From contig BCLD01000023.1 in assembly GCA_001600875.1 (NCBI GenBank), positions 85,836 to 149,835 of the forward strand: a DNA stretch of 64,000 bases. The letters run 5' to 3'. The stretch's first letter is position 1; every line of letters begins with the position of its first letter. Shown here piece after piece: positions 1 through 64,000 of the stretch. Below the pieces are notes generated by a model. It did no database searches and was not told the origin of the DNA. It saw only the letters and a list, made by a program, of their open reading frames with translations. The position numbers and the translations under genes are program-made. This DNA comes from Solicoccozyma terricola. Its lineage: Eukaryota > Basidiomycota > Tremellomycetes > Filobasidiales > Piskurozymaceae.

Positions 1-200
1 TCTCTTTCTCTTTTCACCCTGTAATCAGCGAGACATAGCTATCTATACCTATACCTCTATTCTCGCGTTCGACCATTACAGTTGACTCCATCGGACTAGC
101 TATCCAAGTCGCTCTACTCCAACACTAGTCTATTATATCGCCGGCGTATCAAGGCAAGGTCTGAAACCAACATTCGCAGGACCACGCATATTAGTCAGAG
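1..200 (+). repeat. LTR-like leader fragment
   Basis: This stretch shares short phrases with the region at 60.0-60.3 kb: 'caccctgtaat', 'ggactagctatcc' and 'aggcaaggtctgaa' occur in the same order in both places. The 60-kb copy lies in a run of TATA-bearing LTR-like modules, so this is probably the end of a long terminal repeat or its leader. No ATG is present here. The extent to the left is outside the window. Confidence 0.4.
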
Positions 201-230
201 CCGATCCGACGAGAGTTACTTAGGTCGACA

Positions 231-2194
231 TTGTCGACCAGGGGTACTACCCATCGGATAGGATCAGCACACGACAAAATTCAACAACTCATCGATCCGT
301 GGGCAAACGTCCTTGATGAGGTGGAGAGTTCTCTCCAGAACCTCAGCCAAGCGGCTCTCACCATCGGGACTCAACTTGGAGATCTTGGATTACAGACGGG
401 GAAACTACTCGCTGATCTTTGTCCGGATGATACTACATGTGCGCAGAACTCATTGGTGGAGTTCAAGTTGCAAGGCGAGTCCGCGTATGAGAAATATGAA
501 CTGGGCCTCGACTGATGTTATTGATTCGCAGTCCAAACAACCCTCAACTTCAGTATATCCGTGTCCAATCTCTTGGACCCGATCAACACCGCCATCAGTG
601 ACATCCAACCCCTAGTTAGACTTCTACAATCCACTCTCGGTGTCTTTAGCAACCTAAACGATCACGGTATTGATGAAATCCTCGCGAATGTCTTTAGCGG
701 TGGGCTCAGGCGATTTTCCGAGCTTGCAGCAACTCTCAAGGCGGCTCAACATCTACCCAAGATCCTAGGTCAAGTACAAGCCAGTATACCCAGCATTCAG
801 ACCATCCTCGATGACGTCTTGGCCTCCACACCCAACTTCGTTTCCAATCTACAGGTGTTGCTGCAGGTGGATTGGGTTGCAAACTATAAAGGAGATATCA
901 CGAAAGGTCAAGCCATTAGTGATAGAGTTCACGCACTACAGGCCATGTACGCCGAGATGATCCCAGAGGCGGAGAGTGTCTGGCACTACACGGATTTCCT
1001 TTTCCACAACCTCGGCACGAGTAGTTCTGGGATAGGCTCCCCGCAGCTTAACACGGGTATAGCGACATATTCGAAATGGATTTCCGGTACCTTCGATATG
1101 GCTTGTTTGACGAGTGGGACTGTCAAGTGGACTGTTCCTGGATTTCCAAAGATCACTGCTTCTGCTTCTTATCCGGAGGTGAGTAGAGGGCTACGGCCAT
1201 TCAATCCTAATGGCTAAATCGTAACCTTTGATAGTTCAAACGATGTCATCAAGGATACTACCTTCAACTACCCAATCAACACATCCCTTACCTCGAGCTC
1301 GTGCTTCCCGCCGACTCCTTCTTGGCCAGAATTGCAGGCGGACCTCAAGGCGGAGCCTCTACGTCTATCTCTTGGCAGACAGCGGCACCTACTATCGCTG
1401 GCTCGGCTACCTCCTCTTCACCGACCACTTCAATACCTGCCACTTCCACCATTCAATCATCCACTATTACTTCCGTTACGACGCTGGCTACCTCCTCGAC
1501 TGTTGAGATTTCCACTGACGGACGGTCAACTACAGATATCGAGAATGTAACCTCGTCAGTCACGTCCGAATCCTCTCCAACTCAATTAACAACGGTGGCT
1601 CCAACCATCACTCAATCAAACAAGAAGAGAGTTTATGCGGATCATGGCTTGATCAGGCGTGAGGTTGCGGGGAAAAGGTGGCCAGGTGAAGCTCTACTCA
1701 AACGACAATCTTCTCAAGACGATGTGACAGTCATTATTCCGGTACAGACGACCTTGACTGGGTACTTCACCGACATCAACGAAGCCACAACTCAGACGGC
1801 TGGCTTGCCAACTTATCCCGCGGATGTATTGTTTTACTCCACGGTCGTCAACGGACAGACTATCATTACTACTGCAGCTCAACCTGCTTCTGGAACTCCT
1901 ACGGCTACCGAGACAGTATCCAACCCACCTGATCCCACAATTGCAGTAGCTACAACACCTGTCCCTATCTATACGGATCTCCTAGATGATAATTCTTCTT
2001 ATACCTCTGTCATTACGGAAACGGCGGTGGCGACGATGGCGGTGGTTAACTCTACGGCAGTGGCAGCCATGACGGGCACGGGAAGCATCAATGGAACGGT
2101 CACATCCAATATTGCTGCTACCGCTGCGGTCAGCAGTGGTAGTACAAGTGCAGGTAGGGTGAGATGTACGATGTGGTGGAGGAGTTGGAGGTGA
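231..2194 (+). CDS. Ser/Thr-rich cell-wall-type protein, 5' end missing
   Basis: Three exons join in frame: about 231-484, 554-1178 and 1235-2194, with GT-AG introns of 69 and 56 nt. The product of about 600 residues starts with a helical region rich in Leu, Asp and Gln. It ends with a long Ser/Thr/Ala-rich tail containing a KR pair before QSSQDD that looks like a Kex2-type site. Such tails are typical of heavily O-glycosylated fungal wall or secreted proteins. No in-frame ATG exists: the frame is open from 195 and the first codons follow an LTR-like leader, so the true first exon is absent, outside the window or displaced by an insertion. No signal peptide can therefore be seen. The last codons (VRCTMWWRSWR) may be read-through of a final intron. 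I do not recognise a named family. Confidence 0.5.
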
Positions 2195-2364
2195 AGCGAG
2201 GGGTCGTTTGTGCTCTCTCTTACGAACTATGGTACCAGTAATTTCATGTCTCGCTGAAATACACCGAGCTGCGGATGGTATTGCGATGCACTGCTCGACT
2301 GGACGATGCCCCAATATAAAGCCTACAGGTTCTATGTATATAAGGATCCCCTTTCGCTGAGCAT

Positions 2365-2500
2365 TGCACAATTCTTCTGTCGTCTACACCCACAAAAATC
2401 AGGTTAGAATACTGTCCAATGGAACAGATGTCGGCCGACATCCTCACAAAGCCTCTCGAATTCCGCGTCTTCAGTGATCTTTGCAACCAATTGGGGTCGA
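2365..2500 (+). mobile_element. Ty1/copia retrotransposon remnant (RNase H end)
   Basis: Translation through about 2398-2475 gives RLEYCPMEQMSADILTKPL followed by F-x3-L-C-x2-LG. This is the conserved C-terminal end of copia-type RNase H (family pattern: EYCPTEEMVADxLTKPL...F...LG). Upstream, the usual KHI-x-I-R-x-H motif is only weakly recognisable and seems frame-disturbed, and no integrase or reverse transcriptase is present. This is a short decayed fragment. Confidence 0.75.
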
Positions 2501-2688
2501 GGATACAACTGCCGGGAGTGAGGAGGAGTGTTTCAGTGGCGAACCTGGATGGTGAACTTGCTGATGCCATCTGTTGGAAGTGGCGAATACTGTGCTATGG
2601 TCGATGCCGAAGTATAGTATTGCAATGCATGGCACTGCATGGCACTGCAGAATAGCAAAGGATGCAGGTGGCAAAGATTTTGCTCCAA

Positions 2689-2781
2689 TGTTGTAAGAGT
2701 AGTATATAGGTCTGCCACTTCTGGTCACGCTCGATGTACAACAGATTGAGAATAAGGAAAAACAGCCAGTTATTTACAACA
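2689..2781. repeat. Possible miniature or solo LTR (TGTTGTAA...TTACAACA)
   Basis: The segment begins TGTTGTAA and ends TTACAACA, a perfect 8-bp inverted repeat with the TG...CA ends typical of copia LTRs, and has 'tatatagg' inside. It lies 190 bp after the copia RNase H tail, where a 3' LTR is expected. At 93 bp it is short for an LTR and no target-site duplication is visible, so this is tentative. Confidence 0.3.
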
Positions 2782-3600
2782 GATTAAGAGTCGTACTTGC
2801 GCTATTAGTGCATCTACCACTTCAGCATGGCCACCAACCCAGAAGTGTGCACTTGGGTATGAACTGTTAATGACGGAGGTAGCACTCAGCTGTGGCTATC
2901 CGATGGTGGTTAATGAAGTGGCCCTGACTTAGAATGCCCTTGACGCTATCTGGCTTGGCATCCTTTGATCATGTCAATTCCGCCCCGGCAGGTGGGTGGC
3001 AAATGTGAACCCCACCAATTTGGTCCCAAATTCTCTCCTCAGCTCCCCGCAATTTGCCAGCGGGTCGAATGCTCGAACGATACAGATAGTTGAGTATAAG
3101 TTGACAAAGATTGCTTTCAATAGACAAGGGGAGGGAAAAACCTTTTTGGGCACAAAGCCACTTTTGGCACAAACTTATGATTGGTCTAAAGTTTTGAACG
3201 AACTTTCACAATTACTTGATCGCAACAATATCCAACACCAGATACTTGCATTGAGCGTTAATATGACAACTTAGTGTATACATCAACATATACTAAAGAA
3301 AGACCTTTCTAACCGATAGATAGCATCTACTATTGGTCTCCTGACGTCAAATGCTGCACCTCAGACACATCTCCGTGGTCTATTTGTTACCTTACGACTG
3401 CATCAGAGCCAGGGCCAAGTAGTGGCGCTTAGGTGACGATCGCGTCTTCACACTTTCCTTGAGGTTTCGTTCAAGAACGCAGTTATGAGCATCAGATAGG
3501 ATGTAGCCGCGTCATGGCGGGTGGGAAGGGTATAATATATTTGTCCATAAAAAAAACACACTCTTCTACAACTAAACAAAGTGAACGACTACAAAAGTCT
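2782..3600. other. Intergenic, no gene seen
   Basis: No frame here begins with ATG and looks coding; a frame at 2996-3274 opens with GTG and has no recognisable motif. The region lies beyond the 3' end of the minus-strand regulator that ends at 3601. Confidence 0.5.
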
Positions 3601-6460
3601 TTACCAAAAAGCATTCTCCGACCTTGTCCAATCCATCAAATCCCCAAAAATACTCCAATCGATCTGAACATCATCAAATGTTTGATCCAAGAACGTATCA
3701 TTGAAGGCCACTCCACCATTTGGATAATTCCGCTGCTCAAACGAAGGCGAGAGTAATCCAGACGAAGACATATCCTCCATCGTCGCCGTCCCTTGAGCAA
3801 TATTCGATTCATTATTACTCTGAGTATTTGATTGATTCCCTTGATCATGTCTAGATAGTTGAGTCGTCCAGTAATTATCTTGCATTGGAGGAAGGGTATA
3901 ATGCCTTGCAATTGGTGAATTAGGAACAGTCCCCGAAACGTCCTTATCAAACGCCGATAACCTCAAATCCAATGGATCCACATCTTGACGATCTCGAAAA
4001 GTACTGGCCGATTTTTGTGACGTTTTTGCCGCTCTCGATATTCCATCTTGATAAGCTGTATTGAGAGCTTTGGCGAATCGTTCTGCATGAAGAAGTGAAA
4101 CGTTAGCATCCGCCTCGTACCGCACCCCATACAAAATCTCGCCTCCTAGTTCCCAAACCTCTCCAATCTCATTCAAAGCTTGGATATGAAGTTGAAATCC
4201 AACTTCACTGTCACTATCCGCAATCCCCGAAGCTCTAGCATGCATAACATCCACCAGCAAAGCACGTCCTGAGATGAATAGCATGAAAGCGAATAGCGGA
4301 TTTTGATCTTGAATAGGCGGCATGGTTTCTCGAATGAGGTTGGAGATACCTTGCATTGCACTCTGTAATGAAGCAAAGGAGGGATTTTAGTAAAATGTAC
4401 CCAAAGCCAAAGCGCAAACGAACGATTACTAACTCTACATCTTGCCAAACAAGTTGCTGAAGGTTTTACCGGAGCTGTGTCACCTGTGTTTCTAGCTCCA
4501 GCAGGCCAAGATAAGATTTGCATGAGGAGAATGGTAGATCTAACGAACGGGAGGGGAGAGGTTGATGAGCTGGAGTCAGAGAGGAAGAAGGGAAATGACT
4601 CGCCCATGATACAATGCCCAGAGCATGACTGCAAGTGGATCAGGATTATTCGGATCGATAACTTCCACAGAACTTGGGAACGTGGACCTGTAAAGCGTTA
4701 CCGAACAAGCTCAACCACAGTATATCGTCCACATACTAACCTTAATCAAACTCACCTCCATGCCCTCAATTTGGCGTCCAATTCCTGACCTCTTAACAAT
4801 CTCCTCCTGTAATCGCCCCCAGGCGTCAAACAAAACGTCTGAACCTGACCCAACCCCTCAGCCGCTTCAATCAAACAACCAAATATCGAAAATGGAGTAT
4901 CGATGCCATCATCCCAATGAGCTAGAGACGATTCGAATTGTTCGGCTGAAGGGTTGGAATGGAAGCGGAGGGGAGAGAGTGCGGATGCGAAGAGGGAGGG
5001 ACAGGGCTGGGATGTTGTATAATTTTCTTCGGGTGCGGGAAGCAGAGATCTTGGTAATGAGCAAGCAAGGGTTTCAGTTGAGCAAAGGAGATGAAGCAGC
5101 GAGAGTACTTACAGGAAATCCCTTCTATTCAATGATGTTTGAGTGCCCGTTCCAACAGAGGCTAATCTATCAAGCTGCGGTAATAGATTCACCGTTCAGT
5201 GCTACCCTGAAGGAACCACCCCTCGACCTCGACTCACCAAAACGACACTCCAAAAAACTCTCCTTCTCGTCTCTGCTTCAACCCAAGATTCAGCAGGAGG
5301 TAACGTAGACGTTGAAATAACGCTTAATATCCTTGGAGGTTGATCTGATTCAAGCTGAGTTGAAGATACCGTGAATGATTCTTCGTTGACTCGGGCTTGT
5401 ATGCTGTGAGTGTGGGGGGTGTGGGGGGTGAGCGGTGGCCAGTCATGATGGAACAAGGTTAAAGGCTCACCACATCCTACACATCAACCCAATCAAGGAT
5501 CTGATCATGGGTTACGAAATTATCAGTGTAAATTCCGACGATTTTTCCCAAAAAGAACGGCACGTACAACGCTGTAGGTAATTGCCTTCTCCCCATCAAA
5601 GTCACGGCCAAAATGACCAAAGCCTGCAAATTCGCCAACGAAGCCTGTTTACAAGCATCTTCAATGACTCTAATCCTCGCCTCCTCCACCAGCCTCCTCT
5701 TCAACGTGTCTATCCTTATCTTCAACTCGTCCGCTTTCACTTGACAAGGTGATACCGATGACTTTGGGATGAAGAAATAGCCCGGGTAAGCTTCTGTGAG
5801 TAGGGAAGAAGCTAGAGGATACTGAGGAAGGGAGAAGACGACGATGGCGTTGAGGATTGGACGTAGTGGTATGAGGAGAAATGCTTGTCCGGAACATAGA
5901 GAGGTGAGGAGTGTTGAGGGATGGATGACCGGGAACATTGCTGATTTCGAGAGGTAATGGTTGACGAGTAGGTACATGGTTTTCGCATGGAAGATGTCAT
6001 CAGGTATCTCGAGTGCGAGTGATTCATTGCAGATAGCTAGAGGAGTATCATGCCGTGTTGTCTGAGGTGGTTGTTGACCATCGGGGTGACCAGAAGCAGA
6101 ATCAGAGGGTCGAACGATATGCCCGGGAGGAAAGTTGCCGGGAAAGTTGGTTTGAGGTCGAGGCGGGACAGAATGCAAATCTTGAACCGACGTCGGTACA
6201 TGCGGCTTCCCAGTCCTCTGCCTTTTCAATCGATGACCAGACTGATGGTCCTCACTCTTGCGCCCTCTTTGCCCAAGACCAAGATTCGCTTGAGTGAGAA
6301 GAGCTGACAATTCCGGGTTGTCAGAGTTGAGATTTGTGCCATCTGTGCCATCTGTGCCATCTTTCTGGAGGATGTGTTGGGTGAGGAGCGATGTTTGAGC
6401 AGCGAGGATAGTTTCTATGTATTCAATGCGAGCTTGCAGAGTCCCCACATCTGCCGCCAT
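3601..6460 (-). CDS. Fungal_trans-domain regulator lacking a zinc cluster
   Basis: About six or seven exons join in frame from ATG at 6460 to the stop at 3601. The first intron is 5404-5480, and another lies after RRRVFWSVVL (about 5210). The start is MAADVGTLQARIEYIETIL, the coiled linker that usually follows a Zn2Cys6 cluster. The middle-homology-region signature RRRVFWSVVL-LDRLASVGTGT is clear, and the acidic, Asn/Gln-rich C-terminal 100 residues look like an activation region. No CxxCx6C can be built on this strand in the 268 bp before the neighbouring divergent gene; only one TGC is present there. The protein may be a co-regulator or a repressor-type partner without its own DNA-binding domain. 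The divergent neighbour at 6729 has the same domain order and probably arose by inverted duplication. Confidence 0.75.
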
Positions 6461-6728
6461 TGTCTACTAGTATGTGCTGTGCTGGCGTGCCCACCTTCTC
6501 GACGTCCGTTGCAGGACGGACCCCTCGCCGGCCATGTCCAAGACCACCAAACACCACCGACCCGGACGCGTCCAGCCGGACCGATCGACCGATCGACCGA
6601 TCGACCGATTACGAATGTTTCGAAATGTTTCCACGAGTTCAAGCTGATCCTGGGGGCCATCCGGCCATCCTGGGGGCCATCAGAACCACCCACCACCCAC
6701 CACCCACCACCCCAATGCCTGTCCCGTA
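6461..6728. promoter_or_regulatory. Divergent promoter with short tandem repeats
   Basis: The spacer between the two divergent regulator genes holds three simple repeat blocks: (gacc gatc) units at 6583-6610, two copies of 'tgggggccat' at 6652-6681, and 'caccac/cca' units at 6688-6714. It presumably drives both genes. CGG/CCG triplets suitable for Zn2Cys6 proteins are present, but I cannot assign a specific site. Confidence 0.45.
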
Positions 6729-9700
6729 ATGTCTTCTGGTCGCTCCCATCTTGCGCCTCCGCAAGAGGACAAACTCCAGTCCGCGCTCGCCAAGGGTCCA
6801 TCTAGGCTGAGTTGTCTATACTGTCGAAAGCGTAAAGGTGAGAGATGACGATTCATACCTACACTCTTGGCCAGATCTCCTCAGGCCGCGCCGCTGCCCC
6901 CTCACCCCTCACCCTCTTCTCCCACAGTAAAATGCGATCGTACAAAACCCAGATGCACACTCTGCTCTCGATCCGGCCTCGATTGTGACTATGGGTCCAA
7001 AACAAATATGCCGCGATCATCTCAAATTGCCGCTCTAGAAGATCGAGTTCAACAATTGGAAAAGCTATTGACAGCTCAAGCGTTACTCATGGGACCCTTA
7101 TTGGCAGGCAACGATCATTCAATTCCACTGCGGCCTACAATCACAGTAAGGGAGGCCTCCGACGATGAAGAGATAATCAGAGTAGTGACAAGATCTATTG
7201 ATATGGGAGTAGGAGATCAAACACCCGCTGCTCTAAGTGCTTTCTATTTGGACATAGGAAGGAGGCTATTATCCGGTGACAGACAGCAATCGACTCAATC
7301 TATAACATGTTCCACCCCTCAAGCGTTCGATCAAGGAGAGAAAAGAATGGCTAATATCGACGATAAGTCTTCTCCAAGGTTTGCTCAATCTTGTTTGAAC
7401 GTACCTGCATCGGCAAGTGAACTGATGGGCAACAGCGACTCCCCCACCGACCGACCCTTCCAACTTTCCCTATCAAACGGCCGTCAAACCCTTCTACCCT
7501 CCGATGTCTTCGTGATACCATAATACTCAAGCGATTCAATTTCGACCTCATCCTTCCAGCAACCCATGCTCGGGAGTGGATCTACATTCCCAGCTGGTGC
7601 AAGTCGACCTCTCGTGACAGGTGGACTAGAATCATCCGAAACCGAACAAGGAGAACTAGTCCCTATTAATATGATGGCATCACTGTGATTTTCAACTCTT
7701 TCGCTTGGCTGGAGCATCGGGCCCTACCCTAACGCTTGTGATGACGTTTCAGCATCGACTACTACTTTGACAAGATCGAACCTATTTTACCTCTCCTAAA
7801 GTACCCACCCCAGTCTCACTCTCGCGTGTCTCTTTTCGACTGACTGACTGATTTGACTCCTCTCGCAGTCGAGCTACATTCGAAAGTAGATTAGGCGACT
7901 CAAGATCAGACGTCAGGTTAATCATCAACGCCATCGCAGCCATGACCCTCCCAATTCTGCAGAAATCATCAAATGACTTTCCCTATTCGGCGGCTCATTG
8001 CAAAACGGTGCTTATCGTGCTATTTTTTCCATTCCCCGAAGTCATCGGTTGATCGGTTTATGAACACAGCTCGTGGAGAAGGCAATCAAGAGTACTACCC
8101 TCGCAGCCTTCCAGCGTACCGATTTCCAGGTAGTACAGGCTTTGATTATCGTGACTTATGCTTCATTGGGACAAGGGTGAGAAGGCTCGGCTCACTTGAG
8201 GAGGGATCGAGAAGGTGCTAACTAACACCGTCTTTTCAGGAATCGACCATTCGCTTGGAGTTTGGTGGGATTGGCCTGTTCCCAAGCGTACGTCTGCCCA
8301 GCCCCCCGTGCTTATGTCACTTTTAACTCACCCAAAACCTCATCATCTTTTCCAGAATCCGATTGGGACTCAACAGAGACGCAACCACATCCCAAGCCGC
8401 TCCTAGTCCCGGTATTTCCACACCTGCTGCTTTCCAACCATTCGTTTTACCTGCCAAGTTCTTGGAGAGTGCTAAGGATGAGGATGAAGCTGAGGAGAGG
8501 AGGTAAGAAGAGTCTTTACGATGAGATCGATTGAGGCTTTAACTGATGGTGGATGTGATTAGGCAAGCATTCTGGCAGTGCTTTATCTTGGATAGAATAT
8601 GCAGTACCGGAACGGGATGGGTAAGGTATGCCTGATGCTCTCTCTTTATCATGACTTACATCCTTACTTTCCACCAGCCCGTCTTGGTTCACCGCCGATT
8701 CTTCGAAAGTGACCTCCCCTCTGGAATCTACGGAGGCATGCATTCAGGCAAACATCCATCTACCCACTCACCCTTCAGATGGAAACCTGACGTCTCGGTA
8801 CAGCAAGAAAGTAATTCTCCGAGGCTGACTTTATGGGCTAGTAAGTTGTCTCGTCTCCTCAAGACGACCTTACGCGACTTTACGCTCAAACATTCCTCTG
8901 TACCCAAGGTCAAAAGACAGTCACTAATGACGGAATCCACGATAGTTATCGGCCCAACCGACTCACTGGATTAACGAGTAATACGCAGTCGAAATCACTA
9001 GCTGAATTCGAATCAAACGGAAACATTCTCAGTCCATTAGCATATCTCTGTGAAGCCTTTGAAGGATTATCTCAAGTGAATTATTCTCACGCTGATGAAC
9101 TAGGACAAGCTCTGACGGGGACGGTTTCTTTCCAGGTCTTAACTTTCGTTCAACAATCATACACAGTTGAGGAATACCCTGATAAGATTGAACGATTAAT
9201 GGAAATTCATGCTAGTCTACAAGCGTGGAGAGACCATATGTCACTTTGGGATGATGGCGTGGTTCCTCATGGGAATATTGATCCGGTAAAAGTTCAGAGT
9301 AAGTCATAATCTCCTTGCTGTATTTTCTGGCTTACGACTTCTCCCTACCACCAACAGTTCAAGCCGTTTACCACGCAGCAATGCTAAGCCTTCACGCCCC
9401 CTTCGCCTTCCCAGTCGAAGCACCTCCCGAGCTCAGCCCACATCAACCCTCAATCCGAGCATGCGAACAATCCATCAAAGAATTAGATTGGCTTACTCGA
9501 GATCTCAAGGGAAACTTATCATTAATGGGCCCTTTTATGGCTCTTTACATATTCCTGGGCGTTAGAGTGAACTTGATAAGATGCGTGCATTCTGGAATTG
9601 GAGTTGAAGGAGAATCGATTACTCGTGGTCTTGACGCATTGAAGGAGTTGAGTGAGATGTGGGGTCTAGGAGGTACGTTTGTTCTACTCCACGGACGGTC

Positions 9701-9847
9701 GTGTTGCTGAATATTACTCCCATAGAACACTTTGCAGGTATCATCTCTGTCGGACAAAACGCACTCAGGCTACAAGCTCTCGATTTGATTCCCAGAAGTA
9801 CACCTTTGGCTATCATCGATTCACGTGTACAAGCTTTCAGTTTGTAG
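6729..9847 (+). CDS. Zn2Cys6 fungal-specific transcription factor
   Basis: Exon 1 is 6729-6837 and exon 2 starts at 6928. Joined, they give the cluster C29-x2-C32-x6-C39-x6-C46-x2-C49-x6-C56 (CLYCRKRKVKCDRTKPRC...), with the intron inside the cluster. A coiled linker (AALEDRVQQLEKLL) follows. The fungal_trans domain then runs through several short exons: IDYYFDKIEPILPLL near 7757, LVGLACSQ near 8265, and a Phe-Trp-Gln-Cys segment with LDRICSTGTGW near 8570. The last exon after an intron at about 9672-9726 gives HFAGIISVGQNALRLQALDL and stops at 9847. It is the likely regulator of the sugar-acid genes downstream, or of both flanking gene sets. Some internal exon borders (7500-7760, 8850-8990) are uncertain. 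Confidence 0.82.
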
Positions 9848-9989
9848 AACAATATTGTCATCATTTCCAACATGCCAATAGCCTTTACACATGAGACCTC
9901 GAGGGTTCGTCCCCAGAATCGTACTACGGGATGCATCTTTCTTCGGAGGGTATCTGAATCCATGAGATTGCCTGTTTCTTGGCTATTTG

Positions 9990-11740
9990 CGTCAACCTCC
10001 TCGATTCTCGTGTTCTTGCTACTTTGGAGGAATCGGTGACTGTTATTGAAAGGATGACAAGGGCCGAAGCAGTACTTATACAGTCAAACCACCAATACCA
10101 ACAACATACGCAGCTAAAGAAATACCAAACGATTGAAGATATTGAGGAGCCCAGGCAGCACGGTAGATATAATTCCCAGCAATGTCACCAAATTGACCAA
10201 AAGTGCTGAAAGCGATGGAACAAGAAGCCTTCATTGCTGGTGTTGGGAAAGAAGTGGTGATCCAAGTAAGGGCGACAACACATCCTGATTATGTTCCAGC
10301 CATCAACAGCATGCTGACGCATCCACCTGACAGAGTAGGTGGCTGATCAACATGCAATCAATAGGACATAAAGTCACAGCAAACATACCAGCAGTCTTTT
10401 GAGAAGCCATCGCGATGATACATCAGGCCGTTCCAACGAACAAGGGTTTCTAAAAATGCCAGTAACATTCCCCGGTTTATCAGAGTAACCTGCGTTGGCG
10501 GCGTTGGCGAAAAATCAAATGGTGGCGAATACGGAAAGAGGAGCACAGAGAAGACCGCGGGGGGGGGGGGGGGGCAGTAGCGTTATAGCTGATGGTCTTG
10601 CTGATTTGAGGGAAGAAGGCGTTGAAACTGGGACCGAGAACGATAGATGTCATGCAGAAACTGGAGGAAACGAGGGGTGATTAGATCGTACAACCTCTTC
10701 GGTAAAAGAGAAAGCATAGGAGACTCACGCAACGAGCCAAATTTGAGCGTCCAAGAAAGTAATTTCAAGCCCTCCATCACACTAGCAGCATCTTCTCCGC
10801 CGCCATCGTTATCCTTGATACCCAAAGTATCTTCTTGCACACGAAGAGTAGCTAAATCCGCTTGAGTCAAACCACGAGTATCGTGTGGAAATCAGAAGCT
10901 GGTAGAGAATAGGACGAGGCGAGGTCAGTGTTTTGTCAAATCTTTACAGGGAAAAAGATAGGAAACTAACGGCAATGATGGCAAAGAACACAGTCAAAGC
11001 GTCCTCGATGTAGAATAGCCATCGCCACGCACGAATACCGATTTTTTTTTTTTTATCTCCATTTCACTGAGAATACCAGCAGCCATCAAGGGACAAAAAG
11101 CTCCACTGATCAAAGAACCACAGTAGAGAGCAGTGTATCGAACACCAATTGTTCGTTCTTGTCCATTTGAACTGTAAGAAGAGAGCTGCAGCTGCAATTC
11201 CCCGTCCAATGTGCGGTGTATCAGTCTTAGAGTCTCAGGGGTCCAGCGCGACAAGGATACCCACGGAAGAATGAAGATTCCATGGATCCCAGAAAGAAAC
11301 GAGTGAATAGCGCTCCAACAAAGATGTGGGTGATACCAGTCATCAGGGAGATAAGACCCCAGATTATTATGCAAATCACTATAGATAGTCAGCATGAGAG
11401 ATCGGCTCGCAGGTAATGGCATTACAACCCACGTAGATCATCCGATGGTCTACCAGTGCATTTTGCGATGGCGTTGGCAGGGATTTGAGAGATGATATAA
11501 CCGACTGCGGACGATAGACAGAAGCTGTCAGAGAAGATGTGTTGATACCATTGAGGCAATATCGAGCACTCACCAAACCCAATGGAGAGCAACGTAGCAA
11601 ACATCACTTGCTTAAGATCGGCGGCAAGACCTCTTGATGTAGCAGCAGAGGCGTTATTGCGATCGATGTAGTTCAGATATAGATAACGATAACGATAACG
11701 ATAAGGATGGAGATCCCGGATGGATCTGCGTAGCACGTGT
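9990..11740 (-). pseudogene. Decayed MFS permease (ACS/DAL5 type)
   Basis: Several exon pieces match a DAL5/ACS-type permease. NYIDRNNASAA and RGLAADLKQ lie near 11650. A frame near 11300 gives GLISLMTGITHIFVGALF, YCGSLISGAFCPLMAAGIL is near 11090, and RAWRWLFYIEDAL near 11000. FPTPAMKASCSIAFSTFGQF and AGNYIYRAAWAPQYLQSFG lie at 10140-10230. Damage is visible. The first membrane segment is replaced by (YR)n coded by a 'gataac' microsatellite at 11680-11705, and no ATG precedes it. A 14-base poly-T/A run at 11041-11054 sits inside the coding region. The last membrane segment (ISTASALVILSITV) is in a different frame from the preceding GGLTV. It is probably an older relative of the intact permease at 16889. 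Confidence 0.65.
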
Positions 11741-12293
11741 CCGGCACTCCCGAGACCGACCCATCGATGAGATCACCTAGCATCAATCTTACGCTCCAGC
11801 TTCTTCTCCAGCCACACGCTATTCTTATGTTGGAATATGTTGGAAAGATTAAATCTCCTATCGTCCGACAGCTCGTCCTCGGTGGTTGGCCACCATACCT
11901 TGGTCCTCGGCTCGAGTGTGTTTGACGCAGCAGATGAGGTGATTTTGATTTCACAGGGGCCCCTGTGGGGAATCTGGTAGACGATCCGATCCTCCTCTCA
12001 TAAATTTCCTTACCCCACCTCCACGGCGCATCCTCCCCCAGTGATGTTGATATTATTCTTCCGGCTTTGCGCGTTCTTCCTCCGAAACCACCTTTAGATG
12101 GGTGTCACCTTCAATGTCTTGGTACAGATCTCGTCATAGGGCACCACCGCATGACATCCGTGTCACTGCCGTTCGCATCTCGCAGCACACCGGCAACCGT
12201 TTCTGAGTTTTCTTATATCGCTCGTTTGGGCTCGCTGGTCCTCAAAACACCGTGCCTACTTCTCACCTACTTCTCACCACCGCTCACCACGCA
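11741..12293. other. Intergenic, probable promoter of the dehydratase
   Basis: No coding exon is supported here. The region separates the decayed permease on the minus strand from the dehydratase on the plus strand and is probably the dehydratase promoter. A palindromic 'aggggcccct' lies near 11956. No clear TATA box is seen. Confidence 0.4.
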
Positions 12294-13948
12294 ATGTCTG
12301 CTGTCACCCCCATCCCCAACCCCCTCGCTCGCCATCCAAATTCCCTCCCATCTTGCTGCGATGACCTCATCAGCAAAATCGAATACTTTACGGTCATGCC
12401 TCGATGGGTATTCGTTCGTGTCGAATCTACAAACGGTTGGGTAGGATGGGGAGAAGCTACCTTGGAAGGGTGAATCTTGGGAAGTGTTCGCTTCAGCCTG
12501 TTTGCACCGAATACCAACGCTCGCCTTTTCTTCTAGTCACTCACAAGCCGTCGAAGGCTCACTAGCCAACTTGGCAGATATGTTCGTTGGATGGCCTACC
12601 GATAACATCAACGATATTTGGGAACATGCTTACCGTTCCCGATTTTACCGAGGCGGTGAAGTTCTCATGTCTGCAATTTCTGGTTTAGATATCGCTCTTT
12701 GGGATTTGAAGGCAAGTCTACAAACCTTGCTCTCAACTTCCTTTTGTCAATATCTGACTCTCTATCTCCTCCCATAGGGAAAACGAATGGGTGTGCCAGT
12801 CTGGGCGCTTTTAGGCGGTCTAGTTAGAGAAAAAGTCAAAGTCTACTGCTGGATTGGAGGAGATCGACCTGGTGATGTCCTAGAAGCCGCCAAAGCTCGA
12901 AAAGCAGCTGGGTTTACTGCTGTGAAGATGAATGCTACAGAGGATATGGGTTGGATCGAGAGTCCTAAGGTTTTAGATGCGGCTGTAGAGAGGTTGAAAT
13001 TGGCTCAAGGGGTTGGTTTGGATGTTGGGTTGGATTTCCATGGAAGAGGTTAGTATTCTTGGACTGAGACGAAAGGATAAGTATCTCTAGCATTCCCATT
13101 TGCTTCAACAGTACATCGTCCTATGGCCAAACAACTTGTTGCTCTCCTTGCTCCTCTTCGCCCTCTCTTCCTCGAGGAACCCCTCTTGGCTAGTCATATC
13201 CCCGAATTAGCTGCTCTCGCAAAATCGTCTCCTGTACCTATCGCTCTTGGCGAACGGTTATATACCAGGAATGACTTCAGGTGAGCAATCCCCCTGCCTC
13301 TCTTACTCGTAGGGGATAGCTCGCTGATAACACTGGCTACTCGGTTCAGGCCATACTTCGAAGCTGGAGCTGTAGACGTCGTTCAACCTGATGTTGCTCA
13401 TGCCGGTGGTATTAGTGAATGTATGCGTATAGCGAGAATGGCCGAGACTTGTACGTTTGCCGGGTTTGCTCTTGGAGGGCCCTTTGCTAAGAGTCCGTTC
13501 CCTGCAGACGATTGCACCTTCTGCCCTCATTGTCCTAACGGGTAAGTATCCCACCACCTCACTTGAGACTCTCCGGCAATCTCTGACCTTGACCCTACTT
13601 CAAAGTCCCATATCCCTATTCGCCTCGATCCACATGGATTTGGCTTTACCCAACTTTGGAATCCAAGAAATCTCTTGGGCAATTCATTACAACATCGGAG
13701 CTGATTTAGGGACTTATTTGCTTGTGAGTCTGCGGTATTGCTCAAGCCATACAACCGGTGTTAACGAGCTCCTTTTAAAACAGAACCCCGAGGTCCTGGA
13801 CGTAGTGGAAGGACACATACAAGCTCCCATGACACCCGGTCTTGGTATTGAAATCAACGAGAAGCTGGTCAGAGAAATGGCCGCTAAGCAGTTTGTGTGG
13901 AGTACTCCGACATGGAGAGGATTCGATGGGGGATTGAGGGAGTGGTAG
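12294..13948 (+). CDS. D-galactonate dehydratase-like enzyme (enolase superfamily)
   Basis: The gene has at least six exons; the first is 12294-12469 and the second starts at 12537, which restores the WGEATLEGHSQAVEG junction. The product follows bacterial DgoD along its length. It has PRWVFVRVES and the capping region RSRFYRGGEVLMSAISGLD. Further on come KVKVYCWIGGDRP, a barrel with VGLDFHGR (Asp ligand), LFLEEPL (Glu ligand), IALGERLYTR (Glu ligand), a HAGGISEC motif and an HCP segment with the general-base His. The C-terminus has TPGLGIEI and ends in W. The family removes water from D-galactonate to give 2-keto-3-deoxy-galactonate (EC 4.2.1.6), probably in the cytosol. A related aldonate is possible, since this family has several specificities. 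Confidence 0.85.
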
Positions 13949-14306
13949 AGACGCGCACAGTCTATAGCATCATTATCACTACCATGACGCACGTTTTATC
14001 CAACTTTTCGTCCTTGACGACTGATCTGCACCTTCTTTTCCCAGTCTTGAGATACGGAAATCGGGTGGTCTGGGGCCTGCGGGGGAGACCACGGGGGTAA
14101 TTGGGCCCAGCACTTCTCGCTAATACCACGGAAGTTTGACGGTTGAAGGAAGTCCGTCTCGATAGGCCAATCTCTCCGCCCGGCCTAAGCCGAATCGAGA
14201 GACATCTTCTAATACCCGCAAACTATTTAACTCAAGATGTGGTGTGATGGTCTCTCTACACCATCTACAACCCATTAGAACCTTCATCTCTACCAATCAG
14301 ACGACC
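13949..14306. other. Short intergenic spacer and aldolase promoter
   Basis: This spacer separates two genes on the same strand. An A/T-rich 'aactatttaac' at about 14221-14231 sits 75-85 bp before the chosen aldolase ATG and may act as its TATA element. A second in-frame ATG at 14247 would add 20 residues. Confidence 0.4.
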
Positions 14307-15607
14307 ATGCCCATCGCCGACTCCCCCATTTCCAGCTGGTTATCGAATCCCGTCCCAAGAGCTGCTATCAGTCATCCTCTTCACGGTGTCCACGTCCCTA
14401 CCCTCACATTTTTCAAAGAGGAAGCGGACGGAACTCAACCTATCGATTATGACGCTTATGGAGCTCACATCTTGTGGATGGCTAGTCAGGGGATTCATGG
14501 GTTCGTTTGTCAAGGAAGTACAGCGGAGGCAGTTGCTTTGAGTGCTGACGAGAAAATGAAGGTAAGTGAGGGCGTCTTTCATGCTGCGTTACGGTTGTCT
14601 GATGCGTCATCTCTCTGTTTTATGTCTTTGCTCTATCCACAGATTACTCGATTTACTAGAGATATCCTCGACAAGAACGGATACGAGCATCTACCAATCA
14701 CTGCTGGTAGCGGCGCTCAAACCACATGGGAAGCTGTGGAGTTGTGCAAACAAGCTGCCGAATCTGGTGCTCAGTACGCTATCTGTCTTCCTCCTAGCTA
14801 TTTTGCTCCATCTATGGGACAGGAGTCACTTATGGCGTACTATACCGAGGTTAGTCTTAAGGCTGTTAATCTATAACGACTCGTAGTCTGACTCCCCGTC
14901 CCCTTCTACAGCTCGCCGATAAATCCCCTATAGGAATCATGATCTACTCATGGCCAGGTGTCTCTTCAGGTCTTGAACTTACTTCAGACTCCCTTCACAT
15001 CCTTGCAAAACATCCTAACATCATCGGCGTGAAGCAAACTGATCACAACGTTGGAAAAATGGCTAGAGTCGTTTGGCAGAACAAGAGCGAGGAATGGACT
15101 GTTTTGGGAGGTGCTTCTGATTACTTCTTGTGAGCCAAAGACAGAGAGAGAGCATCTCACGATTCTTCTCTTCAGCGTATTACTGACCACTTGAACTGGA
15201 AAACAGAGCCGCACTTGCTGTTGGAGTACCGGGAACCATCACAGGTCTCGCCAATGTCACCCCTCGAGCTTGTATCCTGCTCTACGACCTGTTCCGAGCC
15301 GGTAGATTAGAAGAGGCTCGAGAGCTTCAGGGACAAATGAGTACTGCTGAGTGGTCATTACTCTCCGGTGGTATTCCCAGTATCAGAGTGAGTCGCCTTG
15401 GCCAAGAAGGAGACGGACTTGGAGGAAAATAATCTTGCTCTGCTCTCACAGACCGCTTGCAATATTTTTAGAGGTTACGGAGGTCTCCCTCGTCGTCCTC
15501 TCCCCCCTTCGCCGGAAAATATTGTCAAAAAAGTCAAAGAAATATTGGAACCAATGGTTACGCTTGAGGCTTCTCTTGTGAAGGCTGCAAAGTCGAATGC
15601 TTTGTAG
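14307..15607 (+). CDS. DHDPS/NAL-family 2-keto-3-deoxy-sugar-acid aldolase
   Basis: About five exons give a TIM-barrel protein of the dihydrodipicolinate synthase / N-acetylneuraminate lyase family. The phosphate/carboxylate loop is seen as CQGSTAEAVALS, the catalytic Tyr in IMIYSWPG, and the Schiff-base Lys in IIGVKQTD. GGASDYFL, LAVGVPGTITGLANV and a C-terminal GGLPRRPL follow. Fungal members such as the L-threo-3-deoxy-hexulosonate aldolases split 2-keto-3-deoxy sugar acids to pyruvate and an aldehyde. The dehydratase immediately upstream makes such a substrate, so this is the likely next step. Lysine biosynthesis is unlikely because fungi use the alpha-aminoadipate route. A start at 14247 is possible. 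Confidence 0.82.
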
Positions 15608-16888
15608 ATATACGTTGGCATATCAAGACATCGTGGAGAAGGAGTTTCAGACAGAGCAGGGTGACCGCCGAAAAGTCTACTTCTATACTGCGTGCTGTGT
15701 TTCACTGTCTACCAGAGATTGATCTCAGCATGTGACATGTTTGTACAACTTCTGTTCGTACACCTTCTGTTTGTTCGACTTGAGGGCTCTATCCTTTGGC
15801 CAGAAACTGACCAAGTTGTCAAAGTCCGCAAATGGCAGCCTGTTGTGGGCAACACCATCAGGGTGATCAACGTGAAAGCCAAAATAGTCCCACACTGACA
15901 CAGTCTGAGCAAGGTCATCCTACGCAAAGCCACTCCCCAGCCACACTGCATTGCCTTGAAACAAGCTGTGTTCCATCGAATATCGCCTTAAAGAATCATG
16001 ATCCTCGCGGAGCAGGGGGCAACTCAAATGATCTTGACAACACATCTCTTACCTCGAGCTCGTGCTTGCCGCCGCCTCTGCTTTCCTTGTCCGTACGCTC
16101 CAAGATGCCCTGGATCATAACCCTGCGCTTGATACGGCGGTGTTTGGTGCTTGTTAGCTCCTTTACCCGGAGGACTTGTCCGCCGTATGTTGAACCACCA
16201 TCCAATCATATAGGCTATATGTTTTCTCATCGGGTTTCGGCTTCCTCGTCTCACCTTGCGCCTCGCCCGGGTCTGCTTCATGATGATCGGCGTCTCGACA
16301 TTAGCCCTAAACGATCCCCGGGCCGGGAGCAGGACCTTACAATCACGATGTGCGGTTCTCTAGCTGGGCGCCCTTCCGGAGAAGCCGCACTGAACTTTGA
16401 GGGACGATGGACCTCTCTTGCAAAACGATGCAGTACGTCCTCGTTGGGATTTTGACATGGTAGAGCACCGCTCTATGCCGGCGGCTTGGGCTTTTTTCTG
16501 GCGGAGGCGCATACTCGGCGAACTCGGCGATGCGAGGTCTTCGGGTTCGCGGGCCGGAGTCACTACAAACCAGAATGCTCGGAAGTGCCACGGTCATGCG
16601 ACGGTCATGCGACGGTGGTGAATGGTATGTGTATTTTTCGTCACGTCGGGATTTTGGCAACAGTTGTGGGAGGTACGCTGCGAACATGAACCTTCCTGCT
16701 TGGCTCACTCAGGCCACAACCAGCGTCCAGGTGTATCATTACCCCACTCCCCATACTTCTGGGATACATAAGCGGCGGGGGTTGGTCTGAAACAAGCGGG
16801 GAAGGACTGCCCTGGCACAAGCACTTCGCACTTCGCCCTTCGCACCTGGCACGTTCATTCCCATTGCCAGCCTACAACCATAGCAACC
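15608..16888. other. Intergenic, 1.3 kb, no supported gene
   Basis: No exon with recognisable homology is seen. On the minus strand, 16281-16060 could encode a small basic protein (MKQTRARRK... then YMIGWWFNIRRTSPPGKG and a Gln/Gly/Tyr-rich tail, followed by a gtaaga donor), but this is too weak to call. A triplicated 'gcgacggtcatgcg'-like phrase lies near 16595-16620. Confidence 0.4.
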
Positions 16889-19201
16889 ATGAGTGGCAAG
16901 AACGCAGCAGCCGATGACCAGATGTCTATCACGACAGGCAAGTACTCGACCGAGTTCGTCGAGAACAAGCATGTGGTTGCACAGAAACCCACACTCGCGC
17001 CACTCGCCGAGGTCGCAGACGAGGAAACGGCTAGGTACACGAACGCAGACATCGTCGTGACCGAGGATGACAACCGGAGGATAAGAAAGTTGCTCAACAA
17101 GCGCATCTTGCCTATCATGTCAGTCCGTCGTTCTCGAGAGTTGGTCCCCTCTTGCTGACGACCGACAGTGATGCAGGCTCGTGACTTACTTCTGTCAAAC
17201 TCGTGAGTGGAGTGCCTGACTTCTAAGCATTCGGAATGTTTCAGCTAAAGTCAAGCCTTCATCGCAGTCGACAAATCTACTCTTGCCTTTTCGTCCATCA
17301 TGGGCATCAAGGAGGACACCCACCTGGTCGGTCAAGACTAGTGAGTTTGTCTTGCTTTGGGCACACCGGAGGGAACACTAAAGCGCCTCTCACAGCTCCT
17401 GGCTCGGCACCATCCTTTACTTTGGCATTCTTGCCGGCGAACTCCCTATCAACCGTCTCATCCAGCACGCCCCGCTCGCCAAACTGCTCGGTCTGCTCAT
17501 TTTCCTGTGGGGCGTCACCGTCATGTGCCATGCCGCTTGCACTGACTTCAAGACTCTCATGGTCGTTCGATTCCTTCTGGGTTTCTTCGAGAGTGGGGTT
17601 CAGCCTTGTTTAATGACAATTACTGCAGTAAGTAGCTGCTTCGGAGGCCCTGGAAGGTAGCCACTGACGGTTGTCGCTACACAGATGTACTACAAACGAG
17701 AGGAGCACGCTCAGACAATCTCCTTCTGGTACAGCATGCAAGGATTGCAGTGAGCCTCCCCACCTTTCCGTCTTTCTGCAGCTCTTCGCTCACGACAGAC
17801 GCACTTGTCCAGACTCATGGTGGGCGGACTCATGGCATTCGGAGTTTCGCACATCCAAAACGCCAAAGTCCAGGCCTGGCAAGCTTTGTTCTTCATCGTG
17901 GGCGGTTTCAGTCTCTGGTGGGCGGTATGGTGAGCAATCAACTTGAATGGTACAACGCCAAAAACTCGGCCACTGAGATTCTTTGCTTTCGACCTCGCCT
18001 AGCGTCTGGGCGTTCCTCCCCGACTCGCCAATGAAAGCCAAATGCTGGACAGAGGAGGAAAAGACGTTGATGATCGAGAGAAAGAGGAAGGACGAGCTGG
18101 GTATCAAGAACAAGGAGTTCAAGTGGTCTCAGGTTAAGGAAGGTGAGTTCTGACTTGGTCGTGGTTTCATGGAGTGGGATGCTCATTCGTTTGGACGTTT
18201 TTATACACGTCCCTCGTAGCCCTTCTGGACCCCTTGATTTGGTGCTACTTCTTCCTGCAGTTTACATCGTTCGTGGTCGTGAACGGTCTCTCCGTGTTTA
18301 GCAACATCATCGTCAAGGGCTTGGGCTTCTCGGTGTAAGTTGTTCATTCCGGTCCACCCCGAGATACAAGGTCTATGTCTGACGAGAAACGTCTTTGGTC
18401 GGCGTCTCCGCAACCCTTAGCCTTCAAACCCAGTTACTCAACATCGCCCAGGGCGCTCTCTCCATCGCCATCTTCATCGGTTCCGCCTGGCTAGCGAAGA
18501 AGACCGACCAGACCCTGATCGTCATGGCGCTCTGGCTTTTGCCCGCCATTGCTGGTACGGTCGTCTTGTTGGCGATCAAGGTCACGCCGCAGAACGCTCC
18601 AGGGATGTTGATTGCGTTCTATTGCACTCAATTTGTTATTGGCGAGGGCAACCTGATCTTTGTGAGTGCTTCAAGGAATGCGTGCATGGCAAGCGGGTCA
18701 TTGGCTGACCATTCCAGTTGGCGGCCTGTAGTCTGTGTTCTTGAGAAACGTGGCAGGTCAAACCAAAAAGACTGTCACCACCGCCCTCTGCTTCATCGCA
18801 TATGCCAGTGGCGCAATCGTCGGACCGCAGCTGTTCCAGGTGAGCTCGGAGAGCGACCTTTTCGGAAGCGTGGTTGTTACTCACCTTCGGCGCCTAACGC
18901 AAAGGCAAACGACTCCCCTCGATACACCAAAGCCTGGATCTGCCACTTGTGTCTGCATGGCGCCTTTATGGCGCTCTGCATGTTCACTCGGTTGTTGCTC
19001 ATGCGCCGAAACGCAAAGAAGCGAGGTGACAGCACTTCGGATGGTTCTTCACCAGATGAAAATGTGAGTTTGGTTTTGGATTTGGGGGGCATGTCAATAC
19101 TGACGACGCTTCGTCCTCAGGTCGTCGAGGAGATCCAGCACAAGAATGCTTTCGCGGATTTGACGGACAAGCAGAACCCAGACTTCCGTTATGTTTATTA
19201 G
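16889..19201 (+). CDS. MFS permease, ACS/DAL5 (allantoate permease-like) family
   Basis: Roughly ten exons join to a 12-helix permease of about 530 residues. The N-terminal 70 residues are hydrophilic, ending RRIRKLLNKRILPIM. Helix 1 carries YFCQTLDKSTLAFSS, helix 4 FLLGFFESGVQPCL, followed by MYYKREEHAQTISFWYSMQG. After the central loop come LLDPLIWCYFFLQF and FVVVNGLSVFSNIIVKGLGF, and the C-terminal half has FLRNVAGQTKKT and ASGAIVGPQLFQ. The family exchanges or symports anionic organic solutes, such as allantoate, nicotinate and sugar acids, with protons across the plasma membrane. Its bacterial ACS relatives include the galactonate transporter, which fits the two enzymes just upstream on the same strand. 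The substrate is inference. Confidence 0.83.
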
Positions 19202-19992
19202 TGGTGGAAAGCAGATGGAAGAGGGGTAGTGAACTGTCGTTCGTTGCGGATGTGATGAAACATGTGGAACATCATTGTCTTGCCAGCTCCTGTTGGTACG
19301 GAGGATAAGGAAATGAACGTAGCCAGAGCGTACAGGTTAGTTCGAGTTAGGGTTTACTCAACAGAGTCACCCATACATACTGTACATACTGTACCCAGAG
19401 TACCGGGAGAGCTCAAGTTGTAGTTGAAGCTTGTGTGCTGTACACGTCAGCCTTGTGGCAATTGGTGGTGTTTGTGAGGTAGGGTGAATGAGTCCCTCGG
19501 TAGGCAGTATCCATAAAGGCACGAGCCCGTACTCTGATTAAAGTGCCATGCAGATATTCTGCTACAAATATGTATACTTGCTCCTATGCCTACAACGGTT
19601 AAAGACATGCATATAGCATCCGACCGGTCAATCTCACTCCCAATCCCCATGACCCGGGGGAGGAGACTAGGCAGATTCGGACGGCACCATGATCATCAGT
19701 GACAGCGGAAATTCACCAGGTTCAGGGATGCCAAGGCCCGCGATGACCGCAACATCACCATGCCGCACAGATGATATTGTTGCTCTCGGATCCTGCCAGG
19801 TAACATCGAGAGAGAAGGCAAAGTCAAACATCACCTTGGCGCCGCCTCTTGACCTGCCTCGCTGGGGCATTGTCCGCAGCTGGCCGTTTTGTGTTCCCCG
19901 AGGTGGACGAGTCCGTTGCCTTTCCTGCAGTTGACGCAGTACGGAACAGGGCCGCAGCCCAGAACGCATGCGCCATTGCATCATTGTCGATG
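19202..19992. other. Intergenic or unresolved 3' exons of the minus-strand gene
   Basis: On the minus strand, 19996-19667 contains an open frame whose end reads VMFDFAFSLDVTWQDPRAT and then GLGIPEPGEFPLSL. It may be a terminal exon of the gene at 19993-20889, but I could not find a junction that keeps the frame. Nothing else is recognised. Confidence 0.3.
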
Positions 19993-20889
19993 TCACTGTG
20001 CCCAGTGATGAACTCGCTTGATTCCGGCAATGAAGTCGATATCGGGAAAGACGCTGAGGTACGCATCTGACACGAGGGGTTGAGGGTCAAATTTTTCATC
20101 CTGTAAGCCCGGATACTCCAGGTCATTGAACTGGACCATGTCATTGTCTCTCTTCAGCTTCAGCTTAAGCTGGTTGAAGAGTTGTTTGTGCGCCTGCACT
20201 ACTTGCAATGAGAGTTCAACGTCTTTGACGGAGCGAGTGTTGGCTTTCGTGGCTTCTTTTGCGGACTTTACGATGAGATCGATAGCTCCAGATGTCTCTG
20301 AGAGTTCAACGTCTTTGACGGAGGGAGTGTTGGCGTTCGTGGCTTCTTTCCCCTCGTGTGCGGACTTCACGATGAGATCGATAGCTCCAGATGTCTCTGG
20401 CGTGTGTTTGAAGACCTCTTGGAACCAGTCAATGGCCTGTTCTTTCGTTGTAAGTTCATCTCCCAACATGGCCTCGTCGCCCCCGGGTAGGCTGGGCCAG
20501 TGCAAGGCAATAATTAGAGGCCGAAAATTCTTGTCAATTTTATGGGCTTCTTTTATGTTTTTCTTCAGTTTCGTCATACTTCCAATCCAGCGATAATACA
20601 ATTCGGGGGCATGTAGCATATCGCACTTCCAGCCGTGGCTAATCATAAATACGTCCGTGAACGGCCTATTCTCTGATTTAGCTGCGTTAATGACCTCGAC
20701 CAGCCTGGTGCTCATTAATGTGCCACAAGTCTCCTGTCGCTCTTTTACAGACACATCAAACGCGAGCGGATAGTAGATGGCGGTATCGCTGACGACGGAT
20801 TTGGGCAGAATCTGGAGTAGCATCGCTGCAGGTCTCGTTGTTGGGTTTTGTTGGTGAGCGGCGCCACCTCTGTAAGTTGCTGGCTCCAT
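19993..20889 (-). CDS. Alpha/beta-hydrolase-like protein, N-terminal half, with internal duplication
   Basis: A 298-residue open frame begins at an ATG. The segment DVFMISHGWKCDM resembles the oxyanion-loop strand (SHGW-x-x-D) of large fungal alpha/beta hydrolases, and LIIALHWPSLPGGDEAML fits the next strand of that type. The expected downstream nucleophile elbow (GHSFG-like) is not found, so the protein looks like only the first half of such an enzyme, or the rest lies in unresolved 3' exons. Residues around 165-225 consist of two near-identical copies of a SGAIDLIVKSA...VKDVELS module (DNA copies at 20211-20300 and 20301-20399). No signal peptide or membrane segment is seen. The function is unknown. 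Confidence 0.5.
   Translation of the reverse strand: MEPATYRGGAAHQQNPTTRPAAMLLQILPKSVVSDTAIYYPLAFDVSVKERQETCGTLMSTRLVEVINAAKSENRPFTDVFMISHGWKCDMLHAPELYYRWIGSMTKLKKNIKEAHKIDKNFRPLIIALHWPSLPGGDEAMLGDELTTKEQAIDWFQEVFKHTPETSGAIDLIVKSAHEGKEATNANTPSVKDVELSETSGAIDLIVKSAKEATKANTRSVKDVELSLQVVQAHKQLFNQLKLKLKRDNDMVQFNDLEYPGLQDEKFDPQPLVSDAYLSVFPDIDFIAGIKRVHHWAQ
20211..20399 (-). repeat. In-frame tandem duplication, 90 and 99 bp
   Basis: Two adjacent copies both begin 'agagttcaac gtctttgacg' and end 'gatagctcca gatgtctctg'. They differ by a few substitutions and a 9-bp insertion in the second copy (near 20350-20360). Both lengths are multiples of three, so the frame of the host gene is kept. Confidence 0.9.
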
Positions 20890-21789
20890 TATCTACTCTC
20901 CTAGCTGCGAAATCAAAGTCAATCGGCAGTGACCAGAGGTCAGATGATATTGTGGCGTGGCGTGGCATGGGGGTAAAACCAGCCGTTTGCATCAGATGGT
21001 CCTGGATGAAGAGCGCTGAAGGCTTTCAGGCACCACACACGGACCCAGCGATCTAACTGCTCTCACACCGGGGTCCGCTGACAGCGATGGCGTCGAGCAT
21101 ACGTGATGGCGTGGAACATACTAATGCGGCGTCACCCGCAGGACTCATTATTAGCAGCTGAGAATCGAAGATGGTACCTCTTTTGGCTGGTTATTGTACA
21201 ACTAATTTTTGCGGTTTCATCCCCGGGAAGAGCGTGGTAATCATTACAAGCACCGGATTCAGTTCGGAAGTAACGGGTGATTCATCATCAACGTGCTTCC
21301 GTTGCATATCCATACATGCATGGAACGTGTTCCCCGGCTTGAACTTGATTTTCGGGTATCGTTACGGGAAGCAGTCGAAAGCTCTGGGAGGGCCACAAGC
21401 CGGCCCGATCACGAAAGTGCTTTCCTGAAGACCACTCGTCGTTTTCCATCTCCACACCCGACGACATTCGAGACTTGTATTTTACTGTCTAACGAGTTCC
21501 AGTCAGACTCGAGAACTAGGTCAACGTCTGCCTCTCGAAACTGCTAAGCCGAGACCACTCTTGCCTCCCCCTTGATCGGCAGCTTGACAACATTCGTGCA
21601 GTACAGTGGACTGCCGTATCCCCCTACCCATTCCAAGCAGCTACCAATGTTCACCGTTGAAATGCTACATTCGGTTCATTCCTCCAGGCATAACGCAAAC
21701 GCACCCTCGTCACGGCCTATAGTCCGGCGGGAGACAAAGTAAATTCTTTGAATTCCAAACGATTCATAATTATTCCGCAGCCTCGGCGC
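20890..21789. other. Intergenic, no gene seen
   Basis: No coding exon is supported. The right-hand end adjoins the 3' end of the minus-strand hydrolase gene. A run of short 'gtggcgtggcgtggcatgg' repeats lies at about 20950-20970. Confidence 0.45.
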
Positions 21790-24351
21790 CTAAGTATTTG
21801 AAAACAATGATCGGTTGGCGCTGGGTCCGAAGCCGACCATGACATATCCGAGAACAGCTCCTCCGCCCCCTCCCTCTGGCGGACGGGATGGTCCTCCATC
21901 CCCTCTTCCATCCCCTCCGCCNNNNNNNNNNNNNNNNNNNNNNNNNNNNNNNNNNNNNNNNNNNNNNNNNNNNNNNNNNNNNNNNNNNNNNNNNNNNNNN
22001 NNNNNNNNNNNNNNNNNNNNNNNNNNNNNNNNNNNNNNNNNNNNNNNNNNNNNNNNNNNNNNNNNNNNNNNNNNNNNNNNNNNNNNNNNNNNNNNNNNNN
22101 NNNNNNNNNNNNNNNNNNNNNNNNNNNNNNNNNNNNNNNNNNNNNNNNNNNNNNNNNNNNNNNNNNNNNNNNNNNNNNNNNNNNNNNNNNNNNNNNNNNN
22201 NNNNNNNNNNNNNNNNNNNNNNNNNNNNNNNNNNNNNNNNNNNNNNNNNNNNNNNNNNNNNNNNNNNNNNNNNNNNNNNNNNNNNNNNNNNNNNNNNNNN
22301 NNNNNNNNNNNNNNNNNNNNNNNNNNNNNNNNNNNNNNNNNNNNNNNNNNNNNNNNNNNNNNNNNNNNNNNNNNNNNNNNNNNNNNNNNNNNNNNNNNNN
22401 NNNNNNNNNNNNNNNNNNNNNNNNNNNNNNNNNNNNNNNNNNNNNNNNNNNNNNNNNNNNNNNNNNNNNNNNNNNNNNNNNNNNNNNNNNNNNNNNNNNN
22501 NNNNNNNNNNNNNNNNNNNNNNNNNNNNNNNNNNNNNNNNNNNNNNNNNNNNNNNNNNNNNNNNNNNNNNNNNNNNNNNNNNNNNNNNNNNNNNNNNNNN
22601 NNNNNNNNNNNNNNNNNNNNNNNNNNNNNNNNNNNNNNNNNNNNNNNNNNNNNNNNNNNNNNNNNNNNNNNNNNNNNNNNNNNNNNNNNNNNNNNNNNNN
22701 NNNNNNNNNNNNNNNNNNNNNNNNNNNNNNNNNNNNNNNNNNNNNNNNNNNTCCCTCATCCCTTCCTCCAACCCTTCCTTGATCTCCTCCGCCCCCAGTC
22801 GCTGGCGGATTGGATGGTCCTCCGTCCCCTCTTCCATTCCCTCCGCGATAGGGAGGGGGCTCCGGAGGAACATTCCCTCTGCCAGAGAGAGCGGGAGAAG
22901 TGGGAGGAGGGGGAACAGCGGCATCGAGGCCACCTAGATAACTTGAGAGACGACTGTACTGGCTAACCTCTGGGTCGTCCAAGAAGGAGTTTTGGTCGGC
23001 CAAGCTGATGCAGAAGGTGAGATAGAGAGAGGGCCATGGCGGTCAATTCATCGCTCACAAGAAATCTACTGCACTGCAGAAACGTACTAGTGACTCATTA
23101 ACAAGTGGCCCGTCGCTCCTTCCCGAATGAAGATCCTTCCTCCAAACCTCCCCGGGACGATGTCGGGATACTCCCGCCTTTGTTGGGGAGGCCGGTGAGC
23201 GGGGGGACCAGGTGCGAACGCCAAGACGCCTGAAGAAGCCACAATCAATCAAAACAAAATCACTGTGGCAATGGCAACCATGTCCCACCTATGCATGCGA
23301 CAAAGTCTCGGGAGTTGGCGAAGTGCTCGACGTGGCGGAACGGCAGAGTCTTAGGATCGTCGCTGGGAACGCTGAAGTGGTTTGCAGCCGATGCGAAGGT
23401 GTAGATTTCAAGCTTTTGGAGCTCTCTAGGTGAGAAGTCGTTCAGAAGCTGGTCCTGAGGGGTTTCGAATGGCAAAATGGGTTAGCACCTTGAGCTGGCA
23501 ACAGGATACTTTGTGGTGGACTGACGACCCAGGCGGAGAGGATGATTCCACCTTGAGAGTGAGAGATGAGCACGACCCTCGTCTTCGCCGGGTCCCTGAT
23601 CTCCTGGCTTAGAATCTGGATAAGCCATGTTAATCAGATGAGGTGCAACGTTTCTTGGCCTAGAAGAAAAACTCGCCTGGTATCCCTCTCGAACATCCGT
23701 GGTGGGCCATAACAGGTCCCTCTGGATCATACATTCCACCAGGTCCCAAAATAGACCGTAAGTCCGATTGATTATCCCAACGACGGGGCGATGAAACATC
23801 GACTGCAGTCTATTGATGATAAGTTGAACACCGGAGGCCGAAGTTGCAACGCCGTTGATGCTGGGCGGCGTTGGAGAATAACTGTCAACGTCTCGGGGCA
23901 CCGAAAGGCCAGAGCACACAAGCCATGCTCACAAAAGCCAGGTCTCGTGTTGGTAAATAATTTTTCTTTGACGGTTATCCGGACCCGAATCCAGTCTTCT
24001 TGCCGGACCTTGAAGCCAGTTGGAGGACCACACCACGGCTCCAATGGCGCCACCAATTGCCAGATTACCAAGCGGGAAAAAATTTGCGACGATGCAGATG
24101 ATGGTCGCCAGAAAGGTAACTACGAACAACAGTCCTTGTCCCACCAGACCGCAAAAGGTGATATCAGTCCCGATACCAGGCCAAGATGTCAGGATGTTGA
24201 TGAACTGGGGAAGGTTAAGAATGATGCGGCCGATGTCATCCGTGAGCAGCTTCAATGGATGGCTACGGAGGTAAACCGGGCTATCATCAGGTGCCGATGG
24301 GTCGACGTCGAACACTACGACAGGGTGTTGGTCTCGTTGTTGACGTGACAT
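21790..24351 (-). CDS. Membrane-anchored serine alpha/beta hydrolase with Gly/Pro-rich repeat tail
   Basis: Exons join in frame from ATG 24351. Exon 1 encodes SHPLKLLTDDIGRIIL, then two hydrophobic segments (GQGLLFVVTFLATIICIVA and the following Gly/Ala-rich stretch), ending HETWLF. The next exon begins INGVATSASG and continues RPVVGIINRTYGLFWDLVEC. A GC-AG intron (23616-23676) precedes ILSQEIRD and the nucleophile elbow VVLISHSQGGIIL. Then come IYTFASAANHF, HVEHFANSRDFV and REGATGHLLMSHYLADQNSF. The layout fits an uncharacterised fungal lipase-like family. The tail is Gly/Pro/Asp-rich, built of units like GGNGRGDGGPSNPP, and is interrupted by an 830-base run of N. After the gap, GAVLGYVMVGFGPSANRS leads to a stop at 21790. 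The tail length is unknown. Confidence 0.72.
21922..22751. other. Assembly gap (N x 830) inside a minisatellite
   Basis: All bases are N. Both flanks carry the same GC-rich unit: 'gggatggtcctccatcccct' on the left and 'ttggatggtcctccgtcccc' on the right, each followed by 'cttcca'. The missing sequence is therefore very probably a tandem array of this unit of about 70 bp. The stated gap size may be an estimate. Confidence 0.9.
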
Positions 24352-25434
24352 AGCAGAGGGTCTGACAGCTGTATGATAGACAATAACCGAAAGCGATCTG
24401 TCCCAGCGATCTGTTTGGTGTCAAGGGGGTGGATCATTTCGTCGCCGTTTCCCTTGCATTTCTTATACCCGCGTACATCTAACGACGAATCAGCGAAGCC
24501 GGATGCGGAGAAGTACAAGGGAAGGATTGCAGACAGTGATAGGAACCTGGTGGTTGCATGCGCATACCCTCAGATATACAGAGAAAATAGTCAGTAAATT
24601 CGGGAGCGGACAGCCAAGCGCCGCATGCAGAAAGCGACAGGGACCTGGCGGGCCACCCGCCACCGCATGGTGATCCTCTAGAATTTTCCAGCAGGAAGGG
24701 TCCGCCCCAGCATGAGGGCATCACAGCACCATTGAAGTTGTAGAATGCACTGGCTTCTGTGGCAACAGATTTAAGACAGTCGCGAACCTTTCCACTTTCC
24801 GCGGATAGCTGGAAGCTGGGGGTTCTGTGTTCTACACAGGAAGCAAGGGCACGGAACATCCGTTACGCACCCGAATTTGATGTCTCGATGCCCAGTTTAC
24901 ATGATCACGGTCACAAGGGAAACATCCACCACCGGTTCAAACATATTTTCCGAAACACAGCTATTTTTGCGGCAAAGCGACCATTTCAACCCCTGGTGTT
25001 CATTCCCCATTTCTCCAAAATATATCGCCACTTTGATTCACCCTTCAATCAAGTGAAGGTTCGGAAAATGTCCAACAACTTCCTACCTTCCAAGTACACT
25101 TCAGCATTGGAAAGTGTGCGGCAGGGCCCAGTGTACACACGTTGATCAGTTGGGCTACGCCATTGACGAACATTCGGTTGCTTGGGGCTGAGTCCGCTCA
25201 ACGGAGGGCGGTTCCAGGTCATTGTACCTGACGGCAACGGGTGACTCAATGGTTACCGATCTGACCTAGATGCAGCGGATACGGGAATCACTGGATCCAG
25301 GTGAATGTTATCGTAGCGAGAGCAAGCAGGAGCTACGATCCAAACACGACACTGCACTACATGCTGTAGTGAATAGTGTAGTGTAGTAGTGTAGTGCTTT
25401 TGTCATGTAGTCATGAATCACACACACCCTCGGA

Positions 25435-25465
<31 letters not shown>

Positions 25466-26151
25466 GCAACGACCGAGGAGGATCTTGTAGCCTAAGGCGT
25501 AGCTAAATCCTGGTGTGTGTGAGAGTTGTAGGTTCTCGGAAGCCTTGAACGATCTTGTTAACATCATGCAGTATCAGGATGTTCGAAGTGTCGGAACTAC
25601 AGTCACATGACTGCGGAAGCGCCCCAACCCTTTTCTCATCTCAACTCCTCGGAACCCCCCTATCCTCTCTTTCTCATCCCTGCATCACAGAGTGCATTGT
25701 ACTGAGATAGAGAAGGAGAGTTCTATACCTATATCATATTACAACACGAAGGCTTGTCCATCGTCACGAATGCGACGAACCCAGTGTACAAGCTCACGCA
25801 GACTGGCTCAGCCGATGCCGAAATTCCGGCATGTTGACCACAATCTTCGGTAACCCTCACCGAGTTCCTTTAGCTCTAAGCTAGCCTGTAGACCCCCACG
25901 AGCGGCGGTTGTTCCAGCATCATGCTTCGGCGGGAAGTTACATAAACAAAATCGTCATAGGTCTGCGCGTCATTCATTACAGGAATAGCACACGGTCGTC
26001 ATGGTGCGGTCCTCCACGCAGCTGCAGATGTATATAGCTAGCTCCAAGATTGCGAGCCGTACATGCTTTGACTGCACACCAACTACTTGGAAGAAACAAA
26101 ACTCGCAACCACTAACTCTAGAACATCCACATACTTGAACACTATCATAAC
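24352..26151. other. Intergenic, 1.8 kb, with simple repeats
   Basis: No gene is supported. The stretch holds a 'gtagtg'-rich motif at 25358-25415, related to the ends of the repeat element at 47.8-48.4 kb, and an 'aag' microsatellite at 25437-25460. A pyrimidine-rich run (about 25640-25690) may belong to the promoter of the small gene at 26152. An open frame on the minus strand at 24859-24479 has no recognisable motif. Confidence 0.4.
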
Positions 26152-26532
26152 ATGTCTGGAGTAGACGGACAGTAGGCAACGTTCCATCTTGGATAACCAC
26201 TCACTTTTGGCAGCTGATAATGTACCCCTTCCCTTGTCCACAGCACTGGTCGTGATGCGTTGGTAGGAGGTTTCGCCGGACACGAGCACGGTGAGGGCCA
26301 GTGAGTTGAATTCGATTCTAGCGAAAGTTATTCAGAGATACTAACATGATGGCTTCACAGCACCGGACGAGATGCGGCAGTGGGTGGTTTCCTGGGACAT
26401 GAGCACAAGAAACATGAAGAGAAGAAGATGGAAAAGCAGGCGAATCAAGATATGAGCGGAGGAGGAAATGGTTCAATGGGTGACAAGATTGGTGGAGCTT
26501 TCGCTAAGATGACTGGTAAAGGTGGAAATTAA
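26152..26532 (+). CDS. Small Gly/His-rich protein with exon-aligned repeats
   Basis: Three exons (26152-26171, 26244-26300, 26361-26532) give an 82-residue protein. Two copies of a module H-TGRDAxVGGFxGHEH are each started by an intron at the same codon position. In both cases the split codon is CA|C, so the module boundary and exon boundary coincide. The C-terminal part is charged (KKHEEKKMEKQ), then Gly-rich with GDKIGGAFAKMTGKGGN. There is no signal peptide or membrane segment. It resembles, in composition only, the short fungal Gly/His-rich stress-type proteins. The function is unknown. Confidence 0.7.
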
Positions 26533-27620
26533 GGCGTCGTTGATATGGACGGTTGTACTGCGTATATTGCAATTACCAAAAGTGGCAGAATTGGGCACGT
26601 TTCAGAAATGCCTGATGCCAATACATGTATTATCTTCTACAAGGACGGAGATGGCGGTGAGCTCGACCAAATCAGTTTCCAATGTGTTAAGAAGTCATTT
26701 GACTAGAAGAGTTGAATTGCGGTGTGCTCACCTAGTATACCATTCCTCCTCGTATTCCTCTGAATCTGTAACGATCTAACGACGATCGTTATGCCGGAGG
26801 ATTGACTAGCAAGCTGCCACACTTGCACCAACGTTACGTGATACCAGTCGAGCGCGAACCGACATCGACTAGATATAGATTTGCTGATCGATTTTGGATA
26901 GAGAGAGTCAGGTGACTAGTCTATCCTCGGGCGTGACCGAACACAGGGGTCTTCCATCATAACACTAATTCCATGTTCATTTTCAAAGTTTGTCCCCCGA
27001 GGGGGGGGGGGTGCCACGGGCCCCTCGGTCCGTTCATGTGTAGTATGCATACACAATAGTTTCAAGGCGCTCCTTGTTTAGCAGGATATCCGATTCCGTA
27101 ACGATTTGAGGGATCTCTTAATTCTACCTGCAATGACATGGCGCTCGCCTTGTTGATTAGACCGTCGACTGCCACCCGCTTCCGCCCGGCGGTCGTAGAT
27201 GTCGAAAGTACCGGAAAAGGCGAGGTGAGCGAGGTACGTCGTGCTTAGGGAGAGCGAATCGAGTGATCTGAGATGCTGGTCCAAGGTGAGCATGTGGCAG
27301 GTGGGGGACCCTGGTATCAATGAGGCCGGTGTTGGTCCGAGGAAATGACAAGACCGGAGGCGGTAATCCAAACCCTTCTGTTGTTAGGGAAATGCTCGCC
27401 GAGACTGCATATGAATCGGGGGCGCCTGCACCTGACGTGAGTCAGTCGCGCCCCGGATTGGTTGTCAACGGTCCGATATCTCCACACGACCACTGACCAC
27501 TGACTTGCTGTCGAAGATAAAACTAGATTGTTTACTTGGGCTTGCGAATGTGTGTGTTACAATGCAAATGAACCTTGAACAAGTGACCTCTCACCGCATC
27601 CTTTCGTCCAAACGCCCACC
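26533..27620. other. Intergenic, probable promoter of the GH67 gene
   Basis: No coding exon is supported. A 10-base G run sits at about 27001-27010. A run of CGCC/GGCG-rich sequence at 27150-27200 and 'ggggcgcctgcacctgacg' near 27418 could hold regulator sites. No clear TATA box is seen. Confidence 0.4.
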
Positions 27621-30155
27621 ATGCTCCCCAACGAAAGCGGTCTCGATGGCTGGTTGCGTTACGCAGCCTTGCCTGAACATATCCGCTCAACATTCCACGA
27701 AACGTTTGCAACAATCATAGCGCTCAGCTCTGAGCCCACCAGCCCCGTCTACACCGCTGGTCAAGAGCTCCAACAAGGGATCAGCAAGATCCTAGGTCTG
27801 AAACTCGAGGTCCACTCGTCACTGGACAAAGCTCCGCCCGACTCTATCATCGTCGTCGGCACGGTGGACTCGCTTGCCGCGACTGGAAGAGACACATCCC
27901 AAGTCCCTCCATTGCAGAGAGAAGGCTTTTTCATCGACACTCGCTGCTCCAAGGTTCTCATCCTCGGTCAGGACGAGCGTGGAGCCATCTATGGTGCCTT
28001 TGAGTTCCTCTCCAAACTTGCCCAGGGTGACTTCGCACCTGTTACCAAGGCATTCAACCCGAGCTCTCCCATCCGCTTCGTCAACCTCTGGGACAACCTC
28101 GATGGCACCATCGAGCGTGGATATGCAGGCAAATCCATCCTGTGGAAGGACGGGTTCGTTCGCACCGACATGGACGACCGTATCAAGCAGTTCGCCAAAC
28201 TGCTTTCTTCGACTCGAGTCAACGGCTGTGTCGTCAACAACGTCAACGCTGGACCCGACCAACTTTCCACGGCCAACATGAAAGGTCTCAAGCGGATTGC
28301 AGACATCATGCGTCCTTACGGAGTGCGAGTCGGCATCTGCGTCTTCTTCGACTCTCCCACCGTGCTGGGTGGCCTCCCCACCTCGGATCCACTGGACCCG
28401 CACGTTCAGCAGTGGTGGACCAACAAGTTCAACGACATCTTCGAGTACGTTCCCGACTTTATGGGGGTCACTTATAAGGGAGACTCAGAGGGACAACCAG
28501 GACCGTTGAAGTGGGGTCGCACGATCCCGGATGGCGCCAATATGTTTGCGAGGGCTCTCAGACGTCACACCGACGCTTGGGTCATGGTTCGTGCCTTTGT
28601 CTACGATAAAATACAGGTGGACGACGCCAAGCGCGACAGGGCCATGGCGGCCGTGGACCACTTCAGACCTATGGACGGGCAGTTTGACGACAACGTAGTC
28701 GTGCAGATCAAATGGGGCCCCATCGACTTCCAAGTCCGCGAGCCTGTTTCGCCGCTGTTTGGTAACCTCAAACGGACCAACATGGCGATCGAGTGGCAAC
28801 ACTGCCAGGAGTACATGGGGCAACAAACGCACACGGTCTACATGGCACCGCTTTTCAGGAAAATCCTCGATTTTGATATGCGGGTGGACGGCAAGCCCTC
28901 TCGAGTCGCCGACATTATCCACTGCGCTCCTGGCAGCGGGAAAGTCAGCGGTTCGACCACTGTGCTCAACATCGGAGAGGACAGGACATGGATGGGCCAT
29001 CACCTCGCAATGGCCAACTTCTACTCATTCGGTAGACTAGCGTGGAACACCTTCGATGACCCCACCGAAGTCGCTCGAGACTGGATTCGGTTGACCTTTG
29101 GCACAAATCCAAAGGTCATGACTATCGTTGCCAAGATCCTCGCTGAGTCCTGGCCTGCGTACGAGGGTTACACCGGCAACCTCGGCATGCAGACCCTTGT
29201 CTCTTCCGCGGGCAGCTACAGCCCAACAGGCGGGTTTGACCCCCAGGCTACCAAAGGCGGGTCTCACTTCGGTCCTGACCCGGCCTACGCCGACTCTCCG
29301 AGGAATCACGGAGGTCACTACACTCGAGCAGGGAAAGATGCCATCGGAGTCGACCGCACTGTCAAGACTGGCTCTGGATTCGCGGGCCAGTACCCTGCCG
29401 AGGTCGCCGCCATTTACGAGGATCTCGAGACCTGCCCCGACGAGCTCTTGTTATGGTTCCACCACGTTCCTTGGACACATCAGCTGAGGTCTGGTAAGAC
29501 CGTGATCCAGCACATCTACGACTCGCACTACCAAGGATCCGAGGTCGTTCGCACGTGGTTGAAGGAGTGGGAGGGTCTTCAGGGCTTGGTCGACGAAGAC
29601 CGTTTCCGGCAGGTGGCATTCAAACTGCGCTTCCAAGCTGACCATTCCTTGGTCTGGAGGGACGCGGTCACCGGATACTTCTTCTCAAAATCTGGGCTCA
29701 TCGACGAGCACGGTCGCGTTGGCAATCATCCTTACCGAATCGAGGCCGAGGACATGGAGTTGGATGGCTACAATATCATCGACGTTGTACCGGTCGAGAC
29801 CGCATCGGGCGGCAAGGCGGTCGCCACCACCAACGGCGGCTCTGTCAAGACCGTCAACGACTTTGACTCTGGGGTCTACGACATCGCGGTCAACTATTAT
29901 GATCACGAAGGAGGCAAGTCCCGGTGGGAACTCTTTATCAACGATCTCTCGATCGGCAAGTGGAAGGGTGATATGGAGGAGGTCATGCTGCACAAGACGT
30001 CTGGTGGGATAAACGGGTGTTCCGCCACTCGCATCACATTTGACGGGGTGTCGGTGGATAAAGGGGATGTGCTCAAGATCACGGGGCAACCAGATGGGAT
30101 TGAGCAGGCGCCTCTGGACTATGTGTCGTTGTTGCCAGCTGGGATCGTTGATTGA
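27621..30155 (+). CDS. GH67 alpha-glucuronidase
   Basis: A single 844-residue open frame of full family length (about 840). It removes 4-O-methyl-D-glucuronic acid from the ends of xylo-oligosaccharides (EC 3.2.1.139). The N-terminal GH67 domain shows DSIIVVGTVDS and GFFIDTRCSKVLILGQDERG. The catalytic barrel has NLWDNLDGTIERGYAGKS. The acid Glu290 lies in YKGDSEGQPGP, and the two other active-site carboxylates are Asp369 in KWGPIDFQ and Glu397 in WQHCQEYMG. The C-terminal beta domain (from HPYRIEAEDMELDGY) is the one usual in fungal GH67. No secretion signal precedes the catalytic part, so it may act inside the cell on imported oligosaccharides, or a signal exon is missed. It has no introns, unlike almost all neighbours. 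The start at 27621 follows 'cgcccacc'. Confidence 0.95.
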   Translation: MLPNESGLDGWLRYAALPEHIRSTFHETFATIIALSSEPTSPVYTAGQELQQGISKILGLKLEVHSSLDKAPPDSIIVVGTVDSLAATGRDTSQVPPLQREGFFIDTRCSKVLILGQDERGAIYGAFEFLSKLAQGDFAPVTKAFNPSSPIRFVNLWDNLDGTIERGYAGKSILWKDGFVRTDMDDRIKQFAKLLSSTRVNGCVVNNVNAGPDQLSTANMKGLKRIADIMRPYGVRVGICVFFDSPTVLGGLPTSDPLDPHVQQWWTNKFNDIFEYVPDFMGVTYKGDSEGQPGPLKWGRTIPDGANMFARALRRHTDAWVMVRAFVYDKIQVDDAKRDRAMAAVDHFRPMDGQFDDNVVVQIKWGPIDFQVREPVSPLFGNLKRTNMAIEWQHCQEYMGQQTHTVYMAPLFRKILDFDMRVDGKPSRVADIIHCAPGSGKVSGSTTVLNIGEDRTWMGHHLAMANFYSFGRLAWNTFDDPTEVARDWIRLTFGTNPKVMTIVAKILAESWPAYEGYTGNLGMQTLVSSAGSYSPTGGFDPQATKGGSHFGPDPAYADSPRNHGGHYTRAGKDAIGVDRTVKTGSGFAGQYPAEVAAIYEDLETCPDELLLWFHHVPWTHQLRSGKTVIQHIYDSHYQGSEVVRTWLKEWEGLQGLVDEDRFRQVAFKLRFQADHSLVWRDAVTGYFFSKSGLIDEHGRVGNHPYRIEAEDMELDGYNIIDVVPVETASGGKAVATTNGGSVKTVNDFDSGVYDIAVNYYDHEGGKSRWELFINDLSIGKWKGDMEEVMLHKTSGGINGCSATRITFDGVSVDKGDVLKITGQPDGIEQAPLDYVSLLPAGIVD

Positions 30156-31264
30156 GTAACATGTGTTGTATTTCATCGACGTCATTCTCATTTTTCATGC
30201 TAAACGAGCTTCTGCTCGACAACGGGCGTAGGCGCCAAGCATGCTCGTTACCCGCGCAGCGCAGCCCAGCGTTCACCTCAGGTTGTCTGACTTCTAGGAT
30301 ATGAAATGTTGATAACTACATAGACGCGAGTCAGACTTCTGCGTATCATCCATCAGGTCTGGAGCTTTGCGTCAGTAAAGGTCTGGCGTGCGCTTTCTTC
30401 TCCAACACCACATCAGGCGTTCAGCAATACTGGTTCTTGCAACGACGTCAATCGTGGTCATTGAGCCCGTCTGATTCACTCTAGCAACGCCACACCGGAG
30501 CGATAACGAGGTACTCCGAACAAAGCATCGTCAGTCCACGAAGACGTTCCTCATTGAGGTGGAGGGAGTCATATGCTAAGCGAGCGGGGCGAGGGGGGGG
30601 GGGCGAAAAGATGGTGTCTTGCTTTGGCTTTTCCCAGATCATTTTTGAACCTACCCACGGGCCACATCATGCATCATAAACGCGTTTCCTACGATATCGA
30701 TCACCGTGCTATCGATCCAAAGCCCTGCGCTCGAAGATCCCAGAAAAAGCCCTCCTCGCACTCCTTCATGATCACAGCCAGATTTTAGAGCAGATTGCAC
30801 CAGATGATATTTACAGTATCTTCTGCTTGTTCTTGGTAGTAGATACACTGACCCCTAGAATTGATACATTGACCCCAATTAAACTGCGTTGCCACGACCT
30901 TTTCCAAGACTATTTGCGGCAAAGTTGCCTTGATCCTTGTGTTGTGTAGACTGGAGCAGGTGGGTTTACAAATGGGATGATAAGGTGATATAGCTTCAGG
31001 CAAATTGAATAGCAAAGTAATCTTAAAACCGGGCGTTTTCAAATTACTGCCGCAAGTCACGCCCCCCACGAAACTGGGGAACTTGTTCCGCAACTTGGTT
31101 GTCGGACCGCCTTGCAGCGGTGCTCCGCGAATCTATTTAAGCGTTTCGAACAACTCCACAACCCCCGTTCTTTCCCAAATCTCGTCCTTCACAGATCCTC
31201 CCAAATATCCTTGCAATGCCCCCCCTTCTAAATATCTGAATCCAGTACATCCCTCCAAACCAAA
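30156..31264. other. Intergenic, 1.1 kb
   Basis: No gene is seen. A G-rich run (about 30590-30603) and several short open frames without homology are present. The final 200 bp before 31265 is C/T-rich, as expected for a fungal promoter and leader. Confidence 0.4.
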
Positions 31265-33969
31265 ATGCTCCAATCAGCTCGGTCCAGCTCGAGTGAAGAC
31301 TGGCCATCGAAGCGCCTATCAACTTCCGCCACCTCTTCGTCAGCTCACCACAGATCCACTGAGAAGGGCTCTTCCACCACCAGGAAGAAGGTAACTAGAA
31401 GTAGACACGGATGCCTGACCTGTAGAGCACGTCGAAAGGGATGCGACCTTGGAAAGCCATCATGTCAAGCTTGTATGCGCTTAGACAGAGTGAGAGGACA
31501 GCCATCTCCCCAAGGGATTCACAGACTGATATTCGTTATCTGTACAGGTTTGTGTTTGGCCAATCGACGAATCAGTCAAGTCCAAGAAAGTTCCTGAAGG
31601 ACAGAGACGCATGGACAAAGCCAAGTCAGCAATATCCGACCTTGCGAACGGCCAAGGGGGAATACCACAGGCGCTTGAAACGCTCGCAGAGCCCCTAGGC
31701 CTAACGGATCAGGCTGGATTATTTGATATCACGCTCACAAAGGTTCTCCAAGGAGATCGGGAACCAGAAAACGAAATGGCCCTTTATTCTCATACAGATC
31801 CTTCCTTGACGGCATTGCCGTCCGTGATTCCGGATGACGGTCCACCCTTCAATAGCCTCATGGACACCGGTCTCAGTGCCATCTGGCCAGGTGTTGATGA
31901 CGATCTATTCAGTCTGTTCCTTGCATCTGGGCCAGTTGCCCAGCAGGAGACCCCAGCTGGCCCCTCAACGTATCGCCAACTCCCAGAGCAATATCTAGCG
32001 GACGACTGGAGCTTGTCGTTGCTGCCGGATGGGGCGGATGGGGACGAGGTACGTTTGATCATTGAAGAATCTGTAGATCTGCCAACTAACTTGAGTCCGC
32101 GAAGGTCCAGGCTGGCCCCTCAACGTATCACCAACAGCCGGAGCAATTTCCAGCGGAGGACGGGAGCTTGTCGTTGCTGCCAAATGGGGAAGAGGTACGT
32201 CTGATCATTCAAAGAAATACGTAGACCTGCCGACTAACTTGAGTCGGTGTGGCTGGTTCAGGCTGTGAACATGCTATGGAACGCGGGATACGTGGATTCA
32301 TCGGCAATACTCTTTCCTCCCAACAGCTTTCAAAACGACTGTGCAGTTGGCCCCGTGGTACACCTGACCGAGTCATCCCAGCAGCCTTCCCCGACATCAG
32401 GCTTCCGCCCCTCTCTCCACAGGATATCCAGCACAATCCAATCTCATCGAGCCCATCTTTACGAACACTACACCAAGTCCCTATCGTTGCTCGTGTCGGT
32501 CACAGGAACCGATTCACCCTCAGGTTTTGCGGCTTTCAGTGCTCTTTCGTCAAAGTCGATTGGCCTGCGATCCAGCTCGTACGCCCTGCACCTCGCTATC
32601 CTAGGATGGTCAGGTCGACATCTCGTCAACCAAGGCCAAGTTAGATACGAAGCCGCTTCCGAGTCGTATGGCGCGCAAGCTATCGATCTTTTGGGCGAAT
32701 CATTTAAAGCGTTGTCGACTGCACCTTTCGGCGCCGGGAAAGGAGGGACAATCGTCTCAGGAGGAGACAGGGACGTAGAAGAAATCACATTACTGGCGGG
32801 GATCTTGATGGTGATGCAACAAAAGGCATGCTTGAAGCGCAATTTGATTTGCATTTGAATTTAGTGTTGATGACCCCTCGTCTGACACGGCAACCACAGA
32901 TATGCAGAGGTGACGTTTGGGGTTTCGATAAATTCGTTGCGCAAATCAGGGCTCTCTCTCGCACTTTGGCTCGGAGCAATCCACGGCCTGGTACGATGAA
33001 ATTCAATCTGTGATTTGAATTTTTATAGATCGAAGAAGGTCAGTGAGCTGATCAGCTTTCTTTCGCCCGAACAGTCTCGAAAATTTGGCATACCATGATA
33101 TCCTGGTGTGTAAGAGAACCATCCATCCATCACTTAAGCCATGCTAATTGACAGATGTGAATCGTACAGAGCTCTCGTATCCTCACGCAAGACCCGATAG
33201 TGGACTATTCTTTTTTAGCCGAATCCGCCACAATCTCGCTAGGAACACTTCGCACTTTGACAGGGTTAAGTTTCCCCATCTTTGTGCGAATGCATCAGAC
33301 CGCATCACTTGTTCGAGAACGGAGAGCGAAACAATCCAAGGACAATGGCGTGGGAGTCTGGACGGACGAAAATATGTTAGGTATGGTTGATAGAGCTNGG
33401 AAGTTGGAAATCGAGTTGCAGAACGAGAANGAAGTTCTGGATACGTTGGTTATTGGTGAGTCGCAATATTCAGGCAACTTTTGAAGTGACTGGTCAACAA
33501 TCAGACATAATGAACTGAGTCTTGGTTCTTTATCTTTTTAGGATACCCTAGCATGCAACGGCATCGCTATTTACACGAAGCTTTCCGAGTCGNATGTCTA
33601 CTCCAGCTTCACACTTCCGTCATGTGCATACCTNCNATGTCGTTTACNGTTCGCATGCTAGTCCGTCAAGCACTCTCTCTCCTTGAAACGATCACTGAAC
33701 AGGACATCCCTGGTTACTGTTCCGCCCATTGGGTACTCTTCATGACTGGGCTTTGTGCTTCAGGGGAAGGTCATGAACCCGGCAAGCCCAGCGATAGGGA
33801 ACGGGTGAAGACTTTGTATGTCGACATGTTGAATCAGTTCGGGTTTCACAACGTGCCGAGAAGTAANAGGATCGTCAACGCTGTATGGGACAGGAATGAA
33901 CAGGGGAAGGTGTTTGTCGACTGGTTGGATATTGTCGCAGAATACGATTGGGATTTGTTTTTGGTTTGA
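31265..33969 (+). CDS. Zn2Cys6 regulator with Fungal_trans_2 type domain
   Basis: Exon 1 (31265-31489) and the next exon from 31548 join to give a cluster C50-x2-C53-x6-C60-x6-C67-x2-C70-x6-C77 (GCLTCRARRKGCDLGKPSC...), followed by WPIDE. The middle carries a tandem exon duplication: the exon ending 32048 and the 84-nt exon 32111-32194 both encode a GPSTY-xQ-PEQ...SLSLLP module. Downstream, the segment ICRGDVWGFDKFVAQIRAL and the exon SSRILTQDPIVDYSFLAES fit the C-terminal Fungal_trans_2 domain. The last exon ends DWLDIVAEYDWDLFLV at 33969. Seven scattered N bases lie in the last two exons. It probably controls neighbouring genes, GH67 or the aldolase/dehydrogenase pair; the target is not shown by the sequence. 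Confidence 0.8.
31956..32261 (+). repeat. Tandem duplication creating an extra exon and intron
   Basis: Unit 1 (31956-32110, 155 bp) and unit 2 (32111-32261, 151 bp) each contain exon sequence starting 'gctggcccct caacgtatc', a 'gtacgt' donor and an intron ending in 'cag'. The copies align over their whole length with scattered differences and a small deletion. Confidence 0.88.
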
Positions 33970-34073
33970 CTCGTTTTGTATCGTTGGCATACGATCGCTC
34001 TACTACGACACAGTAGCTGGTTGTATCAGTTGTAGTTGTCATATATGGATTCATATTTAAATAGGTCGTTGGG

Positions 34074-35351
34074 TCACAACGCAAACGCGCCTCCTGTTTC
34101 AACATTCAACAGATCAAACTGCGAAATCAGATTATTCTCGATCAGCAGTGTCTTTCCGTGGTTTCTTTCTTTGCAGAACTTACCCAGGGTAAGGCTTCAA
34201 ACCTCCCAGCCTCCTCGGTCCCCGTTTCGCGAAAGCTGAAGAGCGGGGCAGAGCATGAGGGGCAGAGTTAAGGGGTGAACTCTCCTTGTCACTCGGGGAT
34301 ATGACTCACCTCAGTTCAGCGGCAGCTGGTTCTATGACTATCGGTCGAGTAGCAGAGTATGTGGCGGCTGCCTCAGCTTGCAAAATGCATCGACATTCGT
34401 TCTCGAGGCTGGACACGGAAGAAAGAGCTTGGTCAGTTGCTTCATCGAAACGCGACGATTTCTTTTCCCCAAGTAACGCCTCAACTGGAAAGAAAATTAC
34501 CTACGTCATGAACCAGGTGAGGGCACTTTCAACACATCCCCCCACTGTCAAGAGGCCGTGACTTTGCATTATGAGCGCCTTCTTCGATCCCAAAGCAGAC
34601 ACGATATTCGAAGATTCAGACGAGGACAAAACTACCCCACCGTGCGACGAGTAAAGGGAGATGTCATTGTAGAACACTGCAGAATCTTGGGTGTAGAAAG
34701 GAAACTCTCTGCCTTTTGAAATGAAGGTGTCAGCCGGATTCACGATGCAAGGTGAGGTAAATTTCAGTCTCACCCAAGGTTGCAAAGGCTTTACCATACG
34801 GAGTGTGACTGTGGCAGACGGCATTGACTTCCGGTCGCGCAGCGTGTACTGCCGAATGTATGACAAACGCAGCTGCGTTGTAGTACTGGCGGTCGGGCTT
34901 GCCTCCACCGACTATCCGACCAGAATGATCTATCTGCGGTAGGAGAGACATGTGAGTTACCTTTCAAGCTGACAAGACGAACAGGTAGCTTTACCAGGAG
35001 GAGATCGCTCGCTGTCATCAGGGAGAAATGGAGCCCATATGGATTCACCTGTAAAGTATCTTTCATTATTGATATGCAACACAGCAACCGATACCATTAG
35101 GCCTTACCCAAAACAACGAGGCATCAACAGGATCTCTAACGGTCACATGTCCCGCAGCACCTTCACCTGATCCCCCACACAGACAGTATTAAGCAAAATG
35201 TTTGGTCACAAGGAGCAGCTCTATACTCACTCAGTCCCTGTCTTCCGAGAATTCGGAAAGCGCATGCCAACCTCTTCTTGATGTACTCTCTCTCGTCGTG
35301 CTTGTCTGCGAATTGTGGCGCGGGTGGGCCAAAGTCGAACGTGAGATTCAT
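34074..35351 (-). CDS. Class II aldolase/adducin-family protein
   Basis: About seven exons join in frame from ATG 35351 to a stop at 34074. The N-terminus reads FDFGPPAPQFADKHDEREY then RRLA/ACAFRILGRQGL, and the next exon GEGAAGHVTVRDP. Family motifs follow: NPYGLHFSLMTASDLLL, IDHSGRIVGGGKPDR, a metal-binding His pair in AVCHSHTPYGKAFATLG, TQDSAVFYNDISLY, and the third His in LIMQSHGLLTVGG. The C-terminal exons are AAELR, FRETGTEEAGRFEALPW and FDLLNVETGGAFAL. Fungal members are metal-dependent aldolase or epimerase-like enzymes, mostly of unknown substrate, acting in the cytosol. It is convergent with the regulator (104 bp between stops) and sits near a 2-hydroxyacid dehydrogenase. The exon near 34430-34510 is the least certain. 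Confidence 0.78.
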
Positions 35352-35944
35352 TTGATAGCGGGAATAAAAGTGTTTATGCGGGATTGGGATCAGTATTTGG
35401 TGGGATGGTACGCTGTGTAATGTGAAGCGGAGGCTGGTCGTGAAGGATTTTATAGGCTCTATAGTTCTCGCTGACGCTTGGAACGATATTCAAATGCGTA
35501 ACGCTGGAAATGGGGGCCTGGCCAAATCCCAAGTCGGCGGTGCGCCGTCGGTTCGCGCGGTGGTGATGCAACGCTAGATCATTCATCAGGTTCCAGAATA
35601 ACCGCAATGAAGGATGACACCCGCCAGAACGCAGGCGACCCACCTATTTTTAACTCGTAAGGTGGGCATTTCCAGCCTCCCTCCATTGGTGAATGTCGGG
35701 GGGAAGACTCATCCAGGTTGCGATTGGTGGAGGGAATGAAGCGGTCGACGCAACGTTTCCTGGCGGTAAAGGTTATGACATGGCAAGCATACTATCTGTC
35801 ATGTGATAGACCAGGTTCATCTACCTGAGCGGTTAGAAGGATTTCTCGAAGCTCGACCGGTTGACCAGCCGATATTGTAATCAGCTGCTGAGAAGGACCC
35901 CCCGGTCATGATCATGTTGTCATATTTCATCATGTCATCGAGCT
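35352..35944. other. Intergenic between two minus-strand genes
   Basis: Upstream of the aldolase gene (minus strand), TATA-like 'tttataggctctata' occurs at 35448-35462, about 100 bp before its start. No coding sequence is seen. Confidence 0.4.
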
Positions 35945-37562
35945 CTAGTATCCACGGCCCTCTATCACCAAGTTATAAAGTTCTTTTCCTTCTCGCATGT
36001 GTTTCACGTTCTCCAACATAATATCGGCTGCAAGCTCACATTCTCGCTCTGTGTTGCCGGACAGGTGAGGAGTGATGATGATTTTTGGGTGAGTCCAGAG
36101 AGGATGAAAGTCGGGAAGCGGTTCAGGGTTGGTGACATCGAGAGCTGGTGGAAGGCGGACTGATCTTAAAATGGAATTTCAAGAGATGATAGTCAGGAAT
36201 TGTTCTCACCTGCTCCCCACAAGTGACCGTTGTTCAAGTTCTCCAGTAGATCTTCTGTTTGGAGCGATTGCAAAGGATCAACCTGAATTCGTGCGTTCCT
36301 CGAAATGACATCTTGTCTCGCGCACCAGAAGTAAAGAGATCCCCACGTCCAACATTGATGATGATCGCGTCTTTTGGCAACATGCCTTCGAGTTCACAAG
36401 TTTCATTTCAGCTGCGAGGAGGGCATTTACTGAAGCACCTGAACAAGTGCTCTCACCCATTCGTTCAGAAGTCAACATTCCTTTCGTGTCTTTTGTGGAA
36501 GGTAAAGACGCTATGAGTATATCTGTCTGGGAAAGGAACTTGTGGAAGGATTTCTGATCTCTGGTAGAATACCACGCTGTGGGCAGGATTCCTTTTGGGT
36601 CTCCTGTTCCTGCGAATATGTACTGTTCACACGTTTTGAAGTAAGTGTAGAGGACCGAACTTGCCCAGCATGGACCTACCCCGTTGTCTACCGAAGCTTG
36701 CCCCGTAGAATTGGCTGCAATGATGTTGACTCCGAAAGCTGATGCCAGACGAGCTGTTTCTCGTCCGATCTGTCGTGAATCCAGTGGTGATCGGTTGATT
36801 AATTTGTTGTAGTGGATGATGCCCTGAATGGTAGCCAATCATACGTACATGTCCGTAACCCTAAAAATCGTCACAGTCGTCACATTAGCACACTTTCGCA
36901 AAGAGTAAGGCTTGCCGTTGACTTACAAGCATTCCAACAGTTTTGCCCTTTATAGTCCTAACCTGATAATTTCCCTTGTTGGGTCCGTGATCAGTTCTCC
37001 ATTTCTGTTCCAACTGACATAGAATTCAAGTCAAATTTTTTGGGGGAGGGAGAATGATCAAGTACGTGTTACCAACCTTGCCCGCAAGAGTGATTTCGTT
37101 CATTCTGTAATAGAGATTGACGATATTGCCAATCACCCATGGCGGAATACTCAGAACATGTATTCCAGAGGCGTTCGACATCGACACCTGTCTTTCTCCC
37201 GTCCTTGATGACTGTTCCAAAAAGGCTTTATGATTTTGCACTTTTTCTGATCCTGATGATGTCAGCTGGACGTGCTTGAGGTTGGGAGTTTCATCAAAGG
37301 TGACGAGGTCTTGTGGGGGACCGGTCCACGTAGTGAACTGTTTACGCTTTGTTAACGCTCTAACAACGAAAAGGTGGATGGTATTGCATTCTTTTCGAAG
37401 ACTTACAAAGATATCTACACTCTTGTAGACTTCGATTGGTACTATCCCGTCCGGACAGTAAGTCACAATGCCATCTTTAAAAGAGTCGTTGATTTTATCA
37501 AGACAAATTGCGTCCAAAGGGGCGGTGATAACGATGTGGTTGATGGGGATTTTGGGCACCAT
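35945..37562 (-). CDS. D-isomer-specific 2-hydroxyacid dehydrogenase
   Basis: The product starts MVPKIPINHIVITAPLDA and continues through at least seven exons to KELYNLVIEGRGY with a stop at 35945. The NAD-binding core is KGKTVGML-GYGH-IGRETARL, in which GYGH comes from a 12-nt microexon (36849-36860). DILIASLPSTKDTKGML follows, then the catalytic trio: Arg in the NVGRGDLF segment, Glu in DVTNPEPLPD and His in ITPHLSGN. The family reduces 2-keto acids (glyoxylate, hydroxypyruvate and similar) with NAD(P)H. Fungal members of this subgroup are often annotated glyoxylate/hydroxypyruvate reductase-like. The aldolase next door could supply a keto-acid substrate, but this is inference. Splice borders near 36210 are approximate. 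Confidence 0.8.
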
Positions 37563-38007
37563 ATTGAAGGGGATAGCTGGACTTGGTAGCTTGTTTGCGT
37601 TCGTTGAACAGGAACAAGAAGGAGTCTGTGACTGCTTTTGCCAAATGCTTTCTCCGATCTGGAGAGGAGACCTGTTGGTCCAGAGCCGCTCATTATCCTG
37701 CGTGCTTTTTTCACCAAGCGCGCGCACGTCTCCCAGGCCCATTGGACGTTTCCTCAAGATAGATACGGTGATTACGCCGAGTTAATGCGATACGCGGGCG
37801 CTCTGCTACAAGCGCCGACACCGGTCCGCGAGAGATGTAACTCGAGATAACGCGGGCGCTTATGTGGCGCTAAAGACACCTGGCTGGGTGCCTAGATCTC
37901 TCCACATGGGCCCAGTGCGAAAGTTTATTCAAATATGGACGTAGAACGAGCAACGACATCCCTTCTCTCTCTCATCATCATCAAACAATTCCACCATTCC
38001 TCTTGTC
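37563..38007. promoter_or_regulatory. Divergent promoter, dehydrogenase and permease
   Basis: This 445-bp spacer separates the minus-strand dehydrogenase (start 37562) and the plus-strand permease (start 38008). It is rich in 'gcgcgc' and 'gcgggcgc' phrases (37720-37860), including two copies of 'cgcgggcgct' near 37793 and 37851. These could be paired sites for a regulator. Confidence 0.4.
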
Positions 38008-40128
38008 ATGTCTGACATGCTCAAATTCCAAGGGGCGGCCTCCAACAATGAGAACAAGGACCCTGAAGGCAATACTGTCGTAAAGGTCTTCGAGGCGGAC
38101 ATCGATACATCCAAGCACCACTTACACCGCAAGCTCTCTCCAAGGCATCTCCAATTGATTACTATTGCCGGAGGTATCGGTTGTGAGTGCTGATTCAATT
38201 GCTACTCGATGACATTCTTTTTTTGACCGCACGCCCTCCACAGCTGCTCTATTCGTACTGATCGGCACAGCACTTGTGTCTGGAGGACCTGTACCTCTTG
38301 TCTTGGGAATGCTCTTCTGGTGTACCGTCATCTGGGCCGTCTCAAATTTTCGTGAGTCTACAAGACAGACAGACAAAACAGCCGCCATTGAACGTTTTTG
38401 CAACCTTTTATCGCAGAGATGGAAATCACCACTCTTCTACCCGTTGACGGCGGTTTCATGACACATGCCTCGAGATTCGTCGACCCTGCGTTTGGTTGCG
38501 CAGTTGGGTACAACTATTTCATCACCTCGGCTGCCATCCTCAATTACGAAATCACCATACTCAATGTGGTGTTAAGCTACTGGTTTGACAATCTCAACCC
38601 CGCCATCGTCATTTCGATTTTACTCGTCATCTTTGCAATACTCAACATATGGACGGTCAAATGGTTCGGCGAGGTCGAGTTGTAGGTCCACTAATCAGCT
38701 CACGGGACCCAGGTTGACCGACGTTGCTGATGTCTGCATTTTTTTTCATCTCACAGCTGGGTCGCCATCGGCAAAGTATTGCTCGTGTTTGGTCTCGCTT
38801 TCTTCACCCTGATCACAATGTGCGGTGGTAACCCGATTGGCGACAAGTATGGCTTCCGTTACTGGAACGACCCAACTCCATGGGTAGGAGACAATCCGTT
38901 CCAACGTCTCGAGGCGTTCTGGTCAACCATCATCTTTGCTGCCTTTTCCATCGTCGGACCCGATTTCATGTCCTTGATGGCCGGAGAGGTCAAGCATCCT
39001 CGGCGGGTATTACCACGGGCATACAGGTCCACCACCTTCCGTCTGTTGCTATTCTATGGCTTGGGGGCTTTCTGCGTCGCTACCGTGTGCGCTTCAAACG
39101 ATGAAGAACTCCTCTCTGCAATCAAGGCTGGTTCAGCGGGAGCTGCCAAATCTCCATATGTGATCGCGTGGGTTTGATGACAGTTGCACCGGTGTCTATA
39201 GCAGCGCGTTGGACTGACGTCCAACTTCTCCTAGTATGAGACGACTGAAGATCCCATACCTTGGCTCCGTTGTCAACGCGGCCGTCATGGTATCCCTTCT
39301 TTCGACCGCCAACACGTTCGTGTTCACAACATCCCGCTCCCTGCACGGTTTGGCTCTCACAGGCCAAGCACCTGCGATCTTCAAGAGGCTGAATCGTGAG
39401 ATACGGTATTGATTACCACGTTTTCATGGATGCTGATACACATCGTCCTCTAGGCATGGGCGTTCCCTATATTGCGGTCGCAGCTGCTCTCGCTCTCGGA
39501 TGCCTATCCTACCTGCAGCTTTCTGCTGGAACTTACAAGGTTTTAGGGTGGTGGGTGGATGTAAGTTTGAATGAGGTGGTTCCGACCTACCATATTTTCA
39601 CAGTTGACAATCTTCCATCGTCTCAAGATCACCACCTGCTCCGAGATCCTCACTTGGCTGGTCATGGGCATCACCTACGTCTACTTTGACCGGGCTCTTA
39701 AAGCACAGGGACACAGGGACAACGACTTCCTCCCTGTCAAAGCCCGCTGGCCACTCGCCTCGGCCTGGTACGTGATCATCGTCGTCGGATTCACCTGCAT
39801 CTTCCAGGCCTATACCATCATGTCCCCAAGCACCTTTGACGGCCTCTCCTTCTTCTTCGACTACGCCGCCATCTTCATCTTTGTCGCCATCTTCACAGGC
39901 TGGAAACTAGTCAAGCGAACCAAGTTCGTCAAGCCTCATGAGGCAGACCTCGTGACCGATCTCGCCAGCTTGGACGTCTACACCGGCGAGTGTGAGGCTG
40001 AGCTTGCAGACGCCTCTCGATCTAAGCTGGATCGATTCCTTGACGTGAGCACCATTACTGCGGGCGCAAAGGGAAAATCCATAGCTGACGAGCGCTCGTA
40101 CTGCAGCGTATCTTTTAAAAATGCCTAG
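38008..40128 (+). CDS. Amino-acid permease (APC superfamily, fungal YAT type)
   Basis: About eight exons join to a protein of about 560 residues with 12 predicted membrane helices. The N-terminal tail ends with HRKLSPRHLQLITIAGGIG, the conserved first-helix signature (family: LKxRHLQMIAIGGxIGTGLF). It continues with LIGTALVSGGPVPLVLGML, MEITTLLPVDGGFMTHASRF, GYNYFITSAAILNYEITIL and MAGEVKHPRRVLPRAYRS. After ANTFVFTTSRSLHGLALTGQAP come VPYIAVAAALALGCLSYL and LTWLVMGITYVYFDRALKAQG. The family imports amino acids with protons across the plasma membrane. Specificity cannot be read from the sequence. The start ATG at 38008 follows 'cttgtc', and the C-terminal 60 residues are hydrophilic. Confidence 0.88.
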
Positions 40129-40781
40129 GACCTTTCTTACGTCAATGTTTTGTATTTAAATATCTGGTTGCAAAGACGACCATTGTTTTCGCGAAGATGC
40201 TGTTAGGAAAAAGGCGAAAAAAGGCGCTAGAGGATGAATCATAAGCTTATGCGTCGTTCCCTGCTTCACGACACCTAAGGTGCCTATGACTGCATGCTCG
40301 ATTATATGTTTCAATGTGAGGAGATTGACATACATCCCCTTGATGATCAATTTTAATCAGTAGGGATATAGAGCACGGTCAAAGAGCCGAGAACTTCATA
40401 TGGCCCCCTTCCTACCGAAACTGCTTTTGCACACAGAGTACCTTGGCGTTGGAAATGACATAGCGCCCGGAATTCCGAATCAGTGTTTAAAAGGGGAGTT
40501 TTAGTTGCAAGCACTGGATATCATATCACATAGAGCGGTACAAATCCGGTACCCAATTGCCCGTTGGCCGGTTAAGCCATTCTTACAAGAAAAGGACGTA
40601 CCCTCCCTTGCTCTCATTTACTGTTGTCACCCATGTACTTGCCTGGAAGCTTGGAAAGCCACCAGACTCCCTGCCCTGACGAAAAACCCTTTACACCCAA
40701 CTGCGACGACTCCATGATACCCTCATCCCCTAAATTGACCTTCCCAGCATCGATTGTGCAAGTACAAATTTCGATCCTCCA
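40129..40781. other. Intergenic between convergent genes, nothing seen
   Basis: The permease and the giant minus-strand gene end on either side of this spacer. No coding exon, repeat or RNA gene is recognised. Confidence 0.5.
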
Positions 40782-43700
40782 TTAAATCCCAGGGATAGGA
40801 TTCACAAACACATGATCGTTCAACACATGAATCAAAGCCCGACAAATATCATCCGTAAACAGAGCGACTTTTGCGGGACTCAAGTCTAACTCCACCGACA
40901 CGTTGAATGGAGCACTTGCAACCGTGCCGATCACAGTCGCCGTCATCGAAGTAAATGTACCATCCGCCTTGACGACGCTCTTGAGAGTCGCGGTGGCGAG
41001 AATAGACGTGATGTCTGCAAGTATAGCATGACTGGAAATCCAATCCGTTACCGGTTTGATGGCCTTTTCTATCATTTGCACATCGGGAAGTCCGGCCTCT
41101 GCTCCAGCCAACTGCGCAACGTCCTGTTTCCATTGTGTCACTGCCGCGTTCGCTGCATCGAAGGCTGCCTTTTCGGGGCTTGACATGAGGGCGTTGGTGG
41201 CTTCGGCAAGAGCATTCTTGAGATCCCACTCGGCAACCTCGACTTCGGGAAGGGTCGCCTCGGCAGTCGTATAAGCCACCTCTTCAACACCTGTTGCTAC
41301 AGCTGCAAGAGCCTTTGTAGCGGCGTCTATAGCTGCTTTCTTCGCTATATTAGCGGCGTCCACAGCTGCGGATGCTGCCGAAAGTGTTGCAGAAGAGGTA
41401 GCCTTAGCTACCGTCAAAGCATCCGCTGCACCGTCCATGACCGCCTTATCCGAAAGATACTCTGAGCTGGTCAGCACAGCCTTTGCAGCCTGAAGCGCGC
41501 CATCGGCAGTGTTCTTGGCGACCTCGAGACCTCCTAGCTCCACCGCCCACTCCGCTGGTTTGCCCGTCATGATGTCACTGAAGCTCGGACTATTGCGGGG
41601 TGTCAGTCGGCCGGCAGATCCAGCTCAGCAACCTCGACTCACTCCGATATCTTGCCCTTTAAATCATCAATCTGCGACTCTAGAGAATCGACGGCTCGCT
41701 GTTTGTCGTCGACATCGCTTTGAGCGTTTCCGAATTTGCTTTGCATGATCGCGGTCGCATCAGCAAGAGCTTTCTGTAAATGTCCTTCAGTTAGCCGAGG
41801 TCCAGATTCGCCTCGTTTCGGGACTCACCTGAGCATCATCCACCTTGTTGGCCATATCCACCGAAGCCGCATTAAAGGCGTTCGTCGCCGTTCTAACTTG
41901 CGCATCACCATCCACTGTTGCCCGGTTCAGAGCAGCCTGCGCCTTGCTCGTTGCAGCGTCAAATGCAGCCTTGGAGTCAATGACTGCCTGCTTCGCCGTT
42001 GCGAGCTTGTTCTGCCAGTCCCGAGTCATTCGCGCCTCCTTGTCATTCACCTCTTTCTGAATTGCTTCCCACTTTGGAATAGCAGCCGCCAACGCATCCT
42101 GAGCCGGCTGAGCCTCCTTGGCGATCTTGTCCGTAAGATACTGGATGCTCTTGATCCAGTTTCCATCTGCTTTGGCTACGTCCCCAATTATGCCCTTCAA
42201 CGTGTCGTCCACAGTCTGTTCGATCCAGGCCAGGATGTTCTGCTCGAAAACCACTGACAATTGAAAATCAACGTCTTGTATCCGAGTCAAATCTGTAAGA
42301 CCTCCGATCATTGTCCCCATGATTTCAATGAGGAATGCCGACGTAAACTCCCTGTGACAACTGAATGTCATAGAAGGCTGACTTCCACCTTTAAAGTGCA
42401 CAAGCATGGAGGCATTCATGCCATAAAAACCGACTCCACCATCGACGTCGACAGTTTGCCCTCCTGCGCCCATTTCAAAGTCAAACGACGGATCACCTGT
42501 TCCGTTCGCACTGGTCAAATGCAAAGGTCCTATCGACAAGTTGGTGATGGAGCCGCTCATCTTGATACCCGATGAGTTCATACCAGCCGCGACAGTCGCG
42601 TCGACACCAAACATCTCGGCTGCTGCGAGGAAGGAGACTCCTTGCGCATACGTCACGGTTCCGATTGCTGAAAGCACGACTGATAGGAGGTACGCCAGTG
42701 AGATGAAGAGAATCGCACTCACTCGTCGCCACAGGCACGATATGCAAGTCAAATGTTTTGAACTTTATGATGTCACTTGAGACGGGCAAGGCAACATCGA
42801 CAATGTTTGTGGCAAAGTTGAGCAGATCCGTGAACGACAAATTCTCGACGTGCGTCACCAGGATTTCGTCTGTTCGCACATATCAGTCTCCCAGTCACAT
42901 CACCCCCAACGTTTATGTACTCACCCAACGGATCCGCACTTATGCCAACGGCTATTGACGCCGCGACGTTCCCAATCATCAACCCTCCACTGAACCCGAT
43001 GCCACTTGGCAACGCATCCTCATAGATGATTTGGAAACCCAAAGCAAGATCGGGCCCTATCTTGACTCGATTGCTGACGCCAAAGGGGTCGGTCCACCAG
43101 CCCTTCATCTCGCCAGAGACGGCTGCTGTCAACTCGTCCAGCTTGATCATGACGATAAACTCTAGCGGATCAGTCTGACCATGAACGGGGACTTTTATCT
43201 TTGTATCGACACAAAGAGCCGGCGGGTTTGTCAAGATCAGCGATTCAAAGGCCTCTGTCGTCACGGCATTGCCTAGACTCAGGTTCGGAATAGCAGGACA
43301 CGTCAAGGCAAGTGAGAAACCGGTGGTTGTGTTCCAACCCGCCCGCATCGTCAAAACCGCCTGCTTGACTTTGGCGAGAGAGTCAAAGAGCGGAACCGAC
43401 GAGACCTCTGCGCATACTTGGACACCTGCGCAAAACAACTCAGTAGCCGTCCTCAGTTGCTACGGCTCTGACTTACCCTGCTTGATCTGCACCTGATAAT
43501 TTGCGACTCCCGTCAACACCGGATCATCTTGTGATGCGACTATGAGTGCGACCGAGTCCAGAGCAAAGTCAAACGGCGTCCCCTTGACCTCTGACATGAG
43601 ACTGGAGATGGAGAGCGTGGTCGACCCCATTTCCAAGCTTCCGATCAAAGTATAGGCCAGCTCGCTGACGCTCGTGCCCGCAGGCGCAGCGTAATAGACG

Positions 43701-46700
43701 TGCCCAAGCACAGTGAAGTTCACACCTTTTACCTGCATTTTCCCCCCGATGATTAACCCTCCACTCGCCGAGGACTGACCTGTCGCTTTTTCAAAATCGA
43801 TTTGAAGGAAAGCCTCCTTCAGATCCAGATCCGCGAACTGGATATCCCCGTCCAACTGCCCCTTGATGAGGACACCAGCACTGTTGATAACCAACTCTGC
43901 GTTGCTGACCACATAATCTCCAAAGTAAATCTTTTCTATCCTGATCGCCAAGCCTCCCTGATTTGAAATAGTGATGGTTGCACTTGTAAGAAGGATGTTG
44001 GCGTCCGGCATGTTGTATGTGTCGCCTGTAACGGCCTGCAAGAGACCTACGATATCCGACCATGTTGAATTCTCGATCGAGGCGCTGAGGGTATAAGCTC
44101 CGTGGCCAAACGTCCCTGTCAAAGCGAGGCTGACTGTCCCAATATTGAAAGCGGCGCCGATCTGCAAAGCTGACGACGTCCACGGGGCAGAAGTTGCGAT
44201 CTCGGTCGAGATGGTCACACTATCCAGCTTGAAGCCCTTGATGCCAAAAGCGTCTTGCCAGTCACTCGCGCCTTGTAGGGAAGCATTGAAAGCCACGACC
44301 GAATCTTTCCAGCCGTTGATTTGGAAGCTCAACGTGAGCGGCAAGAGTGACCCGGGCACGGTCAAATCAGCCTGGCCAAACAGTCCAAACGAGTAGTCGG
44401 TCCCTCCGAAGCGCAAATCAACCGCTTTCACTGCGACCCCAAACTCTCTCAAGACGAGTCCTGAGAAAGGAGTAACGGATGTTCCTTGTAGAGAGCCGCG
44501 CTGTCTCGATCACCGATGAGTCTCCCTCTTCAGAATATACTGTATCCCTCGCCACTCACCAAGATAAACGACGGCAAGTGCACCGGACTTGTCCACGCAA
44601 AGTCCGGTCTGTCGTTGCATATCATCAAGGACAGATGTACTCCTGGATCCTTCATGTTCAACGACGACCTCATCAGGTCGTATAGAATCCCGGTGGACTG
44701 ATCGATAACCAAGTCTGTAGAGATGAACCAACCACTGCCTGTGAAAGCATCCATTGGGTAGTTCTGGTGAGTCACCTGGATGTTACTCAGGGACAAGGCA
44801 TCAAATGGAGTATTCTTGAGATTCGCCAAGATGTCCGAGATTTTGATGGCCCCATAGATGGCGCGCTCATATACGAGTGGCTTGGTCGGATCAACGACGA
44901 CTCCTGTTGGCGGAGGACCTTGGTAAACGTAATAGGTAGCTTCGACCGGCAATGTGAATGGCTTGATGGTCCCAGTGGCGACAAAACCATTAGCAGGTAC
45001 TGGTACCGCTGCAAAGTTGGAAATCCCCACTGGAATTGGTTGAATTGGTAAGGTTGCATCCTGTCCTTGTTTCGGTGGGAAGGCCGTAGAGGAAAGACGG
45101 ATATTCGAGATGGTAAGACCTGATTCGACTAGAGTAGAGATCCTTGGAGCGATTGCTGCATGCCATAAACGCGCAACTTTGGCGGAATGGGCCACCGTTG
45201 AGCTTGACGACGAGGTGGTCACGGTTGCTGTCGAGGAAGATACAGACGGCGCAATGGGCGCTGGAGTGTACTTGTCCTGGAGAAGAGCCAAATCGAGGAC
45301 GTGCTCAAACCGCCTGAAAAATGGTCAGCGGGTGTACTTGTACTTGTGCAAGTCAGCAGACCCCTCTCACAAGGGCATATTCCTCGAATACAAGTCAAAT
45401 GATTCACTGCTAACGAAGGCTTGCGTGACCGCTGAGGTAGCGCTTGACGAAGTACTGGTCGCCGTAAACTCAAAGGTGTAGTCCAAGGCTGGCGCAAACC
45501 AGGTATAGGGGCAGTTTGCTCGCAAGCTCATTGCCGTGACGAAAGCGGTGTTTTGGCCCCAGGCAGTAGAAGCGGACCTGAAAGGGGTGAAAGCAATTGC
45601 AGATGGTCCTGTTGGAGAGTATCGGCTGATGATAAGCCCTCGGTCAAGGACAGTGGTGACTGTGCCGCGTCCTGTTTCCCTTCCTTCATAGACTGAAAGG
45701 CGGTGTAATCAGCATCTGTGATATCATGAATCACACTAACCTCCATTCATGCAACAGCGTCTGTATGGCAGTTTCTGATCTCAGCATGTGCGTATTGGCT
45801 TCTGCTGTACCAAAGACGAGGTTTCCTCTGGTTTGCGCCGACATGAGGTCTCGAGAGGCAATTTCAGTAAACCATTGCAAGAATGGGTTACAGGTAGCGT
45901 CACCTACTCCTTGGAATGATCCCTCCTGAGTCACTATCCCTGTTCAGCCAGTATTACACCCTATCTTAATCCGACTAAAACTAACCATAGGCAAACCCGA
46001 TACGATGCAGCCACTGCACAACACCGAAAAGAATCAGCCACATACCGACATTTAGTAACAGGTCACTCACCTCGCTGGCCGAGTTGTTGAGTGATGTGGG
46101 CCTTAGTGCACTTCCCGTCCACATTTGCTCGGCAAACTACAAACAAAACCGCCTCAGCCATCTGAGCAAAGTTCCTTTTGAGGGAATATACCAACCGTTG
46201 TGGCGGACACCCAATTCATCACCTTGTCTTGACGTCGTTGAAAATTGGGTGGTACCAAACTAACTGATACAGCGTCGACTGGAACTACTTGCGTAAGCGT
46301 TGGCAACGTTTGAGCTGGAGTTCCGAGGAGCGCATCGAGAGCGACAATGGTTGCTACCGATGGCCAATTACGGTTGAAAGGGGCGACCTCTGGCGTGTTG
46401 AGTGTCGTCAAGTTGTTTGGATGGATAAACGTGACTGCAAGGTCATAAGTGTCGTTGTAGTCCTACACGACGAATGAAGCAAGCTCACAGTAATGCCCAA
46501 CAGGTGACTTGCGAACCAAAATCAATCCAGCGGCATAAGCAGCATCGCAGTCCATGCAAGCGAAATAGTTTTGTTCAGTCGACGCCATTTTGGCAGTCAC
46601 AATGGCTTGCAGCTTTGCAAGTGTGATGGGAGGAGGATCACGATCACTGGGTGTCAAGATCACTTGAAATCCGGCTGGGAACGCCGGTTGGGGGAATCGA

Positions 46701-47335
46701 TTGGCCGAGTTCCATTTCTGTTGAAAAAAACAGCGTCTTGAGCTCCAGACCCCATGGTCGATACCGACATTTCAGCTCACCTTCTTGGGCACGTACTGCT
46801 GTGTCCCTATATTCAACGCATTCTTCCATGTCACAAATATATACTCAAGAAACCTCTCCGGGTCCAATCGGAGCCTTGTGAAGGAGATACTCCCAATGGG
46901 AGCAAACTTTCCTCCAGAACTAACAGATTGTTCTTGCCAAACGGGAAAGGAGGGTGACGAGGCGTTCATGTCGTTGGTATAGAGGCTGAGCAGAGTTGTA
47001 GCATCGCTTGTGATGCGTGGAATGACATCTGAACACCTCACGAAAAGGAACGAATCACCGCCCTGCTTCGCTGGATTTGCGACACAGAAGTACGTCTGGG
47101 GAGAAATGAATCAGTCACCATTGCTTGTTTCGACGTGAACTCTATGATTTATACTCACAGAACCATCTCCAACCGGAGTCCAAACTTCGTCACCACTGGC
47201 ATCTACCGAGATGGTCGACGGTGTCCATATGTTCAGAACAAGGTCTTCCCGCAAGGAGGCATCGGTGAATGCAGTGACATGCAGCGTCGTCGTGCTCTCA
47301 TCGGTGTCAAAGGCATCATAACTAGGTAAAGACAT
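40782..47335 (-). CDS. Giant multidomain protein of unknown function
   Basis: Start is MSLPSYDAFDTDES at 47335 and stop after VFVNPIPGI at 40782. Roughly twenty exons separated by short introns give about 1,750-1,800 residues. The N-terminal third is mixed. The middle (45.2-42.3 kb) is a long series of beta-rich modules with recurring phrases: TPFDALSLSNIQVTH, TPFDFALDSVALIV, IKGFKLDSVTIST, GFSGGLMIGNVAASI and MSGSITNLSIGPLHL. The 42.1-41.2 kb part is Ala-rich and strongly heptad-like (DSKAAFDAATSKAQAAL; AVDSLESQIDDLKGKI), predicted coiled coil. The last 90 residues return to a beta-type module (FTSMTATVIGTVASAPFNVSVEL). There is no signal peptide or membrane helix; a hydrophobic stretch near 42700 is intron sequence. 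I do not recognise the family. A lipid-binding or scaffold role is only speculation. Confidence 0.7.
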
Positions 47336-47886
47336 CTTGCAACCACATGAGATGATGTATGTTTGTTCTCATCTCGTCGTTGTATCATTCATCGTATCTC
47401 GAGACTGAAATAGTAACCGGTTCAAACTTGCCAGTCAGATGTCCTGACCTTGATTTGAAAAGCCGAAGCGGATTGTGCATGCCTCCCGCTGTTTATTTCA
47501 CGCCGTGGGAACGTTGGATGCAAACATGAACAGGTACGATCTTGCCCTTTCCCCGTCCCGTGACTGGAGAACATGATCGCTTCTTTATCAAATTGAAAAC
47601 TGAATAGTGACTCTGTAAATAAAGGTGTTACTTCGGAGCATCAATTGGGATAAATATAGATCTTCCCAGGCGGAGAATACACAAAGAACAGATCCCACAA
47701 CGCTATCATCAAAACCTGATGACCCTCGTCAACCCTTTCATAGCAGGATTCTCGACACCAAACCAACTTCAAAGCAGCTCCAACCCATTTCCCATGACTT
47801 GAACAAGAACGACGGAGGCGACTACAGCCTACGCTCCAGAAACTACATTGCACTGTAGTCTGTAGTGTAGTGCAGTGTAGTCATTT

Positions 47887-48132
47887 GTGTTAAGAAGAAT
47901 GGACTGGGATCTCTGCCTCAGCAACTATAGTAATGTTGAAGAGTTATAGTTACAAGAGAGCCTACCTGGGATCTCTGCCTCAGCAACTATAGTAATGTTG
48001 AAGAGTAGAGTGTTAAGAAGAATGGACTGGGATCTCTGCCTCAGCAACTATAGTAATGTTTAAGAGTTATAGTTACAAGAGAGCCTACCTGGGATCTCTG
48101 CCTCAGCAACTATAGTAATGTTGAAGAGTAGA
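47887..48132 (+). repeat. 123-bp tandem repeat, 2 copies (with 4 internal subunits)
   Basis: Each 123-bp unit holds two copies of a subunit starting 'gggatctctgcctcagcaac', so the subunit occurs four times at roughly 62-bp spacing. The copies differ by only a few bases (for example 'gttgaagag' versus 'gtttaagag'). Confidence 0.92.
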
Positions 48133-48322
48133 GAACCCATTTGGTGGTGGGGCGAGTAAAGCAGTAGAGATGGACGCGACGCAGCCATGATAACCTAGAC
48201 ACGTGAAGAGTGCCGATATTCAACATAGAGAACCCATTTGGTGGTGAGGCGAGTAAAGCAGTTGACATGGACGCGACGCAGCCATGATAACCTAGACACG
48301 TGAAGAGTGCCGATATTCAACA
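48129..48322 (+). repeat. 97-bp tandem repeat, 2 copies
   Basis: Two adjacent copies both begin 'tagagaacccatttggtggt' and end 'agtgccgatattcaaca'. They differ at about four positions. Confidence 0.92.
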
Positions 48323-48504
48323 ATTTGCCACTGACTATGACACTACAAAATGACTGCACTACGACTACACTACAACGGCCATACTTTGTAGTAACTACAC
48401 TTTTTATAAAACCATTTTTCTAGTACTGTGGTTATTTGACATGGGCTCCATAAAAAAATGCTTATCTTCAAAACCGTCGTTTCCCTGGCCCTTTGCAAGC
48501 TCAA

Positions 48505-49692
48505 TCACAACGCCTGAAGCTTAGCATCATACACGATCCCAGCCTGCTCGCGCGCCTGGTCCATCCATCCCAGGACTCTCAAACTCTCTTCCTCGTCGAT
48601 AACCTCGCCCGGCTCATTAACGTCCCCCGCCCGCTGCCTCGCCAGGACCCTCGCCGCAATAGCATCAGCCTGATACCAAATCCCCCACCCACGCTCCACC
48701 GGTTTGAATATGATTTCATCCTTCTCGATACCGTCCGCTTCCATGTGGCTATCGTCGTACCACTGGATGTGCAGTTCCTGCGGGCGGATTGGCGGGAATG
48801 GAATGGATACGGAAGCCTTTGTCGCTTCGATTCGCACGGCTGGACCAGCCTTTGTCGCTTGAAGGCGTTCGTAGAAGTCCGGTTTGCTGGAACCCGGGAG
48901 AGTCATGCTGGTAGTCACGATAGCGACCGCCTGTTGCTTCTTCGTGTTGTTCTCCTGCTTTGATAGAATGACAGTGTTGATATCATCCACATCCCCAGGA
49001 ACGCCAGGGACGCTCATCGAGTTCGCATGAACAACCTCGGTCGTTGTGTTTGTTCCTTCTAGTCCATTGAGTGCCAAGTCCGCCCACGTCAACGCGTACA
49101 CGCCTTGATCCAACAAACTGCCCGCTCCAGCTTGCTTGTCCAAGAACCTCGATCCATGCGATAGATCTGGGGATACAATGGGGAAGCTGAACTCGGCGTA
49201 GACACGCTTGACATCGCCGATGCGTGGCAACAGCTCTTCCTTGAAGTACCTCGTCGCAGGGAGGTACCGCGTCCACATTGCTTCCATCAGCACCACGCCG
49301 TTTTGTTTCGCAAGCGACGCCAATCTGGCGTACTGGGCACGATTCATGGTCGAGGGCTTCTCCACGAGAACATTGCGCTTGAATTGCAGCGCCTTGCGGA
49401 CGTGTTCGTAGTGCAAAGGGTGCGGGGTTGAAACGTAAACAATGTCAAAGTCGCCCTTCTCCAGCATCTCCTCCCAGGAGTGGTAGAGTTTGACCTGCTC
49501 AGGGTTTGGTATCCCTTTGTCACTGAGCCAGGAGGAAGCGCGAGATGAAGAGCCGGTAGTGCTGACCGCGACGAGGGAGTGGTGGATGGATTCGGATGGT
49601 GGACGAGGGAGAAGCAGGTCGGGAAGAAAGACTGCAGCTATGCTTGACAGTGAGAGGGCTGCCCAGCGGCACTGAGATCGTGCTTCGGTCAT
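48505..49692 (-). CDS. Gfo/Idh/MocA-family NAD(P)-dependent sugar dehydrogenase
   Basis: A single exon of 395 residues. The order is that of dimeric dihydrodiol / D-xylose dehydrogenases: a Rossmann strand RWAAL, then DLLLPRP, DIVYVSTPHPLHYEHVRKAL, the signature NVLVEKP with catalytic Lys112, VVLMEAMWTRYLPATRYFKE, SRFLDKQAGAGSLLDQGVYAL and a C-terminal helix ending QAREQAGIVYDAKLQAL. The usual Gly-rich GxGxIA loop after the first strand reads SLSSIAAV here, with no glycine, which is unusual for a functional dinucleotide site. It is divergent from a sugar transporter (606 bp between starts). Bacterial levoglucosan dehydrogenase belongs to this superfamily, which fits the kinase at 53946. The substrate is inference. 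Confidence 0.85.
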   Translation of the reverse strand: MTEARSQCRWAALSLSSIAAVFLPDLLLPRPPSESIHHSLVAVSTTGSSSRASSWLSDKGIPNPEQVKLYHSWEEMLEKGDFDIVYVSTPHPLHYEHVRKALQFKRNVLVEKPSTMNRAQYARLASLAKQNGVVLMEAMWTRYLPATRYFKEELLPRIGDVKRVYAEFSFPIVSPDLSHGSRFLDKQAGAGSLLDQGVYALTWADLALNGLEGTNTTTEVVHANSMSVPGVPGDVDDINTVILSKQENNTKKQQAVAIVTTSMTLPGSSKPDFYERLQATKAGPAVRIEATKASVSIPFPPIRPQELHIQWYDDSHMEADGIEKDEIIFKPVERGWGIWYQADAIAARVLARQRAGDVNEPGEVIDEEESLRVLGWMDQAREQAGIVYDAKLQAL

Positions 49693-50298
49693 TAATTAGG
49701 AGACTGGAAGGAGACTGGATTTTTGAATTCGACAAATGATGTGGCCTACATCGACTTCTCGTTCACAATCTCTCGATATATCCCGAGTTGACATCCATCC
49801 AGAGCTACAGTAGCGGGTCGCCGTTGCAGCCCGCAGCTCCGCTTGAATTGGAACCACTCTTGCCTCAAACTGCAGTTTCTGTAATTCCAGTTTACAATTA
49901 CCAGCTGTTTAAGCGCCCTCGGAACCTCGGTCTGCCAAGCTTCCGAGTACCCTTTAGCAGCGTTTTGGCAGCTTTTAGCAGCTTTTCCCGATGCGCGGTT
50001 TAGCAGGGATCTCGCCACGGATCCGTTGTTCACGTGTTCGGCGGCTTCGTATCTACCCTGTCCTCCTACTCCACTGCTCCTCAGAGCAGTTTAGCAGAGA
50101 TTCCAATCCCGGGGAGATCCCACGGGGTCGCGGATTGGATAACTCTGGAGTTGACTTATCTTGAAAGGCACTATAAAGTGGATGATCCTGGGGTCCCCTT
50201 CAATTGCAGGTCTCCATTTACCCTCACACAGCAACCCATCAGCGACTTCGACACTCCCTGCATACAACCAAACACCTAACAGCATTCCAGACATCCCA
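49693..50298. promoter_or_regulatory. Divergent promoter of dehydrogenase and sugar transporter
   Basis: The 606-bp spacer lies between two divergent starts. On the transporter side a TATA box (50172-50177) lies 127 bp before its ATG. The central part has repeated 'ttttagcagc' and 'tttagcag' phrases at 49952-50002 and 50090-50097. It is a plausible shared control region for the putative anhydrosugar genes. Confidence 0.55.
50172..50177 (+). promoter_or_regulatory. TATA box of the sugar transporter gene
   Basis: 'tataaa' in the context 'ggcactataaagtgg', 122-127 bp before the ATG at 50299. Confidence 0.55.
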
Positions 50299-52022
50299 AT
50301 GATGGTCAAGCTCTGGCAGCATGTGCCTGGCAAGGCGCTCCTCCTCAATCTCTTCACGGCCATTGCCCTCATTTTTGAAGGTTACAACCAGGGAGTCCTC
50401 GGTACCGTCAGCCAAACACCGGGCTTTATCGAAATGTCCGGGATTGGAACCAATGGTGTAGTCACCGATACCACAAAGCAAGGTGGTCTGGCTGCGGCGT
50501 ACTACTTTGGTGCGATGTGGGGATGCTTCATTGGAGGTGAGATTGGGATTTATCTGTCTTCATCATGACAGAAGCTAACGGGAGGCCTCCCACCACAGGA
50601 TGGCTCGGTGACAAGCTCGGCCGAAAGAAGGGAGTCTGGCTAGGCTCACTCTTCTGCCTGACCGGGGCTGTTTTGATGTCTGCCAGTCAGAACAGCGACA
50701 TGTTCATCTGCGCGCGTGTCATCGCCGGTGTCGGTATCGGCTTCATCAACGCCATCATCCCGCCCTGGGTCAGCGAGCTGTCTCAAGCACACGACCGAGG
50801 CGCAAACTTCTCGCTCGTCTTTGTCGCAAACTTTGTCGGCATCGTCATCGCGTATTGGCTCAACTTTGCCGTTCGCTCGACGGGCATCGAGTTTCAATGG
50901 CGATTCCCGCTCGCGTTCATGACCGCTCCGATGCTCATCGTCATCCTCACCGTCGTCCTTCTTCCCGAGTCTCCTCGTTGGTTGATGGCCAACAACCGCC
51001 GAGAAGAAGCGATCGATATCATAGCCAAGATCCGCGGTGATTTGGAACCAACCGACCCCAAGCTCATGATCGAAGTGCAGCAGCTCGAGGCCATCATCGA
51101 GGCATCTTACCATAAACGAAACGATTATATTAACCTCTGCCTCGGCGGTCGCTACTCTGGCAAATTGCATCTCGGTCGACGTGTCGTCATGGGTCTCCTT
51201 CTCCAGCAGATCCAGCAGTGGACAGGTATTCTCGCCATCGCCACCTGGGCAGGAACGCTATTCAAACTCGCAGGGTTTGACGCGGGGAAGGCTGCCTGGT
51301 TGGCGGGATTGGTCAACACGTTTGGTATCTTCGGAACGGCAGCAGCGTCTTTGGTTATCGATCGCATGGGCCGCATCAAGTCCTTGATGGTATCCTTCAT
51401 CACTCAAGGCATCTCATTGTTCCTTGTCGCCGCTTTCATGAAGACGTCGCAGGATCTACAGGAATCAAACCCTTTGGTGGCAACGAAGCTAGGTACCGTG
51501 GCGGCCGTATTCGTCTTCGTTTTCCTCTGGTTCTTCACCATGTTCAACATCGTGCCTTGCTGGATCTACGGTACTGAAATCTGGCCTCAGGAAGTCCGTG
51601 CCAAGGGCTACTCGTTTACCATTCTCGGGTGGGCCATCGGGTGCGGCATGAACACATTCGTCATTCCCATCATGCTTTCAAAACTGGGCTGGGCAACATT
51701 TGTTTTCTTCGGATGCATGAACATCATCGCCATGCCGGTCATCTGGTATTTCTACCCCGAGGTTGCAGGCAAGACTCTGGAAGAGGTCAACTTGCTGTTC
51801 ACCAGTGACAGCTTGCTTGTGAGCGAGAACATGAAGGAGTATCATCGTCGATTGGAAGAGGCCGATGGGAGTGTGGCTGTTGCAGCTCGTCGCCTGCTCG
51901 ATGAGGTCGATGGCACTACTCACCTCGACCCGAGGAGGGTGTTGGGGAATGTTCAGGAAGTTGGATTGAGCGTTGGAGAAGGAAAGGGGGAAGAGAAGTT
52001 TGATATCGCCCACCTCTCGTAA
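50299..52022 (+). CDS. MFS sugar transporter (sugar porter family)
   Basis: Two exons (50299-50536 and 50599-52022) give about 550 residues with 12 helices. Sugar-porter signatures are GYNQGVLGTVSQTPGF in helix 1, GDKLGRKKGVWLGS between helices 2 and 3, RVIAGVGIGFINAIIPPWVSE, PESPRWLM at the end of helix 6, LQQIQQWTGI in helix 7, DRMGRIKSL, and EIWPQEVRAKGYS as a variant of the YPxExR motif. The protein should act as a plasma-membrane sugar/proton symporter or facilitator. ATG 50299 is used, with a second Met codon next to it. It is divergent from the Gfo/Idh/MocA gene and followed by an SDR and a levoglucosan kinase, so an anhydrosugar or its parent oligosaccharide is a plausible cargo. Confidence 0.9.
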
Positions 52023-52522
52023 AGATGGTCAGCTGAGGCGGAGGAGGAAGATGGCGGGAGCGAGGCGAGCGAGGTCGTTCAGGTTTGGGAAATTGCATGT
52101 ACACCTTCTGGGACTGTTTGGTAGTCGTTAGACTATTGTGATTATATCGATTCTTCAATGTCTTGTGTCGAGCAAAGTCTCAATGTGCCAGGTCGTTCCT
52201 AACTCTTTTGGCCTTTCACCTCAAAAGATACCTATACGTGGACACGATCATTGTCCTGAGTTGGCGAGCTGCCACCAGCAGGGGTGAACGAGGAAGATGA
52301 GAATGAGAATGTCCCTGTCACCGCTGCTCTGTAACCACAGCATTGCTCTGAGGCATTGCTCTGAGGTCGATCTTATTCGAGGGAGTCATGCTGAAAATTC
52401 CGCGCATATTCGTTTCATGACGTCCATTTCGCACTGCCGGAGGTTTTCCCATACGGTTTGGATGGGTTTTGTACATCGTTCCAACTAATCATGATCATAT
52501 ACCACGAAAGATGGGCATACAT
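52023..52522. other. Intergenic between convergent genes
   Basis: No coding exon is seen. A duplicated phrase 'attgctctgaggca / attgctctgaggtc' lies at 52342-52369. Otherwise nothing is recognised. Confidence 0.5.
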
Positions 52523-53441
52523 TCATTGCAAGATAGCGGCGTGCTTGTACGTACTTGCCCCTCCGTCTACCAGCAAATCTTGACCGGTATACCATCCACT
52601 GGCCCTGTCACAGCATAGGTACAAAACGGCGCCCTTCAATTCATCCGGCAATCCAATCCTTCCAAACAGCGTCTCCTTTTCAAACTGCCTTACCAAATCC
52701 GGAGCCTGCTTCTGCAGCCCCTTCATCATATCCGTCATCATATACCCCGGACTCAAACTGTTAACGCGGATGCCATACCGTGCAAGCTCCATAGCCAACG
52801 GTTTCACGAGCCCTTTGATGGCGGCTTTGGACGCCGTGTAGCAGCTGATGTGTTGGACAGTGGTGGAGATGTACGTGGCTATACTTGCGATGAAGATGAT
52901 TGTTCCGGTGTTTGGTTCGGTGGCGAGTGAGGAGCCATGGTGTGACTCGTAGCGCTTTACCATGCTGTTAGCACATGCCTGGGCAACTAGGAAAGAGCCT
53001 GTAAAGTTGACGCCAAAGGTGGATTGAATGTTCTTGTCTGATGTGGTGAGGAAAGGCTCATCGGTGACCACGCCTGCGGCATTGATATTGATGTCGATGG
53101 AGGGGAAGGAGGATTCGATGCGGGAGACGACTTGCAGGACTTGATCTCTCGAGGTGATGTCTGTCTTGTAGTATTCCACTTTGACGTTGTATCGGGATCT
53201 CAGCTCGAGGAGCGCAGGAGATGGCTCGGCCAGGATATCGAGTACGGCAAGGTTGCAGCTTGCGGATGCGAGGGCTTCGGCGAATGCCAGTCCCAATCCC
53301 CTTGCTGCTCCGGTCAGAACAGCAGTCTTTCCTTGTAGAGAGAACTACGGGAACATATTATATCAGCTGCAAGCGTTTGAAAAGAGGGAAGGGGGGAGGG
53401 GGGGGAGGCGGGTCCTAGCGACTCACTAGGTCTGTGGCCAT
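52523..53441 (-). CDS. Short-chain dehydrogenase/reductase (SDR)
   Basis: A five-codon first exon (MATDL, from 53441) and a main exon joined through FSLQGKTAV give about 270 residues. The cofactor motif TGAARGLG is at residues 16-23, followed by INAAGV (NAG motif variant), the catalytic Ser in IIFIASIATYIST, the YTASK pair, and the SPGYMMTDM segment. The C-terminus reads LCCDRASGWYTGQDLLVDGG. The classical SDR fold oxidises or reduces a hydroxyl or keto group, often of a sugar or polyol, with NAD(P). It sits between the sugar transporter and the levoglucosan kinase, divergent from the latter, so it may handle an oxidised sugar intermediate. Specificity cannot be read. The first intron contains a C/G-rich homopolymer tract. 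Confidence 0.88.
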
Positions 53442-53945
53442 GGCGACGGAGTGGCGACTAGAGTGCTTGCGTGGAAATCGGGGCAATTCTTTATTTGCCT
53501 ACACAACTCGCTGGTTCTCAAGCGCAGAAAGGGTATTTAGAGGTGATACGCATCCGGGTACCAGCTGTAACCCCGGACCAACCTCCACGTCCACCTCGGA
53601 GGCCCTGCAATCTGGTTCAACTGCTAGCTGAAGAACCTGTTAAAGGCCTGAGCGGGCGAAAATTCGCCACCGCCCAACTAAACGCCGCGGTGGCGAGACA
53701 CTGCTAAAGACTGTTGTACCTGGTAAAGCGTAGACCAGTGGCTATACCGGTTCAATGCGTACCGAGTCTCTGCGCTGATCGTTCCGCCGGGAGACTGGAG
53801 GGAGCTGATTGCCATGGGCACAGGTCAAATGAGTTGAAAGAAACGAGGGTTGGCACCTTCGATCTTGATTTTCGGTATTTCAACACCAAACATCCCTCAC
53901 CAAGCAAATCTCACTCACGACAATATCGCCAATCAACACACCATC
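53442..53945. promoter_or_regulatory. Divergent promoter of SDR and levoglucosan kinase
   Basis: The spacer of 504 bp between the two starts has no coding exon. It contains CGG/CCG triplets, for example 'tcggaggccc' near 53601 and 'ccgccgggagac' near 53783, of the type bound by Zn2Cys6 proteins. No particular pair can be assigned. Confidence 0.4.
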
Positions 53946-55892
53946 ATGGTCATTCCCACTCAATACCTCAATGGCCAAATCTCGGCACCTCTCGACATGA
54001 TCGTATGTGGTATGAACAGTGGTACTAGCATGGACGGTATCGACATGGCCCTCTGTCGTTTCCGCCAGCAGTCTCCAGAGGAACCCATGCACTTTGAGCT
54101 CTTGAAGGTGAGAGTTTTTCGGAATGTGACGTGAGCTTGGGTAATGGCTAATGTGCATCCCCTATCAGTACGGTGAAGTGCCGCTGGAGCAGACCATTAA
54201 GAAACGAGTCATGAATATGATTCTGCACAACAGCACCACTCCCGAAGAGCTCTCCGAATGCAATGTCCTGCTCGGCGAAGCCTTTGCCAAGGCTTTCAAC
54301 GAGTTTTGCAAGCACGAGAATATTGACAAGTCCACCGTTGATGCGATTGGGTCGCATGTGAGTCCGAACGTGCCTTTGCCCGGGGTTCTGTCACCGACGC
54401 AGGGCTCTGTCTGGGTTTCAGGGACAAACCATTTGGTTGCTTTCCATGCCCGAAGAAGGTCAAGTCCAGAGTGCGCTCACAATGGCGGAGGGGACCTTCA
54501 TAGCTTCGCGGTGAGTAGAGAGGCACTGTTCTTATTCACCTATGAAAATCAATCCACTCATATCATCGTCCCTCCAGTACCGGCGTCACCACTGTCACCG
54601 ACTTCCGAGTCTCTGACCAAGCAGCAGGCCGTCAGGGTAAGGCCCACATTGCGCTCCACCTTTCTTCAACTCACGTCCTGCATTATGGAATACAGGCGCA
54701 CCACTCATCGCCTTCTTCGACGCATTGCTCCTTCACCACCCAACTAAACTTCGTGCCTGCCAGAATATTGGTGGTATCGCCAACGTCTGCTTCATCCCAC
54801 CGGGTGAGAATGGAGGAGTTGAGGCCTGTTATGACTTTGACACTGGGTAAGCCCAAATGCCGTGAACACTCTCATCGCATAGATGCTGAAAGGCGTAGCG
54901 CGGCGGTATGAATTGTAGACCAGGGAATGTCTTCATCGATGCTGCTGTCCGTTTCTATACGAATGGAGAGAAGGAGTATGATCGGGACGGGGAGATGGGT
55001 AAACGAGGAAAGGTCGATCAAGAGCTGGTCGATGAGTTCTTGCAGTTCAAGTACTTCAAGTTGGATCCGCCAAAGACGTGAGTAGCAACATTGTCTATGA
55101 GACTGTCATCAGCTTGGATATTGACTAGTTGGGAAAAAAAAAATCACAGAACCGGCCGAGAAGTATTCCGAGACACTATGGCGTTCGAGCTCATCAAGAA
55201 GGCAGAGGCAAAGGGTAAGGTTATGTCCAGGCTCGTCCCTAGGTTCCACAAGCTGAAAATATCCCGTCGCTCCACACCGCCATCAGGGCTTTCACCAGAC
55301 GACATCGTCGCCACCATCACCCGTATCACCGCTCAAGCCATCGTCGACCACTACCGACGATACGCACCCAGCCAGGATATCGATGAGATCTTCATGTGCG
55401 GAGGTGGTGCTTATAACCCCAACATGTGAGTGTGACGCTACTATTCACCTTGCAGTGTTGTATCTTACGATGACCCAAACCCTTCATAGCACCGATTTTA
55501 TCAAGAAGAGCTACCCGAATGCTAAGGTTTACATGCTGGATGCTGCGCATGTCCCGGCAGGTGCCAAGGAGGCTATCACCTTTGCCTGGCAGGGAATGGA
55601 GGCCATCGTCGGTCGATCGATTCCTGTGCCTACGCGGGTGGAGACTCGAGAGCCATATGTACTCGGCAAGGTGAGTTGAGTCTTTTGCAGATACCGAACC
55701 TGCACGTTACTCATCCTCTACCGACGCCCTCAGGTCAACCCTGGAAAGAACTTTCGACAGACCATGACCAAAGGAATCTCCTTTGCCGCCGGCCACAAGG
55801 AGCTACCATGGGTCACCAAGATGATCAACTACCTAGATGGGCAGGAGGTTTCGTGTCTGGACATAACGGCCAAGGAGATAAGGATGGCTTGA
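53946..55892 (+). CDS. Levoglucosan kinase (AnmK-family sugar kinase)
   Basis: Eight or more exons join in frame to about 440 residues. The ATP-binding signature [10 protein letters not shown] is at residues 24-33, followed by [13 protein letters not shown] sequence after the first intron ([15 protein letters not shown]). Then come [14 protein letters not shown], the catalytic Asp in [15 protein letters not shown], and [14 protein letters not shown]. Further on are [37 protein letters not shown] and [18 protein letters not shown]. Yeast members of this family open levoglucosan (1,6-anhydro-glucose) with water and phosphorylate it to glucose 6-phosphate (EC 2.7.1.232). The bacterial relative AnmK acts on anhydro-N-acetylmuramic acid, a bacterial wall product, which is unlikely here. 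The enzyme is soluble, with no signal peptide. Confidence 0.9.
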
Positions 55893-56179
55893 GGGGATGT
55901 CTGGCTTGCTGGATCATACATTGTACCATAACTCTGCATATTCTACGTGATTTCATCTCCTAACGACTGTTCCTGGGGTGGCCTCTCCTGACCCAACAAT
56001 GTCAAGTGCTGTCGACGACGCCAGACGATGACCAGGTTCTGATAAAGCCTTTGCGACGTGCCTCGATTACATGTGCTGATGCTCCTCGGAAGCTCAACCG
56101 CCCCACGCCAAGTAACCAGATGATATAATTCTTCCCGCACAGCTTATAGCTTACAACCGATACTCGCAAAATCCCAAGT

Positions 56180-59100
56180 TCAACCCGATCCAAAGAAACT
56201 ATCAAACACGGTCCCTTGGTTTGTATCAAACGGCCAATACTGTAGCAGATCATCAGGCAACGTCACGGGAGAGTGGGCAAACTCGCTCATAACGTTGTTG
56301 TTGGCCCAAGTCATGAAGTCGGTGTCGTTGGGGTTCCAAATCTCCATCTCGCCAATGTTGCCGCTGCCGCTGCCGCTGGCGTTAGAGGTGTTCGTAGGGA
56401 TGGTCGGGTCCTGCGCAGGCTACGTGATAGGACAACGTCAATACCTGGCATGGGAAGGAGACGCACCCACTCCCTCGCCGAGACTCACCATCATATACGA
56501 CCCATCTCCCGCATGCGCCCGATGCATCGACCCATCATGCTGCGCCGAGTCTTTCGCTTCCGTCAAGTGAACTGCATGAAACACTTGCCTATCCGACCGT
56601 CTTGCCTCTGCAGCCGACTGCATGAACGCGTCGATTCGAGCCACATGCTGGGAGAGACGAACGCTCGTTCCAGCTGCGAACTTGAGACTCGACTCGAGGG
56701 TGGCGAGGAGTTTAGCAAAGGCGAGCCTGGAGGTGGGGTTGAGTGTTGAGTGTAAGTCATATGAATCGGGGGGTTTGCTCATAGGACCAGAGGTACGTTA
56801 CAAGATCTGTCGAGTTTGAAGGTACGCGCTGATGGTCAAAGGGGATTGCACGACACTGCCTAGGAGGTTTCCTATTCCAGCTAGATGGTGCAGCTGATGG
56901 AAAGAGGAGGGAGCGGGGCGGCATGCGTCAGCTACAACGGGCGGCGTGGTGGTCGTGTCATCTCTGAATTCCTCACGAAAGGTGCGCTGATAGCTTGCAT
57001 ATACGCCGTAGGGATGTTATCGAGCGCATCGAGCAACTCTCCCGCGATGGAGCAACGTTCCGCCATGGACACGGTTCCCGAGCATGATACTGCCATCTTG
57101 ACTGTCTGTGGAAGGGGAACGAAAAGATATTGTCCCATCAGTCACCCCCCCCCCCCCCCCCCCCCCTCTCAAATCCCCCATCCCACCTACTTGCAGCGTG
57201 ACGATGATATTTGCCGCCTGAAAACTATACATATCCAAAGCTGCATCCCCCGTCATGACCTTTGTCTCCTTGAACACGCTCGGAAGCTCATCAAACATCC
57301 TCTGAACCATAGGCATGATTGCATCGATCTGTAGACCTGGTTTCACGATTGGAGTGGGTATACCAGGCGGACGAACGAGTGTCCTTTCCCAGTGTAGCGA
57401 ATCCAACGTGTGTTCGAGGATTCGATAGAGGTCGGTAGTAAAGTTCCATCCTCTCATCCATGAGACTTGAAAAGTCGCATCGGTCCCTGTCGATGACGAC
57501 GACGACGACGATTCGAATTCTTCATCCGGATATGCTACCATACTCTGAGATTCCCGATGTCGAACGACGCCATTCCACACCATTGCATGAAAGACATCCA
57601 GAGTGTAGATTGACCAGTACTGTTAACCGGGTGCGTCCGCCAGCCAACCCCCGACCCGACCCCCGCATCAGCGTGTCAACTCGGACGGGATACGACGTTT
57701 TCCGATAATCTCCAGGCCGCACTCACCAACATCCTCCTCTCCTGCTTTTCCATTTCACTCAACCCTGATGGCCATTGACTTTCATCATGAAATCCTTGCA
57801 ACGCTGATAACCCTAAATACCTCCCCAATTGAATATTCAATTGTTGAAAATCCCCATTCTGAATGGCAAGAATCGCTAATAACGCCGTGGCTCTGAGGTA
57901 ATCAAAACTCAATGTAGCTTCGTATGCTTCCACGGGGATCGAATCCAGTGCTGATTTTCTAAGATGATCTGAATCGACGAGAGCAGCTAACCGATCTGCT
58001 TGAGCGACTACGGGTGATGATGATGATGGTGATGATGATGACGATGAAGGATTATCTTTGACCAGTTGAGAACAAGCTCCATCTCGAAGTCTGGCTGCTA
58101 CTATCGCGCATACAGCTAGAACTGTCGCTTTGAATGCTCGATCCGAGTCTTGACGACGTCGTTGAACGTCTGAGATGAAGGATGGCCAGTGGAAGAAGCA
58201 GAATCTGGGGGATACCGCGTCGTCCGTTTCAAATAAACCCGCCGAGAGGGTGCACACATTTCAGCGTGGAGAAACATTTGGAAAACAGGGAAAAGCGGGT
58301 TTCGAGATCGGGGGGTGTTCAAGCCGGTCCGCTCACATAGGATAAACCAACACCCGATACAGTTCCACCAATTCCAAAATGGTCTCGATACGCGGCGTAT
58401 CAACAACTACCGTGTTCCTTTCATCTTTCCCATTCCTGTGTATTCCTTCAACCACCACATCAGGTGGAGAAGAGATATTGGATGTTCCTCTTCCTGTTCC
58501 TGTTCCTGTTCCTGTTCCTGTTCCTTGTTTTCCGAGGCCTTTTTGAATCTATCCGACGACCAACGGATCGATATGGGTGGGTGGGTGGGGGACATACGCC
58601 ACATCTCTAAGACGGGCACTCTTGCACTCACCCCGCGTTTCTTCTGTGGTCGATCATATGTACATTGTTCACCGAAATCGAAACATGGCTGACAGACTGG
58701 ACTTGATGCGACGATAGGAGTGCACTGGGGGGGGGGGGGGGGGGGGGTTGAATAAACGAAACTCCCGATTTGATCAGTTAACCCGTACGGAAATCATCTT
58801 CGAGAAAGAAAATAAAACGATCAAATACTCACTTTATTCCCCATCCGATGACAACGATCACAAGCTCTCTACACGCCCATCCCATCGCCCAGAAGAGACC
58901 GACCGACCGACCGACCGACGCACCACGCAACCCAAAAAAACCCAACATCAGAAGCGGAAGCGGACCAGACGATATGAGCGCGCGCCGCTAGCCCGGACCG
59001 TTTCACCCACCGAGACCCTCTTCCGCTTAGCGCCGCCGCATAGGGATAGACCACCACTGGATGATGCGGAAGAAGGGAAGAGGACAGAGGTTGGTGGCAT
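56180..59100 (-). CDS. Zn2Cys6 transcription factor next to the kinase
   Basis: From ATG 59100 the first exon gives MPPTSVLFPSSAS... GGAKRKRVS. The next two exons complete the cluster as ACDRCHRMGNK|CTPIVASSPVCQPCFDFGEQCTYDRP: C-x2-C-x6-C-x9-C-x2-C-x6-C, with an intron just before the third Cys. Downstream exons encode a fungal_trans-like helical region (FHWPSFISDVQRRRQ; LGRYLGLSALQGFHDES; ERRMLVSAAWRLSENVV) and a C-terminus with EIWNPNDTDFMTWANNNVM ending SFFGSG. Two introns carry very long G runs on the sense strand (17-20 bases; plus-strand C run at 57150-57166 and G run at 58731-58747). It is convergent with the levoglucosan kinase and is the natural candidate regulator of that cluster. 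Exon borders around 56750-57000 are uncertain. Confidence 0.78.
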
Positions 59101-59380
59101 GGTTGGGAGACGAGGACGAGGAGGAGGAGGAGGAGGAGGAAGCGAGCGATCGATCCGATGGTGAGAGCTGGGAGATGGTCGATCCCGGGTTTGTCACGTG
59201 ATCCACCTCATCCCATCCCGTCATGACATGGGTAGGACTGATATCAACAGCAATCATGTATTTCCATGACTGATAGTTACCAGTTCTAGCAGACCTTGCT
59301 CAACATCCATCTCCCCTGAGACGCAGGCCATTGACTAGCTGGGAAACGTTCTCGTTCTTGTAAGGACATGTATGACCTTG
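59101..59380. other. Promoter region of the zinc-cluster gene
   Basis: Upstream of the ATG at 59100 (minus strand). A purine-rich stretch 'gaggacgaggaggagg' occurs at 59112-59140. Nothing else is recognised. Confidence 0.35.
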
Positions 59381-59389
59381 GGCGGCACG

Positions 59390-60310
59390 TCTCCTCACCG
59401 TTCCACGGATCTCGCTCACCGGCTGTGCTCCGTCCACGGTGCTCCGGGCCACGAGTGAGTCCTCGGGCTCCTCGTATCAGATGGATAACTTGACCACCTA
59501 TGTGGAGCTAGTTGTCACCACTCCAAAGGTCACCATATGGACAGACACCGAGAAGACCTCCACGCTGATTGGTCATCCTTGCTGTCATGCTGTCATCATA
59601 TCTCTTCGGACCGGTTCTTCACCGCTTTTTTCTCTCTTTTTCTCTCGTCACTATCTCGCACAGCAAGATACCTCTTGTATGTATATATAGGGAACCCCCT
59701 GCCCTTTGGTAGATGGCCTTTTTCCCCTTTCTCTCACCTCGTATTAGACCCAGTCTGGCGGAGTATACTGTAAGGATACGACACTAGCGACACGTCACGA
59801 CGGTTAGTCACCAACAAAACCATCTTAGCGTTCCATTTGTCGCCAGGAAAATGACCTCGTCTTCCCGACAACATTCGCAACGACCTAGCGTTCCGACGTC
59901 GCCAGGACAACGACCTCGTCTTTCTGACAACAGTCGTAGCAACGACACCTCGCCTTACTTCCTTCTCACGCCAAACGTTCCCTTGGCGACACACGACCTC
60001 TCTCTTTCACTTCTTTCACTCAATTCATGTATAAATAAGAGGAATCGGCTCGTCTGTTAGCCCTCTTACTTCCCTTTTACTCACCCTGTAATAGACTTAG
60101 TTCTAAGGAGTATACCATATCACCTGAATCGTCTATCGAACATACTATCGACAAGCGACTTCACTCGGACTAGCTATCCTCATCTCACCCCACTTTACAT
60201 ACACACTCACACTCACACCATCACCCACACGTATCCGCAAAGAGAGGCATCTAGGCAAGGTCTGAATTACAACCAGCGCAGATCCCGAAAGAAGTCATCG
60301 CAGTCATCTC
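59390..60310 (+). mobile_element. LTR-retrotransposon debris with repeated promoter modules
   Basis: 59393-59490 matches 63825-63925 (shared 'cggatctcgc', 'cggtgctccgggc', 'tatcag'). A TATA element (59682-59689) precedes 'tgccctttggtagatgg...ctcacctcgtattagac', and this is repeated in altered form at 60715-60770. A third module at 60027-60110 has 'tataaataagagg' followed by 'cactctgtaatagac'-type sequence, similar to window positions 1-60. No intact gag, pol or integrase is present. Confidence 0.55.
59828..59945 (+). repeat. Imperfect direct repeat, about 55-60 bp, 2 copies
   Basis: Both copies contain 'gcgttcc', 'tcgccagga', 'gacctcgtctt' and 'gacaacatt/gacaacagt', followed by an 'aacgac' phrase. 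They lie inside the LTR-like debris. Confidence 0.6.
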
Positions 60311-60600
60311 GATCGTTAAGCGTTAACGGAGCAATCCACGAACGTTAACTAATCGACAAGACCCGCACCCGACATATACATCGTCTGCGCATCACCACTT
60401 CATCGATCAGCCCTAGGATTAGCTAGCTACCCTCTTCGGTCCTCGATATCAAACACCCTTCTCTCCATATCTCGATCCCTCATCACTTCATCTTTTTCCG
60501 GTCACCGACCCCTCATCATCATCGGCGGACCCTTCCCTCTCTCTCTCTTCCGGACCTTCGTCGCCGTCTTCCGTCTTCGTCTCTTCACTCGTCTTAGCGG

Positions 60601-61120
60601 CTGGATCGGAATCCAACAGCGAGACTAGAGGCCCGATTAATCCGTCATCTGACATCTCTCTTTCCTTGTTCACCGATTCCTCGAGACTTTGAAAGACAGG
60701 GACAGGCACCTGACATGCCCTTCGCTAGATGGGCTTTTCCCTTCTTCTTCACCTTGTATGAGACACACTGACACAGCCTTGCAGAGTTACATATTGTCTG
60801 TGCACACATCACCATCACCTTTTTTGATAGGCTCCAGGACCAGCTACCCTTTTGCCCCCCCCCCCCCCCCTCGACATCTTGATACCTCTTATTCTTTGGT
60901 CTTTGGTCCCCGATTCACCTCCCTCCCTCTTCATTGGCACCCCAATCTTCTTGTCTCTTTTTTCGGCACCCTCCCTGGAGATTTACATTACTCCGCTCAT
61001 CTTCGACGCAGGTACATCTGAATCCAACAGCGAGAGGGGCCCAAAAAAATCCCGTCATCTGACATCTCTCTTTCCTTGTTCACTGATTCCACGAGACACC
61101 TCGAAAGACAGGCACCTGCC
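60601..61120 (+). repeat. Dispersed direct repeat (about 110 bp, two copies)
   Basis: 60607-60713 and 61016-61118 share 'gaatccaacagcgaga', 'cccgtcatctgacatctctc' (first copy 'ccgtcatctgac...') and 'tttccttgttcac', then 'gaaagaca' and 'aggcacctg'. The second copy has small indels. A C run of about 17 bases lies between them at 60854-60870. They probably belong to nested LTR elements. Confidence 0.75.
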
Positions 61121-61498
61121 AACGCTGCTTAAGGTTGGAAAAGCCTCGTTCGATCTCACCGATTGGGATCCAACGACTTGATGTTGTGTTGCGAAGGCAG
61201 GCACGGTAACAGTGGGTGGGAGGTTCCCAGTGGTTATCCGATTTACGCCACAGGAATGCCCCAAATGGACACGGCATCCGTGCATGTTGAACGCCACCGG
61301 GGGCGCTTTGGCGGACGCTGTGTGAGCCCGTGTTGGTCTCCTGTGAACATGGTTCCTTTAGGACGACGATGTTAGTTCGATCGCCGGAAAATCCTCTATA
61401 AAGGACGAGGGATGTGCCCCGCCCGCCCCAGCTTACCGTAGTACAATTTACAATTTCCTACGCAAAGACAACCGAAGAACTCTGATTTAAAAAAAACC
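61121..61498. promoter_or_regulatory. Promoter of the FAD oxidase gene
   Basis: A TATA box 'tataaa' is at 61397-61402, 97 bp before the ATG at 61499. The ATG is preceded by 'aaaaaaaacc', a favourable start context. No other feature is recognised. Confidence 0.5.
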
Positions 61499-63046
61499 AT
61501 GGCCACCATATCAGGCGTGTCAGGCAATCAGTTTGTTCATGGAACGAAAGACTACCCCGACTGGAGGTACCAATACGCAACTTCGAGCTACGAATACGAC
61601 CATGACATGAACCCGGGCCTCATTGTACAGCCCAAGGGCAAAGATGACATCAAGCGTGTGGTCACATACGCCAGAGACCAGAAGGTCGCTATTGCCATTC
61701 GAACTGGAGGCCACCAATACAGCGGTGCGTCATCTACTAGCCGGCCCAACATTCAACTGGACCTAAGGTCAACTTTTCAAGGGTCCGACGACTTTTTCTA
61801 CTCGGACAAGGGCGACAAGAGCTACGTGCGCGCCAGTGTCAGCTGGAGCCTCGGCCAATTCAACGCATTTCTCGGCCAGTACAAGGCTTTCGTCCCTCAC
61901 GGACAATGCGTCGGGGTGCATCTTGGAGGTCATGTCCAGACCGGCGGTTACGGCCAGCTTGGCCGCAGTTTCGGCCTCCTCGGAGACCACATTCTCTCGT
62001 TGGAAATTATTGACCACGACGGCAATGAAAAGGAGATCACCAAGGCCAGCGATCCTGAGCTCTTCCATGCCTGGTTGGGAGGCAGTCCCGGAAATCTCGG
62101 CGTGCTGACCCATTTCACACTCGAGGTCCACCGCGACGGCGACTATATCGGCTCTCGGGGCCTGAGAGCACTTCACCTGTACGACAAGGACAAGCTCAAG
62201 GAGCTTTTGACCTACTTGGCGGAGATGAACGACACAGAGGACTTCCCACGCAACTATGACCTCTGCGTCAGCGTGCTGAGCGCCTCATTTGACATTCTCG
62301 GCTTGATGGGCGGCCTAGACGACGAAATGAAGAACGCCCATCCCGAAATCTTCGGCAAGGATGGCAAGCCTTTCTGGCCACGCATGATTGTCGTGTACGC
62401 GCAGTGGGTGCCATTCTCCAAAGACGACAAGCCCGACATGGCATGGTTCGAGAGGCTTCGGTCGTCGTCCTGGTTTTCGACCGACGTGCAGGCGAAGCCC
62501 ATGTCGGAGCTGACAGCAGACTGGATCTTCCGCAACACGCGCGAGTTCGACATGCCGTACGTCAAGCGCACATACCTGACCAAGTCGACGTCGCTCAGCA
62601 CCAACGGCTGGGCCAACTGGGTCGTGGAGCGCATGAACGAGATTGTCGAGCCCATCGACAACGACTGCTGGCTGTCGGCGCAGCTGCAGGTCTTCGGTGG
62701 CAAGTACTCCCGCTTCACTACAAACGCCGACAACGGCACCGCGTACAGCTGGCGCGACTCGACGCTAGCAATGACCATCGACTGCTTCCACAAGCCTGCC
62801 GCCAGGGACAAGGCTGAAGAGTGGCAACGCATCAACGATGAGCAGGGTATCGGTCCCAATGCCATGTTCAGCGAGCAGGACCGCCGAGTACTGTGGGGCT
62901 CATACGGCGACTGGGACATGGACACGGCCTGGCAGAACTACTATGACGACCGCGCCAAGTATGAGAGGCTTATGCGGGCGAGAAAGGTGGCTGACCCTAA
63001 TGGTACCTTCACTCCGAACCCATTCTGCGTGAGACGTGCCGACTGA
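61499..63046 (+). CDS. FAD-linked oxidase, berberine-bridge-enzyme-like
   Basis: A single exon of 515 residues. The FAD_binding_4 domain (residues about 40-215) has AIRTGGHQYSG with His72, and HGQCVGVHLGGHVQTGGYG with Cys137. These fall at the places where His and Cys bind FAD covalently in berberine-bridge-type enzymes, so bicovalent flavin is likely. LGDHILSLEIIDHDGNE and GSPGNLGVLTHFTLEVH follow. The C-terminal BBE-type segment is AKYERLMRARKVADPNGTFTPNPFC. There is no signal peptide; the protein starts MATISGVSGNQFVHG. The enzymes oxidise sugars or secondary metabolites with O2 and release H2O2. The gene is intronless and GC-rich in third positions, and lies between retroelement fragments, so horizontal transfer is possible. 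The substrate is unknown. Confidence 0.88.
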   Translation: MATISGVSGNQFVHGTKDYPDWRYQYATSSYEYDHDMNPGLIVQPKGKDDIKRVVTYARDQKVAIAIRTGGHQYSGASSTSRPNIQLDLRSTFQGSDDFFYSDKGDKSYVRASVSWSLGQFNAFLGQYKAFVPHGQCVGVHLGGHVQTGGYGQLGRSFGLLGDHILSLEIIDHDGNEKEITKASDPELFHAWLGGSPGNLGVLTHFTLEVHRDGDYIGSRGLRALHLYDKDKLKELLTYLAEMNDTEDFPRNYDLCVSVLSASFDILGLMGGLDDEMKNAHPEIFGKDGKPFWPRMIVVYAQWVPFSKDDKPDMAWFERLRSSSWFSTDVQAKPMSELTADWIFRNTREFDMPYVKRTYLTKSTSLSTNGWANWVVERMNEIVEPIDNDCWLSAQLQVFGGKYSRFTTNADNGTAYSWRDSTLAMTIDCFHKPAARDKAEEWQRINDEQGIGPNAMFSEQDRRVLWGSYGDWDMDTAWQNYYDDRAKYERLMRARKVADPNGTFTPNPFCVRRAD

Positions 63047-63510
63047 TTTCTTGGTGATTGTGTTGGTGATTGTGTTGACTCTTCCTGTATTTATTTATTT
63101 GTGTGGTTGCTATTTACTAGGCAGAATGATAATACTACACATGGCTACTAAGATTAGAATACAAGCACCAAACTATAGGAATAATGCGTTGCTATTTGTA
63201 TGAATGCCATTTGCGTTGTTTGCCGGATTGTTGCGTATACTGTCAAGATCAGCCAGGCCTCGCCTAGCTCGACACTGAGTAGCGCATTCATGACAGCCGA
63301 ATGAGTCGAAAATGACTCGCCCTGGCGTCACAATCATGCCAAGCCTCGTGATCGGGTCGGCACTGCCTGCAGGACACTGACAGTGCACATCCGGGGACCG
63401 GTCTCGCGTTCCGTCTTCCATCCCTTTTTTCCTCTCTTTTCATCTCGCTACTGTTACGATCCTGCCAATGCAGTACCGCAACATAGGCTATCAATAGAAC
63501 AACTTCCATG
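63047..63510. other. Intergenic, nothing recognised
   Basis: No coding exon or repeat is recognised between the oxidase stop and the minisatellite. Confidence 0.45.
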
Positions 63511-63518
63511 ACTCAACA

Positions 63519-63615
63519 CCCGAACACACCGAACACACCGAACACACCGAACACACCGACCACACCGACCACACCGAGCACACCGACCACACCGACCACA
63601 CCGACCACACCGCAC
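63519..63615 (+). repeat. 9-bp minisatellite (acaccga[a/c]c type)
   Basis: About ten consecutive units of 'cgaacacac' / 'cgaccacac' occur, with a first block ending in 'aacac' units and a second in 'accac' units. Two copies of a longer phrase, 'tgactcaacaccc', then follow (63631 and 63659). Confidence 0.9.
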
Positions 63616-63669
63616 AACTTCTGTGACTCAACACCCGAACACCCTGCACAACATCTATGACTCAACACC

Positions 63670-64000
63670 CTTCCCAGAATACATATATAAAGCAGAAGAA
63701 ACTACTTTGCCTCATTGTACTTTTCCTTTTCTCTTCACCAAAAGATATCATACGTTACTAGCCAATCAAGCTCAGCCTTCACTGAGCTCTCAGCCACCTA
63801 GTGTAAGGATACGACCCATCTCAGGCCCGAATCCTCACCGATCCGCGGATCTCGCCCACCGATTCTCCATCTGCGGTGCTCCGGGCTACGAATCCCCGGA
63901 GCCCTCATATCAGTTAGACGAGATTCCCCAACAACGAATCCCCATCCATCCTCTCGTCGACGTCACCCCCGATGGATTCGCCGACCTGCTCGCCTGGAAC
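63670..64000 (+). mobile_element. 5' part of an LTR-type element, cut by the window end
   Basis: A 'tatataaa' box (63684-63691) is followed by pyrimidine-rich sequence, 'gtgtaaggatacgac' (also at 59769-59782) and the 'cggatctcgc...cggtgctccgggc' block shared with 59.4 kb. It therefore belongs to the same repeat family. The coding part lies beyond the window. Confidence 0.5.

What the first reader, a model, noticed from the sequence alone, without database searches (positions are those of the whole stretch)
48505..59100. Putative fungal levoglucosan (anhydrosugar) utilisation cluster
Seen: an MFS sugar transporter, a Gfo/Idh/MocA dehydrogenase, an SDR, a levoglucosan-kinase-family gene and a Zn2Cys6 regulator lie side by side, with two divergent promoters. 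Known: yeast levoglucosan kinase converts levoglucosan to glucose 6-phosphate, and bacterial levoglucosan dehydrogenase is a Gfo/Idh/MocA protein. Inference: kinase and oxidative routes may be combined in one co-regulated fungal cluster, which I do not recall being described.
Basis: partly seen in the sequence, partly recalled or inferred. Interest (0 to 1): 0.78.

Follow-up and report, generated by a model that had tools for sequence, protein, structure and literature searches.

The report
Fungal sugar-kinase cluster with shared switch
A fungus carries five neighbouring genes (a sugar importer, a levoglucosan kinase, two dehydrogenases and a regulator) whose promoters share a short DNA motif that also marks a second kinase-importer locus, which points to a regulated way of using burnt-cellulose sugar, although the substrate is not proven.

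Summary
The proposed union of the kinase route with a bacterial-type oxidative route is not supported. GFO is far below the levoglucosan-dehydrogenase cut-off, is closest by sequence to dihydrodiol dehydrogenase, and belongs to a fungal subfamily whose glycine-rich cofactor loop reads RWAALSLSxIA. GFO and MFS form a gene pair in many other fungi; LGK was not linked to them in the lists compared, so its place here looks lineage-specific. New support for co-regulation: TTTAGCAG occurs four times in the GFO-MFS promoter, once (plus two one-base variants) in the SDR-LGK promoter, and three times before the genome's closest MFS paralogue, which lies about 3 kb from a second, intact LGK gene. It is the most repeated 8-mer in both MFS promoters (0 of 1000 shuffles match). 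Best reading: an inducible levoglucosan-type uptake-and-phosphorylation regulon joined to an older transporter-oxidoreductase pair. Substrate, induction and the binding factor are inferred, not shown.

The parts
48505..49692 (-). GFO: Gfo/Idh/MocA protein, 395 aa, one exon; RWAALSLSSIA in place of the glycine-rich loop
49693..50298 (.). divergent promoter GFO/MFS with four TTTAGCAG copies (49953, 49974, 49999, 50090; + strand)
50299..52022 (+). MFS sugar porter, 553 aa, exons 50299-50536 and 50599-52022
52523..53441 (-). SDR, 278 aa, exons 53441-53427 and 53344-52523
53442..53945 (.). divergent promoter SDR/LGK with TTTAGCAG (53701, - strand) and variants TTTAACAG (53637) and TTTACCAG (53720), both - strand
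53946..55893 (+). LGK: levoglucosan kinase, 450 aa, 10 exons
56180..59100 (-). Zn2Cys6 transcription factor, 678 aa, 10 exons

Best explanation
This is an inducible anhydrosugar (levoglucosan-type) utilisation cluster. The MFS porter brings the sugar in; LGK phosphorylates it with ATP while opening the 1,6-anhydro bridge, giving glucose 6-phosphate for glycolysis. A Zn2Cys6 activator, most likely the neighbour at 56180-59100, switches on both head-to-head gene pairs, and the MFS2 gene of a second LGK2-MFS2 locus, through TTTAGCAG elements. GFO and MFS are an older fungal gene pair; GFO and the SDR act on the sugar itself or a related sugar or keto-sugar in a side or salvage step. Shown: gene identities, GFO-MFS linkage elsewhere, the shared element and the second locus. 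Inferred: substrate, transport, which factor binds the element, and the reactions of GFO and SDR.
For: LGK 732.5 bits to solved Lipomyces levoglucosan kinase against 137-171 bits to AnmK structures, and below all 14 listed AnmK equivalog cut-offs. Two loci in this genome each hold an LGK and an MFS: LGK2 is intact, and its MFS2 is this MFS's best-scoring paralogue in the genome. TTTAGCAG: 4 copies GFO-MFS, 1 SDR-LGK, 3 before MFS2; most repeated 8-mer in both MFS promoters; 0 of 1000 shuffles had an 8-mer with at least 3 and 2 copies in those two. Whole-genome search for spaced pairs: 9 places, control 4; 3 in this cluster and 1 before MFS2. The 21 other fetched MFS loci hold 1 exact copy in all.
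Against: No expression, binding or enzyme data. GFO-MFS occurs in other fungi without LGK nearby in the lists compared, so MFS may carry another sugar. The LGK2 promoter itself has no copy of the element, and the SDR-LGK promoter has only one exact copy; the variants were admitted after looking. Five of the 9 spaced-pair places have no link to sugar genes that I could see. GFO and SDR are not needed for the kinase route.
Confidence: 0.5

Rival explanations
1. GFO-MFS is a stand-alone module for another sugar (for instance an aldose oxidised at C1, as D-xylose dehydrogenases do) under an XlnR-like lignocellulose regulator. LGK and the SDR share the same general switch because plant sugars and pyrolysis sugars occur together; there is no single-substrate pathway.
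For: GFO-MFS share 17 contig lengths in other fungi against 0 for GFO-LGK and MFS-LGK. UniRef names given to GFO relatives are D-xylose 1-dehydrogenase. The element's reverse complement CTGCTAAA is one base from the XlnR site GGCTAA plus A (passages). One more exact copy lies 536 bp before a GH67 alpha-glucuronidase gene.
Against: Spaced element pairs were found before the two LGK-linked MFS genes and in the SDR-LGK promoter rather than widely. The single copy before GH67 may be chance.
Confidence: 0.32
2. Neighbours by chance: two or more unrelated gene pairs lie side by side without common function.
For: No five-gene linkage seen in other species in the lists compared. The GFO, MFS and LGK trees differ and the LGK tree is largely unresolved.
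Against: Shared element in both divergent promoters and before MFS2.
Confidence: 0.13
3. One reading: LGK plus a bacterial-type oxidative levoglucosan route (levoglucosan dehydrogenase and follow-up enzymes) in one cluster.
Against: GFO 38.7 of 650 bits needed, 23.9 bits to 6a3f; altered cofactor loop; none of the 8 AP_endonuc_2 matches is in the window.
Confidence: 0.05

Closest known systems
Levoglucosan kinase of Lipomyces starkeyi (PDB 4yh5, 4zlu and others)
   Same: Same kinase type, 75% identity over 94% of the query, 732.5 bits
   Different: Here the gene sits beside a transporter, two dehydrogenases and a regulator, with a shared promoter element; the neighbours of the Lipomyces gene were not seen
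Bacterial lgd pathway (LGDH, LgdB1, LgdB2, LgdC) of Bacillus smithii (PMC7676230, passages)
   Same: Also a sugar-transport and Gfo/Idh/MocA gene cluster for levoglucosan
   Different: GFO is not LGDH by score; no AP_endonuc_2 gene in the window; a kinase is present instead
Dihydrodiol dehydrogenase / fungal D-xylose dehydrogenase branch of Gfo/Idh/MocA
   Different: RWAALSLSxIA in place of the DHDH loop RWGIVSVGLIS
XlnR-type regulation of biomass genes (PMC6323846, passages)
   Same: Zn2Cys6 protein in the cluster; element resembles GGCTAA
   Different: Kinship of this regulator to XlnR was not tested; the element differs at one core base

Membership tests
Levoglucosan kinase (fungal LGK) | Sequence closer to solved LGK than to AnmK | tested here: met
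   732.5 bits to 4yh5 against 171 bits or less to AnmK chains; below all 14 listed AnmK cut-offs
Levoglucosan kinase (fungal LGK) | ATP-dependent activity on levoglucosan | not testable with these tools
   needs enzyme assay
Levoglucosan dehydrogenase (LGDH) | Reaches the NCBIfam LevoglcsnDh (NF052479) cut-off | tested here: not met
   38.7 bits, cut-off 650
Bacterial lgd pathway | LgdB1/LgdB2-type gene (taken here as AP_endonuc_2, family recalled) in the cluster | tested here: not met
   8 matches in the genome, none in the window; the nearest, C23:43618, is under the cut-off
Gfo/Idh/MocA family | Pfam domains over cut-off and fold | tested here: met
Gfo/Idh/MocA family | Glycine-rich dinucleotide loop | tested here: not met
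   A11, S14, S16 invariant in 17 of 17 aligned sequences (query and 16 of the 120 listed hits)
Zn2Cys6 transcription factors | Six-cysteine array and Fungal_trans domain | tested here: met
   CX2CX6CX9CX2CX6C; Fungal_trans 45.7 bits over 23; Zn_clus 19.7 bits, just under its cut-off of 21
Fungal catabolic gene cluster | Linkage kept in other species | tested here: inconclusive
   GFO-MFS 17 shared contig lengths, GFO-LGK 0, MFS-LGK 0 in best-120 lists; SDR and regulator not compared
Fungal catabolic gene cluster | Co-induction by one substrate | not testable with these tools
   Only a shared promoter element was shown

The most novel reading that the evidence does not exclude
A dedicated fungal levoglucosan regulon: two unlinked LGK-MFS loci under one TTTAGCAG-binding Zn2Cys6 activator, to which a GFO of a subfamily with an altered cofactor loop (alanine and serines in place of glycines) and an SDR have been recruited for a further anhydrosugar or keto-sugar step. 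It would name a native eukaryotic transporter, kinase and regulator for levoglucosan, and GFO would be an oxidoreductase subfamily that holds its cofactor in an unusual way, or has none.
Probability: 0.35. Interest if true: 0.66.

Novelty: new variant of a known kind. Interest (0 to 1): 0.5.

Why it matters
Levoglucosan is the main sugar of fast-pyrolysed cellulose, and its transport limits engineered yeast (PMC9476349: abstract, Background and one Results section seen). An MFS paired with LGK at two loci, with a shared promoter element, gives named candidates for a transporter and a regulator and a direct test. Separately, a conserved fungal Gfo/Idh/MocA subfamily without the usual glycine-rich loop, with members named D-xylose dehydrogenase, is a clear question for enzymology.

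Tried and rejected

Fungal synteny by DNA: no fungal genome collection other than the window's own genome is on hand. A scan of viral contigs with the GFO alignment found no relative. A scan of prokaryote genomes with a 10-row LGK alignment gave 40 loci, at most 39% identical, mostly from Melainabacteria and kin; I did not read their surroundings. I used contig lengths and locus tags printed in the protein lists instead. These show only the longest contig of each cluster and only the best 120 of each search, so absence of LGK linkage is weak evidence. Counter-example to the GFO-MFS pair: Exophiala mesophila, B0A52_02756 and B0A52_09008, on contigs of different length.

Horizontal transfer of GFO-MFS: in a quick tree this MFS falls with Penicillium pulvis (support 90) apart from Tremellales sp. 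Uapishka_1; in the GFO tree it falls with unnamed metagenome sequences, apart from both; the LGK tree places the query weakly. The trees used 46, 45 and 44 of the 120 listed hits. Too weak to claim.

Inverted element pairs: two places in the genome, none at these loci; control one. Gal2p channel residues: I tried by eye to map them on this MFS, found the alignment ambiguous and dropped it. Literature: seven searches with the word levoglucosan and one on fungal AnmK listed no paper that describes a fungal levoglucosan gene cluster; several of these listings showed only 10-20 of hundreds or thousands of papers, and only open-licence papers are held. PMC9394295 (Aspergillus oryzae RNA-seq on pyrolysis condensate) was seen as a listing only and may bear on induction.
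Full report
Observation. The window is part of contig C23 of a 23.9-Mb genome in 33 contigs. Exon models rebuilt from the sequence give five complete genes: GFO 49692-48505(-), MFS 50299-52022(+), SDR 53441-52523(-), LGK 53946-55893(+) and a Zn2Cys6 regulator 59100-56180(-). All introns of the final models are GT..AG. Pfam assigns the expected domains, with Zn_clus slightly under its cut-off.

Kinase. LGK is a fungal levoglucosan kinase by sequence: 732.5 bits to the solved Lipomyces enzyme 4yh5 against 137-171 bits to bacterial AnmK structures, and below all 14 listed AnmK equivalog cut-offs. The best 120 of its hits are 72-81% identical over the aligned part. A study gave six fungal LGK/AnmK proteins to S. 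cerevisiae; the Rhodotorula one had clear levoglucosan kinase activity in extracts, the others were near the control (PMC9476349, sections 3 and 14 read). The genome holds two more LGK sequences. LGK2 on C10 is intact, 464 aa, about 50% identical, with one intron at the place of intron 1 here. The other is a 1108-bp, 95.8% identical fragment on C26, some 3 kb from a reverse-transcriptase-like frame whose Pfam score is under the cut-off.

GFO. The dehydrogenase is not a levoglucosan dehydrogenase by score: 38.7 bits against a cut-off of 650, and 23.9 bits to 6a3f against 79 bits to dihydrodiol dehydrogenase 2o48. In 17 aligned sequences (the query and 16 of the 120 listed hits) the loop that normally carries glycines for NAD(P) reads RWAALSLSxIA or a near variant; A11, S14 and S16 are invariant, as is E111-K112-P113. 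The predicted model (mean pLDDT 77.6, pTM 0.81) keeps strand, loop and helix there and the family fold. So it is a conserved subfamily, not a broken gene. Whether it binds a dinucleotide is open.

Gene pair in other fungi. From the longest contig lengths printed for the best 120 hits of each search, GFO and MFS share 17 lengths (shifted controls: mean 0.4, largest 2), GFO-LGK 0 and MFS-LGK 0. Locus tags are adjacent in Cadophora sp. M221, Vermiconidia calcicola and Salinomyces thailandicus, and three apart in Elasticomyces elasticus and Tremellales sp. Uapishka_1; Exophiala mesophila is an exception. LGK proteins listed for some of the same species lie elsewhere, for example Cadophora IFR05_006523 and Elasticomyces LTR66_004500. 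So GFO-MFS is a widespread module, and LGK beside it looks particular to this lineage, as far as these lists show. SDR and regulator were not compared across species.

Shared promoter element. TTTAGCAG occurs 6 times in the 64-kb window against 1.36 expected (largest of 100 shuffles 5); 4 copies are in the GFO-MFS promoter and 1 in the SDR-LGK promoter. A whole-genome search for two such elements in one orientation 4-34 bases apart gives 9 places, control 4. Three are in these promoters. One is on C10 before an MFS gene, where three exact copies end 284 bp before the start codon. That MFS2 is this MFS's best-scoring paralogue in the genome; its start codon is 2.9 kb from that of LGK2, with an ARMT1/DUF89 damage-control phosphatase gene between them. 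TTTAGCAG is the most repeated 8-mer in both MFS promoters. In 0 of 1000 dinucleotide shuffles did any 8-mer have at least 3 and 2 copies in them, and the largest total of an 8-mer present in all three promoters was 4 against 8 observed. Of 25 MFS loci fetched, the 21 that are not these two genes hold one exact copy in all (not every promoter lies inside those stretches). The five other places are a 19-bp tandem repeat on C7 (2), one each in long reading frames on C11 and C22, and one on C8 in a 161-aa frame of unknown status. Against: the LGK2-DUF89 promoter has no copy.

Mechanism. The evidence fits uptake by MFS, one-step conversion to glucose 6-phosphate by LGK, and common control by one factor. 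The adjacent Zn2Cys6 protein is the natural candidate; its binding is not shown, and its own upstream 600 bp hold no shared copy. The reverse complement CTGCTAAA is one base from the XlnR site GGCTAA followed by A (PMC6323846, passages), so an XlnR-like lignocellulose regulator is an open alternative; another exact copy lies 536 bp before a GH67 alpha-glucuronidase gene. GFO and the SDR (nearest solved relative a gluconate 5-dehydrogenase entry, 127 bits; no NCBIfam cut-off met among the 25 best shown) have no assigned substrate.

Compared with the known. Two papers state that fungi use the kinase route and bacteria the oxidative one (PMC10066097 and PMC7676230, passages). Nothing found here overturns that. 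None of the 8 AP_endonuc_2 matches in the genome is in the window. Seven searches with the word levoglucosan and one on fungal AnmK listed no description of a fungal levoglucosan cluster or its regulator; several listings showed a small part of the papers that matched, and only open-licence papers are held.

Verdict. Real cluster, real LGK, good sequence evidence for common control and for a second LGK-MFS locus. The dual-route idea is not supported and the substrate is unproven. New variant of a known kind, interest 0.5.

Noticed in passing
L010/L011 (G000 C10, about 1015060-1021300): Second locus with intact LGK2, an ARMT1/DUF89 damage-control phosphatase gene head to head with it, and MFS2 with three TTTAGCAG copies. 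The phosphatase may clear unwanted sugar phosphates (inference).
   Followed up: partly
L008/L009 (G000 C26:106451-107556): A 1108-bp, 95.8% identical fragment of the LGK gene (exon 4 to just past exon 9), without both ends, near a reverse-transcriptase-like frame: a recent partial copy.
   Followed up: partly
window 27621-30155: GH67 alpha-glucuronidase gene with one TTTAGCAG 536 bp before its start codon.
   Followed up: partly
window 14166-14876: Dihydrodipicolinate synthase family frame; the window is rich in carbohydrate-type genes.
   Followed up: no
window 61502-63046: FAD_binding_4 oxidase gene, one exon, 514 aa, just outside the cluster; possibly a sugar oxidase.
   Followed up: no
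window 47887-48322: Two tandem duplications (2 x 123 nt at 99%, 2 x 97 nt at 97%) just downstream of GFO.
   Followed up: partly
window 21922-22751: A run of N, so the sequence is unknown or withheld there.
   Followed up: no
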